Assembly: GCA_026419775.2 (NCBI GenBank)
Contig: JAOPGA020001371.1
Coordinates: forward strand, 16,870 to 80,869
DNA: 64,000 bases
Reading direction: 5' to 3'
Origin: Acrasis kona
Taxonomy: Eukaryota > Heterolobosea > Eutetramitea > Acrasida > Acrasidae
Under the pieces are notes generated by a model, which had not been told where the DNA came from, searched no databases, and saw only the letters and a program-made list of their open reading frames with translations. This document shows, in pieces, positions 1 through 64,000 of the stretch. Numbering within the stretch: the stretch's first letter is position 1; each line of letters opens with the position of its first letter. Made by a program: the position numbers and the translations under genes.

Positions 1-2825
1 GCGGTAGAGTTCACCAGAATTGGAAGAAGAGATTCTTCTTCATGCGCGACAACAAACTGTATTATTACAAAACATCAGATTCGCAGAAGCAGTTGGGATG
101 TGTTGAATTATCGAACAGTTTTGTTTCTTTAATGAATGAGGAAGAGTCGATGGAGATGTTTCAGAAGCAGAACATGATTATAGTGGATTCACCCAAAAGA
201 ACGTGGTATCTCTGCGTGCCCGAGGAAAGAGATCTTGCCCTTGATTGGGAGAAGGTTATGGTACAGGCAAGCCTCATGAGCAACAACCCGCCAATACAAG
301 TCTTGACCACAAGTGAGTTGTTGGCTGCATTATACAAAGCAAAAGACGGAGATGTGATTGCCATCAGTTCAGGAGTGTACAATATTAATGATTTCCACAT
401 TGACAAGAGCGTACAATTAAGAGCAAAGGATACGCGTAACAAGCCAGTTCTTGTCGGAGATTTATTTTGTAAAAGTCGCACATTGTTATTGGATCACATT
501 ATAGTGAAGGGTAGTTGCAAAGGAATTAATGTAGATCGTGGAACGGTTTTACTTTATTTTTGATGAAATTTAGTGAGTTCATCTCCTTTCGTGTCCAATC
601 CACTCACAATTGTTAGCAAATACTAATTCGGATGGAATTCTAGTCACGCGTGGTACTTGTCTGATTTATGAATCAATCGTCTCAAAATGTTCCCAAAATG
701 GGATCCGCATCGAAGGCAGTCAATCTAGGGTCCGTTTGGATTCCAGTCGCATCTGTGACAATGGTCAGAACGGAGTTGTCTTGTGTGAAAATGCTAGTTT
801 ACAATCTTTCAATAGTTTGGTGTGCAACAATGGACAAAATGGTATGGCCATGGATAAAACATTAAATATACATGTTAGAAAGTGTGAATTTATTGGTAAT
901 AAAGCTGATGGTATTCGCGTGTGTTTTAAACCTGAAATTGTTTTTCTAGTCTTTGATAACAAGGTTCACTCTAATAAACAATTTGGTATCAATGTAATGT
1001 TTGACAAGAATGAGTTGGATGCTCATTTGATTGATAATAGTGTTTTCCGAAATGGACAAAGACAGAGCGTAACAACGGGAATTGCTTATAATGACCAGGC
1101 CTTGACGTTTCAGTCTATTGGTGCTAGTACCAATTTTAAAATGTTTGGAATATTTTCCGTTCCCCTTTTACAAATTGTTAATTGTACACAATAAAGCAGC
1201 AACCGAAGACCATTCTAATGGTACTTCAACTTTATTTCCTGTTGAAAGGTTCATTATTCGTTCGTTATATGGTTTCTTCTCAAATGAGGACCGTTTTTCT
1301 AGATCCATCACTCTCATGTTCCGATGTCTTGACTTTTCTAACTGTGAATCGTCAGGAATACACTTTGCAATGAAGCGCGGTATGATTCCCTTGCGTAATG
1401 TGACGTGTACAATTTGGACTGGTAGTGGGATTACTGCCGGAGAGCTTACTTTCATTGCAGAAAATTCCAACACTCTGACCAGCGTTGACCTGCGTAATTG
1501 TTGGAATATCGATGGCGAAAAGGCCACTAGTTTATTGTCTTCATGTGTTAATTTGACTAGCTTGCGTGTTGATGGGTCTAACATCAACATGGATTCAATG
1601 TGTATGGCCGTGCCCAAATTTACTTCTTTGAAGTACTTTTCTTTTGACGGTAGGAAATGTGGTCACCCTTCAGAAAGCGAAGTACAAGAAGTTGATTTCA
1701 ATAACAGATATTTCTTACGAAACATTACTCAATTCTGGAAAGGTATCACTGAGATTTGTATCAAATCTCAATCCATCAATACACAGTCTGCAGAAATGTT
1801 ATTCCAAATTCCATCCCTTGTTAAAATTGACTTACAAAAGAATGATTTGGTCCATTCGGAATCGATGTGGGTTGAATTGATTGCAAACAAATCCATAAGA
1901 GAAGTAAACTTGTCTAGAAATAAAATTGGTGATGATGCTGTGTGTTACATTACGAACAAATCCAACATTACACATTTGAATGTAAGCTACTGCGATATTG
2001 GAGACCCTTCAATCTTTTGTATCTTGTTGAACAATAAAATCACTCATTTAGATGTGAGTGGCAATAATAAAATTACAGATAATGCATGGTATGTGGATGT
2101 TCCACAAAACCGTTCACTTGTTCATTTAAATGTATCTAATAACAAGAAACTCAGTGAAGCAGCATTGTTGAATATGTCTTATTCTTCTAATCTGAAACAT
2201 CTAAACATTTCTGGTAACAAGCTCATGATTAATCAAAAATCAATCATTGCAGTGTTGAATCAGACCAAACAACTGAGAGAATTTGTTGCTCAGCATTGTT
2301 CCATTAATAGTCTACATTTAAGTGTACCTGTGGCGACTAATAGTGGCATACATACTTTTTGCTTAGGTTTTAATGATATCACCACCATCCCCGACTTGAT
2401 TTTGAACTTGCCTAATTTGACAAAATTAGATTTGCAGTCAAATGATTTACACAATGAAGATGTTGGTAAATTATTTTCAAAGACGTCCCTGAAAGATTTG
2501 AACTTGTCTTATAATCTCTTTTTGGTAAGATTCATGCTTAAGCGTGCTTCACGAAAATAAATCTCTTGAAAAATTAAATCTTTCAGGATGTAATTTAATT
2601 GGAAAGGATGACCGTAGTGGTCACTTGTTGTTTGGTAATAATTCTCTTTCGAGTTTGAATTTGGAGAACACAAGAATATCTGATGCTATTTTAAGATGTT
2701 ATTTGTACGGAAACACAAAGTTACGTGAATTAAATCTGACCTGTGGTGATGGTCACATATCAGAGATTGCTGCTTTAGAAATTTATGTCAAGATGCCCCA
2801 TCTAACCAGAATCAAAATACTTTAA
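1..2825 (+). CDS. PH domain / parallel beta-helix / leucine-rich-repeat protein (5' partial)
   Basis: The frame is open from the window edge, so the start lies upstream. The first ~100 residues look like a PH domain: a WKKRFFF strand just before the first Met, then LYYYK, and a W-containing C-terminal helix near 210-290. A right-handed parallel beta-helix follows (about 330-1130), with NG-rich turns such as SQNGIRI and NGQNGVV. From about 1300 to the TAA at 2823-2825 there are many LRR units (LxxLxLxxN type, e.g. NLSRNKIGDD). Introns are needed near 546-616 and 1143-1195; their exact ends are uncertain. Between 2525 and 2545 the LRR register moves by one base with no workable splice site, so a one-base frameshift is present there. 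An AATAAA lies just after the stop. Membrane-targeted scaffold or sensor is inference; the domain calls rest on pattern and are fairly secure. Confidence 0.75.
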
Positions 2826-2975
2826 AATAAATGTTTAAAAACTCTTTCGTATCATGAGGGATCTAGTCTTGTTGTGTCTTCTAACTATCATTGGTTTAAT
2901 AAATGATGAAATTTCTACAGTTATACTCTTAAAAAGCATCAAAACAGGTTTGACATCATACGTTTATTAAACATG

Positions 2976-5900
2976 TTAGCATTGTAAGAAGGCTCTTTTG
3001 ACGCTTTCTGAAATCTCCCAAGCTTCGTTTGCAAACTTCTCCATCTGGCCATGTTCAGGTGCTCTCAGCTTAACTTCAAACTCTCTCACCTTGTTATCTT
3101 TTCGCTTCAACACCAATCCGATACCCATGGCATAATAATATACTTCACCCACCACGAAAAACGTTCCCTCAAATTTATTATACTTGTACCATTTACTCTT
3201 GACGTGACGAACAATACCTAGGTACTTCATTTTATCACTTACTGTCAGGGTGCAATCGCCATTGATGGTGAGATTATCAAAATGTCCGGTCGATATGGGA
3301 CGTTTGGTCTTGATGTAAATCCTCATATCAAGGTCATCCATTGCTTCTAATTTGGTACACGATAGCCATGTCAAAGGTCTGGTGCTAGCAGTCGATACGA
3401 TACCATATTGATCAAACTTTACTCTCTTCTCCAGTTCTCCCTTCTCTAGTATTGTTCCATTGTAAATCTCTTCTGTTTTGTAAACATCTGATGGGTCACA
3501 TCCCAATTTCTGGAGCACCTTATCAATATCAATGTCATCATTAATACAAGTGTACATTGTATCTGTGATATTGGGATTCTTCTTTTGTTTCGGAGTACTT
3601 TGGTTTGTGTCGAGTTCCTTAACAATAACTTTGGGTGGCGGTTCNTTTTTTGGTTTTAACGGTGGTTCATAATACCAACAAGACATTGTATCGTCAACAT
3701 CATAATAGTCATCTAGATGATAATCAGTTTTGACTGAATTATATCTTCTATTCTTGTCCAGAATAGTACAGAAATCTCTCTGTTCACTGAAACGTAAACA
3801 AAGTTCTTGGTTCATGTTCAGCAAATAATGTTTACCGATACGAATCGTACATTTTGTGACGCCAATTTGTATGGACTGTACCATTTTCTCTTTGAACATG
3901 TATTCGAGTTGAGCAAGACAAACTTTCTTAAAAGTGAGTTGATTTTGATTTGGTTCATCCCCCACGCAACACATTCTATATCGCCGACGATCTTCATGTT
4001 TATGATGATGGTGGGTTGGATGATCGTGTTCGATGAATGTAATGCCAAGACCACGTTCGAACAATATCAATCCTGATCCCTTCACAAATGACTCGTGTGA
4101 TTTTGAAGGTGATAACCTGCTCACATATTCTCTACTTTTGATGTAGGCATCGATCTCATTACATTGGTCATGAGTGCCAGTGATGGTTACTACTAATCTG
4201 TTTCTGTTCATATAAGGAGTGCTCTTCAGCTTCACTTTGAACTTATCGCACCATTGATTGATGATAAAGTCATGATGATCAAAGATTAGTTGAGTGAATT
4301 TGACTCCCAGAGTAATCACTCTATCTATTTCTCTGTCAGATCCCTGTACCGTCATAATGCTATTCACATTTGCTGTGCATTTTAGCGTCAAATAGGCTCT
4401 GAGGAATTCTGCACGTATAGAGTCTTGTAACTTGATTTCTTGAATATGAAGAACTGGATCATAATAAGTGATATGAGTGGTAGTGCATGTTCCCACTAAT
4501 CGTAAGAACTGTAGTAAGTTTGTCGAATTATAGTTTTCGTCATGTATAAGAAGATCAAGAGGCTTGAAATCTCCGGTGACATTGTAATGCACTCGATCTT
4601 TTCCCTTGAAACAAAAGTCAATGTACATGTATATCAGCGCTCTCGATGGGAACACTTGACTGATAATACCTAACGCTCTCGCCCATGACATCAACACAAA
4701 AAGAGACATGTACATGGACTTGTCCTGAATCAATTTACTCTTAATATACTTGATTTTATATAAACCATCACTGTTGGTAACCATATCTACAGGATAGTGC
4801 AAAAAATCTGATTTGTAACTAAACCTAATGATTGGAAACTTTCCATCATTCTTGAACTCTCTGGGAATAAATCTTTTTAGTCGATCGTTGATATCTCTTA
4901 GTTGAGCGTTCTCCAGTATGACATCAACATCAGAATGCACACAATCAAATAATAAAAGAGAAGAAGAGCCGTGCATGGATAACGAAGCATTTGGATAACA
5001 TTTTCTTATTAGGCCTTGCAGATTTTCAACCGTTTCCACTCTTTTTTGATAGGAATCTCTGATAGATGACTCATTCTTGAGGAGAAAATCTCGAATAGAA
5101 GAGTCAATGGTTGTATTTGAATCACTGCTGGCTTTGATTTCGATTGTGTCACCAAAAACACCCCATTTAAATGTATGATCATTTCGAGATTCTGCAATAC
5201 TACACCAAAGCTGTAACTTTTTCTTTATCCTACTTGAATATTCAGCTCTAGAGAAGGCAATTAATTCGCCTCCAAATTCCTCAAAGAACGATACTCGCAC
5301 GTCCCTCACAATACTGTTATACATGGTTTTCATTAGATCTTCGACGTTTCTTTGCTCCTCATCATATCTTGGATTCCATTTTACAACAATACCAGATGCT
5401 ATTTGTTCGTCGCTCTCAATCTTGCAATAATCTTTTATCAAAGTCATTTGCGATTTGTAATGATCAAAAATAAGAGTCTCAATCTCTTCTTGTTGGTCCT
5501 TGCTAAGGTTATCTTGATTCTTTATAAATTTAATGTTTTTGATTACATCGAAGCTCTTGGCTCTCCTGTAGATTTGACCAAGTACATTCTTTGATTCGTA
5601 TATTTCTTTGATTTCATTCTTTCTATTCATAAAATCAGGAAATCTTTCTGGTTTCAAATGATCGGGAAGATCTCCTGGCACTCCAGTTTTGGCATAATCG
5701 ACTGCGAGTGAGAATTGTTTCGAAAGGTACATGCAATCCAAGTCTTTGGCTTTTAGGGGTTTGATATCAGTCCAAACCTTCCATGCAGTGGCTATTTTGC
5801 CCATATCTTCGGATTTGTCTCTAAACTTTGCCAAGTACTCTGGTAATGTATCTAGAACAACACCAGAGACTGCAGTATAGTCATCCGGACTGTGGTTGAT

Positions 5901-8900
5901 GATGGGAAAGGCATCAACGAGACGTTCATCCCATATCACCGAAAAACGATCTCCGTCAAGATCACCTCCAGCAAGATCAGTTGGAGCAGGTCTGATTCCT
6001 TGTTGGCTGAATGCGACACAGTTCCTGAGGTGGTGTAGTTCGTTACAGTCCACAGCAGTGTACCTACGCACATCGCCAGGATGCATACATGGATTCCTAT
6101 ACACAATCACTTGTCCCTGTATAACTTGTTTATTACCCATGTGATCATCAATTTGGAGGAAAATACAATTCTCAGGTAATACTCTATACTCATCGATTAC
6201 TCCCAATACATTTTGTGATTTGGGAACAATGATTCTCGTCTTGTCCACAAGATCATTGATCTGTTTATTGTAAATTAAAACCAAAACATTGGCCCAGAAT
6301 TCATCTTGTAAAAAATCGACATTGGCGTCTCTTGCGCGATCCAGATGAGGGATTGTGGTATAACAGCGAATCACATTGTACGCCTTTTCATTATCTACAA
6401 ACATGTCCTCAAGATTATCCAACTGATCTTGTAACATTTGTAGGAAGACACCATCAGGGACACCAAGTGATGACATTAGAATGATGGATTGTTGATTCAG
6501 ATAACAGATATTGTAATCGGACCAACTCACAACATTAAAGGAATGATGAGGACCTGGTTCGAATTTGGACATGGAATCACGGACTTCTATTTTCATTTCT
6601 GATGCTATTTCAGGAGAGATTGCAACGACGCCTTTAAAGCCACGCGATCTGATTTGAACAGCTGAGGGTATAGATTTAAGATTTAATTGATATGTGACGG
6701 CTTTCGCCACCAATTCGGACATTTTCCCGATGCCATCCGTAAATGAGCCGTTGTCTTCAATCATATCGTATTCGACTACGTCAGGCTCTGTCTCAACTTC
6801 AAAACAAGAAGTAAACATGAGACCCATTCTACTGACATATTTGTGAATGTATCGATGATCAAACACGCCCATCCATCTATGAACATCTGCTATTGTATTT
6901 TGATCAGATTCCTTCATAAACCAGAAGGAGTGCTTCTTCAACTGACTGTTTGAGCAACCGAGATACTTAAAGAGATCATAATCTTTTGACATGATTCCAT
7001 GTTTAATAACTTGTGCGATATAACTGGTAAATTTACCAAAAGAAACGTTGGTGACCGCATCTTCGTCTCTAAATTGTACGCGAAGCAACGAACCCGGGTG
7101 GATATTTTCCAGATAACGAGTAACTCGATTATGCATGATCAGTTCCTCATCAAACCAAATCTTGGTGGTTGGGGTGATCACGCATCGTTTAACGTAGAAC
7201 ATATGAGGAGGGATATTAGTCCTCGATGGTGGCATTTCTTCTTGTACCTTTGCTTCAAAAGGTACAAATTTTATTTTTGCATAGTAGATCGGAATTTTCA
7301 ACATTTCATGATTTAAAATGTCGTCGAGATGATGATTAGAGGAAAATACAATAGAGTTGAATTCCTCGCCATAAAGACTTTCACAAACCCTAACATTCTC
7401 GCCTTTTATTATTTTATATACTTCTGGTTTGAAGTCAAAGCGAAAGAGCAGTTGCCAGTTGCCTCGTCCGTCGTCAAGTTGTAATAAAATCGGTTTTGTG
7501 ATGCTTTTCCATGTAATAGTTATGGTGTACGCTGGGCCGACAACATTAATGCCATCAGAATCAATATGGAGCGAGTTCTCTGTCCATAAGGCAGTGAACT
7601 TCATGACACTGATGATATGCTTAGAGGAATTGAAGAATTCACTTTGGCACGGAATAAAATTGATCACACCAAAATCGTATTTTTTTACAGAATAAGAAAT
7701 GACTGAGGGAAGAGCATCACGTTTGATCCATAAATCATCTCTCACAAGGTCCTTATAAGCATAGTTCAATAAAGACTGTTCTTCACTATATTCTGTGCTA
7801 CTCAGTTCGTAAGCTTTTATTACGTTTTCACTAAGGGATACCACAAATGTCAATTCACTAATGCTAAATTCATATTCACAAAGAACGACAATCTTCACAT
7901 GAGGAGCACAACTATCATATTTTTTATTGCACCATTCTTTATAGGCGTTTGATGCATTTTGAGATTGCTTTATTTCGTTGCACACACTCTTCACTGCCTC
8001 GATCATGTTCTTTTCCTTCATCTGCAATTTCTGCTGCATGTCCCTCTCGGAAGTATCACACATTACAATGAATTTAGAACGATGTTCTCTTGCCCTACCC
8101 CTCATTTGCATCATGCTCTTTGCGGAAGTCATGGCCTCAAAAGAAATCACAAGGTTACAGCTAGAGACATCAAGACCCTCTTCAACAACACTCGTAGCAA
8201 CAAGTAATTGGCAATGTCCCTGTTTGAATTTTTGAAGAACCTCTGACTGATCGGATTCATAGTCCATGCCATCCAAGCCACCATGACCAAATATAACTTG
8301 TGGCGACATCTCACTGTATTTAACCTTCAACTTTTCGATGAGTTGACGACCGCTATCTCTCGTACGTACAAATATAATAATCCTGCCTTCTTCGAATTGA
8401 TCTAATTCATAATATAGTTGAGCGAGTCGCTCTGAATAAACATCGGGTACACTCATAACATTTTGATTCAGCTTTTCTAATTCTTGTTCAACCTCGTTTG
8501 AGAGATTAGTTTTACGATTGTTTATTATTTTTTGAATGTCCTCCTTTGCGACCTTGGTACCAAATAATTGAATAGTTTCAATTCTTTTATAGAGTGTTAA
8601 TGATAAATCAATAGCCAAATACACAGGGTCATTAACTTTCCAAAGTTGTTGAATGTTCTTGAGGTCCCTTACAAAATTTTGGTCGTAACAGCTTCTAACA
8701 ACAAGATCGAACTCTTTAAGAACTTTCTCTTGTAGTACATTCTCTACAAACCGAACAATTATATTTATTAATTCTTGTTCCGATGGATTACGTTGTGTTG
8801 TACACCATTGTGGATCTTGAGTCTTTATCATTGATTCAAACTCTATAAGAGCTTCTCTTGGATATACAGGTACCACTGAGAAGGTGGAGCATAACTGATT

Positions 8901-9869
8901 TAGCTTTTTCACAGTACCACCAAGGTAAGCATCTTCTACGGGCGATGCCGTTAAACAAAGGACTCTGGGCTTTTGTTTAGCTTTATTAAACACTTCCATT
9001 ATTTTTACAAATGGATGATTACCAGTTCCGTTGTGAGCCTCGTCAAAAACCATTGCACAAAAGTCATCTATTCTGAGTCTTGTGTCATTTAAGCAATTCA
9101 ACAAGCACTGAGCGGTTATACAAAGAACTCTTTGATTTTCTTCTTTCATCTTTTCTAACTTGCTTGTAATATGGGATACCTCACCGCAAAGTTTAAGAAC
9201 TTTGTGGGATGTCTCCTTATTAATGTATTCTGACTGCTGATAAACTAAAGGAATACGATGCGTGATGAAGACTGCAATTTTGTTTGGATTCAAGTTTAAC
9301 ATTCTGTCAATGAACAGAATTGAAATCAGTGTTTTACCACATCCCGTTGGCACACACACCAAAGATGACTGCAGCAGGCATTGAATGTAAAGTTCAACTT
9401 GGTATTTCCTTGGTGTGGTTTTCTTAAGGTGTAGTGGTATAAGATGTTCTCTGGTGGAGGCAAAGATTGTTTGATATATCGGTTTTTGATTTGTTGTCAA
9501 AAGTACCCTGTCTTTTGCAAATCTTACTTTGATTACTCCGGCATATTGCTTATAAATTTCTTTCCACTTCTTTTGTTTTGGGTTGGGACTTTCGTCGCTT
9601 AAATAAACTTCATCTCTAGATAGTGTATAGACTGTTTGATCATAAAAGCCTATAACCATGACATTTCCTATCTTTGCATTGCACAGTGAATGTTTGAGAA
9701 CTTCAGGGGAAATTTTTCGCTTCTTCGTATTTGGATTGACCTCTTTCCTCACTAGTTCAGGTATCTGCAGAATCTCAAGATGATATGAATCACCTTCGCC
9801 CACGCAAAAGCGAAGGTTTGAGGGATTCGTGATAGCAACTTTGCAGTTCAAGCAATTCACTGTCACCAT
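2976..9869 (-). CDS. Helicase - RNA-dependent RNA polymerase - nucleotidyltransferase fusion (RNA silencing)
   Basis: A single intronless frame of 2,297 residues starting at ATG 9869. Residues ~150-610 form a Dicer/RIG-I-type superfamily 2 helicase: Walker A PTGCGKT at ~174-180, DEAH at ~276, TAS at ~307, motif VI QMRGRARE at ~588. Residues ~880-1510 form a QDE-1/Rdp1-type RdRP with FTDGIGK at ~1043, HPGD at ~1263 and the catalytic DLDGD at 1303-1307. Residues ~1600-1850 form a Cid1/poly(A)-polymerase-like nucleotidyltransferase: GSSS at ~1634, the DxD pair D1647/D1649, and a third Asp at ~1695 in PVDMVT. The last ~450 residues, including a His-rich patch near 1970, are not recognised. An N at 3645 leaves one residue undefined. 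Helicase-RdRP fusions are known from Dictyostelium; the added nucleotidyltransferase would put all three RDRC activities in one chain. Likely role: making dsRNA from single-stranded templates for siRNA production. Confidence 0.93.
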   Translation of the reverse strand: MVTVNCLNCKVAITNPSNLRFCVGEGDSYHLEILQIPELVRKEVNPNTKKRKISPEVLKHSLCNAKIGNVMVIGFYDQTVYTLSRDEVYLSDESPNPKQKKWKEIYKQYAGVIKVRFAKDRVLLTTNQKPIYQTIFASTREHLIPLHLKKTTPRKYQVELYIQCLLQSSLVCVPTGCGKTLISILFIDRMLNLNPNKIAVFITHRIPLVYQQSEYINKETSHKVLKLCGEVSHITSKLEKMKEENQRVLCITAQCLLNCLNDTRLRIDDFCAMVFDEAHNGTGNHPFVKIMEVFNKAKQKPRVLCLTASPVEDAYLGGTVKKLNQLCSTFSVVPVYPREALIEFESMIKTQDPQWCTTQRNPSEQELINIIVRFVENVLQEKVLKEFDLVVRSCYDQNFVRDLKNIQQLWKVNDPVYLAIDLSLTLYKRIETIQLFGTKVAKEDIQKIINNRKTNLSNEVEQELEKLNQNVMSVPDVYSERLAQLYYELDQFEEGRIIIFVRTRDSGRQLIEKLKVKYSEMSPQVIFGHGGLDGMDYESDQSEVLQKFKQGHCQLLVATSVVEEGLDVSSCNLVISFEAMTSAKSMMQMRGRAREHRSKFIVMCDTSERDMQQKLQMKEKNMIEAVKSVCNEIKQSQNASNAYKEWCNKKYDSCAPHVKIVVLCEYEFSISELTFVVSLSENVIKAYELSSTEYSEEQSLLNYAYKDLVRDDLWIKRDALPSVISYSVKKYDFGVINFIPCQSEFFNSSKHIISVMKFTALWTENSLHIDSDGINVVGPAYTITITWKSITKPILLQLDDGRGNWQLLFRFDFKPEVYKIIKGENVRVCESLYGEEFNSIVFSSNHHLDDILNHEMLKIPIYYAKIKFVPFEAKVQEEMPPSRTNIPPHMFYVKRCVITPTTKIWFDEELIMHNRVTRYLENIHPGSLLRVQFRDEDAVTNVSFGKFTSYIAQVIKHGIMSKDYDLFKYLGCSNSQLKKHSFWFMKESDQNTIADVHRWMGVFDHRYIHKYVSRMGLMFTSCFEVETEPDVVEYDMIEDNGSFTDGIGKMSELVAKAVTYQLNLKSIPSAVQIRSRGFKGVVAISPEIASEMKIEVRDSMSKFEPGPHHSFNVVSWSDYNICYLNQQSIILMSSLGVPDGVFLQMLQDQLDNLEDMFVDNEKAYNVIRCYTTIPHLDRARDANVDFLQDEFWANVLVLIYNKQINDLVDKTRIIVPKSQNVLGVIDEYRVLPENCIFLQIDDHMGNKQVIQGQVIVYRNPCMHPGDVRRYTAVDCNELHHLRNCVAFSQQGIRPAPTDLAGGDLDGDRFSVIWDERLVDAFPIINHSPDDYTAVSGVVLDTLPEYLAKFRDKSEDMGKIATAWKVWTDIKPLKAKDLDCMYLSKQFSLAVDYAKTGVPGDLPDHLKPERFPDFMNRKNEIKEIYESKNVLGQIYRRAKSFDVIKNIKFIKNQDNLSKDQQEEIETLIFDHYKSQMTLIKDYCKIESDEQIASGIVVKWNPRYDEEQRNVEDLMKTMYNSIVRDVRVSFFEEFGGELIAFSRAEYSSRIKKKLQLWCSIAESRNDHTFKWGVFGDTIEIKASSDSNTTIDSSIRDFLLKNESSIRDSYQKRVETVENLQGLIRKCYPNASLSMHGSSSLLLFDCVHSDVDVILENAQLRDINDRLKRFIPREFKNDGKFPIIRFSYKSDFLHYPVDMVTNSDGLYKIKYIKSKLIQDKSMYMSLFVLMSWARALGIISQVFPSRALIYMYIDFCFKGKDRVHYNVTGDFKPLDLLIHDENYNSTNLLQFLRLVGTCTTTHITYYDPVLHIQEIKLQDSIRAEFLRAYLTLKCTANVNSIMTVQGSDREIDRVITLGVKFTQLIFDHHDFIINQWCDKFKVKLKSTPYMNRNRLVVTITGTHDQCNEIDAYIKSREYVSRLSPSKSHESFVKGSGLILFERGLGITFIEHDHPTHHHHKHEDRRRYRMCCVGDEPNQNQLTFKKVCLAQLEYMFKEKMVQSIQIGVTKCTIRIGKHYLLNMNQELCLRFSEQRDFCTILDKNRRYNSVKTDYHLDDYYDVDDTMSCWYYEPPLKPKXEPPPKVIVKELDTNQSTPKQKKNPNITDTMYTCINDDIDIDKVLQKLGCDPSDVYKTEEIYNGTILEKGELEKRVKFDQYGIVSTASTRPLTWLSCTKLEAMDDLDMRIYIKTKRPISTGHFDNLTINGDCTLTVSDKMKYLGIVRHVKSKWYKYNKFEGTFFVVGEVYYYAMGIGLVLKRKDNKVREFEVKLRAPEHGQMEKFANEAWEISESVKRAFLQC

Positions 9870-10071
9870 TTTATTGCAACAATTTCCACCACCACCACAA
9901 TTCTATTTATTCATCTCACAATATTCGAAGGAACGGCGTTTCAATTGTGCTCTCACCATAAATGGATTTTATTCTTCTCAACTTGGGTTCAAGAAAACAA
10001 TTGAATAACCATGATGTCTAAAAAACTATTTGATGTTACAAGAGTTTAATAAAAACATATTAATCTTTATT

Positions 10072-11521
10072 TCATTTTCCACTTTTCGATTTGCTTTTTG
10101 ATGCCTTAGGTGGCATGTTGCCCATCAAAGAGGAAGGCGACATTAGTGTTCTTTCAAGTTCATTAGGATTGAGTGCGGGGGCTGTGCTTAGCGTTGGTAG
10201 ATTATTTGGAACATAAGTGTTTGTTATGATCGCTCTTCTTTTAGCCATCGATATCAGTTTCTCTCCCTCTTCACTCTTAGCCATCTCCTCCCTCGGAGTA
10301 GTCGACCCCTTCGGTGTTGATCCTCTTGGTGTCGTTTGGCCTCTTGGTGTGTTAGAAAGAACACCCCTTTTTTGTAGAATTTGGCATACCGTCGCAATGT
10401 CCTCTTCATTCAGGGCTACAAAGTAATTAACATTCGAAAGAAGTCATTCACTCACTGCTAATTAGTTTCGTAAGAGCGTCAGTTCTTTGTGCCTGTGTTT
10501 CAATGTCTTTCTATAAAATTAAATCAAAAAGAATGAGAAAATTTCATACGTATAATTCAACCCAATGGTTTGATTGGATGAGCTTGTCGTAATATGAACT
10601 TCTTATAAATCTTGGATAAATGTCTGTTTTAATTATCCACAATACTTCTCTTGTGGCGCTCCGGAACAATCCTACATTTTCCCACCAATTATCTGTACTT
10701 TGTTTACTAATCACACTTTTCCTTGTCCGGGCACTCAGGTTCAAAACATAATCCGCGTCTAGTTTAATGTATTTGTGTATTATATGTAAGGCTGACTTCT
10801 TAGCCTCCTCCAAGTCGGTCAAAACTAAGCTTTTAAAACATTCTACATCCTGAAAGAACATTAAATTTTCTTCGCTATACTCGTTCTTCATAAAGCTTAG
10901 TAACACCTTCGCAGAGTTTACATCATTGATGATTTCGAATGTGGAAAGACTGCTTTTGTCCACAGAAGAATCTGCATTATATACAAGTCTCAATTTCAAG
11001 TGAACCTCACCAGTGACCTTTTAATTGTTAATGTTGTGGGTTGCTGTGTCAAATGTCACCTTTTCTTTCCGCAGCCTCTGTCTAAGAGTATACCACTTAT
11101 CGTCAATACCATCGCTCAAAGAGCTCAAGCTCACAGATACTTTACCCATAAAATCATCGTTAAAACTAAAAGTATCCTCATCAAACATGTCCACTTCTAG
11201 TGTTTGGTCTCCTTCATGAATATCTCTTCGAATGCGTCATTAAAGTATAAATAAATCAAGTTACACTGTAAACTGCTCATTCCATACCGGATTCAAATTT
11301 TTTTGTATCGTACTGGTTCTGATGGAGTGTCTGCCAACTTTAAAAATAATGTAGGGATCGCTCAACCCGTTCATGTCCTTGTCTATCAAATGTCTGGCTT
11401 CCACTGCGTGAATCCACAATTTTCCAACGACTGCCCTTTGATAGTGGGTGGGTGTTTCATTGATTACAGATGGACTAGAGGTGCTATTGATGTTAAGGTC
11501 ATCGTTTGTGGATTTAAACAT
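10072..11521 (-). CDS. C2 domain - RGS domain protein
   Basis: Five exons are joined by short GT..AG introns (33-46 nt), with ATG at 11521. The N-terminal C2 domain contains KLWIHAVEARHL, DPYIIFKVG and NPVWNEQF, and continues in the next exon as VDMFDED and WYTLRQRL. A third exon (about 11018-10547) carries a complete RGS domain: SFMKNEYSEENLMFFQDVE and, near its end, IYPRFIRSSYYDKL. RGS domains accelerate GTP hydrolysis by G-alpha subunits; the C2 domain probably recruits the protein to membrane in response to calcium. The last two exons (about 10514-10459 and 10411-10072) encode a Gln-rich helix and a Pro/Thr/Ser tail with TPRG repeats ending in a Lys/Ser stretch. The ATG lies only 44 bp from the stop of the dynein gene on the same strand. 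Confidence 0.8.
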
Positions 11522-11565
11522 GATTACGTATGACAGGCAACATGACAAATTACAATAATAATAAT

Positions 11566-14500
11566 TTAATGTTTCGAACACAAAGCAGCAACACCCATCA
11601 ACGTATACTTACTGGGTGGATCCGGCTCACACTTTAACGTGATATCAAATATATAATTCAAAGCAGTTCTTCGCGGTAAACGATACACTGGACAAACATA
11701 GGGTCCTCCGCTATCCTTCCCTCCCATCTCTCCTCCTTGAATCTGATTTACCGAAATGTAAATCACCGGTAAAGGATTAAACAACACTTTTGGTTGAGAA
11801 TCAATCAGACGACCGCTCTTCTTATCCCAGGCAGCTCCATCCAAAAACAAACCATAAATATAAACACCCTCCATGTCATCGTTGTTGATGGAGTTTTGAA
11901 TTTGTTCCTTTTCTCTCTTTGTGACCTCCGTTTTCAAAGATACCGACTCTAGCGACCAACCGCTGTGATGACGAGTGGCCTGTTGCTTCACCGCAGTCAA
12001 GAATCCTGGCGTGTTAAAGAATCCACTAATCCAGAAGCATTTTGGAGGTCCATTCTCCAACCAATCAGAATATTGTTCGTTTCTTTGCACCACGTCTGCA
12101 AACCAATAACCGAGCGTCGGAGAGTCCCAAGAAACCTTCTTCCATTTGATAGGCACTTGTGCATCGTAAATGCTATTCAGAGCCGACTGCAAATCAGGGC
12201 TCATCACGATGGTACCTGCAATTGCCAATTTCAAATCATTTAGCGTCCTCCTCACCAAGCTCAATACCACTTGCATCCTATCTACTTCTTGTCTCAAAAA
12301 GATACTTAGTGGAGAAGGAGTATCTCTGTGCTGATCCAACTTTTTGATTTGTTTCTTGACACTTAACATGTTGTAGTCATTGGGCAAATCTTCCAAACTC
12401 TTCTTGACCTGCTTCAGCACCAATTCTTCTCTAGTCTCTCCACTACTTCCGCTACTTTCCTTCGGTTGAATGTTCATAATGGTTTCTAGAACCGTTCCCG
12501 CATTGGCACTATTGAATGCAATTTCAGCGTTCGAATGCAAACCAAATACCTCTGGTGGATCGAACATTGGTAACTTATGTGCCACATATTCTCTATAGTC
12601 CTTTACTTTGGGTAGATCAGGACAATAATAATTATTATGGAATTGATACTCCTTATTGAATAACTTGTAGTCGTAGAATTTGGCGCCATATTTATCCAGT
12701 AATTCCCTATCGTAATCATCCGTCACTCTTCCACCGTACTGAACGTCGCAAATCATGTAACGAACGGTGCTCCACGACAGTCGCTTGTTATCCGTTTCAT
12801 ACATGTACTTTCCCAAAAAGTGAAGTGCACATTCCAAATCAGTTTGGTTAAATTCATAAGGAACGCACCAGCCCAACGGTCCGAATTTCTTTCTTTCGAT
12901 CAAAGTGGCGTGTAGGAAACAAGTAGCATATACCAATTTCCTCCACTCTGGCGTTTCGATTTGATCGAATTTTTCTTGACTGATCCACGAATATGATTTG
13001 AGTAAGCTGGCCTTGATGCCAGTGGGCGGATCGTCAGTTACTTTGATGCTCATCTGTAACAGATTGATGGGGAAGTTTTGTGTTGGTTCGGAAGTGATCC
13101 ACACCCTGAAATTCTTATCGTGATCCTCTTTGGGCAAATCAGATAGTACTTGTTCGAGCGTGGGTAGATATTTCAATCCCAAGTGACAGTTTTGTAATAA
13201 AACCCATCCACCAGTAGCTATTCCAGCACGAACCAACTCGTGTGCCTTCTTTTCTTGACCTTGACCCATACTCACGCGATCCAACGCAATTTTATGATTC
13301 TGGGCCAATTTTTCGATACTGGTCGTCAAATCACTTCCCATGCTCAACAAACAAATCACTGGAGTGGTTGGATTGGTTTCTGCCCATGTTTCTTCTACAT
13401 TGAGAGGAATCGAATTAACGAATTGATCGCCGAGCGTATCGATTATATACTGTGCACAACTAGCCATGGTTCGATCCAACCTCCAACAACGAACCAATAA
13501 CAAGTGATGCAGGCTCGATAGTTTGTATTGATCGGGTAGTTCTGCAGTTTCTGGATTCTTGGAATCATAAAAGTCTTTCCAAGCCATTTCATTAGCCTCT
13601 ACTTGATGCAAAATCGTTTTGAATTTCGGTAGTTCGCTAATGGCACATAAATTGACCCACGCAGTATCTGGAATCCAAGCGAATGGTTTACGACGAGGAA
13701 CGTCGTTAATATGAAGCGCAGCACCAGCTTTGATGAGCGTCTGGAATTCCTTGTGACTGATCGCGCCGCTCTTCAGATCGATCTTCAAACTCAACAAGAG
13801 AGCATAAGTGGTCTTGTGTTGTTCGTAGAGACCTCGTTGTACGTACTTGAATATACCGAACGTTGCGAAGGAAATGATGTTTTCTATTCTCTTGGATGGC
13901 GTTCGATCTTGTTCTGATTTGTCGATGGCGTCGATGAAGAGTTTAATGAATTGATTCAAACTAACTTGATACATGCAATTAATGAGCGATAATTCGGTCA
14001 TGACAAAGTACATGACGCTACCACGCGCTGCAACGGGTCTAAATTCTTCTCTCGCTGCCGTAATGTTGCGTTCGGTATCTACGCTTCCTGCTAATTTCTC
14101 GGTCATTGTTCTCGAACGTTCTTTGGCTTTGGCCAATAGTTCAATCACCGAATCATCGTCCAATAAATTCTTTTTTGATTGGGATAGACAATTCAATAAT
14201 TCTTCTTCGCACTGTGCCATGACTTCTTTACAGGTTTGTATTTCGTTCATCAAATCCTTTCTCTTCTTTTCCAACTCGTACATTTCCTTCACGATCACGA
14301 TGCCTAGCAATTGATCCTCCAAACCAGTGCTGGTGACCGTAAAGTCGATAATGTTCGTCTTTGCGAATAATTCTGGACTGTAGCGTGGATTGGCTAATTT
14401 AGTGGTCATGTATAATCTGAATCCAGGTTTGAAATTCACTTCCTTGTCTCCTATTTTGACCTTGATGCGTTGTTTGTTGGATTTGATGGGCATGAGGTCC

Positions 14501-17500
14501 ATGATGGGATCCAATATGGGATCAATGTCCTCTCCTATATCTTCAATCAATAATGGAGTGCCCAATTGAACGCTCTTTTCTAGCGTTTCTCTAAAATCTT
14601 TTGCATTGAGCGTGGTGGCCACTAGGTTATTGGGGGCATCCATTTTGGCGACCCAGGCTCTTCCCTGGCCCTGTGGATCGATTAGTAATGGATATCTAGT
14701 TCCCTTGGTCACGATGATTCCATTCTGACTGCTGTATTCGTCATTAGGAAGGCCCTGGATCACCCATTCACCAATTTGAGTGGGATTGACTACGAATTTG
14801 ATAACGTCCATGTTATCGCTGTATGGTATCTTTCGTTGTTTCAAATCATCGATGCTAACTTGTTTGAGAATTAAATTTCTAAAATCTTGATTAAAGGGTC
14901 CTGCGTAGCTCAAGAATGTTGCGGTGACGCTCACATCACCAATTAACTTCAAGATGCGATCGTCGAACGATTTGCTATCTCTCGTCCAACGAATTCTCTC
15001 GGTGGATAATCCCTCGATGAGAGCTTCTGCACTCTCCATGCGTCTCTTTGTCAATAGGGCATCATCCTCCAATGCCTTTTTACTGCTCATCGCACCATCT
15101 AATTTATTTTTCATTTCGTCGAGCTCGGCCTGTTGTTTTCTGACCTCTTCTTCTGCTTTATTCAATTCTCTGCTCGCTCTGCTCATTTCAATTTCCATAT
15201 CTCTGACGCGTTGTTGTTTAGGAGCGACGAATTTCGCAGTTTGATAGTAGGTGCACATACATTTTACCCACTCGCACAGGGCACCAGCTGCCTCTGCTGT
15301 TTTTTCCACTTTTTCCTTCTTCATATCGGACTCACGATGATAAGGATATAGTAACTCAACTGTTTCATCGTTTAGTGTGATTTCCTTACTGAATTTTTGT
15401 AAGCTTCCCACAAAATTCAAATCACTCATCATCATGAGCGTGTCCTTCCATGAAGCCTTGTAAACTGTCTTCTTTTCCTTCTCTTCGATGACTGTTTCTA
15501 CTTTTTTGGAAATGGGTCTGGATAGAATCAACAATACAGTGTCCATCACTCTGGTCACTAGCTCTGGTGGTGATTTGAATCCCTTGACAATGTTGATCTT
15601 GTCCTTATCGAGAGAATTGACTGCTTTGGTGGCTTGCTCGAGTGCAGGTTTTGCCAATTCCAAATCACGCTCGCTATCTGCCTTCTCTCGACTCACCACT
15701 TGTGCTCTGGCCTCAATTTCTGCTTTTTGTCGCAATACTTTATCTGTTTGTTCCTCTGCTTCGATTTTTTGTTTGGTGACCTGATCCAATAGAATTTCAC
15801 TCTTGCGTTGCGCTACGGCCAAATCCTTTTCTTTATTTAACAAATCCTCCTTCATGACCGCAACTCCTTTACTGGCGTCATCTAACTTTTGTAATCCCAA
15901 GTTGACCTTATCGGCTAGCGTCTTGACCTCTTCGTACTTATCAGCATATAAGCTCTTGTAGCTACCTATGAACGATAGATAACTCTTGGGTGTCACGTAT
16001 GTATTTCTTCTGAATTTATTGAAATAGTCTTTTGTCAACTGAACAACGTTCTCGTGTACATTACACATGTGATTGACAAGTTCAGCGCGCTGAGCAGGAC
16101 TAGATACCAACTGTGGTAGATCCGATAAGAATTTTTGAGCAGTTGCATGAAGTGCTTCGATGGGCCACGGTGGGAACCAATCAATGGTACATCCGCTAAT
16201 CACACCAGGGAATTTCCTAGTGCGTTGACGTAATTGATCTCCGACCGGCGAGAAGCACAATACAACGTGTAGATTATCACGAGCTCGATCAATAAAGAAT
16301 TTGAATAGATTCTCTGGCGTCGAATTGAACCCAGGACGTGATTTGGCTGCAATGGGTCTCAATTCATCCGCCATCATTTGTTGATCCTCCTTGCTGAACA
16401 AACCAGGGATCTCACCAGATGTCAAAATCATGTTAACGTATTCCAAGAATTGTTCATCCTTAATATCATTATCGGTGAATAAAAAGGTAACGGGTGATTT
16501 CAGCACAGCCATTTTGTAAAGATTACGTAAATCATCCAACATGTTATTGATGGAATATGTTTTTGTAATATTCAATTTGAATATTTTGTAACCAGCTATG
16601 AAACTGGCCAATCGGGTTAAACTTTGTTTACCGCTACCACCGACACCAACCAATAATGCATTACCACGATCCGTTCGAATGATCCTACTGATTCTCATCA
16701 AGTGAATCATTGCGAAATCGAACAAGACCAAATTCATTGGTTCTCTCTTGTTCACCTCGTTGTATTGTACCAAATACTTGTGTAATCGAACATTGAGTGC
16801 TTCGAAGCTTTCGATGGGTTCGTAAATCTTGGGAACCACTGGAGGAGCTTCGTCATATTGTTCCATATCATCGGAGGTTGATGATTTCTTGGAATCATTG
16901 GCAGGTTTATCATCCATTTGTTCCATTCTCATAAAATCAACAAAGTACTTTGGTTTCATCATGGCCAAGCTTGCATCTTCTCCAAATTCTTCTTTTAAGA
17001 GCGACTTGACGGTACTTCCGAACCAAGCTCTGTCCTTATCATCCGTAAACTTGTCCTGCAACACTCTATCACATTCGTGTTTCCACAAACTGATTAATTG
17101 GAACTCTGTGGTGATGACTTGAGCATTCGCTTGTAACATTCCCTGAAACACTCTCGATAAATCTCTTAGATTGAAAATGTAATGGAATTTACTAGGAGTA
17201 GGTAACATTTTTGATTTTGTAATGCTCCATAGGCTCCTGGTGAGCGTCGGTATGATCTTTACCAAATTCACAATCTCTTCGCTGAAACCCCTCGCTGAAC
17301 AAAAGTGACCCTCGCAGATGGTCCCGAATATAGAGTCGATGCTCTTTGTGGATGGGAAGGTCACGTTGAAGATTGAAAAGTGACGTTTGAGACGATTGGG
17401 AATATCGTTGCGACCACCTCCCGGGTGATTCATTGCAGCAAAGAATTGAACATCCACTACAGTTAAGAATTGACCAGGATTCGTGGCCAATTCCAAACTA

Positions 17501-20500
17501 TAGAATCCACCATTCTCTATCAGCTGACGAACAATTTCATTTGTGATTTGATCGCCCCACTCGTTGATTTCGGGCATGTTAATGTCGTCGATGAATATGA
17601 AGAGCGTGGTGCCCAGTGGTGGTCCATAAGTAGTTCCCATTCTTCTATCCAACGAACTAAATACTGAATTTTGTACGATGCCGGGCGTGGTTGCGCTGGA
17701 GAAGGCCATTGTTTTGTACTTGTACTTTGTTGCATTTTGTTGTTGAATGTATCCTTGTATGGTGACTGATTTTGCAGTTCCGCTCTCTCCGATCAACAAG
17801 ACGCTTAGGCCTTGTTTGGCAATAATATCAATCAAGAATTCACATCGAACGCTATCGACCGTAGGTATCAATATGCTGTTGAAATCTGGTGTCACGTTGG
17901 TGGGGTATTTATAAGGAGTCACTCTGGTCCTCCAATGCTTCCAGTCGCCCTGTTCATCAATCACATACTCGAATACAGTTTCTGGTGATTCTTTGGATCC
18001 CAATTGTACTTCGATTTTTGGTAAATCCAATCGACGATCTTGAGACATGTACCGATGGAATCTAGATCGATCGTCCGATTCTAACAATCCACCAATGCCC
18101 CACATGACACCAAAGATGAACATTCTTTCAATGTGCTTCTCAGTGAAGAACTGCTTGCTGCTGAACGAATTGAACAAACCATCGATGATGTGCAACACGG
18201 TGCTGATCATGTTGGCGGATCCCAAATCCATCATCTTTTTACAATGAGTCTCTACGGTTGATAACAAGAAGTCGACATGACTGTTGAATAATCTCTTGAA
18301 TTGATCCATTTCTTTATCAGGCCTTTTGCTGTGTTTCTTTAGCCATGCTTCGAATATAGGTTGCCAACCCAACACGGTCTCACCTATGTAAACCATACCC
18401 ATTCTAGATACGGTTGCTGGGGATGCATTGTCCAAATTACCAACCTCGAATACCAATTTGAGTGATTTGGGCATGTTGAGACGATCTCCATTTGCTAATG
18501 TGAGCGAACGAGTGTCATCTAGCACGGTGTTTAGATTTTCGATCCAAACGGCATCAACTGGTCCGTCCAGTACGATCCATGTGTTCTCTCCCTTCTTCTT
18601 TACTGAATCGGATGTGGATGAAGCCTCGGTGTTGTTACCAGATGCCGCTGCTCCTCCATCAATGCTCTTTCTCCATAGTGCACTAAAGATTCCATCGGTC
18701 CAATCCTTGGTAGTTGGATCCACGAACATGCCAAACATTTGACTGGCAGTGATGGCCTTTGGATTCATCTTGACCACTTTGGTAGTTGTTTCAATCTTGC
18801 TGAGCGCTTGTGCCAACACTTCGATGCAACAAGTCTTACCGGTACCACTCGGACCCATAATACACAATCCATGTCTCACTTTGTATTGTTCGTACAATTG
18901 AGTTATTTTTTGTATCCATGGCTTGTGCGCAATGAGACCCTTCTTTGCGACTGCATCCATGATGGCAGCTTCTAATCCCTCATAAGAAGGATCCGCGAGG
19001 ATCATGTTGGGGAACATATCCTTGAGTAATTCAACGAACAGCAATGAATCCTCGTCCACTAATTTACTACTGTTCATGTCGTTCAACACTCTCATCAACA
19101 CCCTCATCTCTCCGTCTTCGTTTTTATCTGCACTTTCGCGCAGCGTTCTTCCACAGGTCCTCAACACTGATAAAATGTTACGAAGACCAAAATCGTAATG
19201 CGTTTGAGCGCTCAATTGTTCTTCGCACAATTTATACAAGACGTTGAATTTCTTGGATAACATGTTATTGGTTTGGAAACCACATGCTGCCAATTTGACC
19301 TTCATGATGATTCTGCGATTAGGTACCACTACAGCAATAGTGCGGAATAATGCTTTCATGTTCTCCGGCAATTCTGTTCTACCGGCGTATCCAGGATTCA
19401 TGGTAATAAACACTGCACACTTGTCGTCTAGTACCAAGCTGGTACCATCCACGAATTGAAAAGCTTTATTATTCATTCGATTGCGTAGAGCATCGAATAA
19501 GCATTTGATCTGCGAAGCAACCACTGACAAGACCTCCAGTTCTACTCTGTTGATCTCATCGAAGCCACACCAGACGCCTCCCTGTGCAATTCCCTTGAAT
19601 AACATTGCCATGGATAAATGACCCATTTGATCGCTACAGTTGATGGTGATAAAGTATTTACCAATGGTCCTGCCCATGTCCTTTGTGGTTTCGGTTTTAC
19701 CAGTTCCTGCTGGACCAGCCGGTGCTCCACCCAGGAACATACCCATGGCCTGTGCACATGAAATGTAAATACGATCAGTAAGTGGCGTAATGACCAATCG
19801 ATCGGTGCACCCCAAAAATTCATTACAGTATTCAAATTCGTTATCAGTGATGCAAACGAAACAACCATCTCGATCTGCTCTCCAATAAAATCGAGTTTGT
19901 TTCAACCACTCGAAATCAGTGGGCGATCGAATCTTCTTGTGCATCAAGTAAGCAAAGATTTCTACTTGATGGATGTGAATGGTGATGAGCGTTTCTATTC
20001 TCGTGCGATCCAACGAATCCAAATTCTTGGTCGTCATCTTGACCAAGTGCTTAAAAATATCATCAAACTTTTTTCTCGTCATTTGCATGATGGTACGATC
20101 CGTTCTTGCTTTTCGAAGCGCCATTTCGCTATCGTACGTCCATAACAATTGTAATCCCAACAATGAAATTTGACTTGGATAAGCCTTGATGAATTTTTCT
20201 AATCTTGGTTCGTCGGGCACTGCCAAATCATTAATGATGCTCGCGCTCATGTTCCTTGCAATGTCGTTAATGGTCGCTCTCATTTCCAACACGAGTCGAT
20301 TCAACCAAATCTCAATGTTGCCCTGTGCCAATAAAGGTTCGCTCAACGGCACCAATTCTCCCTCTGCACTCTTCATGCTCATGATTTGATTCTTGACCTT
20401 GTGATCGAATTCCATCTTGTGCAATATTACTGAAGATACTCAACAAGTGTCTTTGGATGGACGAAGGATCGCTTCCCTGACCAAGTATTTCTAATAATTG

Positions 20501-23500
20501 AGTATCGCTCAAGAAGAAGAAACGAGGGAAGATCATTCTTTTGGCCTCTAGATAGCCACTAAGTGATTTTTGACACTTTTCCAAAGAGTCACGAAGATCG
20601 GGTAACATTTTACTGATGGTTTCATCGTGCACGCACAATCGAAGTACGTTGGCGTCTTGATCGGCGGTGCTCATGATCTGCACCCACAATCGATCCACCG
20701 TGGCAAATCTCTTGGCTACGGCTGGTAACTCCTTTGCAATGTCTCCTCCAGTGAACACTGCTTCCATGTAGATCCACAATCCTTGCACTTTTAACCAGTC
20801 ATCAATAACCGTTTGACTGGTGCTCAATCGCATCATCCACGTTTGAATTTCGTTCTTGAACGGTTCGTTGTAAAGATTACCCAACAAGGTCGACAACAAG
20901 ACCTGAGATTCTTCCAAACTAGTCAATAGTTCGCCAGTGTCCTTGATGATCATATTTCCTCGTTGTTTGTGTGCACCCAATCCAAACGTCTTGGTCGACC
21001 ATTCGGTCCTGATGTCACCCAATCGCAGTTCAATCTCTCCCTCTCTAGATGCAGAGTTGATAATCTCCTCCACTTCATCCTTGTGATCAATGATGCGAGC
21101 TTCGATCATGTGCTTCACTTTGAATTCCGAAGATTTGTAATCTAATTCTTTTCCACACAAATTAGAAATACGAGCCCAATGACGATCCTTGATGCTCTTC
21201 TCGTTCAATAGCTCCAATATGGGCAACGTGTTGTAAAAGTTCTCGATGGTCAACTTGAGCTCCACATAAGCCTCCCACTTGCGCAATCCCATCGGCAATC
21301 CCTTACAACGATTAGAAAAGTTACCCAACACGCTCGTCATCTCCTCAATGTTGATATCGGCCCATACGATATCTTCGAATCCATTCACAGTCATGGTCAC
21401 GTCCGAATAGAGCTCGTATAACTTTGTCAAGTAACCCAAATCCTTTTCAATTTTGATGAGCTCTGGATATTGTGTTTCTGGTAATCCAAACAATCGTTCG
21501 CCCATGCTATATGTTTTCCATTTTCTGTGACGCTCTTCGAAAGCAGATTGGAACATTTTTAAACGAGTCTGTGCGACTCGCGGTTGAATGCCCTTTTCCA
21601 TGGGTCCCTTCTCGTCGTATTGCAATTTGAATTCCTTCACGTCCAGCGTGAACGATTTGACCTTCACCAGCAAATCACGACGGAAGGATGGACCCACGCT
21701 CACCAAGTAATCCATCACGCTTCTGGCTAATCCTTTTAGTTTGTTCCACTTGTACGAAATATCCTTTTCTTCGGCTTCGTCTTCGTCCTTGTTGCTCTTG
21801 ATGTCGAATCTCTTCAATATCATGGTGGCTTCTTCGATGGGGGACACTTTGTAGTCAATCTTACCCTCCACGTCTCTTATTTTATCGAGAACCATCATGG
21901 TGTGGTTCACGCTATCCAAATCAGTAATCTTGTGCTGAAGATTTTGACTCATTTCGTCTATAAAGCTCATCAACTTATCCACCTTCTTTTCCACGCGTAG
22001 TCCTAGCGCGTGACCATATGCATATCTCCACTGTAGTGCTTCCGTTTTGAGCGCCAAGATGATTGGTTTCAAATCTAATTGTAACGATCCCATTTTGTAG
22101 ACTTGTTTCATGTGATCCAGACCTTCGCTCACTTGAGTAAAGTACAACAACTGTTCTTCGTAGGGATCGAACCGCGGAGCATACTTTTTCTTCACGTCAT
22201 CGATTCGCTTCTTCTTGTTATCCATGTGAATGTTTGTTTGGTTCTTGACGAAATTTTGAACCGTTGCCATTCGATCTGTCTTCCACAAGAAATGATATTC
22301 TTGAAAGGTGTGTATGAAGTTATTGATCTTGTTACTTAGTCCCGCTATAGCGCCCGTTAATTGTAAGAATCCCTTGATGGTCGTTCTGTTCTCTCCAATC
22401 TTTTCGTAAATGCTAACGTTGGTTGCGGCGGCGTGTGTGGATTTGTCTTGGTTCCACTTATAAATGTATTTCGTGCTCTCTAACATGATGCGAGCCGTTC
22501 GGTTCACGCATCGTTGAATTTCTTCTAGGGATGGTGATAATTTAATGTCGGGCACCACCAATGTGAGTTGAGCGGAGAATACTGGTTTGATGGAACCCAA
22601 TAATTGTTTTTTGGTAATTGCAAATTTTTGAACGTCGGAAGGTGATTGTGGAGATGAAGCATCTTCGTCTTGTGGTGTTTGTTGGACCGATTCTGACTCT
22701 TGTACTTCGTTTGCGTCTTGAACGTGTCCGCTGATTCTTTCTTTGAGCAACTTGACGCTACTTCTTAAGCTGGAAACGACGGACTCGAATGCTTTTGTTT
22801 CGTAAAAATCTCTAAATGATTTGACATCTCTTTGAACTCCTAATCTTTCATCCTTGGTGTATTTGGAAGTGATTAATGCGATGAGGTCGTCAGAGGCGGA
22901 TTCAATTTCATTGTTCTTGATTTCGATTTGTGTGGCCATTAATTTCGCAAATTTTGTGTTGTCGATCATGAATTGTTGAATGGTGCGCACGTCGTTTGTG
23001 AAGGAGATGAGAATGGTGCGTGATATGTAATCACAGTTGGCATTTAAACGATGAATGAGAATGTCGTTTAATTTTGTGATTAGCTCTTCTAGTTGTTGAA
23101 GGTTCTCGAATACTTCTAATGTGTATGAATCAATGTTCATGCTCATCCATGTGTAGGATGTGACTCCTTTATCAAATAACAAGTTGAGGCGGTCGATGGC
23201 TGGCTTTAACATGCCTCTGTACACTTTGTCCTGCAAGTTGAGAATTCTATAATATTCTCTAACCATAAACTTTAAAGTTTCTGCAGTGTTTTTCAACTTG
23301 TCCTTTTGATTGTATACGCTTCGTGCAGCATCAGGAATTTCAAATCCCATCCTACTTAGCCAGTGTACCTCTCGGATCAACATTAGTAGGTGGTTATCGA
23401 AATTGACGCAGTACATTCCTGTTCTTGGATGCATGACTAAAAGCGTCGCCAAAAGACCATCCTAATAATAATTAAATAACATGAATGAAATTATAATTAC

Positions 23501-25706
23501 CCTTGCAGACTTGACTGCTTCGCACCATTGTTCGAACCACATTGTTTCGAATTTGATGAGAGTTTTTCCTACTTTGTTGTATAATCTAACTGTTCTTCGG
23601 GCATCCTTTGATGCTAAAATCCATGGAGAGCTTTGGAACATCTTGATTGGTTCCTCTATAGTGCGCAGTAGTTGATGTGACCATGCTGTTCGTGTTAGTT
23701 TGAAATTGTAAAATAAAAAACATACCAATGCTTCCCGCCACAATTGGTGCATTTCTCGGCACGATAGGCTTGTCTTTATATTCCTCATATAATTGCTTGA
23801 TGTGTTCAAGATCTCTTCCATAATTGTTGAAAATAATCTTATGCTTTTCGTCAAGCAATCTTTGTAAATTCTCTTGCTTAAGTGTAGCCCTAAACTTTGC
23901 AAGATGTTCCAGCGAATGTTTTGTACTGGTAGAACTTCCGAAACAATTATTTATAAACGACACTAACTCACTTTCTAATCCAGTGGTGTCGACATTGAAT
24001 TTCACATAATCGTGATCAAATGACTTTTGATGGTTAGTCGAAAAACAACATTAAATACTTACATCTGAACGATAATCTAAGAAGTTGTATCTTTTTCTTG
24101 TTGCTCCTGATCCACTAAATACTGCAACTGTGCTCTTAAACTTTTGCATGATGACATCTAAACCTTCGATAGTGCTATTCTCCAAGGAAGAGAATTGACT
24201 AACAGTTGTGAACAGATCAATTAATTTTTGCAATCTCCAGCAGAATTGATCAAATTTCCCAAAAATTGCAGATTCACTAAAATCAAACTGCTTCCCATAG
24301 GGATTTAGTTGAAGCTCTGCTTTTGTTTTTCTGTAGTAGTGCTGATAAGATTCGTTCAAATCGACGCATGCTTTAAATCTCTCAATAAGTTGGTCCTTAT
24401 CCTGGTCCCATAGGTTGCTTTCTTTGGTTATGTATTTCTTACAACAGGTTATCATTTGGTTTGTGACCTTCACAAATAGGGCTGTCATCCTCTCTGAGGT
24501 ATTATAGTATCGAGCTATACTATGCATAACTTTTATGCAATTAGTCAGACCTGGCAGAGCTCCTATCATCTGAATCGGATCACACTTATAAAGTGGTTCC
24601 GTAAATTTTTCTAATATATACAAGTATTTGACATTATCTTTGGCTTCATTCGCTGCATCTGTAATCTTCATATCTATATTCCTCCAAGTGTTTAGTAGTG
24701 GTGATTTTGCATACTTGAGAACACCTAGTACTATTTTACATCTCCTAGTGCGTAGTTGATCTGTGATGCTGTTGAATTTGGCCATTCTAGCTTTCCAGTA
24801 TTCTAGCTCGGCTGCTGGTCCACTCTCGTCCTTCTCTTCGCGCACAGCGGTAACTTCGCTAAGCAGAATCTCAATCTGTTTACACCACTCCGACACCGTC
24901 TCCTCAAAAACTGCAACTACTTCGGGTTTTTGGGCATTTTGATGATACGCTTTTGATTTTGCTTTTATATCATCGTACTTCTTTGGAGGTGCCAATCTCA
25001 CTACGTCCTGTAGAGATGAGATTGCTTCAGCAATCACGCCTGAGAACTTGTCAAGTGCTTCAAGAAAGTCGACGACCTCATTGCCAGGCATTGCACCCTC
25101 TTTAGTCAGTTCTCCCCAATCATTTTGTTGCTTCAGTATTGGTACTATAACTCCCTCTAGTCTTCTTTTTAGTTCCTCAAGCAAACCATTCCCGCTTTGA
25201 ACAGTTCCATACAAAAGGTCTTCAACATTCTTAGTTGTGATTTGTGTATGTGGTTCTTTTTTTATAAAGTACACACATTCACTATCGTTCAATGGGTGTT
25301 TGCTCGGATCTGTTGTGACTGTCAACATGCTATTGTCCTCGTGCGTGCGAGGTGTGCGGCTTGTCTGTACAGTTCCATTCTCACTTTCAAATCCCGAATT
25401 ATGCGTCAAAGATGTTTTGTGTGTTATGCTTGAAAACCCTGATTTTACAGTTACAGCATCATCAAAATCTGATTCCTCATACGACGAATCATTTCCATCC
25501 TCCGAGTGGTTATTTTTGTTATAGACCCAAAGCAACACATTGCTTCCGTTCACTTGAAAAAACGATTCTAATGTTGAACTGTTGTCTTTAGACTTCATCA
25601 TATTTTCAACCATCACTTTCTCGATACTAAACGCGTCCGATATTTTCGACGATAGGTAATCATGACGCCTATCCATTACGAGCTGGTTATGTTGAAAGCT
25701 CCTCAT
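11566..25706 (-). CDS. Axonemal outer-arm dynein heavy chain (DNAH5/8, gamma type)
   Basis: About 4,670 residues in five exons: ~25706-24063, 24023-23726, 23685-23501, 23461-~20420 and ~20420-11566. The small introns (GTAAGT, GTATGT, GTAATT donors) are unambiguous. The N-terminal tail is followed by the linker and six AAA modules, with P-loops GPAGTGKTET (AAA1), GPSGTGKTC (AAA2), GESGTAKS (AAA3) and GVGGSGKQS (AAA4), then the coiled-coil stalk and the C-terminal domain ending near PSKYTLMGVAAL. The AAA2 region (MNPKAIT, WTDGIFS) is typical of the outer-arm gamma/DNAH5/8 class. At ~20417-20424 the frame shifts by one extra base (SNIA...KMEFDHK) with no room for an intron, most likely a sequencing error. 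The motor drives ciliary beating, so the organism has or recently had a flagellate stage. Confidence 0.93.
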
Positions 25707-25999
25707 GGTGTGGATCAATTGAAGTCAAATTGAATGTGGTTTTGTAAAATATTAGAAAAGAGCGCAATCAACCTTTAGAAGGAGTCCAACAATAATTGTA
25801 CAATGAAAATGGACAAAATCAAGTGAAACATTTTTCAAATCCATCTTGTTTGCTCTTAAGAATCATTTCCGACCCTTCCTATTTTTTAAGCTTCTGACTC
25901 CTGCCGATTCCCGACAGAATAATGATACGAGGCGGGCCCGCAATGAGTTTAATATTGTAAGATCCCGTGAAACCCGCTCAACAAATCACAACATAACAG

Positions 26000-26584
26000 A
26001 TGCAAGCAAGGATCATCGGTCACAGCCTTTCTGAGGAAGAAGATTATGTAGTACGTATTGTATTTATAGCCCGATGTTTATTAATACTTCAGATATACCA
26101 CGTACAATGCACTTATGAAAATCAAATTTGGCAGGTGGATCGTCGTTACAAGTAAAACAACACGTAGTTGTAGATATCTTATCATTTAAAGCGAATTTAA
26201 TGAGTTGTATGAAAAACTAATGGACAAAGGCACACCAAAGGAATCTATTGGAACCGTACCTGCCAAACTATGGTGGGGGAACATGAAAGAAGAAAACATT
26301 CTGGTCAGACGTGAAGGTCTTCAAGTGTATCTGGCCTCGTTGCTAGAGAACAAGAAGACCCAGTACGACCCAGATGTTTGTGAGTTCTTAGCAGTCAAGT
26401 TTGAGTTTGATGAAGAAGAAGACAGACTAGTAGCAGTTCCAACTAAACAAAAGGCATTCTGGAATCCAGGTCAAAGTATGGTCGAAACTATGTCCAAACA
26501 CTATGGTAAGCTATTATCAAAAATAGACTAAATATAACATTCATTACAGGTTATAACACAAGCCTCACACCTGAACTCAAGTGA
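26000..26584 (+). CDS. Small PX-domain protein (sorting-nexin-like)
   Basis: Four exons (26000-26050, 26093-26151, 26192-26505, 26550-26584) give a 152-residue protein in perfect frame. All three introns are GT..AG and 40-44 nt long. The PX fold is visible as EEEDYVIYHVQC, then WQVDRRYNEF (the RRY motif that contacts phosphoinositide), then PAKLWWGN and RREGLQVYLASLL. PX domains bind phosphatidylinositol phosphates on endosomes. Nothing else is attached apart from an acidic C-terminal segment, so this resembles a minimal sorting nexin of SNX3 type. It is transcribed away from the dynein gene, whose ATG lies 294 bp upstream. Confidence 0.82.
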
Positions 26585-26834
26585 ATTGTTTGCACCTTCA
26601 GGCCAAACTATTATTTATTAAAGTTTACTTCACAAAACAATTACGAACATTCTTCTCGTGTCACACATGCAAACTTATTAAACAATAAATTTTAGATTGC
26701 TCCTTAAACGCTTTAGTATTATTAGTTCGTTGTATAAGTTTTTACATCTTCTGTTCACCATATTGACTGATCATTTAATTGAGTTGGTCAACCTCTTCAT
26801 CAAAACATCCTTGTACTGACATTGGAATACAAGG

Positions 26835-27241
26835 ATGGGCATAAAAAGAAAGAAGAACCCGGTCGATATCAGCGGCGTCTCAGAATACGAAAACGGACCA
26901 ACAAATATAAGTGATTCTCCACCCGAACAGCATCGGAAAAAAAACAGAGGCGAACCATACCGGCAGCATCCAAGAGAGTCAACGACGGTAACAGACGAAG
27001 ACTACGATACAATGATCCCAACGGCCGATGACGACTTCCTTGATTCACAAGATGATTACTATACAAATTCTGACTTGTTTGTATCAAGTCATTTAAACGA
27101 TAAAGACTCTAAAGAAAGATTGAAAAGTGATCTTGTTGATGATGATTTTTATAATGGTAAGTTTCAAATTTGTAGAACATTAATTTAACTGCATTAATTT
27201 AAGTCTTTGAAGATGATTTTAATGACGACGATCTAGACTGA
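26835..27241 (+). CDS. Small acidic protein, function unknown
   Basis: ATG at 26835 opens a frame that is spliced at 27157-27203 (GTAAGT..TTTAAG) to a short last exon encoding VFEDDFNDDDLD and a TGA at 27239-27241. The product has about 119 residues. It begins with a basic stretch (MGIKRKKN, a possible nuclear signal), followed by Ser/Thr/Pro-rich sequence and a strongly acidic C-terminal half. No domain is recognised. The intron that preserves an acidic tail supports a real gene. Confidence 0.55.
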
Positions 27242-27388
27242 GAATATGTAAATTATCGAGAAGCATGTACATCTATGACTAAAATAAACATACACTTATC
27301 TTTGGTGCTTAATTGACTGTTACAATATATTTTGGCGTTTGACGTGACAAATTTTTTAACGGTTTGTCTTTTTATCAGAAAAATAAAT

Positions 27389-28699
27389 ATGATACAGGCA
27401 CTCAACAGTCTTAAGAAGAGGAGGATCAATGACAACACATCACAATCTTCGTCGAACACTTATGAAGAGAAAACAATCCAAAGCCCTCGTCATAAAATAC
27501 CAACATCCCCACAAACACCAACAAGAAGACGCTTAAGAAGTGTGCAAACAAAACTGGTAGAAATCAAAAGAGCCCTCACACCAAAGAAAAACACTCCTTC
27601 AAAGGCACTTGACAAGTCCTTTTCAAAATCTCCCCTCACCTCACCTATCAGAAAGATGCCATTGACGCCAAAAGAACCCACCACACCAAAGACTCCACAA
27701 CATTATAATTCATCGTTCAATAGTCCAGACTCAACGCCTGTCAAGACACCAAAGAGGGTTCCACTATCACCTATACCATTCAATATGGTAAAACAAATGA
27801 AGTCTCCCCAATCTCCAGCGGCAGTAATCATGCATAACAACTACATGCGTCAAGTGGGATCTCCTGATTCATCATTTCGCAGCACTCCACCACACAAGTC
27901 CACATTGACAGATCAACTCAAAAACACATCACCGATGAAAAAAGGATCACCAATGAACAAAGGGTCCCCAATGAACAGAGGATCACCAATGCAAAGTACC
28001 TCTCCAGCAAATCGTTCAAAGAAGGGTTCACCAGCCTATACCCCACCAAGAAGAATAATAACAAAAAAGGAGAGTACTCTGCAAAGGGTGAAGAGTTATA
28101 GAAAATCAGCATCACTGGGGAAGAGGTTTAGAGAAGAAATGGAAGAAATGGAGGATTCGGATGTTGAAGAAGCGACTACTAAATTCGATGATGTCTGTGG
28201 GAACATGTTTATACCGAAGGAAAACAAAACATTCATTTATTGCTTGAAGGTTTTTGTGATGGACGCAAGATTTCTTGTAAATACTGAAGTAGGATTTAAG
28301 GCTTTCAGCGACCCCTACTTTACTTTAAACGTGGGAGATTGGAAGGTGACCAGCAAGGTGGTTAAGTCCACTTTATGCCCAGTATTTAACCAATCTTTTA
28401 CTTTCCTATTAAACAGCGAGAGAGAACCAAGAAAGCATCGGGAGGGCTTCAACGAAGTTATACATTGTGACGATCACTTCGAGGATCCAGAGCTTGTTTT
28501 AAGAATGTTTGATCACGACAGAATATTTCAACATACATTCATTGGAAGAAAGACGATACCATTGGCATCATTTTTGAGGGAGGCGCAACTCAACGAAAAG
28601 AGTTCAGTGTACAATAATTGGATTAAACTGGAAGGAGTACCGACCGGTGAAGTAAGGTTAGTAATGGTTGTAGAGCAAGGAGTAAAAATTACATTCTAA
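27389..28699 (+). CDS. C2-domain protein with long Ser/Thr-Pro-rich N-terminus
   Basis: The first ATG in frame is at 27389 (MIQALNSLKKRR) and gives about 436 residues without introns. The N-terminal ~265 residues are disordered, basic and full of SP and TP sites (SPRHK, TPKKNTP, TPKTP, SPDSTP) that suit CDK/MAPK-type kinases, with a short tandem repeat of GSPM units near 27940-27995. From about residue 285 a C2 domain follows: FIYCLKVFVMDARFL, FSDPYFTLNVG, STLCPVFNQSFTF, LRMFDHD and a C-terminal GEVRLVMVV strand. The C2 fold is confident; calcium binding is uncertain because few of the loop Asp residues are evident. The stop lies 15 bp from the stop of the convergent SNAPC3 gene. Confidence 0.8.
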   Translation: MIQALNSLKKRRINDNTSQSSSNTYEEKTIQSPRHKIPTSPQTPTRRRLRSVQTKLVEIKRALTPKKNTPSKALDKSFSKSPLTSPIRKMPLTPKEPTTPKTPQHYNSSFNSPDSTPVKTPKRVPLSPIPFNMVKQMKSPQSPAAVIMHNNYMRQVGSPDSSFRSTPPHKSTLTDQLKNTSPMKKGSPMNKGSPMNRGSPMQSTSPANRSKKGSPAYTPPRRIITKKESTLQRVKSYRKSASLGKRFREEMEEMEDSDVEEATTKFDDVCGNMFIPKENKTFIYCLKVFVMDARFLVNTEVGFKAFSDPYFTLNVGDWKVTSKVVKSTLCPVFNQSFTFLLNSEREPRKHREGFNEVIHCDDHFEDPELVLRMFDHDRIFQHTFIGRKTIPLASFLREAQLNEKSSVYNNWIKLEGVPTGEVRLVMVVEQGVKITF

Positions 28700-28714
28700 A
28701 TTTTGTAAAACTTT

Positions 28715-29962
28715 TTATTCATGATAGTATCGAAACACTTCATAAGAGTACAGTAGCTTTCCTTCATCATCATAATGTAGTTTTCTGTAGCAAGTGTCGC
28801 AAAAGAACGATGGTTCATCCGCAGTATACTTGTCCTTGTAAGTGACCCATTGTGATGGGTAAATGTCACACACTCCACATTTTCTTCTTCTAATCTTGGC
28901 CTGAAATGTTCTTATTGGATAAGCGAACGCATTATCGTTGTCGAGGTCATTGACCAACCTCATTTCTGTGAAAACAATGTAGTGCATACAATTTCCCTGA
29001 TGGCAATAAACATATCTCTCGTGCAAGCGCAGCTGTAAATCATAAAACGATGCTTCTTCCATTCTTTTCGACTCTGAAGGAACATTTTGAAGACCAGATC
29101 TAACGCCTCCAACATTCTTCTTGTAAATTTTAAGTTTTTCGTCGTTCATCCATTCTATAAGTTGCTTGCTGTAATCCAAGTTTCCTGCGTCGCGCATGTC
29201 TGAATAAAATCGATTCTCGATGAAAAAATATCCACTCCGAGTGTCTGGTCCATCGAGGGTGTGATCGCTCAAGCAGTAAAGTACATCTCTGAGCTCCGTT
29301 AGTTTTTGACTGGCACGGACAAGAAACTCTTGGGTCTTTGTATTGGTCTCTGGATGGAATAGTGCTACTTTTATAACAAGCTCGTCGCTGGGAATGTCAC
29401 CGCGTAATGCTTGCCCAGTTTGTGGATCTCTAACAACGTTCGAATACATCATGGATGGTGTAATGTAGTTTGGCTCTTTTTTTGATATGAGGTTGCTGTT
29501 TAAAAGTTTATTGACATCTGATAGGGATTTTAGAGAAGAACCTCCAGTGTTTATGCTCATAACCGTTGGTATGTTGGTAAAGTCGATTGTATTATTGACT
29601 TCTGGAGGGGTTGAGTTAAATTTTTTATCGGACTCCTCGGTTCGTTCCAGTTCTTTCACTATGGCCGCCTCTATAATGTCATAGTTTGTTGTTATTTTGA
29701 GATCAGTTGCATCTAGAAAAGGGTCGGATTCTGAGGTGTCTAATTCTAGTGTTCTATTTATTAAATCTCTTTCCCTGGCAAGACACTGCTGCCAAGTTCT
29801 TCTAAATACCCTTACATCCAGTAACGGACAATCTTGTGCAATATGTTCGGGCAGTGAGGAAGCTTGTGGCGGTAATGATGAGGCTGCTTGTGTTGTAGAT
29901 CTTATACGACCTTTGCCATCGTTCGCCCTTGGTTTTTTTGAGTTTGCTCTTTGTTTGCTCAT
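28715..29962 (-). CDS. SNAPC3: snRNA-activating protein complex subunit 3 (SNAP50)
   Basis: A single exon from ATG 29962 (MSKQRANSKK) encodes about 415 residues. The C-terminal half is the diagnostic SNAPC3 zinc-binding region: HQGNCMHYIVFTEMRLV, then RRRKCGVCDIYPSQWVTY, then EPSFFCDTCYRKLHYDDEG. In other eukaryotes this protein binds the proximal sequence element of snRNA promoters and recruits Pol II or Pol III. The N-terminal ~180 residues are low-complexity and not conserved in type. The start lies 44 bp from the ATG of the divergent PAP2 gene, so the two must share a very short promoter region. Confidence 0.88.
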   Translation of the reverse strand: MSKQRANSKKPRANDGKGRIRSTTQAASSLPPQASSLPEHIAQDCPLLDVRVFRRTWQQCLARERDLINRTLELDTSESDPFLDATDLKITTNYDIIEAAIVKELERTEESDKKFNSTPPEVNNTIDFTNIPTVMSINTGGSSLKSLSDVNKLLNSNLISKKEPNYITPSMMYSNVVRDPQTGQALRGDIPSDELVIKVALFHPETNTKTQEFLVRASQKLTELRDVLYCLSDHTLDGPDTRSGYFFIENRFYSDMRDAGNLDYSKQLIEWMNDEKLKIYKKNVGGVRSGLQNVPSESKRMEEASFYDLQLRLHERYVYCHQGNCMHYIVFTEMRLVNDLDNDNAFAYPIRTFQAKIRRRKCGVCDIYPSQWVTYKDKYTADEPSFFCDTCYRKLHYDDEGKLLYSYEVFRYYHE

Positions 29963-30006
29963 AAAAGAGATTACAAAAGTCAATCTGGTAGTAGCTTACA
30001 ACATCA

Positions 30007-30716
30007 ATGAAGAGTCTGATAGATATTGACAAAAGGGTTTCCAGTTACATCTTTTACCATGGTTCAGATATTGTGCAGAAAAATAGTAAATGGAGAGGAG
30101 CTCTAACCAAGATTTGGAAGTTGATAAGCCTTACCAATGATGGCATATTGTGGGTTGCAATGTTTCCTGGTTTAGTGTACTACTCAAGAGAGGTACATAG
30201 ATTGGGCTACACTAAGGGTAATAATTCCTTATACGCAGTATTTAAGCCTAACAACGTTAATGTATGTCATAAACAAGTATACAATTTGATAATTTCTAGT
30301 TCTTGTATCTTTGTTTGTTTGTTGATCTCTGCTTGATATATACGGTAAAGAATACATTCAAAAGGGTAAGACCTTACGGTTCCGTTCATATGGATCAAGA
30401 AAAAAAAAACAACAGGACAATACTTGAACTAGACATTGGTCCAGATAAATTCTCTTTCCCCAGTGGTCATTCAAGTAGGGCCATGGTAATCACAGGTTGC
30501 GCCATACTCTTGCATCATAAATCTCCCAATTCAGTCACTGCAAATGTTAGTGCTGCACTTGCGGTGTGGTGTGCTACCATTGGGATATCAAGGGTGTGCT
30601 TAGGAAGGCACTATGTTACAGATGTTATAGCAGGATTAGTATTAGGGGCATTTGACATCTGCGTGGGCTCGTTTATTTGTTCCAAAATTCCAGTTAAAAA
30701 GTACTTTTTATTTTAA
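30007..30716 (+). CDS. PAP2-superfamily membrane phosphatase
   Basis: Two exons (30007-30261 and 30300-30716) give 223 residues. The intron is 38 nt (GTATGT..TTCTAG). The three phosphatase motifs are present and in order: KNTFKRVRP (KxxxxxxRP), FPSGHSS (PSGH) and SRVCLGRHYVTDV (SRxxxxxHxxxD). Hydrophobic segments around ILWVAMFPGLVYY, the exon junction (FLYLCLFVDLCLIY), the AALAVWCATIG stretch and the C-terminus fit a multi-pass membrane protein. The family removes phosphate from lipid phosphates or dolichyl diphosphate; the substrate cannot be read from sequence. Confidence 0.88.
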
Positions 30717-30847
30717 AATATATTGCGTCGTCATTGTCACAATTGTGTTCGTAAATGATAGAATTTTTTATAATGAAATTAAACCTTTAAAGTAAAAATT
30801 GTTTATTTGACATTAAAACTCCCCATGTCCTGCGTTTCTTCAATGTT

Positions 30848-31562
30848 TTAATTTGCGCTAAAGTAGTCATCAATTCTGCTGGCTGTTGGTGATCTTGGTG
30901 GTAAAGATACAATCATTCCATCTAATGCCCTTTCCAAAACAATTTTACAAGCGAGACGTGAACTAGCACTTGTGAAAAAGAGTTAATAAATTGATAACTC
31001 ACGTGGTTGAAGCTCCGAAAGCAATGTCGCAGGTTGCCGCTTCATCCTCATCGGGTTGTATCATGCTATCGTAGGCCTCGTTTGAGACAACGACGTGGCA
31101 GGATGTACAATAGTCTAACGAACCGCAGGACTTACCAGCCCATAGAGGGAGCTCGTGTTCTCTTATAACATCCAATAGGGACTTCCCTATTAGTCCGCGA
31201 ATGGGTATTCTTGAACCAAAATTGTCAACAACGACGACTTCTACTCTTTATTGAATGTAGGTATGATTGATTGTGTTTGGTTTACGTGTTATCGGTAGTT
31301 TGAGGGATGTTTTCTGCTATTTTATCAGAAGAATGGCAAATAAAAGCAGCGTCCAACTGGTATTGCATAACTAACTGTTCAATATCGTCTACATTTGATA
31401 TTTTATACCTTTGTGTGATTGAGAAAATGCTCTAACATTAAAGCCTCTTCCTACACGGCATAACCTGTTCATGAACATGTTTGTTGGTTGTTTTAACTGG
31501 TCAACTTCACCCCGAATTTTTGAGAGCCATTTGGTTTGGATGGACTGGGAAGAAACTGAAAT
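30848..31562 (-). CDS. [2Fe-2S] ferredoxin of adrenodoxin type (four small exons, 5' end uncertain)
   Basis: A gene without a long single-frame ORF, assembled by splicing: 31562 (or ATG 31478) to 31409, 31388-31286, 31245-31003 and 30968-30848, with introns of 20, 40 and 34 nt. The exons fit in one frame to a TAA at 30848-30850; from ATG 31478 the product has 178 residues. The iron-sulphur cluster ligands are clear: CGSLDYCTSC (C-x5-C-x2-C) followed ~35 residues later by RLACKI. Around them are the usual VEVVVVDNFG start and an acidic helix (QPDEDEAATC). The segment before the domain is Arg-rich (MNRLCRVGRGFNVRAFS), resembling a mitochondrial presequence. However, the frame is also open upstream to a splice-like site at 31563, so the true start may be further 5'. 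Expected role: electron donor in mitochondrial Fe-S assembly or monooxygenase reactions. Confidence 0.8.
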
Positions 31563-31852
31563 CTAAGATGCAGCAACATTTAATTATACAAAGAGGCACT
31601 ATTAATGTGAACCAAAAGTAGGTCATACATATTTTGTCGATTACAACATAGATGAAATCCCATAAAGTGGTGATATTTTACCTGGTGGTGTTGAGTTCAT
31701 CACATGAAGGCTTTGCAGTCATTCATTTGGATTTTGTTGCATACGCAGAGCACACAAAAGCGAAACAAAATAATGGTTGAATCAAATAAACTTTAATGTA
31801 GTACAATCACATTACGAATTTGATGTGTTTGAAATCAATATTAACAAATAGA
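31563..31852. other. Intergenic, possible first exon of the ferredoxin gene
   Basis: About 290 bases between the recognisable ferredoxin exons and the GH17 stop. On the minus strand a short ATG-led stretch at roughly 31720-31680 precedes a GTAAAA donor-like site, but I could not join it in frame to the exon at 31562. No other coding signal is seen. Confidence 0.3.
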
Positions 31853-33741
31853 TTATACTGGAACGTTATAACAAGTATAGGGTGCATCACCAGAGCAAAT
31901 GCCCCAGTTCGTCTCAATAGCCAAATCACTATCTCCCTTCCATAATTCTCTGAATGCCGAAAATAAATTAATCGGCCTGTTGTTGATTCTGAACAAATCA
32001 ACAACAGCTTGCACAGATATTTTTTGGTTGGCATTGTTTCCTGGTTGGCAAATCTTTCCACTAACAGTGTTTGTTGCTATAATCTCTTTTCCACTCGGTG
32101 CACCTGGCCATCCAAATTCAGTCAATAAAATAGTCTTTCCTGGGTATGCATTTTCAATTTTCTTGATGGCAGCAAGAGTCCATGAAGCAGCTGATGTTGG
32201 TGTGGCGCATGTGAATGTACCTGATGTATACAAATTTGCAAACCATCTTGAAGATTAGAATGGACGAAAGGATTAAACTTACGGGTAGTTGTTCACTCCA
32301 ATAAAGTCCACATTGTTGGATACTGCAGTCCAAGTACCATAATTCGACCACGTGTTTGATGTATCAACGACGCCAATTGGTTGCACGATTCCAGATGCCC
32401 TCAACATTGATAAGCACTGGTTGATGAGCGCCGCAGTGGATGCAGTCACTCCTAAACTTTGTCCCAATTCGTTTCCACAAGCTACTCCCAATACTGTATC
32501 TGGGTACTGCTTAGCGACAGAGATTGCAGTATTGATGAGGTTCAAATTATTGGTTGGATTAGCTGAAAGACCAACAATACCAAGTACCGTTACACCATTA
32601 TCTTTTGCGACTTGTACAGTTGGCTGTAGAAGACTGTAGATCATGATATTTCTGTATTTACTACTCGCAACAAGTGTCTTCATCAATGTCTGAGTCAAGG
32701 TGATTGGAGCTTGTTTCCATGGTGCATATGGTGTTACCCATGAACTGAAACTAATAGAACCAGGTGACGTGGCGTTAGGGGTCATTGCTTGTACTAATCT
32801 TTCCATGCGAGTTAATGGTGCTTTTGTTGGTGCAGCGGTAGTGGTTGGTGCAGCGGTAGTGGTTGGTGCCTTGGTAGTTGTTGGTGCAGCAGTAGTAGTA
32901 GGAGCTTTTGTGGTAGTTGGTGCCTTGGTAGTTGTTGGTGCCCTTGTTGTGGTGGGGGCATTTGTAGCGACACAAGCACATTTATCCGCAGGTTGGGTCA
33001 TACCAAGATCATACCAGTGAGCATGTCCCGCTGGGCATGTCCAACTTAAATGTTAATGATATCATCATTTAAATTGCTTACCAATTATATGATGGAGCCA
33101 CTGTGGTCGGTGTAGATGTCGTTGTTGGTGCTATAGTTGTGGTGGGGGCTTTCGTGGTAGTTGGTGCTTTCGTAGTAGTAGGTGCAGCGGTGGTAGTGGG
33201 AGCTTTAGTAGTGGTTGGTGCAGCGGTAGTTGTTGGCGCTTTTGTGGTTGTCGGAGCTTTGGTTGTAGTAGGTGCAGCGGTGGTAGTAGGCGCTTTAGTT
33301 GTAGTCGGAGGTGTGGTACATACAGCACGAGTCTTTTTAGTTTTGGGGTTAGGAACGCATGCACAAGGATCTGATGGTTCGGTCATTCCAAGATCATACC
33401 TATAATGTTATTAAAGTCAGTACATTCGTGAACGTTACCAGTGTGATTCTCCAGGCGGGCACGTCCAGCAGTCTTTTGAGGATACAACAGCTGATGATGG
33501 AAGACGAATTCTTTTTGGTGTACCCTCTATGCATTGACACTGGTCTTGCGAGTTATAAGGAGCTGGTAATCCATACAAGTCCCATCTAGCCCATCCTTCG
33601 GGACATTCTTCGCTAAAATTGTTATGACTTTGTGATGCATGGTGATGCCATACCATGAAGATGTTGTGGTAGAATTATCCTCTTGGCAATAAATAATGGT
33701 AGCAACTGCAGCTAAGATGGATAACAAGATAGCTGCCTTCA
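31853..33741 (-). CDS. Secreted GH17-family beta-glucanase with Cys-rich modules and mucin-like Thr linkers
   Basis: ATG at 33741 starts a signal peptide (MKAAILLSILAAVATIIYC). Next come three Cys-rich modules of similar pattern (CPEGWARWDLYGL.., CPPGESHWYDLGM.., CPAGHAHWYDLGM..), each followed by D/Q-x-C-x-C and, for the last two, a linker of APTTTK repeats. The C-terminal ~300 residues are a glycoside hydrolase family 17 barrel, with the acid/base Glu in VACGNELGQ and the nucleophile Glu in LLTEFGWPGAP. Introns of about 34-40 nt are clear at ~32244-32279, ~33020-33060 and ~33400-33435. A further ~26-nt one, or a frameshift, is needed near 33640. GH17 enzymes cleave beta-1,3-glucans. A cell-wall-directed enzyme or a cyst-wall remodelling role are both possible. 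Confidence 0.85.
32812..32962 (-). repeat. APTTTK-coding tandem repeats (second linker)
   Basis: Imperfect 18- to 21-nt units encode alternating APTTTK, APTTTA and APTTTR within the GH17 protein. Their Thr clusters suit O-glycosylation. A longer block of the same kind lies at 33110-33312. Confidence 0.85.
33110..33312 (-). repeat. APTTTK-coding tandem repeats (first linker)
   Basis: About eleven imperfect 18-nt units encode TTTKAP/TTTAAP repeats, forming a mucin-like spacer between two Cys-rich modules of the GH17 protein. Prone to length change by slippage. Confidence 0.85.
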
Positions 33742-33943
33742 TGGATGATTGTTTTTTCTTGTCTAGTGGTGTATAACCGAAAGCAGTTTTATACTTTGAT
33801 CTCACCGCACTGAATTCCAATTTAAGTAATCAAAAGCAGGAATGGCTATTCAACGATCGAGTCAAGAATCGAACCGAATTATCTTTTCCCCCGCAACAAC
33901 AAAAAACCCGACCGATAATCAGTTGACAATTTTACAATAAATT

Positions 33944-36115
33944 TTATTGAGCCTTCATTAAACAAAACAAGGTTGAAGTGAAATCAGATGTCTTCTCGGA
34001 GGGAATTTCAATGGCTGCACTACCAAACCCAACATGTTTTACATTTCCGGAAATGTCCAAATCTTGATAAGCCTTCTTGAAGCAACTACCAAATTTATGA
34101 CCAGAAGATCTGGTACCAATTCCAACAATCAAATCACTCCGCGAACCATCCGAGTTCGGAGTGGGCACGCTAATAACGATTGGCAATTCAATTTCGTCGG
34201 TTCTTCTGTATATTTCCATAAACATCAGACCAAGTCGACTCACCGTCATGGGCGATAACACCAAATCACCGTTACCATCGTCACCATCACCGTGGTTGTG
34301 TTCTTGATTGGTGTTGCTGGACGAGAAGCTATTCAAATCCATCGCCTTCAAGAATATACTGCGGAATGCAGTGTTGCGACCTTGTGAAGAGGAAGTATCC
34401 ATTTTAAAAATGATTTGTTTGATCATTGCCCTTTGCATATGTATGCTCCTTTGTATGCCCTTGCGTATGAGCGTAGTATTGCCGTTCAAGGCTTCGTAGG
34501 CAGTAGTAAAGTTATTTTCCCACAAATCTGCACTCATGTGATTACTGCCATTGGCACTTCCTTTAGGAAGACTAGAAGTAGGCATCTCCATCAAGGCTAT
34601 CAGCGAGTGGACCATGTCGCTTGCGCTTACTTGTAGAGTGGATCCGTAGTGCTTAATAAAGCTACTGTACATGACATTGCTGAGTTTATAGTCCTTACAT
34701 TCCTTTTTGAAACCAGCAAAGAATCGATCCTTATCAGATAACATCATATTAGAATAGTTTTGTTGGCATTGAGTCAACCCAACACCGATACGCGCCAACA
34801 AATCATGTAACTGTTTATTTGCATTATGTTTATATAAATCAAGTTGGCTCATGATGCTCATGGTGTGCCTCATGCTTTCATACAGCGACCAATGCCTGTA
34901 CAGCATTAATTTGAATTCGCATTCTTGAAATGAAATTCTCTCGTCATCAGTCACCGGAATCATTGCGCCGTCATCTGTCAGCATTTGTGGCCGTATCGAT
35001 GGATTGGTCTCCACCACCCTTCCAAAGTACCAATTCATCAAATTCTTGTAATCGTGATGTGAAATGTATTCGAATTCCAATTGTTCCGTTAATCCTACAA
35101 TTGCACTCCATAGCACATTGTTGTGTAGTCTTGATGAGGACAGGAGAGACGTGTCTGAAATTTGAATCATTTTGTAAATCAAGTGACTGGATGGAGGTGC
35201 GCGGTATGATTTTCGATAATATTTGGCGGCCATAATGTACGTTTCGAAATCTTCCTTTGTTTTGAAATCTCTTCGGCGAACGCCCAGTGGTTCATCTTGC
35301 TCATTATCATCATCGTCATCATCACTTCTTGTGCGGTTACGTGCAGTTGGGTCGTACTCATCGTCGTCGAAAGCTCTGTCGTCGTCCTCTTCGTCGCGGT
35401 CGATAAAATCGTCGAGGTCATCAAGATCATCTTGATCAAAAAATGCGGCGTCGATTTCATCTTGGTCTTCGTCCATGTCGTCTTGGCGTGTTTGTTCTAC
35501 TTGTGGTTGAGTGAGAGCGTCAATTTGACCGTGATAATTGTCGAGCTTTGAAATCACGTTCCATGTGTTTTCTAGTGTGGCATCGTTTTGTTCTGAAAAT
35601 AATTTTGAAAATGGTTCGAATTGTTCCCCATCAATGGTGTCTTCGCTAACGAAAAATAAATTCTTGTTAAACTCTGTTCTGCCGAATATGTTTTTTAGGT
35701 GAAATGGTCTGTGAGAATCAATTACATAAACAACTTGATGTGGCTCAAGACAGTTTTGGAATACAACTGCAGATAAATCCACCATGGCACCACAATTTAT
35801 GACAAAGATGGTTTTTACCTATAACTTCAATAAAAACGTTTATTAACAAAACTTACTGAGTAATTTCCTTTTAGATGTGAAATACATGCTTCATTCATTG
35901 AGTAGTAGTTGGATATAGGTATGATATCGTACTTTATAGATTCGCATTGGAACAAGGACTTTTAAAATTTAGTTTGGATGAAATTAACATTTTACCGCAA
36001 GCATGCGCAGAGAACATAAACTATCAACATCATACGCCACGAACAGCAATACGTTTTTATGATCTGATTTTATGCTATTGAACACTGTTTTGAACTCTCG
36101 CACCTTTATCAGCAT
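33944..36115 (-). CDS. CDC45: Replication initiation factor CDC45
   Basis: Three exons: ATG 36115 to ~35995 (MLIKVREF.., VLLFVAYDVDSLCSLRML), a second exon at ~35955-35860 (SLFQCESIKYDIIPIS), and the long exon from ~35816 to the stop at 33944. The introns are GTAAAA..AAAAG and GTAAGT..TTATAG. The long exon begins VKTIFVINCGAMVDL and contains NCLEPHQVVYVIDSHRP, the acidic CDC45 insert (poly Asp/Glu, ~35280-35490) and the C-terminal FGSAAIEIPSEKTSDF typical of the family. About 680 residues. CDC45 joins MCM2-7 and GINS to form the CMG replicative helicase in the nucleus; the DHH-like fold of the N-terminus is retained. Confidence 0.92.
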
Positions 36116-36317
36116 TTTCGCGCCTTCACAGTTTGGTTGGTTGATTCTAACCGCAAAATTTGAAACCAAAATTCTTCTGCTTACAATCTACATTTTTCAT
36201 ACAAAAGTCCAACATGACATATGTCGGTGCAACAAATACGAATTTTAAAGATTCAACACAGGGAGAGAGATGACAACGCGGACACTCTATTCAAATTTAA
36301 AAATTGCCTGAAAATTA

Positions 36318-37334
36318 TCATTTATTAAGAAGTAATGTACTCCTTCTGTTTATTACACATGGTTTGCAAATATCCAAATTTCCACACAAATGGACCTGGG
36401 ATCGTCCATCTTTTACAATCTTACAAGTGTCACAACAAAACACATTTTTGTCGTAGACCCCGTATCCGTTGCATGTGCAAGGGTGGTTGTTGATCTTTTT
36501 AAAAGTCGGAGCGTCAAGGGCACAGTTGATGCACAAATCAAAATTTGGACAAGCATGAATGGCTTTGTATGATGAATCGTAAGATTTTTTGCACTTATCA
36601 CAGCTATATCGCTTTGAATTATAATCGCCGCTTCCATTGCAGGTGCACTGGTTGTTTCTAAATATAGGTACAGTTTTCATCAAATTTACATTAGGCGCAT
36701 TATTCTTCTTTTCCAACTCCTGTACGCGTATTGAGAGCGCTTTCACTATAGATTTTAGCTCTTCGACTTCATTTTGCTTTATGGTCAGCAGTCGGTGCAG
36801 GCACTTCTTATTATGTTCCGCAAGCTTTGATGCCGATCCATTCCAACCACATCCCTCGTCAAAATGTTGACACTTTATGAGTGATCCTAAATGAATTCTT
36901 TTGTGATCCTCCAAGTCTTTTAATTTGATCATTTGGTTGCAGCCATCATGGTCACAGGATATCAGTTGGTGCCCACAAGAGGGAACATGAGAAGCGACTT
37001 TCTCGTACGTGCTCTTAAAGTCACATCCAGGTACGTAGCACGACGATGGAAGCTTCTTAATTATCTCCTCAACAAAACGGCTTGATTTTAAATTATTAAT
37101 GGTCGTCATGCATAATGCACATTTTTTGTTCTTGTTATAAAAATCTTCGGAGCACTTTTTGCAAGATACTTTGTCACAATTTGGGCATAGCACCGGCTCA
37201 TATGGTATTTGATTGCAAATAGTACACTCAATGGGCTCAAAGCACTCTGTATTATCAAATGTATACCCTCGTAGTAGTTCTCTATGCACTTCCTGATTTA
37301 ACCCGTTCATCAAGTTTTTGTTTTTGAGTTCCAT
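36318..37334 (-). CDS. RING/TRAF-like zinc-finger protein with coiled coil
   Basis: 338 residues from ATG 37334, no intron. A Cys-only RING-like motif (CTICNQIP, CPNCDKVSCKKC, CALC) at ~37-76 is followed by two TRAF-type zinc fingers (CYVPGCDFKS.., H..C; CQHFDEGCGWNG.., H..C) and a coiled coil at ~187-210. The C-terminus has two copies of a ~45-residue Cys-rich, ZZ-like repeat beginning CTCNGSG and CTCNGYG. TRAF/RING proteins usually act as E3 ligases or signalling adaptors. Ligase activity is plausible but unproven because the RING lacks the usual His. Confidence 0.72.
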   Translation of the reverse strand: MELKNKNLMNGLNQEVHRELLRGYTFDNTECFEPIECTICNQIPYEPVLCPNCDKVSCKKCSEDFYNKNKKCALCMTTINNLKSSRFVEEIIKKLPSSCYVPGCDFKSTYEKVASHVPSCGHQLISCDHDGCNQMIKLKDLEDHKRIHLGSLIKCQHFDEGCGWNGSASKLAEHNKKCLHRLLTIKQNEVEELKSIVKALSIRVQELEKKNNAPNVNLMKTVPIFRNNQCTCNGSGDYNSKRYSCDKCKKSYDSSYKAIHACPNFDLCINCALDAPTFKKINNHPCTCNGYGVYDKNVFCCDTCKIVKDGRSQVHLCGNLDICKPCVINRRSTLLLNK

Positions 37335-37384
37335 TTAACTTCGGTTGACTTTTAAGAAAAACATATGTTTGACTTTCGCCCTCC

Positions 37385-37696
37385 CTAGATTACGTTGTAA
37401 CCCCTTCCTATTTTAATCTCCCCGTTCAAAGAAAATGAAGACTGATGTAAAAAGTTCGATTTTTGACTGTTAGGATATTCTTTTTCATATGCCTCTTTTA
37501 TGTGCACAAGGAGTTGGATTTCACTATCTAGTACGTGCATTGATAGCAGAAACCCGAGAGTGACAAAATTATAGGAAGTATAGAGTTCGCCGGGTAGTAA
37601 ATGATGCAGATATTGTAATATCTGAAATATGATGCCCCAAATCATAAGTATTAGGCCATAGTAGTTTTCAATGAAGACCACGAGGATGTTAATCAT
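37385..37696 (-). CDS. Hypothetical small membrane protein
   Basis: 103 residues from ATG 37696. The N-terminal ~70 residues are hydrophobic, with two likely membrane segments (ILVVFIENYYGLILMIWGIIF and FVTLGFLLSMHVL), followed by a polar tail. No family is recognised. It lies between the RING gene and a gene-fragment region; hydrophobicity is the only support. Confidence 0.4.
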   Translation of the reverse strand: MINILVVFIENYYGLILMIWGIIFQILQYLHHLLPGELYTSYNFVTLGFLLSMHVLDSEIQLLVHIKEAYEKEYPNSQKSNFLHQSSFSLNGEIKIGRGYNVI

Positions 37697-37799
37697 GTTA
37701 AGAGTATCTATCTATTCCTTTGAGGTGAATAAAACATAAATGCCACTTTCTTGAAAATTTTATTTTATTTTATACATTTGGCCTTAATAGGCTTTTAAA

Positions 37800-37977
37800 G
37801 TGGCCATCAGCTTTGTGTGCAAGGATGCCAAGAAAGCAGAGGCCATCTTGTCTCAAGTCAATCGCATCATTCGTGCCATGTACAGTTCTCCACCCCTACA
37901 CGGAGCAAGAATTGTAGCTTTGACACTTAAGCCAGTTCACTATAAAATTATTTGCTTCCTCTCTTTTTCTTTGTAGG
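37800..37977 (+). pseudogene. Aspartate aminotransferase fragment
   Basis: The frame from 37800 reads [19 protein letters not shown], then [18 protein letters not shown], then ~17 unrelated residues to a TAG at 37975-37977. The first ~42 residues match the region of cytosolic/mitochondrial aspartate aminotransferases around the conserved MYSNPPxxGARI motif. There is no start, no PLP-lysine region and no other exon nearby, so this is an isolated piece of an exon. Its 3' end overlaps the tail of the Lys-rich gene on the other strand. Confidence 0.72.
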
Positions 37978-38760
37978 AGATGCAATTGTTGTGGTGTCCT
38001 CTTTTTCATCTTCCTCTTCCATGATGTACTCCTCATCCACCTTCCTCTTTTTACCCTTTGAGGCTTGGCCCATTGACATGTTCGATTTGAATAAATTCAT
38101 CATCGCATCGAGCTTCGTGTCTAGACTATCAAGTTTAGCCTCGAGCTTGGGATCGTTCTCGGCAAACTTTTCTTGGGCTTTGATAGATTCCATCTCCATG
38201 GTATCTTGTCTCTCTGAAAGCTGGTGCGGTCTTTAATTTGACCTTTCATGGAATTTTGGTCGGTTTTAATGTCCTTTAATTCTGCCAGAATGTCTTTCAG
38301 TGCTCCCTCGTTCGCGTTATTATTGTTGTTGCTTTGTTTTGGACCTCTAGGCCCGGTGTTGTTGTTCTTGTCTGCCATCTCTTTCCAAGGGATTAAAGTT
38401 TTATCTTCCTTGTCTGATAATTGGAGGAATAGCTGCTCCCTGGTCTTGATGTCTTCTTTTTCGTTTGTTGTCAACCCGGTAATGTTTATGAAACCGAATC
38501 TCGCACCTGTTTTCCTGTTGTTGGCGAAGCGGATGAATTTAGGTTTAACCCACGGTCTAGTCCCTGTAGGCTGGAAGACCCATTGCTTTGTCTGGCTTTT
38601 CCCGCGATGTTTGCAAATTCTTCAATCGTGAAGTTGGCGTTTTCCACCTTATATTCTCCAAGGGTTTTCTTTGTATCCACGTCCTTGCCTACATGGACTA
38701 TCACCTTATTCTTTTTGGATTCGAAATCGTACCCTTTAGCCAGAAGAGGTGTATGTGGTG
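37948..38760 (-). pseudogene. Lys-rich coiled-coil gene with at least two frameshifts
   Basis: Three successive minus-strand frames join into one plausible protein. The first, ~38760-38530, includes KGYDFESKKNK and NANFTIEEFANIAGKAR. The second, ~38560-38230, includes RFANNRKTGARFGFINI, an Asn run and LKDILAELKDIKTD. The third, ~38225-37948, includes QLSERQDTMEMESIKAQ, a coiled coil and a KGKKRKVDEE / [10 protein letters not shown] tail. The frames change by one base near 38545 and 38228 without convincing splice sites. No start codon is evident before a direct repeat at 38778. The family is not recognised. It could be a decayed mobile-element ORF or a cellular gene with sequencing errors. 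Confidence 0.5.
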
Positions 38761-39017
38761 CATCATCTCTAGGTGAGCTTTCTTGAAAATTTTATTATAA
38801 TTGTGATGTTTTACAACGATCAGGTCTAACATGCTTGCTTGGATCAAAACCTCTTCAATCCGTTCGTGCTCCTTGTTGTGACTCTGAACTATATTATGTA
38901 AGAACGCAATCAAAACCATCACCATAAATTTACACATGAAATAAACAAATACGTCAGCAATAATAAAATTTTATGGAAAAAGAGATGACAATTTACATCA
39001 CGTTGGACCTTAAAAAT

Positions 39018-39928
39018 TTATATTTCACAACAAAACATCGGATCGAAAGTTGGATCCGGACCTCCATACCCATGTTGGTTACTGACTACCCTCGTTCCTA
39101 TCAAAATAAGTTGAGGTCGAAATGAACAAAAAATTACCTTTACACAACACATCACAGTTGTGATGTGTATGACCAAAGGCCCAGAGCTTAAGGTTACCGC
39201 CCATCATATACTTAAGATCAGTAGTAAAGGCTGTATTGCAGGGTGTTCCTATGTGCTCCGGCTTTGATGTCCCTGTGACAAGTGGTGAATGATGCGTTAG
39301 GACGCACACATCCTCATCACGACTCTTCGCGCGCTCAATTTCTTGCTTTAACCAAAAAACATCCTCTTCATGCCAGGCGTTCGTGTCGTCCGTAGTAATT
39401 ATTCTCTCGTAATCTTTTTCTTGTAGTTTTATCAACCCTTTGTAGTCGCTCATAGCCTCTTCAACTTCGTAGGAGTACTTTTTAGGGACACTGCTCCACA
39501 ATGTGCATCCTAAAAATCGAACCCATCTTCCATTTTCAACATTTTTTTGTAGATGACTACTACGATTTAACAGGTGCACATTATTATACTTGTTACATAT
39601 TTTTTTCAGATCTTCTAATCTGGTATTGTATTCCGAAAAATAAAATTCATGATTTCCAGCTAAAATCAAAACTCTTTTGTTCAGTGTTTGAGGACATAAG
39701 CACGTACTTTTCAAATATATTGCTCTGCTTTGCTAAAAATTCCTCATAAATTCCCTCTTCAGGATTGCCAATGTCTCCAAGAAGACATAACATTGGTGCT
39801 GTCTTCGTGATTACAGGGGGATCAACCAAAAACTCGAGGTGAAGATCACTCATTATTTGAATTTTAAGCCCTCGTTTTAGTGTCCTGATTGGCACGTACT
39901 TACATGACTCCAATCCCAACCTTAACAT
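39018..39928 (-). CDS. Calcineurin-like metallophosphoesterase
   Basis: Three exons from ATG 39928. A 34-nt intron near 39715-39682 restores IFEK-VLILAGNHEF, and a 40-nt intron near 39137-39098 leads to a last exon encoding GTRVVSNQHGYGGPDPTFDP and a TAA at 39018-39020. All metal-binding motifs are present: SDLHLE (DxH), GDIGNP (GD), AGNHEFY (GNHE), THHSPL and FGHTHHN (GHxH). About 277 residues. It belongs to the dinuclear-metal phosphoesterases that often have nucleotide or phosphoprotein substrates; the substrate here is unknown. There is no signal peptide, so it is probably cytosolic. Confidence 0.88.
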
Positions 39929-40377
39929 GTTGTATTTTATTTTATTTTAATAGAATTAATTTTACAAATGAGTCAACCCTGGCTGTTGATTCAACAACGT
40001 CGGTTTATTTTTTACAGTTTTTAGCAACAAGCTCTTTTAATCGCTCTCTTCTCTCAAACAACCCTAGTTACTCTGGTTTCATGTTATTATGGTGTTGATG
40101 CACAATCAAGTGTGGACAATGATATAGGAGGCAGAATTAGCAGATAGAAGTTCAAAGGGCGTGCTTTTCTTGACAGGTTCCTTGATTCTACCAGACAGAG
40201 CTTTCAACATCACTTCTCTTCATGATTGGTTGGTTGTTTGCTCCTGTTACAAACGATGACCAGAGGGAACAAGGTTAATTGTTCAACCCTCTTGTCATCT
40301 TCTGCTCCAACCGCAATCTCAGCTGGTTCATCATCAGATACATCAAAGCCCTTTTGGCTATACTCAACATGTTGCTC
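39929..40377. other. Intergenic region
   Basis: About 450 bases with no supported gene. Open stretches on the plus strand are short and show no recognisable motif. Confidence 0.4.
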
Positions 40378-40800
40378 TTAGTCCAAAGCGTGTTTAAGCT
40401 GTTCAACTCTTTGCCGTTCCTTTGCCTGCTCTTGTCTTCTATACTTGTTTGTAGCTTTGTATAGAATAGATGATATGTTGTCCATGGTGTCTACATATTC
40501 ATCAACATCATTGGAACTATTTTTAGTGGTGGTACCAAATTTACTATCATGTTCTTCAAACAGGTTAGCTCCACCAATTGTTTTGTCATTATCCTCATCA
40601 TTATGATCATCATCAAAAGAGAAAACAACACTTGAAGCGCAGTGCTTTGCATGCACCTTTGGACTTAAAAATGGAGATGCCCTAAGCTTTGATGCACTAT
40701 TTGACAAGGAAGATGCTTTTGTTGGGTGACAAATGGTTGCCTTTCAACAATGGGTGTCGCTCCCTTCTTCTTGAGTTTGGCAAATGTTTGTAAAACGGGT
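40378..40800 (-). CDS. Hypothetical Asp/Asn-rich protein (frameshift, no clear start)
   Basis: A minus-strand frame without an ATG (SNSASKLRASPFLSPKVHAK, an Asp/Asn-rich middle, then a basic helix KATNKYRRQEQAKERQRVEQ) ends at 40378. A second frame immediately upstream (QTFAKLKKKGATPIVERQP) joins it if one base near 40715 is ignored. The composition looks like coding sequence, but the family is unknown and the 5' end is unresolved. Alternatives are a gene remnant or an internal exon of a larger gene. Confidence 0.35.
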
Positions 40801-40941
40801 TTAGTCAACCATGTTGATCATCTTGTGTGCAGGAGTGTGTGAATACACTAACACGTCTCTATAGTATTGAGGGCACTTCGCCGCTAGGGGCGGCTTCTAC
40901 ATTGATTGTATAACACTTTTATATAGATCGAATCAACTATA

Positions 40942-41340
40942 GAGGAACCTTACGTGCGAAAACCTAGCTGTAAGATGTATTTAGGCACCTACAAGCGGAT
41001 ACCCAGCTGTACGTGAAAAATTTGGGGCACTTACTAGCGGAAAACCTAGCTGTAAGATGTATGTATACTTTAGGCACCTACAAGCGGAAACCCAGCTGTA
41101 CGTGAAGATCTAATGGGCAATTACTAGCGGAAACCCAGCTGTAATTTGAAATGATTTTGGGCGCACAACGCGAATATCGACTATCAAGTATTAGCATTAT
41201 GGAAAAATAGGCCCATTATGAGTAGGCTAGGATATATCTTCGTAAAGATTTCATAAAGAATAGGCACCTACAAGCGGATACCCAGCTGTACGTGAAAAGA
41301 AATATTTGGGGCACTTACAAGCGGCGCAAACGAAGCGATC
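40942..41340. repeat. Array of two alternating ~40-bp repeat types
   Basis: At least seven related units occur. Type A (TAGGCACCTACAAGCGG followed by ATACCCAGCTGTACGTGAA) is at 40981-41018, 41071-41107 and 41262-41298. Type B (GGGCACTTACTAGCGG followed by AAACCTAGCTGTAAGATG) is at 41023-41060, with variants at 40942-40978, 41115-41150 and 41309-41335. A degenerate relative may exist at 40870-40895. Every well-preserved unit has a core CC(C/T)AGCTGTA that is palindromic at CAGCTG or near it. Units come in A-B pairs about 40-45 bp apart, and one pair is displaced by 110 bp. No coding capacity. Adjacent to a transposase remnant, so possibly its subterminal repeats. Confidence 0.75.
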
Positions 41341-41380
41341 ATTAACAGAAAAAAATAGGATCCATACAATTAACAGAAAA

Positions 41381-41630
41381 ATAGGCTATATTGGACTCGA
41401 GAACTGTCTTATACCAATTCGAAGGAAAAAGGTGGTTTGACTCAAGTTCACACCAATTATAACCAAGTACTTGGTTCAGTAAGAATTGTTGTTGAACAAG
41501 CAATTGCTTGAATAAAGAAGTTTGGATGTCTTCGTCAAACATGGAGAAATGATTTTAGTGTCCATCCCTTTGCCTTTTACACATGCGCCATCATCGCTTC
41601 ACTGGAAAATAAATTTTTACTTCTTTAATC
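41381..41630 (+). pseudogene. Harbinger/PIF-like DDE transposase C-terminal remnant
   Basis: Two plus-strand frames combine. GYIGLENCLIPIRRKKVV ends in a stop near 41440, and from ~41430 the other frame gives GGLTQVHTNYNQVLGSVRIV, VEQAIA, a TGA where Trp or Gly is expected, then IKKFGCLRQTWRNDF and an AFYTCAIIASLEN tail. This matches the last part of DDE_Tnp_4-type transposases (the RIVVExAxxxxK helix and CxxLHN-like end). The catalytic core upstream is missing, so the copy is dead. Confidence 0.6.
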
Positions 41631-41721
41631 ATAAACTGGATCCAGATAATCAGATTAAGTGATTAATTACAACAAGTCTAATGTTGACTGAATTAACAAT
41701 CAACTTGAGGTGACAAATAAT

Positions 41722-42531
41722 ATGATATTAAAGCTGCAAACGCTGAGGGTCACAAAGTCGCTTATAAATTATATTCCTACCTTTAGACACATACACCTAC
41801 CACGTGAGTTGTCCTTATCAAGATCATACAGAGAAAGGAGATGGAAATCTTTAAGTGTTAGTGAGAGGCTATCGGAGACGTTTTCCACCTGTGAATTCGC
41901 AAGACCATTTCAAGGGGACAAAAATATAAGCCTACTATTCGAAGAACAATTTATTAAGATTTTAGACGTTTTCAAAAGAAGAGGAGTTAATGTAGTGGTG
42001 GCAGGAGCTTTATCAAGCTGCTGCTACTCTATTCCAAGAGCGTTAACTAAGCTTGATCTTGTTTTGGACATCACGAACTCCGAAGAAGACATTTCCTTGT
42101 TCCAACGTGCTTTTAACGACCTGCAATCGGCTACATTTAAAAAAGAAGTATCATCAGTTGGGAACCGAGATGAAATAGTAACGACAGCCTTAGATTATAG
42201 TGGTTTACATATAAATATATACTTTAATACATGGTGGGCCACACAATACGCAATCACAAACGCTTGTGAAGTTCAGCTCCAGTCAGAGGTGAACCCAAAC
42301 TACCCTGTGAAAATTATTCCACCAGAAAGTTTCTGCTTCTTAACTAACCTACTTGAGACTAGTGGTTATTCGACGCAGGATATTCTTAATGTGCTCAGAT
42401 ACAATGACTCGAATGCTATTGAGGGTTACGTTAATGATAATTTAAAAGAGTGGATGGGTCTGTTCGGCGCGATTGAGCGATGGAATAAGATAATGACAAC
42501 CATCAAAAACTGTCCATATAGTTACTTCTAA
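41722..42531 (+). CDS. Nucleotidyltransferase-fold protein (AbiEii/MNT-like), copy 1
   Basis: First in-frame ATG at 41722, 269 residues, no intron. The core VVVAGALSSCCYSIPRALTK followed by LDLVLD resembles the GG-x(n)-R-x-T-x-D-x-D strand-helix-strand of minimal nucleotidyltransferases. Downstream come a second Asp-type strand region (GLHINIYFNTWWA) and an EVQ..IIPPESFCFLTNLL segment like the E..L..K part of that family. The first Asp of the DxD is not present where expected, so activity is doubtful. A second, diverged copy follows directly at 42.6-43.4 kb. The N-terminal ~60 residues are Arg/Ser-rich and may target the mitochondrion. Confidence 0.6.
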   Translation: MILKLQTLRVTKSLINYIPTFRHIHLPRELSLSRSYRERRWKSLSVSERLSETFSTCEFARPFQGDKNISLLFEEQFIKILDVFKRRGVNVVVAGALSSCCYSIPRALTKLDLVLDITNSEEDISLFQRAFNDLQSATFKKEVSSVGNRDEIVTTALDYSGLHINIYFNTWWATQYAITNACEVQLQSEVNPNYPVKIIPPESFCFLTNLLETSGYSTQDILNVLRYNDSNAIEGYVNDNLKEWMGLFGAIERWNKIMTTIKNCPYSYF

Positions 42532-42571
42532 TAAATGTGTTTTATTTTCATTTCTGGCTGATGCAATTACA

Positions 42572-43363
42572 GGCACTTTTTCGCACTCAAGGAACCACAC
42601 AAGAAGGCCTTGCGTCCAACTGCAGTTATGTTCACAGTCTTCAAGAAGATGGACAAGATCATAGCTCCAAGTCTTATAAGCGGACATCGCAATACAAAGA
42701 AGAACACAAGGAAGAACATACTCTAGCTGCGATAAACAGAAACTGAGTGCTACAAGTGACTTTATCGAACTGCTGAAGAAGAGCAGAATCCAAACCGTAA
42801 TTGGAGGATCTGTTGCTGCCGGAATACACTCCTATCCACGATTGACGAAAAATGTAGATTTAAACATCAATGTTGGTAAAGAAGAATCAGAACAGGAGAG
42901 GTTCCTTAACTTCGTGAGAGACAACGTCGAAGAAGTGGAACTTGTCGATGGACCTATCCAGTACGGTGTCAGATCCGAAAATGATGACCTCTATTCAATC
43001 ATGGCCACTGTACTTTACAAGGGTGTCTTTTTTGATCTCTTCTTCAATACTTGGTTCGCCACAGAAGAAGTCCACCAAAGGAGCGTCATAATAAATGGCC
43101 AGAGCTACGTATCTGCGGAATGTTACTGCTTCCTAAGAGCTTCACAGTTCAACAGTTTACATCCAAGCTTTAACCAGCATGCATTAGACGTTCTTAAGGT
43201 GCTTAGGTTCAACAACGCTGAAGAAATAGCCGGCTACGTTCTCCCAAGATTGGCAAACCTATTTGGAACAGATAGTTTAGTATGGAAAAGGTTCCGTTCT
43301 TTAGTGAAGAAGGCCATAGAGGAACCAGAGGACGAACATCTTCCAAACTTCGAGAAGGAATAA
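42572..43363 (+). CDS. Nucleotidyltransferase-fold protein (AbiEii/MNT-like), copy 2, 5' end unresolved
   Basis: The confident part runs from ~42700 to a TAA at 43361-43363: FIELLKKSRIQTVIGGSVAAG then IHSYPRLTKNVDLNINV, LFFNTWFATEE, VSAECYCFLRASQF, NQHALDVLKVLRF and LANLFGTD. These segments align in order with copy 1. An upstream frame (~42572-42735, HFFALKEPHKKALRPTAVMF and MDKIIAPSLISG) follows a good splice acceptor (AATTACAG at 42570) but is offset by one base, so either a frameshift or an unseen intron lies near 42680-42740. The DxD motif reads NVD, with the first Asp replaced by Asn. The pair is a tandem duplication. Confidence 0.55.
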
Positions 43364-43434
43364 AATTTTTAGTATAATTGTTTTTATTGAAGAGGTTATT
43401 TTAGGCCGTGGCACATTGGTGATTGTACTGCCTT

Positions 43435-44040
43435 ATGACAAAAGTACTGAGATTGCAGCTTGATAGTCAAAATAGTGTTGTAACATTATATGTAGCAAAT
43501 TTGACATTGTTACATTATGAATTGAATACTCTTCCTGACTATATCTTGAATAACATTGCTGTAACAATCGTTCAAGGTCATGGTACTGAAGCAGGCATTG
43601 CAATTGACAAGTTCAACAATGATACTGGTGTGATTGAGACTTGTATTTTGAACCAAGAATCCTTTTACCAATCACTTGTAAAGAGTATTCTATTATGTAA
43701 ATGGTTTCATATTGGCTCATGTTATGCTGGTAAATACATGTTGACAGATCATATACAGGCAGACACATATTATAAATCTGTCAAAAAGAATAAAAGAACA
43801 CCACTCTGTCTTCCATCTGATAAAATTGTAGATGGCGCTTCTTGTGTTTTATTTACTGGATATGATCGCAACATTACTCCAGTACAGATTAGCTGGGATT
43901 TTCAAGTAATGCTAATTGAAATATTCAAGAACCCAGTTGGTGTAGAACCAAATTTCATTGAATATTACAAGTTGTACAAAGAGCTTACAGTGTTCACAGA
44001 GGGATTGGTTTTCAAGATTGTTGGGCGTCCGAATAAATAA
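43435..44040 (+). CDS. Small caspase-fold (CHAT/legumain-like) protein
   Basis: First in-frame ATG at 43435 gives 201 residues. A hydrophobic strand followed by VTIVQGHGTEAG supplies a His (H49), and KWFHIGSCYAGKY a Cys (C96). This is the His-Gly / Cys dyad arrangement of clan CD proteases (caspases, metacaspases, CHAT, legumain). Later comes CVLFTGYDRNITPV, as in CHAT/C13-like proteins, whose strand after the Cys lines the active site. No prodomain or partner domain is fused. The substrate and any proteolytic activity are unknown. It follows the two nucleotidyltransferase-fold genes on the same strand, and its 3' end overlaps the convergent Asn-rich gene by 29 bp. Confidence 0.55.
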   Translation: MTKVLRLQLDSQNSVVTLYVANLTLLHYELNTLPDYILNNIAVTIVQGHGTEAGIAIDKFNNDTGVIETCILNQESFYQSLVKSILLCKWFHIGSCYAGKYMLTDHIQADTYYKSVKKNKRTPLCLPSDKIVDGASCVLFTGYDRNITPVQISWDFQVMLIEIFKNPVGVEPNFIEYYKLYKELTVFTEGLVFKIVGRPNK

Positions 44041-44667
44041 ATATTATGGGTTCCATCCCGTCCTCTAACGTTTTTTTGAAATTTTGGTCAACTCCTGAAA
44101 AAACACCAACAATATAGCTCTTATAAAATGGAAGAGAGACCACTTTGTTATCACAATTATCCATGTGATCATCTTCATCTGATGAATAATCATCAATGAT
44201 GCTAGGGTTAGTATTGGTGTTGTCGTTGGTGTTGTTGTTGTTGTTGTTGTTGTTGTTGGTATTGTTGTTGGTAGTGTTGTTGTTGTTATGCTCTTTGTTA
44301 TATGATAAATGAATTCTATCCATCATCCTGTCTAAGTGCGTAGTTACAAATGTAACAAGCGAAGTAGCAGTAAATTGAACAGACGCTGTCACGTATCCAG
44401 CTCTCAACAGCAAACTAAATGTTGATAAAAATACATTTTAAGTGTACTTATAATTATGTCATCCTTTTCATAGCTTTCATTATCCAAGAGTGTGGAGATT
44501 GCAGTCTTCATCTCCAACGTAAGCCGAGGCATTTTTATAGTGTGCATAAATTTTGCTGTTGCACATACATTCTTGTTAGCCCAGCAAGAATTTTGAATAC
44601 TTAATTTAGGCTTCATCTCATATGATGGACACCTTGGCAATGTCAAATTTGATGTGATTTGTGACAT
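44012..44667 (-). CDS. Asn-rich protein with a 20-nt intron, function unknown
   Basis: ATG 44667 starts exon 1 (44667-44435). Removal of a 20-nt intron at 44415-44434 (GTATTT..TTTAG) joins it in frame to exon 2 (44414-44012), for 211 residues. The joined helix STLK-ILLLRAGYVTASVQF is smooth and supports the splice. Exon 1 has a Cys/Trp segment (SCWANKNVC) and exon 2 an Asn/Thr run encoded by a GTT-type microsatellite (44215-44290), an acidic patch and a hydrophobic end. No family is recognised. The last 29 bases overlap the stop region of the caspase-fold gene on the other strand. Confidence 0.5.
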
Positions 44668-44892
44668 TTTTGAGATTACTTTTCTCTTCTTTTCAATCCT
44701 TACATATCTTAGTAAAAAATTATGTGCATTACATACTTTGAGGTTACATGACCTGAGGATTTTGACGCTAAAAAATTAATATACTCATTACTTTGAGTAT
44801 GGATAGATGTGTTTGCCACTGAACACAAATTTTGTCTTGGGGCTTTTCCTCCAACAGATCTTCTTGTTGTTTGCTTGGTTCTTGCCATGTTA

Positions 44893-44955
44893 TAGTGTGA
44901 TTTTCACGGTTGATAGTGTGAATTTCACGGTTGACAGTGTAAATCCCACACTTTA
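44893..44955. repeat. Three 21-bp tandem repeats with near-palindromic core
   Basis: Units at 44893-44913, 44914-44934 and 44935-44955 share TAGTGTGAATTTCACGGTTGA-like sequence; the third has diverged. The core GTGAATTTCAC is nearly self-complementary, as expected for a dimeric DNA-binding protein. They sit 26 bp before the first codon of the hAT-like transposase with its C2H2 finger, so they may be its binding sites or the element's subterminal repeats. Confidence 0.7.
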
Positions 44956-44980
44956 AAAAAAAGCGGCAAATCTAACTGGT

Positions 44981-47329
44981 ATGAATCAAAGAACCAGGCT
45001 TGTTGAAATTAGTACAAAATATGGTCCAAAGCAAACTTGCCATCAATGTGCATACAGTACAGACAATCGAGACTACTTTAAAAAACACATCCAAATGGAT
45101 CACACAAACCTGTTGTCAAATGTACGTGTAACAAACAACTGTTTAAAGACAATAGAGAAGAGTTTTAAAACAGTAACTGAAGAAAATAAGACATTACGAT
45201 ACTTGTAACGCATTAACGAATCAAAATAACATTCTGCAAAACAAGATACAAATGACAAAGGACCCCACCCCCAAAATAAGCAAGCAAGAATACACAAAGT
45301 TGCATTTAGCACAGATGAGTTCTTTGAAAACAAACGGAAATCTATCATATAACCAGTTGGATCTCACAGGTAGTATATTCCAGAATATCTTCTTTGGTGA
45401 AGAGAAACTTTATTTAGCAAGTGCTAGAACAATCAAGCGATATGAGGATGCTGCATACAGTGTATTCAATGAAATTATCAAGAAGAAACTCACTGGCTGC
45501 AAGTACCTCAATTTGTTATTTGATGGATCTAATTTAAAAGGGAGAGGACAAGTGTTCAGTATTATTGCTAACTGGTTTGAAGAGCTCACTATCGAAAACT
45601 TGAATTTGATCAAAGATCAATTGGTTCATCTCAAAAACAAAGAAACAAAGACTGTAAAAGATGCTGTAGAAATAAAAAATAAAGAACATTGGGTAGCTTT
45701 ACAAGGCCAACCAAGAACAACATTGCTAGAGTTTGTGTCTATGAGTGCTGAAGCCTCTATTGATGTTGTGTTGCAATTGAAAAAAACAATAGAAGTATTT
45801 CAAATTGAAGAAAAGCTTACTCACTTCATGTCTGATAACTGTAATGTAGTTTTATGTGCATCAAAGACATTGCAACAGGATTTGAAAGCTGGTTTCCCAA
45901 AGGTGTCTATAAGATGTGCTGACCACATTCTCCAATTAATGTATTTAGCTGGTTGCAGTAGTTTAGAAGGTGTAGTTGATGTAGAGGATGATGCTTTTGA
46001 AATGACTTCTGAGGTGTTCACTATAGTGTCTGACCTTGCTTCACTTTTGAGAGAGAAATGGATTTCATTTAAAGTCTTGCTTGAAATGATTGAAATTAAC
46101 CCTAATTTTGACTATTCAGATGAAAATGAATGGGGTACTTTGGTTGAAGAGTTCCTTTATCAAGTTCAGAACTCTATGATCACTCTTATTAAAAAACCAT
46201 CACTTCACTGTATTACAAGATGGGCCACTATTGGTCTCATGCATATTTTTGGTTAACCAAGCATTTTGATGCTGTCAAAACTCTTGTTTCTCTTGAATAC
46301 AACCCTGGCACAGCTAAATGGAGAACTGTTTCCAAGTTATTTGAAGACAACCAAGGGGCAAAGACCCTGTGTCTACAATCTAGGTTGTTAGCAGACATGC
46401 ATAAAAACATGTACACATTCATCTACAATCAACTACACAAATACCAGACATTTGTATCGCATGAAATGTATGGAAATGTTCTTGTATGGCAGGATTACCT
46501 TCAAAATGTACATCTTGAGTTGGAGACCCTAGAGTACAGTTATGCATATGCTGAAACTAATGGGTTACTAGTAGAGCTAGGTGTCATGGTAAAATCTTTT
46601 GCTCAAGCTGCACTGTTCAAGCTAGAAAAGCATTTCTTTCAATGGACAAAAGAAGATTTAAAGTGGGCTGGTATTATTGACAATAGACCTAGTTTGAATG
46701 ATACTGATAGAAGCTATGGGTCTCTAATATGTGAAGAGCTGTATAAGTATTACAATAATCACGATATTGATCAGAGAGCTGAGATTGACAAGTATAAGTT
46801 CTTTCAAATAGACGATAGAGAAATTATGGACTATATTGACAACAACAATATGCCTGATCAATTCATGTTAATTTGGAAGGAAATATTTGCTGCATTATCA
46901 GTTGTAAATGACATGGCCAAGAGTTTTTTCTCTATTTTAAAACTATGTAATCAATCTAGCATGAAAGAATCATCATTATTCTACAAGGCTAGAAACAAGT
47001 TTAACAATTATACTGAATCTAGTTTTGATCAAGATGATGTAAAATTAATCAGTAATGCATATAAGCAACTAATAAAGGACCAAAGAGGTAAAAAACGTCC
47101 TATTCATGAAGTGGAATCTGCACAAGCTGTTATAAATGACCTTAAAGAAACTTCTAGTAGAAATAAGGATGAACTTAATAAGGTCATTGAGAAGGAAAAC
47201 AGTCAATCCCGTGTTGCATTTCAAATTGCACTTCTCATTAACTCCATTTCAATCCCTTGGTTCATCATTCTCGAAAGCGAAATAGATCATTCATTGTCTC
47301 AAGCACATGTATGGTTGGTTTATTTATAG
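44981..47329 (+). mobile_element. hAT-like transposase gene with two frameshifts
   Basis: ATG 44981 starts a frame with a C2H2 finger (CHQCAYSTDNRDYFKKHIQMDH-type spacing, BED-like). One base out of frame near 45195 it continues as a long ORF, and again near 46250, in a T run, to a stop at 47329. The joined ~780 residues show the RNase-H-like pattern of hAT/DUF659 elements: NLLFDGSNLKGRGQVFS, then FMSDNCNVVL, then VSIRCADHILQLMYL, SLHCITRWAT, and a C-terminal helical region. No terminal inverted repeats were identified. Either a recently dead element or an intact one with two sequencing errors. Confidence 0.68.
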
Positions 47330-47495
47330 AAGTTTGCTTTACAACGCAATGCAGCTGATCAACTGTCAGCTTCCTTTTTGGTTTTTTCATGTTATGATTC
47401 AAACAAGGCATCAGAAAAAAGAGTATTGGATCGATGATGATGCATCACGGTATGACACAATCGATTCCCAAAAACACAATTACTTGGTGCACTAA

Positions 47496-47953
47496 TCAAC
47501 ATTTGAAACAAGTGCCAATGATTTGTAAAGAAGACAAACCAGAGCGAGGACTAAACATGGTTGGAATAAATCTTATAAAAGCATCGACATCTACTACATT
47601 TCGGTCTCTATCAAGACCTAATATTTTATACAATTCAAATGAACCAACAAAATTCAAAGCCACACCAATCGTCTTTTGGTCATCCAATCTCTTGACGGGC
47701 AACGAATCGCTGTAATAACAATATCCTTTACATAAATCCTGTTGATCACATCAGGATGATTAATGACCTCCAGGTCGTTGGAACGAATAGAGTGGTCAAC
47801 TAGATTGGGATGAACAGATTGATATAAAAACAAATAGTCCATGATTTGGATACAAGGAATGGTCGGCCCGGGTCCATTGAGGTCTATCCAATTTTGTATG
47901 AATTCACGTTGGTTCGCGAATGATGTTGAATCTGACATGTAAGAATACTGCAT
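47496..47953 (-). CDS. Hypothetical protein with one frameshift
   Basis: ATG 47953 starts a frame (MSDSTSFANQREFIQNWIDL.., PCIQIMDYLFLYQSV, RIYVKDIVIT) that passes by a one-base shift near 47718 into SDSLPVKRLDDQKTIGVALN, FVGSFELYKILGLDRD and an end at 47496. About 152 residues; no domain recognised. The smooth amino-acid composition across the shift supports one gene with a sequencing error or recent mutation. Confidence 0.45.
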
Positions 47954-48568
47954 GTTAAGGCTTATGTTTTCGGAAGTGTCATAGACGATACTGTTTGATG
48001 TGATTATTGGATACTCGTCTATCTTCTAGATTCTGTATCATCATTTTGCTTATTGTCGTATTTGAACGGCTGTTGATACCAAGGTTATTATGATGTTTGA
48101 AGAGGGTTCATGAAATTTGTTGAAAGAGACTTCCCATACTTTTAATTAAAACAGATGAAATAAAAAGATTGTATAGACACTATTAAAACTAACACGTGTT
48201 TACACGATCAATTCTAAGATATTTATTCCTAACATTATAGTATCCTTTTATACTAATCCAAGAGCTCATAACTGACTCGTCCATCGTATATTATCTACAA
48301 TTGTTACTACTAGCTTCCTTATTGATGGGTGTAACTCCTTTGGACTCTTCATGGTTCATTCTAATTATAATATTACAACAACAGATAATTCATGCTTAGC
48401 TGGTTAGCTCGTATTGTGACAATTATATATAAAACAATCAAAAATCTTGAAAATTTATTCAAAAGCACTTTTTCATGTTGTAAGTAAAAACAAACTCCGA
48501 TTTTAAGCCCCGCTCCGGTCGCCATTCGGAATAAATATACACAGCTCCTCTCTTTTATAATCTAAAAA
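47954..48568. other. Intergenic region
   Basis: About 615 bases of A/T-rich sequence upstream of the ATP-grasp gene. I see no coding signal on either strand. An AACACGTGTT palindrome (E-box-like) occurs near 48190-48200. Confidence 0.45.
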
Positions 48569-49617
48569 ATGAGAACAGAGACTGTGCCTACGATTTATGT
48601 TATTCACGAGAACGATGATTGGATGGTTCCGTTGCGTTCAGCCTTCAAAACAATTGGGGTAAATGTGAGTCTCCTAAATCTACTGTTTAATGCTTACTAT
48701 ACTTAGTTTGTTGAGTGGCACTTTGGTAATGGAGATACTTTTGACTTCAGTTCAATTCCTCCACAAGGGGTGTTCTACAACAGAATGTCTGCATCATCAC
48801 ATACCCGCTCACACAGATACGCTGCTGAGCATACTCACGCTGTACTAGAGTGGTTGGAGTTGAACCAAAGAAGAGTTGTTAACAATTCCAGAGCCCTTGC
48901 ACTTGAGGTATCAAAAATCAGACAGTATGCTGCTTTACAAAAAACTGGATAAAAGTCCCGAAGACTGCTGTAGGATCATATGACAACGCAAAGCACGAGA
49001 CCAGTAAATCAAAGATTACAAAACAAGCACAAAGTATATTCGGAGGAGATAAGCCCTTTATAACAAAGCATAACAGATCAGGCAAAGGTCTAGGTGTACA
49101 TTTATTCAAAGATGTTAAAGATTTAGAGAGCTATCTTGATTCAGACGCAATTACTGTGACCGACGAAGAAAGACCAGTTGATGGAGTATTGCTACTACAA
49201 GAGTACATAACCGCGCCAAAACCAGAAATTAACAGAGCTGAATTCATAAACGGAGAACTCACTTACATTGTGACAATAGATACAAGTAACGGATTTGAAC
49301 TATGTCCAGCCGACCAATGCCAAATCAGAACCAAACCCATGTTTGTTATCAGAAAAAACGACCAATTCTTGGAAGACGAACAGGTACTAGCCACTAAAAT
49401 CAAAAAGTTCTTGATAGAGAATGGAATTGAGATTGCAGGTGTTGAGTATATTAGAGACAGCCAAACAAATGAACTCTTAGTGTATGATGTGAATACAAAC
49501 ACAAACTATAATCCCTCAGCAGAGAAAGTGGCGGGGGAAGCCAACATGATGAAGATTGCAAAGTTTCTAAAATCAGAACTGGATTTACTTTCAGTTGAGG
49601 ACGTTGAAGCTGATTAA
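48569..49617 (+). CDS. RimK-like ATP-grasp ligase
   Basis: ATG 48569, a 42-nt intron at 48665-48706 (GTGAGT..CTTAG), then a long exon to a TAA at 49615-49617, about 335 residues. A one-base gap near 48952 must be bridged (LQKTGI-KVPKTAVGSYDN). ATP-grasp features are visible: KHNRSGKGLGVHLFKD (nucleotide-binding lysine and Gly loop), VLLLQEYI, EFINGELTYIVTIDT, and the metal-binding end GVEYIRD..LLVYDVNTNTNYNP. The family joins a carboxylate to an amine or thiol using ATP, e.g. adding glutamate to peptides or coenzymes. The substrate is unknown. A decayed copy of its central part lies at 50.5-50.6 kb. Confidence 0.78.
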
Positions 49618-49850
49618 GTACATGTACGTAAGAATAAATTAAACTTTGACTTTTTTAAATCTTTAATCTATAATCTAATGATAATAATGTCTTGTAGAAC
49701 CGGTGTATACAAGATTGTGCCACAATCTTAACCAACTGTCTGAAAGGTACAAGGACTTTGTTAAAGATTTTACACCAAACGAAAAATTGCTACAGTTAAA
49801 TATTATTTATATATGTACAAATCTTAGGTCCAGCGAAACTGGAAGTATTT

Positions 49851-50162
49851 TCAAAATTTCAGCCAATCTACATCATCTAAATTTTCTTGGTGCTTGTTTA
49901 ACTCAAATCCGGGCACTGTGGTTTCGTCTACTACAAGGTCGTCGAAGCACAACCGTCTGCGAACAGAAGATGTAACATCCTCGTTCATCTTTGCTATTTT
50001 TGCTTTTCGAGGTGCAGAAGGAACGACAAGCTTCCTCTTTTTTTGTGGAGTTGTAGTTAACATGTCGGCAACCTGTGAACATTGTTGAGATTCTATGATT
50101 GCAATAACGGCAGTATTTAATACAACATTTCTCGCGTCTAGCTCAATGGTACCCTGTATCAT
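49851..50162 (-). CDS. Small basic/nuclear protein, function unknown
   Basis: 103 residues from ATG 50162. An N-terminal helix (NVVLNTAVIAIIESQQCSQV) is followed by a basic stretch TTTPQKKRKLVVPSAPRKAK that looks like a nuclear localisation signal with a TP site, then SVRRRLCFDD, reminiscent of a cyclin-docking RxL motif, and an acidic tail ending DDVDWLKF. No family is recognised. Short, but composition and motif order look non-random. Confidence 0.45.
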   Translation of the reverse strand: MIQGTIELDARNVVLNTAVIAIIESQQCSQVADMLTTTPQKKRKLVVPSAPRKAKIAKMNEDVTSSVRRRLCFDDLVVDETTVPGFELNKHQENLDDVDWLKF

Positions 50163-50490
50163 CTTGGAGTAGTGATTGCGTTTTTCGGTTTAGTTTTACG
50201 TCTACGAAGGAACATCAATTCGAAACATTGTTGTTCTGTATGACCATACATAGATTAAAATTTTGGAGGCAAACCGGTCGTTTGACCATATTAGTCGTTT
50301 AAACCGGCAAAAAGATGGATTCGATCCATCGAATAAAACTGAATTCCGCATCGGCGGAGCAGTAAATTAGGCTTTGAATGAATTTCCAAGGATGTTGGGA
50401 CATTGTAACAATCGTATCGTGTTTTCACCGTTGTTTGGTAAATTCAGCACATTTGACAAAAAACTTCGATAGAATTTGCTTGTTCAAAAA

Positions 50491-50640
50491 TGTACCTCGG
50501 TCACAGTGATTGCATATGAATGAAGATCTAAAGATGTTGAAGATTTAGAGCTCAAAATCTTTAACATCTTTGAATGAATGTACACCTAGACCTTTGTCTG
50601 ATCTGTTATGCTTTGTTATAAACAGCTTGTTTTGCTTTTG
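50491..50640 (-). pseudogene. Decayed fragment of the ATP-grasp gene, with an inverted duplicate
   Basis: Read on the minus strand, ~50630-50560 encodes FITKHNRSDKGLGVHSFKDV, nearly the KPFITKHNRSGKGLGVHLFK segment of the ATP-grasp gene. After a palindrome at 50530-50571, 50520-50496 gives YAITVTE, the counterpart of DAITVTDEE. Stops and shifts break it. The palindrome arises because the KDVKDLE-coding stretch is present twice in opposite orientation. Confidence 0.65.
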
Positions 50641-51087
50641 AAACTTCGATATTATTCCAGCTTGTTGTTTATGCAAGTGCATTTTTTAATGTCAAATGAA
50701 CATCATGAAAGTTTCCACGATTAGCTTCCATACCATTTTTTCATGAGATTATTATTCGTTTGACACTAATGTCCACTATGTAAAACACTAACTGACATCT
50801 CTATGATCGCGAAAAATGCTGTGGCTCGGTATTGTTTATTCTCTAGTATTATTCAACGACGATGCATGAAAAGTGTAATGAATTCATTTATGCGTTTTGA
50901 TGTCAATGAGATTGCTCACACATTATTCGATGGTGGATAACAACTGTGAATGTATTTTTGAAAACACTTAACGATTTTATTTGCCGCTAAAACTGATTTA
51001 CAACCGTATTTCTTGGCCAATACAAAACGGTCAATGCTTTAGCTTAATCTCAATACCGGAACATATGTTTTTATTGAGGCTGGGATA
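50641..51087. other. Intergenic region
   Basis: About 450 bases without a supported gene. The part next to the ATP-grasp relic (to ~50690) may contain further diverged sequence of it; the rest shows nothing. Confidence 0.4.
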
Positions 51088-53486
51088 TTAAGAACTTTCT
51101 AGCTGGTCTTTTAAGTATTGTTGAACGTCTACGCTCATTGCAGCCATATCAACTGCCGACTGTTCCGCATACTTTCTCAACAAGTACTCTTTAAATTCGT
51201 GCTTCTTGCAATTTTTTTTTACCTGTTGGACCAGATGCCTGATGGACTGCTCACTACAGGATAATATAACCATCTTGTGAAGTAAAGTCTTATTGTCCAC
51301 TGTTTCTAGAAGAGCAGAGGGAGGTGATACTGCAATATAAGCGCGGAACAAGAAGGAGTCAGCTTGGTTGTTTTGCAACAAATAATCAACAGGAAGAATA
51401 TGTTTGTTGTCAAACACACTCTTATTCACAAACGAGTTCAACACCTCTTTATTAGCATTATAAAATTCATTGTTATTGAATAAGTTATCAGATAAGATTA
51501 TTGAGAGTGGTGATATACCATTTGCGTTCGGTTGGGACAATAAAGTCCTATTCTTTCTTGGCTTGAATAACTTTGACAATATATTTTGTTCCAGACTTTT
51601 TGGGTTGTTGACTTTTAATTGTTTAGATCAAATACACATGAAAATACTACTTACAACCTCTGTGATATTTGAAAAGCAGATGAAGGCAGTTGTCACCATC
51701 TTCGAACTTTTTTGAAAAGTCGAATTTTGGAAAGAGCTGGTTGACTACCTTGAGATTGCTCAATAGCAGGAACATTGCGATGCTTCTGCCATTAACATCA
51801 TTGTTAATATCAGCACCCATGGATATGAAAGAAAGAACAGTGTCGGAGAGTTCTTTTGAAAATTTACCACCGTAACACCCAAGAGGAAACAACAAGTGGA
51901 TAGGTTGTTGACCAATACCATTTTCTGCATTAATATCACAACCACGATCAACCAACCATTTTATTTTTGGTACCATATCTTGATACAAATCCTCATCTTT
52001 ACATGTATGCAAAACCATTTCATGAATAATACCATTCTTGAGCGAGCCTACTGATAATTCCTGCAATGACTTTTTTGAAAAGTTACTCAAAAATTTAGTA
52101 AGCCAATCTTTTAAGCGATTGTATAGAAATTTAGGAGGAGTCTTTGATTCAAAAAATGCAGCAAGAGGGCTCACGCCATGTTCATTCTTGACAACAAAAT
52201 CATGAAAGCCTTTTATTGACATTATATTCTCCATCACTTTGAGATTTCTCAATTCACATGCAAAATGAATTGCATTCTTCCCGTTAGAATCATTTTCAGT
52301 TAAAGAAGCTCCATGCTTCAGGAGCAAATTGAACATATTTTTTTTTATTATGGCATTACAATTAGATTTCAAACAAGTACACAATAAATTCTCTTGTCCA
52401 TCTCCTTGATTATAAAAGATGATTTGAGGGTCATGAGATAAAACGTATTCGGCGCTCTCTATCGTCTGACCCTCTATACTCCAAACCAATGGGTTGACGT
52501 TACAACATTTGAGGTCTCCCTCACACGCAGTCACATAATGTTTCAAAAGCGAGCAATCGTGTTGCCACATGAATGCCTCTAATAAATAGACGTCATGTTC
52601 ACGATCGGTAAACCACGATTTGTCTTTACTTTTCATCACGTCCATTAAATAATCTTTTGTGACATTTTCATGTTTCATGTGATTTGCAATTTCCGATGAC
52701 GATATGTCATAGTTCATTTCCATGAAATAAGAGTAGAGTGGGAAATCCAAGAACAGTGAAGCAACGAATGGACTCGGTGCGTATTGTTGGTAAGAAAAGA
52801 AATGGTCGAGTTTGTACCCCTCCACTTTCGTGAGGTAGTTGACCGAATCTTTCCAACGTTGAATACTCGAATGTGAGACTGTCAAATCGCAGAGTGAACT
52901 TTGATACTTGCGTATCACATCCAATTCTACTTCGTACAAAGGGACGTTTATTAATTCTATTTTAATGGGTTTGGATGTGGTATTTAAGATGTATTGTAAC
53001 AAACGTATAGCTTCTCTATACCACTGTTCGTCCTTAACTCTAAAAGAATTTGGTTGGTATGGAGAGCATACGAGATCGATTTTTTCGAGGTTGGGGAGAA
53101 AACTTATGATTTCAATGTGAGTTGATCTATGTACACTAATTTCTACCCGTAGTTTTGTAATTTTGTCCAGTGGATAATGTTGGATTATATCTTGCGCTAA
53201 TTCGGCTGGAAATCCATCGAATAACTTGCAGGTTGCATCGAGTTGTAGCGCATCCAGAGTAACTGTCACAGTTAGGGCATGCGTGTTTTCTGTGATTACC
53301 TGATCTATTTATTCTATCATCTATTAGGGTACGCCATGGACAGCAAACATTTCTGAGAACAAAATACCCTGGCAGTGGACGCACAAAAGATGTTATCAAA
53401 TCAAAAATCTCTAACGGTATAAGAAGGTGTTCGTCATGAATCTCTCTCGATTCTTCTATTTGTACATCATCACCCTCATCAATCAT
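51088..53486 (-). CDS. F-box / ankyrin-repeat protein
   Basis: Three exons. Exon 1, from ATG 53486, encodes an F-box-like motif (LLIPLEIFDLITSFV, FVLRNVCCPWRTLID). A 38-nt intron (GTAATC..GACAG, near 53309-53272) leads to the long second exon with leucine-rich and then ankyrin repeats: NMFNLLLKHGASLTENDSNG, KNAIHFACELRNLKVMENIM, DINAENGIGQQPIHLLFP, and VLSFISMGADINNDVNG. A last intron near 51653-51610 joins the C-terminal exon (LSKLFKPRKNRTLL.., NKTLLHKMVIL). About 760 residues. F-box proteins recruit targets to SCF ubiquitin ligases, here presumably through the ankyrin repeats. Such proteins are often expanded in amoebae and giant viruses. Confidence 0.72.
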
Positions 53487-53530
53487 TATTTGTAAATTAC
53501 AACAAGACCAACCAATATTCTAAAACACAT

Positions 53531-56500
53531 TTATTTACAAAATTCCTGCAAAGCAGTCAACAACTCTAAAAACGTAGGCCTCTGATCAACATCCGCACTC
53601 CAACACCTCTCCATCAACAAGACATATTTCAAAATCAAATCAAAAACAACATTCACATCTTCATGTTCAAATCCATGTAATTGCTTACACCACTCGGAAA
53701 TTAATATTTTATTTTCAAGACCATCATCTCTCACATCAAACGGCACGTACGGCCTCCTACCATTAATCACATCCAATCCTAACGCAAACAAACTATCTTC
53801 TTCTTCTTCCACCACCACCACAGCCATCGCATCATTAGCAATCAACGAACTCTTTTCATCCACAACCAACGCGACGGCATCTGCTCCACACGGCGGCGAA
53901 GTCATCGATTGCTGCCTTGCAATCTTTGCAGATCGCTTGTTGTTGCTCTTGTAAGGCTTGCTAACGAACAACAACTCGTACATGCAAATGGCAAAACTAT
54001 AAACGTCGCACTTGTCGACGAAGGGACCGCTCTGCATGAGTTGAGTGGGACATGTGTACTGTATGGTTCCATAACTACTGGTGGCCCTTCTATCGTGACT
54101 CATGGCATGACTGCTGCCGAAATCGCTCAATTTCACGTTCATGTTCCTGTCGACCAACACATTGCTTGGTTTCAAATCATGATGTAAAATTTGTGGATTC
54201 AACGAATGTAAATAAATCATTCCCTTACAAACATCAATCAACATGTTGAATTTGTGCATCAATGGAATCGATTTGTACTTGTTTTGGTGTTTTTCGTAAA
54301 TCAAATCGTCCAAGCTTCCATTCTCGGCATACTCGGTAATAATGTATTGATTGTCCTGGTCAACCGCAATTCCTAAAAATAGAATAATATTGGGATGGCG
54401 CAAATAACTCAAAATACTGGCCTCGCTCAAAAACTTTTGTTTTTGTTCTTGGTCCTTGATCTTCTTGATGGCCACATGGATGCTGTTCCAGGTGCCCTTG
54501 TAAACGATACCGCCTGCTCCTTCTCCTAAGCTCTTTTCGAAACTCAAGTTCTCTATGTCGATCATCTCTCCCACCATCGCTGCGCTGTGGCTGCTCTTAT
54601 TTAATATGCGCTGTCTCATTTCGTTCTTTTCGTGATTCAGACTTGCATGTTGACGAATCAGAAAAACGATCAGGACGATGATTAGGAAAGTAAGGGTCAG
54701 TCCCAACACGCTGCTGGGTATGATCACCATCAAGTACCATTCGAGCGGATGGGATTGGGGATCGACGGGTTGGATGCTGTCTAATGTAATGTTTCGAATG
54801 TCCAAATTACCATCGGTGCACGAGAAGATTACAACTTCGTCGGGTTGGTCCAACACGCTGATGATTGCGAACACGTGTAGCGTGTAAGTGTTGACTTGTT
54901 CGGTCTTGAGGTTGATTCGAAACGCAAATTTCTTGTCGGTGATTAGATACAAGTAACCATCTCTAACGTTAATGCTTTCGCTGGTGAACACATCTGATTG
55001 CGTGATGTAATCCCATAAATCATGAATTTGTTTGATTTGATGATCCATCACATTGTACTTGGAAACAATGACATTGTCGATTCCCAAATATAAATCAGAG
55101 TGGTATAGACTGGCCGTCCTGATTGTTTTTGTGAATTCGAATGTGTGATTTAACACGGGACGTTCGGCGTCAATGTTGATGGTGTAAATCTCGTGTTGGG
55201 TCACAAAATAAATGTTCGACTGGTAGTGATATAGACCGACTCCTTTGGACAGACCGCCGTTGATTGGCGAATCGATTTGTAATTTGTATGTGGAAATGTC
55301 ATGATTGATGGTATTGATGCGATGAATGTTGATGGTGGAATTACCTTGGCTGACTCCATAAATAATGTCGCCTTGTTGTACAAAGTCGGTAATGTAATCG
55401 ATGGGAATGATGGTTCTGTGCGTGATGATCATTGAGTAAACATCAACTTGGTACAACATTGAATGTGCGTGATCGCCCATGGTGCTGAACAAGAAGGCTT
55501 GATCGCCGTGCATGTGACCGCTCATGATTTGATTCGAATCGGATTGTATTTGTAGTATGGTCAATGATGATGTCCTGTCCACTAGGTTGATCTGCGATCT
55601 CACGATCCTTCCATCCACCGATCCAAAAAGTAAAGTAATGGTGGATCCGACGGTTCCGCAGTAAAGTCCGAATAGAAGCTTATCGATCGGCTGTCTATTA
55701 TATGTTGACAGGTCCAAAAATGGTTTGGCTTTGAGGGAAGGAATGTATAATTGTCTTTTGGTAAAGCACCATGATTGATCGTCTTGAAGTACTTGTATGA
55801 ATAATGTGTCGGCTGGACAATGATTGCTTTGTGACTTGGGATTGAGTGGTGCTTGAAGTAATTGTGTTTGGAGTGTATATGACGCCTCTCCTGCTGGGAA
55901 GTATGTGTAAAGCACATTGTTTTTGAGAATGTGTGTTGTGAGCTGATGTTGGCTGTAAGAGTCGTCGTCGACTTGTAGCGTCGCAACATCTGACGAAATT
56001 ATTGGTGGTAATGAATCATTTTACTTACCTTCTATTAGCTCTTGATTCTCAATAGAGAATTTGGTGTAATAAAGTCTAGTCTGTTTTAGGCTTTCCTCGG
56101 TTCGCTTGCTTGTGAAGATTAATTCCTTTTCACTTGCAAGGAATATTGATTGTCCGTGGTTGAGTGTTGGGAGACGAAGAGGATCTTCTATGAGGATTTT
56201 GGACATTTTCAGGTTGAGTTCGAAGTCAAAGTACCAAACCTTGACACCATTCTCGGTTCCAGTAACTAGAACCAAGAAGGGAGTTTGTTTCGAAGGAACT
56301 CTAATTTGTGGGTTCAAGACATTTCGTAACTCATAAGAGTGAATGACTTTAAGGTCAAGGTTCAAACTCGTTATGAAAGTTTTTGAAGAGTCTTCGTTAT
56401 GGTGGACTACATAAAGTTTCAGGTCCGAGTGGTCAACGACCATATTGATAATGGCTCCAGTCTCCCACATCTTCCTTTCGAGAGGATTTTCAATGTCTAT

Positions 56501-56946
56501 TCTAGTTATTCCTTTGGAATTCATACATATATGACAGATGAAACTTTGAGCTGATAATTTTAACGGTATACATTTGTCAAAGCTTGGATGTAAATTTACA
56601 CTTCAAATAGACAGCCTTACCTCCCCTGAAATTTAAATAGCTTCACCATTTTTTTACTTGTTGCATTTATTGCCATGAAATGGGTTGATATATAATTATC
56701 AAAAGTTCCTGTTTCATCTTTACCGTGACCAAAATAAATATATTTCCTGTCGCCATCGTATACGGCTCCAGGTATAAACCGAAGAGTAGGATTTAATTGT
56801 GTAGTAGCTTCTCTATCATCCAACTGGAATAAATCAATTGTTAGGAAAGGCTCGTCATCCGGTACTTTATCACTAAAATCCCATAGTGGTTGCTCTAATG
56901 CTAAAAGTGCTGAAGCGAACAGCAAAAGAAACAGGGGCAAGTTCAT
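53531..56946 (-). CDS. TKL-type receptor protein kinase
   Basis: ATG 56946 begins a signal peptide (MNLPLFLLLFASALLALEQ). A large extracellular part of ~620 residues has repeating YLYLITD/VYDGDRKYIYFG-type strands that suggest a beta-propeller. A transmembrane helix follows (WYLMVIIPSSVLGLTLTFLI, ~54680-54720), then the kinase: LGEGAGGIVYKG glycine loop, VAIKKI lysine, LHHDLKPSNVL catalytic loop, LSDFGSS metal loop, and CDVYSFAICMYELL. Introns lie near 55985-56022 (GTAAGT..GTCAG) and 56540-56622. The catalytic Asp is kept but the preceding Arg of HRD is His, and APE is replaced by a CPT sequence. A ~60-residue acidic/hydrophobic insert sits between subdomains IX and X. Probably signals from an extracellular ligand; the ligand is unknown. 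Confidence 0.85.
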
Positions 56947-57151
56947 ATTTGTTTGAGTCAACTTGAAAAGTGAATGGAGATTTTCGGAGAAGAACGTCCT
57001 AGAGCCAATGGCCTGTATATAGGTTGATTTACCTACATTTGGAACAACATGACAAACAACAACAGCACATAACAAAGAAGCAATACTACGAATGCGTCTA
57101 GGATTAAAAGGATATGACAACAGATATTGATTCAAGAAACATCCCACAAAC

Positions 57152-57367
57152 ATGAATAACATCGAAAAGGGCACTAAAAATGTGATTTTAGTGGCAATGA
57201 ATACGATTTTATTTATTCAATACTTTGTTTTATTATCCAAGCACAACTGTGACTACAGCAGTGATAGCGACGATTCTGGGCTAGATTATTATGATGGCGA
57301 TGATGACAGCGACTGCGAATGTTACAAACTTGATGTTGTTCAACATCTTAACGTCAAGGAATACTGA
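57152..57367 (+). CDS. Small membrane-anchored or secreted Asp-rich protein
   Basis: 71 residues from ATG 57152. A hydrophobic segment (VILVAMNTILFIQYFVLL) is followed by a Ser/Asp/Cys-rich stretch (DYSSDSDDSGLDYYDGDDDS) and a short tail. Divergent from the receptor kinase with ~205 bp between starts. No family is recognised; the composition argues weakly for a real gene. Confidence 0.4.
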   Translation: MNNIEKGTKNVILVAMNTILFIQYFVLLSKHNCDYSSDSDDSGLDYYDGDDDSDCECYKLDVVQHLNVKEY

Positions 57368-57456
57368 AATGACAATATCAAAAAACATATCGGCTTGATT
57401 CTTGTTCTAAAAGATGAGAAGTTTCAAATAACTAATAAATGAAAGACCGAATAAAA

Positions 57457-57528
57457 TACCTCCACTGGGGATCGAACCCAGGATCTCCGGCTCCGTAGGC
57501 CGACGCCTTTCCATTGGGCCATAGAGGC
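57457..57528 (-). tRNA. tRNA-Arg (anticodon ACG)
   Basis: The minus strand folds as a cloverleaf of 72 nt: acceptor GCCTCTA/TGGAGGT, D-arm GCCC..AGGC, anticodon stem TCGGC/GCCGG around loop CTACGGA (anticodon ACG, inosine-modified to read CGN), and T-arm CTGGG-TTCGATC-CCCAG. Discriminator A. No intron. The RNA 3' side is followed by a TTTT stretch, a Pol III terminator. It lies between a small ORF and the Ras gene. Confidence 0.93.
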
Positions 57529-57606
57529 TTATTTGCTACATATAATTTTTGCATCTGATACATTTTAGTAATATTCATGTTTTTATTTCCATAAAAAAAA
57601 CTAGGT

Positions 57607-58197
57607 TTATATGATCATACAGTTCTTTTTCCTTAGATTCTTATCGTTCTTTGGTTTGAAATCAATTACTTGCCTCCGCCTTCTAATTTCTTTAACTAGT
57701 GCAACAAACGCTTCGTCGATGTTTATTCTTTTACGCGCACTTCCTTCAAAGAATGGACAGTTGCCCATATGGCTCTTTGTAAACTCCAAAGCCAGCTCAC
57801 TCTTCACTTCTCTTTCTGATGCAATATCACATTTGTTCCCAAACAAAACCATTGGAACGTTTTCAGTATCTTGTACTCTATAAATTGTTTGTATGAAGTC
57901 TTCTTGTAGCTCCTGCAGTGACCTCAGCTCTGCAATGCTGTATACGCATAAAAATCCGTGAGAGCTTCTCATATACATGTCTCTTAAAGACCTAAACTCC
58001 TCCTGTCCGGCAGTGTCGAGGATTTCTAGTTTCACCATTACATCGTCAACTTTAGTGTGTTTGGTGTAGCTGTCCTCAATCGTCGGGTCGTATTCCACAA
58101 CGAATTGGTTTTGTACATATTGAACTGTTATTGCACTCTTTCCAACTGCACCTCCCCCAATAACTGCAACTTTATACTCGTCAAAGCCGTGATTCAT
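57607..58197 (-). CDS. Ras-family small GTPase
   Basis: A single exon of 196 residues from ATG 58197. G1 is GGGAVGKSA, the switch I/effector region YDPTIEDSY is identical in type to Ras, G3 is DTAGQEE, G4 is GNKCD and G5 is EGSARK. The C-terminus is basic (KNDKNLRKKN) and ends in a CaaX box, CMII, for prenylation and membrane attachment. The residue equivalent to Ras Gly12 is Gly. Typical Ras signalling switch; the P-loop carries an extra Gly at the start (GGGAVGKS). Confidence 0.93.
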   Translation of the reverse strand: MNHGFDEYKVAVIGGGAVGKSAITVQYVQNQFVVEYDPTIEDSYTKHTKVDDVMVKLEILDTAGQEEFRSLRDMYMRSSHGFLCVYSIAELRSLQELQEDFIQTIYRVQDTENVPMVLFGNKCDIASEREVKSELALEFTKSHMGNCPFFEGSARKRINIDEAFVALVKEIRRRRQVIDFKPKNDKNLRKKNCMII

Positions 58198-58395
58198 CTA
58201 AAATTTTAATAATATGGATGATAAAGAAAATCACCAAGCAGCTTTATACTTGTAAAGGACTTCTGATGAACACACGACATTGTTCGTTTTTTGTTCAAGA
58301 GTTGTGACGTTTGACAAACCAAGTTGGACTTGTTTGGTGATTCAATAGGTTGTAATGATCTGATTTTTAGTTGACTGCAACGCAAACATTGAACG

Positions 58396-58824
58396 ATGTC
58401 TTTTCTTCTTCCCCACTTGAACACTGGATGGGCTGTCGATCAAGCAATATTGACAGAAGAGGATCGTGTCGTGGTAATACGCTTTGGTCACGATTGGGAT
58501 TCGACATGTATGGAAACGGACGAAACATTGAGTGGAGTTGCTGAAAAAGTCAAAAATTTTGCGGTTATATACCTTGTAGATATATCAAAAGTGCCAGATT
58601 TTAACAAAATGTACGAACTATATGATCCATGCACAATCATGTTCTTCTTCAGGAATAAGCACATCATGATTGATTTAGGAACAGGAAACAACAATAAAAT
58701 AAATTGGGCCATGAGAGGAAAGCAAGAGCTAATTGACATTATAGAAACTGTATTTAAAGGTGCAAGAAAAGGAAGGGGTCTTGTTGTGGCTCCAAAAGAT
58801 TACTCGACAAAATATAAATACTAA
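58396..58824 (+). CDS. TXNL4A: U5 snRNP 15-kDa thioredoxin-like protein (DIM1)
   Basis: 142 residues, exactly the family length, starting at ATG 58396 with MSFLLPHLNTGWAVDQAIL. Diagnostic segments VVIRFGHDWDSTCMETDETL, IYLVDISKVPDFNKMYELYD, FFFRNKHIMIDLGTGNNNKI and RGLVVAPKDYSTKYKY are nearly invariant in eukaryotes. It is an essential component of the U5 and tri-snRNP spliceosome, consistent with the many introns in this window. No intron of its own. Divergent from the Ras gene with ~200 bp between starts. Confidence 0.96.
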   Translation: MSFLLPHLNTGWAVDQAILTEEDRVVVIRFGHDWDSTCMETDETLSGVAEKVKNFAVIYLVDISKVPDFNKMYELYDPCTIMFFFRNKHIMIDLGTGNNNKINWAMRGKQELIDIIETVFKGARKGRGLVVAPKDYSTKYKY

Positions 58825-58871
58825 TTTTTCGTATTCTCTGCTTTCACATTCGAGTATTACAAAAAACTTTA

Positions 58872-59511
58872 ATGAAGAAGGAAGAAGTTCCGGCATTTTC
58901 CTCTGCTTCGTGAGTATTCGATGAGTTATATTCTTATCAAGCTAGGATAATTTCTCTTTCATACAATATACCAATAACCATTGCGACTGTTGGGTTTGGG
59001 GTTGGTTCTGTTTTTATTAGCGACCAGTTGTCATATATAACAGAAAAAAATGCCTTGTGTGATGTGGAACTTATGAAGCCATTTGCCTACGCCACTGCAA
59101 CTTTTGATTTATTAATGGGATGCCTCTGTTGTGTAGGATTAACATATGGACTGGCATCAGATTTAGAAACTTTAGAGTATGTATGTTTAAGAGTAATACA
59201 TTTTATTAGAGCGCTATATATGGTTCCAGTCTTATCAGTTATGATAGCATGGACAGTTATATTCTTTAAAAGTGATTGCGTAAGCATTTTTATTCAACAT
59301 CAATAATTACCATGTTTAGTCAATGTATGTTGATTTGAATCTTGATATCAAAGTTTACTTCATTTGTTACTGGATTTTCTTTGGACTCAGTGCTATATCT
59401 TCTTTCATCGGCTATAGTTTCGCTAAAGGATCGACCACAATACATCTAAAAAGTAAGAGCCGCACACAACTACAAACAGATGCAACATTAAATGTCGACC
59501 ATAACCTGTAG
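58872..59511 (+). CDS. Four-transmembrane protein, function unknown
   Basis: Three exons (58872-58909, 58946-59279, 59320-59511) give 187 residues in frame; the introns are GTGAGT..CTAG (36 nt) and GTAAGC..TTTAG (40 nt). Four hydrophobic segments are visible: around ITIATVGFGVGSVFI, YATATFDLLMGCLCCVGLTY, MVPVLSVMIAWTVIFF and FICYWIFFGLSAISSFIGY. The C-terminus is polar (SKSRTQLQTDATLNVDHNL). It starts 47 bp after the stop of TXNL4A. No family recognised; the exon structure strongly supports a real gene. Confidence 0.68.
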
Positions 59512-59790
59512 AATTCAATAAAAATTGTTTTTACAATCAACTATCTTACAACATGACAAGCAAAGAGGGGAGCCAAAAAACTTTCCTCTCTTCACTCCAA
59601 CAGTAACTATCCTTAATTAATTTCTTTTTTAAAAATCAGGAAAGTAGAAGCGAAATAGATGTGTTTGAGTACGTTCCAGAAACTGATAATGATGCGGATG
59701 ACTGATTCAGAGACAGAGTTACGTTCGAGATATACTCTGGACAGTATAATGCAAACAGCAATAGATACAAAACCAGTAGACCTCGTCAAC

Positions 59791-60033
59791 TCATACAAGA
59801 GCACTAGCAGGTGCGGTTGCAACCTTGCGAAGAGCTGTTTCAACTGACAGAGTCAAATTTACTTCCAAATCCTTATAGTTCCTCCGAACCATATCAACAA
59901 ACATTTCCCCATCAACCCCTTGGTCCTTGAGTTTTGTTGCAACATCGTGAAGTTTCATATTATCTTTCAACAAATTGAATAGTGCACGTGCATCGGTTTT
60001 GGGATCATATCTCTTACTCGCTCCACCACCCAC
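59791..60033 (-). CDS. SAM-like small protein with GGGAS start, 5' exon unresolved
   Basis: The frame reads GGGASKRYDPKTDARALFNL, then LKDNMKLHDVATKLKDQGVD, GEMFVDMVRRNYKDL and a stop at 59791. The helix pattern and G-x-x-F-x-x-M spacing resemble a SAM domain. The first codon shown is GTG directly after a splice acceptor (TTGTAG). In the related gene at 62.7-63.5 kb the same acceptor completes an ATG with an A from the upstream exon; here the base before the donor is G, and I find no in-frame start, so the copy may be non-functional. The acceptor and GGGAS codons are part of the 44-bp duplicated block. Confidence 0.45.
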   Translation of the reverse strand: MGGGASKRYDPKTDARALFNLLKDNMKLHDVATKLKDQGVDGEMFVDMVRRNYKDLEVNLTLSVETALRKVATAPASALV

Positions 60034-60059
60034 TACAATAACATGTTGAGTACTTTTGT
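60016..60059. repeat. 44-bp duplicated intron/exon junction (copy 1)
   Basis: Forty-four bases starting ACTCGCTCCACCACCCAC are identical to 63008-63051. On the minus strand they comprise the end of an intron plus the codons for GGGAS. The second copy belongs to the gene at 62701-63509. Sequence diverges outside apart from partly similar intron starts. Confidence 0.85.
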
Positions 60060-60084
60060 TGTGTTGTGTGACTTACCTTGTTGC

Positions 60085-60342
60085 TCATATCGATTTTTCT
60101 ACAATTTTCGTTCTGGAATCGAATTTGTTCATTATATGCACGAATGGTACAGATAAAGTCTCACCAAAATGAGCGAACAATGGACTTCTGGCTATACTTC
60201 CCAATCGTTTTAATTCTCTGCTGCTGTGTCTATAGTATTGTTGAATCGTGAAATAAACAATTAGAATGGGAGCCAATGAATCAAAAAGAAGGGAGTGACG
60301 ATGGATAATAACACCAAAGTACCCAATACTTGAGTAAAACAA
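60085..60342 (-). pseudogene. ABCC (MRP-type) transporter fragment
   Basis: A minus-strand frame without ATG reads SLAPILIVYFTIQQYYRHSS, then RELKRLGSIARSPLFAHFGE and a TGA. This matches the cytoplasmic loop of the second membrane domain of ABCC transporters (YY..tSRELKRL.si..SPl.aHF.ETL). In a functional gene IRAF-type residues and an ATPase would follow; none is present. An isolated gene piece immediately upstream of a SAM-like ORF. Confidence 0.68.
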
Positions 60343-60520
60343 GACAAGAAGCTTTTCAGAGTACCAATGAGAGATGAATAAGATTTTAACTTTGTAACAG
60401 CTTCTGTGCTAACGAAAATCTTTGATAACAGACCAAATAAGAGCTTTTAAAGACATCATTACCAATTTAATTTTGATAAATTATTCACTGTAGAGATCAT
60501 GGATCAGATACTTAATTAGG

Positions 60521-60670
60521 AAGTCAATTTCGGGACGAAAAACATTGTCAGCACTTTATTCTTGGAACGAGCTTTATAAGTTACTCGGAATTTTAGCAGA
60601 GCTAAAATTACTCGTAACTGTATTTAAGCCTGTTCCTCGAATAAGAGTGCAGAAATGTACTAGATTGACT
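60521..60670. repeat. 150-bp imperfect inverted repeat (hairpin)
   Basis: Left arm 60521-60597 and right arm 60601-60670 are separated by a 3-nt loop (AGA). The inner part pairs well (GGAATTTTAGC with GCTAAAATTACTC; GCACTTTATTC with AATAAGAGTGC), and the outermost AGTCAAT pairs with ATTGACT. No coding. It could be a foldback MITE or a small-RNA precursor. Confidence 0.7.
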
Positions 60671-60870
60671 AGGAAAACAAAACTTCAGTTTGTTTACAAC
60701 AAACATCAATTTTAAAATACTCAAGCCGCTTCTCGCTCAAAAGTATTAAAATTATCGGAATCAACCACATAAGAAACACAGTTGTTAAAGTATACGATTG
60801 TTTGTGAATTTTCTTCCAAAATTGAACTCCACTAAAAGATTCTCACCACAGGAATACAAACTACCACTAC

Positions 60871-61133
60871 CTAATAAAAATGTGTGAATGAAAACAGAGG
60901 TACGCTTGGTATTGTAAGATGGGGAGTTGGCAATGTCAAAGCGTCTTGCTGGGCATCTTTTATCTTCTCAACAAGCTTGCGTTTCTGACCAAGCGATAAC
61001 CCAAGCTCAACGAGGTCCTCCATTGTCAATTTCGAGAGCACGTAGCCGTCTACATCATTCTTCCACAATGTTTCTGACAGTGTTAAATTATTAACANAAG
61101 ATGACATACCAGCTATGGCCGAAAGTCCAACAG
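60871..61133 (-). CDS. SAM-domain fragment or small gene
   Basis: A 35-nt GT..AG intron near 61093-61115 (it contains an N base) joins VGLSAIA to ETLWKNDVDGYVLSKL, then TMEDLVELGLSLGQKRKLVE and KIKDAQ: a complete SAM-domain core with the usual VDG..L..L..EDL..LGL..G.R pattern. The tail TLPTPHLTIPSVPLF ends at 60871. A stop lies upstream of VGLSAIA in the same frame, and no start codon was found. SAM domains mediate protein or RNA association. It is one of three SAM-like sequences within 3.3 kb. Confidence 0.5.
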
Positions 61134-61323
61134 ATGAAACGGAACGTCATTTTTCTCTTTTTTTCTACACCCAACTCCTACTTTTACTTCCATGACTCTA
61201 CTTTTGTAAAACAATGATATTGTTCGTATGAACGAAAATAAGATGTCTCTACTAATCAAACTATAAGAAAGTAGCAGAGTTTAGTACTTGTAGCGAAAAT
61301 ATATCGTTTTATGATCCTGGATT

Positions 61324-61670
61324 GTAAAATTGAAGGTAACACTAGTAGCCTCATTACTGGCAGTTGCCCTTGCCGCACTACCAGCATCATTCGATGCACG
61401 ATATAAATGGCCCAAGTGCAAGACTCCCATCTTGAATCAAGGAAGGTGTGGAAGTTGTTGGGCATTCAGTGCAACAACGCACTAAGCAGCAGATTCTGCA
61501 TCGAATCAGACGCAAAGATTTTCCCAGACCAAGTCTTGTCTCCCAATACCTACTTAACTGCGAACATGACCAAGGAGGTTGCCAAGGTGGAGACACCTTA
61601 AAGGCCTACGGATTTATCAAGTCCAGTGGAATTGATCTACTTTCATGCACACCGAGGTTCAGGTATTTTC
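61324..61670 (+). pseudogene. Cathepsin-B-like cysteine protease remnant lacking prodomain
   Basis: A secretory-signal-like stretch ([18 protein letters not shown]) preceded by GTA instead of ATG leads straight into mature-domain sequence: [15 protein letters not shown] and the active-site motif [12 protein letters not shown]. The frame then breaks twice near 61480 and 61545, with later pieces RFCIESDAKIFPDQVLS, YLLNCEHDQGGCQGG and FIKSSGID. The propeptide normally between signal and mature enzyme is absent and the catalytic His/Asn half is missing. A dead, rearranged copy. Confidence 0.72.
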
Positions 61671-61770
61671 TCCTCCCCTTTCGTGTACTTGCTACTATGT
61701 GCTTTCTTTGCTGTCGAGTCAAGTCCCTTCCCCTTGCTAATCGGTCGAGTGAACCAAATTTGTAATCATT

Positions 61771-62257
61771 CATTGTTCATGTGTTTTCCTTGAAAGCACT
61801 ATGTTTTTCTTCTTGTCCATCATTCTTCCTCTCCCTTACAAATTCCATTTGGGCAACTGTGAGCAATGACAATAAGAGCCAGGACATCATAGATGCCGAA
61901 AAGCGAATGCCTCAAGTAGCCACAATTCATATTTTAATATGAATGACAAGTCAATCTGTACTATTGTCCAAGGGTGGCAGGAAAAGAGGAGTAAGTAGTG
62001 TTATATCGAAGTACTCCAACTCGTTTTAGATTCACCACCATCACCAACAATGACAGAAACGAACAATGTGATTGGAAAGGTACTTTTCATTACACGACAA
62101 ACATTCTAACTCATCAACAGGACATTGTCAAGTGCATTCGGTGAAGTAGATGCAGTTCGCCTCCGCTACAGTCAAGGATTTTAAGTTACAAACACGCAAT
62201 GCGCTGTAATCACTTCTTTAAAGCCAAGATCAGCAACTCAGTCACCATGAAACATTA
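61771..62257. other. Intergenic region
   Basis: About 490 bases without convincing coding sequence. A short ATG-led stretch near 62050 with a GT..AG-like segment (to ~62120) encodes only a few residues and is not supported. Confidence 0.35.
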
Positions 62258-62700
62258 ATGTCAAATCAGTCAACCAACAATACAAATCACCCACCACAAC
62301 AAGAAACAATCAGCAGTAATCACTTTCTTGACCTACGTTGCGTAAAGGATTATAACAGCCAAACAATCCATTCTCGAACTACGATATACCAAAACAATCA
62401 ACACATAATGCTTCTTCAGAATTTGAAGAACCACAAGTCGCCGATTCATGGAAATCAATCATCGTCTGAGGAACACGTAATCAAAAATGGGGTGCTAGTT
62501 TTCTGTACGGGAAGTGGGTTTTACGTTTGACATGGATGATGACACCGATAACCTCAAGACAGTTCTAGACAGAGACAGCGGGAAAAGACCTCAATCCGAT
62601 TAAAACATTGCATTTCATAAAAAGTATATATATTTGAGGTTTGGCAAGTACCACTCAGTAATCCTAATCTCCTCGTCACCAGTTATTTATTATTCAGTCC

Positions 62701-63509
62701 TCACTCACTGTATTTTAATTCAAAACCAAACCATTTCTGAAACAACATGTTGATCTGTTTGATCCCTCCAGCTTTAAAGTCAGCATCTCGCAGTTCTGAA
62801 GCAGTTACAGCAGCGAATGTTCCTCCGTTGTATTCCTGAAGACATATCTGATTCACTAAATTTTCCAATTCAACTTTTTCTTCACCCTGTTTTCCTGTCA
62901 ACCATTTTTCGTTGAGCCATTCCTTCAAAGTGCGCGTACTCGTTTGGCTCTTCAATTGTTCATACGCATTCTTCTGCTCTGGGGTCTGTTGCTGCTCACC
63001 ACTTCCACTCGCTCCACCACCCACTACAATAACATGTTGAGTACTTTTGTGGTGTTTCGTAACTTACTCTTCATTCTCTTTTTCTCCCGACCAGTATCGT
63101 CAAGATCCTGTTCATCTCTACCTCGCCTGCGATTTTTAGAATGTTTTCCTGCAAACACATCAGGATCAATGCGCGATGCTATATCGCCGATGTACCCCAT
63201 CTTTTTGTCTTGTTGAGTAGCCGAACCAAATTTTGCAATATCCTTATAGTTCTCTTCTCCCAGTAATTCCTTCATCATTCTTTTCCCTAAAACGACAATT
63301 TGACTGTTTTTTGGTATCATCATCACTGGTTTGTCGGATGTATGAAACACGGTTTGATTAATCTGTGGTGTAATTCCTTCCACTAAGGCGTAAGTGTAGT
63401 CATGTGCATTAACAGTAATCTTAATAGTGCCCCGAGAAGCAGACATCCGAGTTTTAGATTTTAGTTGGAGAATCTGACCATAAGGCGTAATCATGTGTGA
63501 GAAGATCAT
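62701..63509 (-). CDS. Two-exon SAM-like protein, function unknown
   Basis: Exon 1 from ATG 63509 encodes ~147 residues with SRGTIKITVNAHDYTYALVE, a KPVMMIPKNSQIVVLGKRMM region and a basic nuclear-signal-like end (KNRRRGRDEQ, GREKKRMK). A ~48-nt intron (GTAAGT..TTGTAG) joins it to exon 2: MGGGASGSGEQQQTPEQKNA, then TLKEWLNEKWLTG, LENLVNQICLQEYNGGTFAA and TASELRDADFKAGGIKQINM. The helix pattern of exon 2 (EWL..., L..QEYNGGTF..., EL.DADFK.GGI) resembles a SAM domain. About 254 residues. The junction itself is duplicated at 60.0 kb. Function unknown; the basic stretch suggests the nucleus. Confidence 0.55.
63008..63051. repeat. 44-bp duplicated intron/exon junction (copy 2)
   Basis: Identical to 60016-60059. 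Here it is the 3' part of the functional-looking intron and the start of exon 2 (GGGAS) of the gene at 62701-63509. Confidence 0.85.
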
Positions 63510-63619
63510 AGGTAGGTCTTCGTTTTTAGCACTGTTTGGTTTACGCGCCCCCTTTTTATTTGCTTTTTAACTTTTTGTTTCTTCCCTCCTCCTCTTGTTC
63601 ACTCTGATCGCTTAACGTC

Positions 63620-64000
63620 TTAATGGTTGTCATCATTTATTTGATCTTCTTGATATTTGCGTAATTGTTCAATTCTATTCTCGGCTTCGTTCTCGTCCGC
63701 GTCATTATGAATTTGTAGTTTCTCTACTGGTGGTTCCGATACAAAGAGCAGAGTGCTATTGCCAAATGTTGCTTTATAATAGGTTCCCTCACCAAAAAGC
63801 ATGCTACCACTTGTGCTGCACATACTCTCCAATATATTGGTCGTTTCCATTGCAACCATGATCATAATAGACTTCCATCCTTCTGGAGCGTTCAACTTGG
63901 CCAAGTGCACATGTAAACTCTCGAAATCAATAATCTGTTTACCTGACTTGCACTCATATCCCTCAAGTACCTTCTCATGCGTATTACATTCGTATAGATC
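63620..64000 (-). CDS. Unknown protein, 5' partial
   Basis: The frame is open from the window edge (DLYECNTHEKVLEGYECKSG, IIDFESLHVHLAKLNAPEGW, then SIMIMVAMETTNILESM and YYKATFGNSTLLFVSEPPVE) to a stop at 63620. The C-terminus is acidic (NDADENEAENRIEQLRKYQE). No family is recognised. Only 110 bp separate it from the next gene on the same strand. Confidence 0.5.
   Translation of the reverse strand, partial: DLYECNTHEKVLEGYECKSGKQIIDFESLHVHLAKLNAPEGWKSIMIMVAMETTNILESMCSTSGSMLFGEGTYYKATFGNSTLLFVSEPPVEKLQIHNDADENEAENRIEQLRKYQEDQINDDNH

What the first reader, a model, noticed from the sequence alone, without database searches (positions are those of the whole stretch)
2976..9869. Helicase, RdRP and nucleotidyltransferase in one polypeptide: a possible single-chain RDRC
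One uninterrupted frame holds a Dicer/RIG-I-type helicase (PTGCGKT, DEAH, QMRGRARE), an RdRP with DLDGD at 1303-1307 and a Cid1-type nucleotidyltransferase (GSSS, D1647/D1649, third Asp ~1695). In S. pombe the RNA-directed RNA polymerase complex is Hrr1 helicase + Rdp1 + Cid12; Tetrahymena also pairs Rdr1 with nucleotidyltransferases; Dictyostelium fuses helicase to RdRP only. I know of no described fusion of all three. It would enforce 1:1:1 stoichiometry and could link template unwinding, terminal nucleotide addition and second-strand synthesis.
Basis: partly seen in the sequence, partly recalled or inferred. Interest (0 to 1): 0.92.

Follow-up and report, generated by a model that had tools for sequence, protein, structure and literature searches.

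The report
Sensor-helicase-RdRP-tailing enzyme in one chain
One gene of this unnamed eukaryote encodes a helicase, an RNA-copying polymerase and an RNA-tailing enzyme in a single chain, behind a domain predicted to fold like the RNA-end sensor of RIG-I; relatives in a glass sponge, Hydra, brine shrimp and a dinoflagellate have the same order, and the protein likely does alone the RNA-silencing step for which yeast and worms use several proteins.

The parts
9534..9869 (-). Residues 1-112: likely zinc-site domain (C6, C9, H60, C63) predicted to fold like the RIG-I/MDA5/LGP2/DRH-3 C-terminal (regulatory) domain
7953..9428 (-). Residues 148-639: SF2 helicase of the Dicer/RIG-I/Hef kind, with motifs PTGCGKT, DEAH, TAS, QMRGRARE
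   Evidence: Pfam; PDB by sequence: AncD1D2 5e-43, Dicers, RIG-I; profile of other-group fusions only E 1e-112
7179..7952 (-). Residues 640-897: stretch between helicase and polymerase match, no Pfam match
5562..7178 (-). Residues 898-1436: cellular RNA-dependent RNA polymerase, DLDGD at 1303-1307 (5949-5963)
   Evidence: Pfam RdRP 2.5e-139; PDB plant RDR2 6e-75
5061..5525 (-). Residues 1449-1603: RdRP head region, also present in stand-alone RdRPs
   Evidence: head profile of other-group fusions E 2.3e-5; also found in stand-alone RdRPs
4341..5123 (-). Residues 1583-1843: terminal nucleotidyltransferase, catalytic palm plus helical central domain; G1634, S1635, D1647, D1649, D1695
4113..4304 (-). 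Residues 1856-1919: possible KH-like region
   Evidence: Weak profile matches to KH domains (E 0.1-0.8); helix-strand-strand-helix in the model, pLDDT 66-80
2979..4112 (-). Residues 1920-2297: conserved C-terminal part, fold not determined (IGxHYLLN and RPLTW motifs)
   Evidence: Profile of the C-terminal part of other-group fusions only, E 3.6e-15 (1782-2295); 55 RdRPs without the other modules best E 0.42; no Pfam match above cut-off; model mostly low confidence

Best explanation
One 2297-codon frame encodes a helicase, an RNA-dependent RNA polymerase and a terminal nucleotidyltransferase behind a domain predicted to fold like the RIG-I RNA-end sensor, and the protein likely acts as a single-chain RNA-directed RNA polymerase complex that amplifies silencing RNA. 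Proposed order of steps, all inferred: the N-terminal domain and helicase would recognise duplex or 5'-end features of a target RNA and move along or open it; the nucleotidyltransferase would add untemplated nucleotides to the template's 3' end, as RDE-3 does in trans in C. elegans; the RdRP would start on that tail and make the second strand; Dicers and Argonautes of the same genome would turn the dsRNA into guides. Shown here: the modules, their order, intact catalytic motifs, their conservation as a unit, and a genome that also has RNase III-pair and Piwi/PAZ genes.
For: Modules and motifs. Same order in 86 of 86 proteins with helicase, RdRP and nucleotidyltransferase, out of 167 collected; RIG-I-type domain ahead of the helicase in 65 of 65. 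Triad in 97 of 100, so the tailing site looks kept by selection. The modules travel together: pairwise distances of helicase, RdRP and nucleotidyltransferase correlate at Spearman 0.74-0.79 over the 52 of 86 proteins with long enough domains (500 permutations reach at most 0.35; 0.47-0.49 for RdRP against the other two among distant pairs). Profiles built only from the other RdRP group find helicase, nucleotidyltransferase, C-terminal part and first domain in this protein (1e-112, 1.6e-12, 3.6e-15, 6e-6); for the last three, no value under 0.4 in 55 RdRPs without the modules. [quoted passage not shown] RDE-3 tails recruit RdRPs to templates (PMC12645942, passages); Hrr1 functions with an RdRP and Cid12 (PMC9276528, passages). 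Own genome: 3 Piwi matches, PAZ in the same 3 loci over the cut-off plus one under it, 7 contigs with two RNase III matches in one frame, two of them (C713, C797) near-identical.
Against: No activity, transcript or small-RNA data for this gene. In Nematostella, which has four RdRPs, no secondary siRNAs were detected (PMC12768352, passages). P0002, P0017 and P0022 have no recognisable active nucleotidyltransferase and P0041 lacks part of the triad, so tailing is not always needed. The RIG-I-type reading rests on a predicted model; sequence profiles are weak (E 0.003 at best), Foldseek ranks Mis18, cereblon and Yippee above RLRs, and the cross-group profile of this domain is weak for P0007 (0.007), P0003 (0.01) and P0002 (1.1).
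Confidence: 0.68

Rival explanations
1. Product-tailing version: the nucleotidyltransferase tails the new RNA or small RNAs to limit or sort them, as CDE-1 is thought to do in worms (recalled), and does not prepare templates.
For: CDE-1 is a poly(U) polymerase tied to the CSR-1 small-RNA pathway (PMC6351104, passages). The nucleotidyltransferase lies after the RdRP and beside a possible KH-like region.
Against: Nothing in the sequence decides it; an enzyme fused about 150 residues behind the polymerase match could meet template and product alike.
Confidence: 0.25
2. Sensor version: the RIG-I-type domain plus helicase detect viral dsRNA and hand it to the RdRP, the main job being antiviral recognition and not work on self transcripts.
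For: Predicted fold of the first domain and helicase kind; C. elegans DRH-1 is called a RIG-I homologue that mediates a response to viral infection (title in the reference list of PMC12645942).
Against: No CARD match in the chain. It is compatible with the main explanation rather than opposed to it.
Confidence: 0.3
3. The tailing module is a structural brace only.
For: Worn in P0002, P0017, P0022; nematode RdRPs seem to keep the helical part without the catalytic palm.
Against: Triad kept in 97 of 100 proteins with the module, P0001 included.
Confidence: 0.12
4. Assembly or gene-model artefact joining separate genes.
For: One N at 3645; no transcript of this locus seen.
Against: Unbroken frame; 86 of 86 relatives in the same order, two from transcript assemblies by name.
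Confidence: 0.01

Closest known systems
Helicase-RdRP proteins of Dictyostelium, oomycetes, Hydra and Nematostella (Bollmann et al. 2016, PMC4791657, passages seen)
   Same: DEAD helicase, helicase-C and RdRP in this order; Hydra and an oomycete (Aphanomyces) are in the family collected here
   Different: That paper's main text has 0 occurrences of nucleotidyltransferase; the RIG-I-type N-terminal domain and the tailing module are added here. Dictyostelium RrpA/RrpB were not fetched.
C. elegans RdRP complex (EGO-1/RRF-1, DRH-3, EKL-1, with CDE-1/RDE-3 in the pathway)
   Same: SF2 helicase with RIG-I-type C-terminal domain, cellular RdRP and terminal nucleotidyltransferase working in one pathway; five other nematode RdRPs keep what looks like a remnant of the tailing module
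   Different: Separate chains there; the sensor domain follows the helicase in DRH-3 (residue numbers) and precedes it here; no Tudor part (EKL-1) matched here
S. pombe RDRC (Rdp1, Hrr1, Cid12)
   Same: RdRP plus Cid-type nucleotidyltransferase plus a helicase
   Different: Three chains; Hrr1 is a ZNFX-1 orthologue, an SF1 helicase
RIG-I-like receptors
   Same: Helicase kind and predicted end-binding domain fold
   Different: Domain order swapped, no CARD match, RdRP and tailing enzyme attached
GLD-2/Cid1/TUT/URT1 terminal nucleotidyltransferases
   Same: Palm, triad and helical central domain
   Different: Part of a four-module chain

Membership tests
Cellular RNA-dependent RNA polymerases (PF05183) | RdRP domain with DxDGD | tested here: met
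   2.5e-139, DLDGD 1303-1307
Cellular RNA-dependent RNA polymerases (PF05183) | RNA synthesis | not testable with these tools
   needs protein
Dicer/RIG-I-type SF2 helicases | Walker A, DEAH, motif VI QxxGRxR; closest solved chains Dicer/RLR | tested here: met
RIG-I-like receptors | End-binding (C-terminal/regulatory) domain fold | tested here: met
RIG-I-like receptors | End-binding domain C-terminal to the helicase | tested here: not met
   it is residues 1-112, before the helicase
RIG-I-like receptors | N-terminal CARDs | tested here: inconclusive
   no Pfam CARD match at E<=1; LGP2 also lacks them (recalled)
Cid1/GLD-2 terminal nucleotidyltransferases | hG[SG]...DxD...D and central helical domain | tested here: met
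   Pfam score 26.5 against cut-off 27, 30.2 in the genome search
Cid1/GLD-2 terminal nucleotidyltransferases | Tailing activity and nucleotide preference | not testable with these tools
   needs protein
Helicase-RdRP (Bollmann 2016) | DEAD, helicase-C, RdRP in one chain | tested here: met
Helicase-RdRP (Bollmann 2016) | RdRP of the gamma subgroup | tested here: inconclusive
   P0001 with P0007 lies outside the group holding Hydra and Aphanomyces; gamma itself was not typed
S. pombe-type RDRC | Hrr1-type (SF1) helicase | tested here: not met
   SF2 helicase here; ZNFX-1/Hrr1 as SF1 from PMC9276528 passages

The most novel reading that the evidence does not exclude
The ancestral eukaryotic RNAi amplifier was one chain: RNA-end sensor, helicase, RdRP, tailing enzyme. 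The multi-subunit RdRP complexes of worms, and perhaps of yeast and ciliates, are its broken-up descendants, with nematode RdRPs still carrying a headless remnant of the tailing module; template tailing by the attached enzyme is the original way in which these polymerases choose and start on templates.
Probability: 0.4. Interest if true: 0.93.

Novelty: new variant of a known kind. Interest (0 to 1): 0.86.

Why it matters
How cellular RdRPs pick templates, and why they so often work with a helicase and a nucleotidyltransferase, is studied in multi-protein complexes. A natural single chain with all parts, present in animals that can be cultured (Hydra, Artemia, Macrostomum), gives one polypeptide to express, mutate and image, fixes the stoichiometry, and says which partners belong together. 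It also ties a RIG-I-type domain directly to an RNA polymerase, and turns the origin of the worm and yeast complexes into a testable phylogenetic question.

Tried and rejected
Chance or assembly artefact: rejected (unbroken frame; 86 of 86 relatives in the same order). A fusion private to this organism: rejected. Other RdRPs of the own genome also fused: PF05183 gives 9 matches on 7 contigs; 4 of the other 6 loci (C313, C79, C849, C396) were scanned together with 6 neighbouring frames chosen by me and show no helicase or nucleotidyltransferase; C556 and C33, with stops inside, were not scanned. Hrr1 as counterpart of the helicase: rejected.

Origin of the fusion: a quick RdRP tree of 76 of 157 rows puts 44 rows, each with a helicase or tailing module, in one group (SH-aLRT 100) and mixes the other 8 fused rows with 24 without modules. 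The hoped-for proof that stand-alone forms are nested among fused ones failed: on a careful tree of 30 rows chosen by me, holding all 17 fused rows together is not rejected (p-AU 0.126); the 7 group-A fused rows are borderline (0.051); nematodes plus Bryopsis are not rejected (0.49). Bryopsis joined the nematodes in the quick tree (SH-aLRT 96), but that fork is open in the careful one. The long rows P0043 and P0051 were not in the careful tree; own_C396 was in neither (split match).

Nematode remnant: profile-profile score 60, probability 92, E 6e-7, against at most 21.1 in 40 column-shuffled controls, 25.6 reversed, 14-19 against the other modules, 12-15 for two sets of fungal tails. A one-way hmmsearch with the thin nematode profile was not convincing: best fused row E 0.0075, behind two fungal stand-alone rows at 1e-4 and 0.006, all over short stretches. 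C. elegans EGO-1 itself was not in hand.

Circularity: the module profiles were seeded from members of the set (7, 7, 10 and 9 seeds); one search is the test without it.

Species of the window: not identified; the 18S search never got an answer. Base preference of the tailing enzyme and Dictyostelium RrpA/B: not tested. The C-terminal 378 residues have no Pfam match above cut-off and a poor model; their fold was not searched alone.

Paper searches. No listed title or abstract opening names a helicase-RdRP-nucleotidyltransferase chain; the library holds only open-licence papers, most listed papers were not opened, and of the five opened I saw passages, not whole texts.

Full report
OBSERVATION. 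The frame at 2976-9869 lies on the minus strand and encodes 2297 residues without a stop. Pfam finds helicase (ResIII 153-310, Helicase_C 482-593), RdRP (898-1436, E 2.5e-139) and, half a bit below its cut-off, a poly(A)-polymerase-like palm (1590-1662, 26.5 bits against 27). The start is well placed: the open frame runs only 11 codons above the ATG and the first cysteine pair aligns with the starts of relatives. One base of the gene is undetermined (3645).

HOW WIDESPREAD. Three protein searches (the third lists 120 of 656 hits) gave 166 proteins besides this one. Own profiles sort the 167 as: 65 with all four modules, 21 with helicase, RdRP and nucleotidyltransferase, 14 RdRP plus nucleotidyltransferase, 8 helicase plus RdRP, 7 RIG-I-type domain plus helicase plus RdRP, 51 RdRP only, 1 helicase only; 86 of 86 three-enzyme proteins have the same order. 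Of the 15 with helicase and RdRP but no nucleotidyltransferase match, 12 have 202 or fewer residues after the RdRP, too few to hold it; the other three are P0002, P0017 and P0022. The profiles were seeded from members of the set; the test free of that circularity is below. Named carriers of the three-enzyme chain: Hydra vulgaris, Rhopilema esculentum, Macrostomum lignano, Artemia franciscana, Oopsacas minuta, Effrenium voratum, and Aphanomyces astaci (the last without the first domain). The closest relative, P0007, is a complete ORF of a transcript assembly by its name, 44% identical over the RdRP. The catalytic triad is D/E at all three places in 97 of 100. Exceptions: P0041, P0089, P0109, and outside that count P0002 (Bryopsis), P0017 and P0022, whose module is worn or not detectable.

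ONE INHERITED UNIT. Over 52 of the 86, distances of helicase, RdRP and nucleotidyltransferase correlate pairwise at 0.74-0.79 (best of 500 permutations 0.35), and at 0.47-0.49 for RdRP against the other two among distant pairs. Profiles built only from 30 members of the group that excludes this protein (20 for the first domain, 12 for the helicase) find its helicase (1e-112), nucleotidyltransferase (1.6e-12, 1665-1749), C-terminal part (3.6e-15) and first domain (6e-6). In 55 RdRPs without the modules, four of them from this genome, the first domain and the nucleotidyltransferase give no match at E<=10 and the C-terminal part gives 0.42 at best. The first domain's profile is weaker for others of this group: P0007 0.007, P0003 0.01, P0002 1.1. 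So order, ends and modules are shared by two deep RdRP groups. Whether stand-alone RdRPs descend from fused ones is undecided by trees.

THE NEMATODE CLUE. Five nematode RdRPs carry behind the head region a stretch, named DUF7752 and DUF7636 in Pfam, that aligns to the helical part of the tailing module and the KH-like region of the fusion: score 60, E 6e-7, against at most 21.1 in 40 shuffled controls. With a sixth sequence and the head included it is 99.7%, E 2.3e-25, while fungal, rotifer and own stand-alone RdRPs match the head only. No catalytic palm is matched. A one-way sequence search did not show it. This suggests that the worm polymerases came from a chain with the tailing enzyme, and that the separate DRH-3, RdRP and CDE-1/RDE-3 of worms are a split version. 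It is an inference from profiles.

SETTING. A dynein heavy chain lies nearby; in the window I saw no neighbour with an RNAi domain among the ten frames scanned.

MECHANISM. In C. elegans RDE-3 adds poly(UG) tails to RNA fragments, the tails recruit RdRPs, and tailed RNAs become templates (PMC12645942, passages); [quoted passage not shown] in S. pombe Hrr1 functions with an RdRP and Cid12 (PMC9276528, passages). The simplest reading of the fusion is that the same partners act on one RNA: sense or open, tail, copy. All activity steps are inferred. That the tailing acts on products, or that the sensor part is chiefly antiviral, are live rivals. Against a general amplifier role: no secondary siRNAs were detected in Nematostella, which has four RdRPs (PMC12768352, passages).

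NOVELTY. Helicase-RdRP chains are in print (PMC4791657, passages). In ten searches of an open-licence library I saw no listing of the tailing module or the RIG-I-type domain in them; papers outside that library, and listed papers that I did not open, are not covered. I therefore file it as a new variant of a known kind, with a possible larger meaning for how RdRP complexes arose.

Noticed in passing
P0034, P0035, P0037, P0038, P0040 (nematode RdRPs): Their tails (DUF7752, DUF7636) match by profile the helical part of the tailing module and the KH-like region of the fusion, without the catalytic palm.
   Followed up: partly
P0043, P0050 (Ceratobasidium): Fungal RdRPs with precomputed Pfam domains PF13086/PF13087 (recalled as SF1, UPF1-like helicase domains): perhaps an independent Hrr1-like helicase-RdRP fusion.
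   Followed up: no
P0004, P0135 (EukProt): A double-stranded-RNA-binding motif (PF00035) in these fusions; in P0004 it lies before the RIG-I-type domain.
   Followed up: no
P0002, P0017, P0022, P0041: Members with a worn tailing module but a kept C-terminal part.
   Followed up: partly
G000 contigs C713/C797, C518/C334, C195/C493: Equal match scores on two contigs each, as if both haplotypes were assembled.
   Followed up: no
window 11566-20424, minus: Dynein heavy chain motor part upstream of the RdRP gene.
   Followed up: no
window 28715-29983 and 33944-35785, minus: SNAPC3 and CDC45 homologues.
   Followed up: no
window 45252-47329, plus: Two overlapping frames without Pfam match that look by eye like one broken transposase-like gene (one search gives no family).
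   Followed up: no
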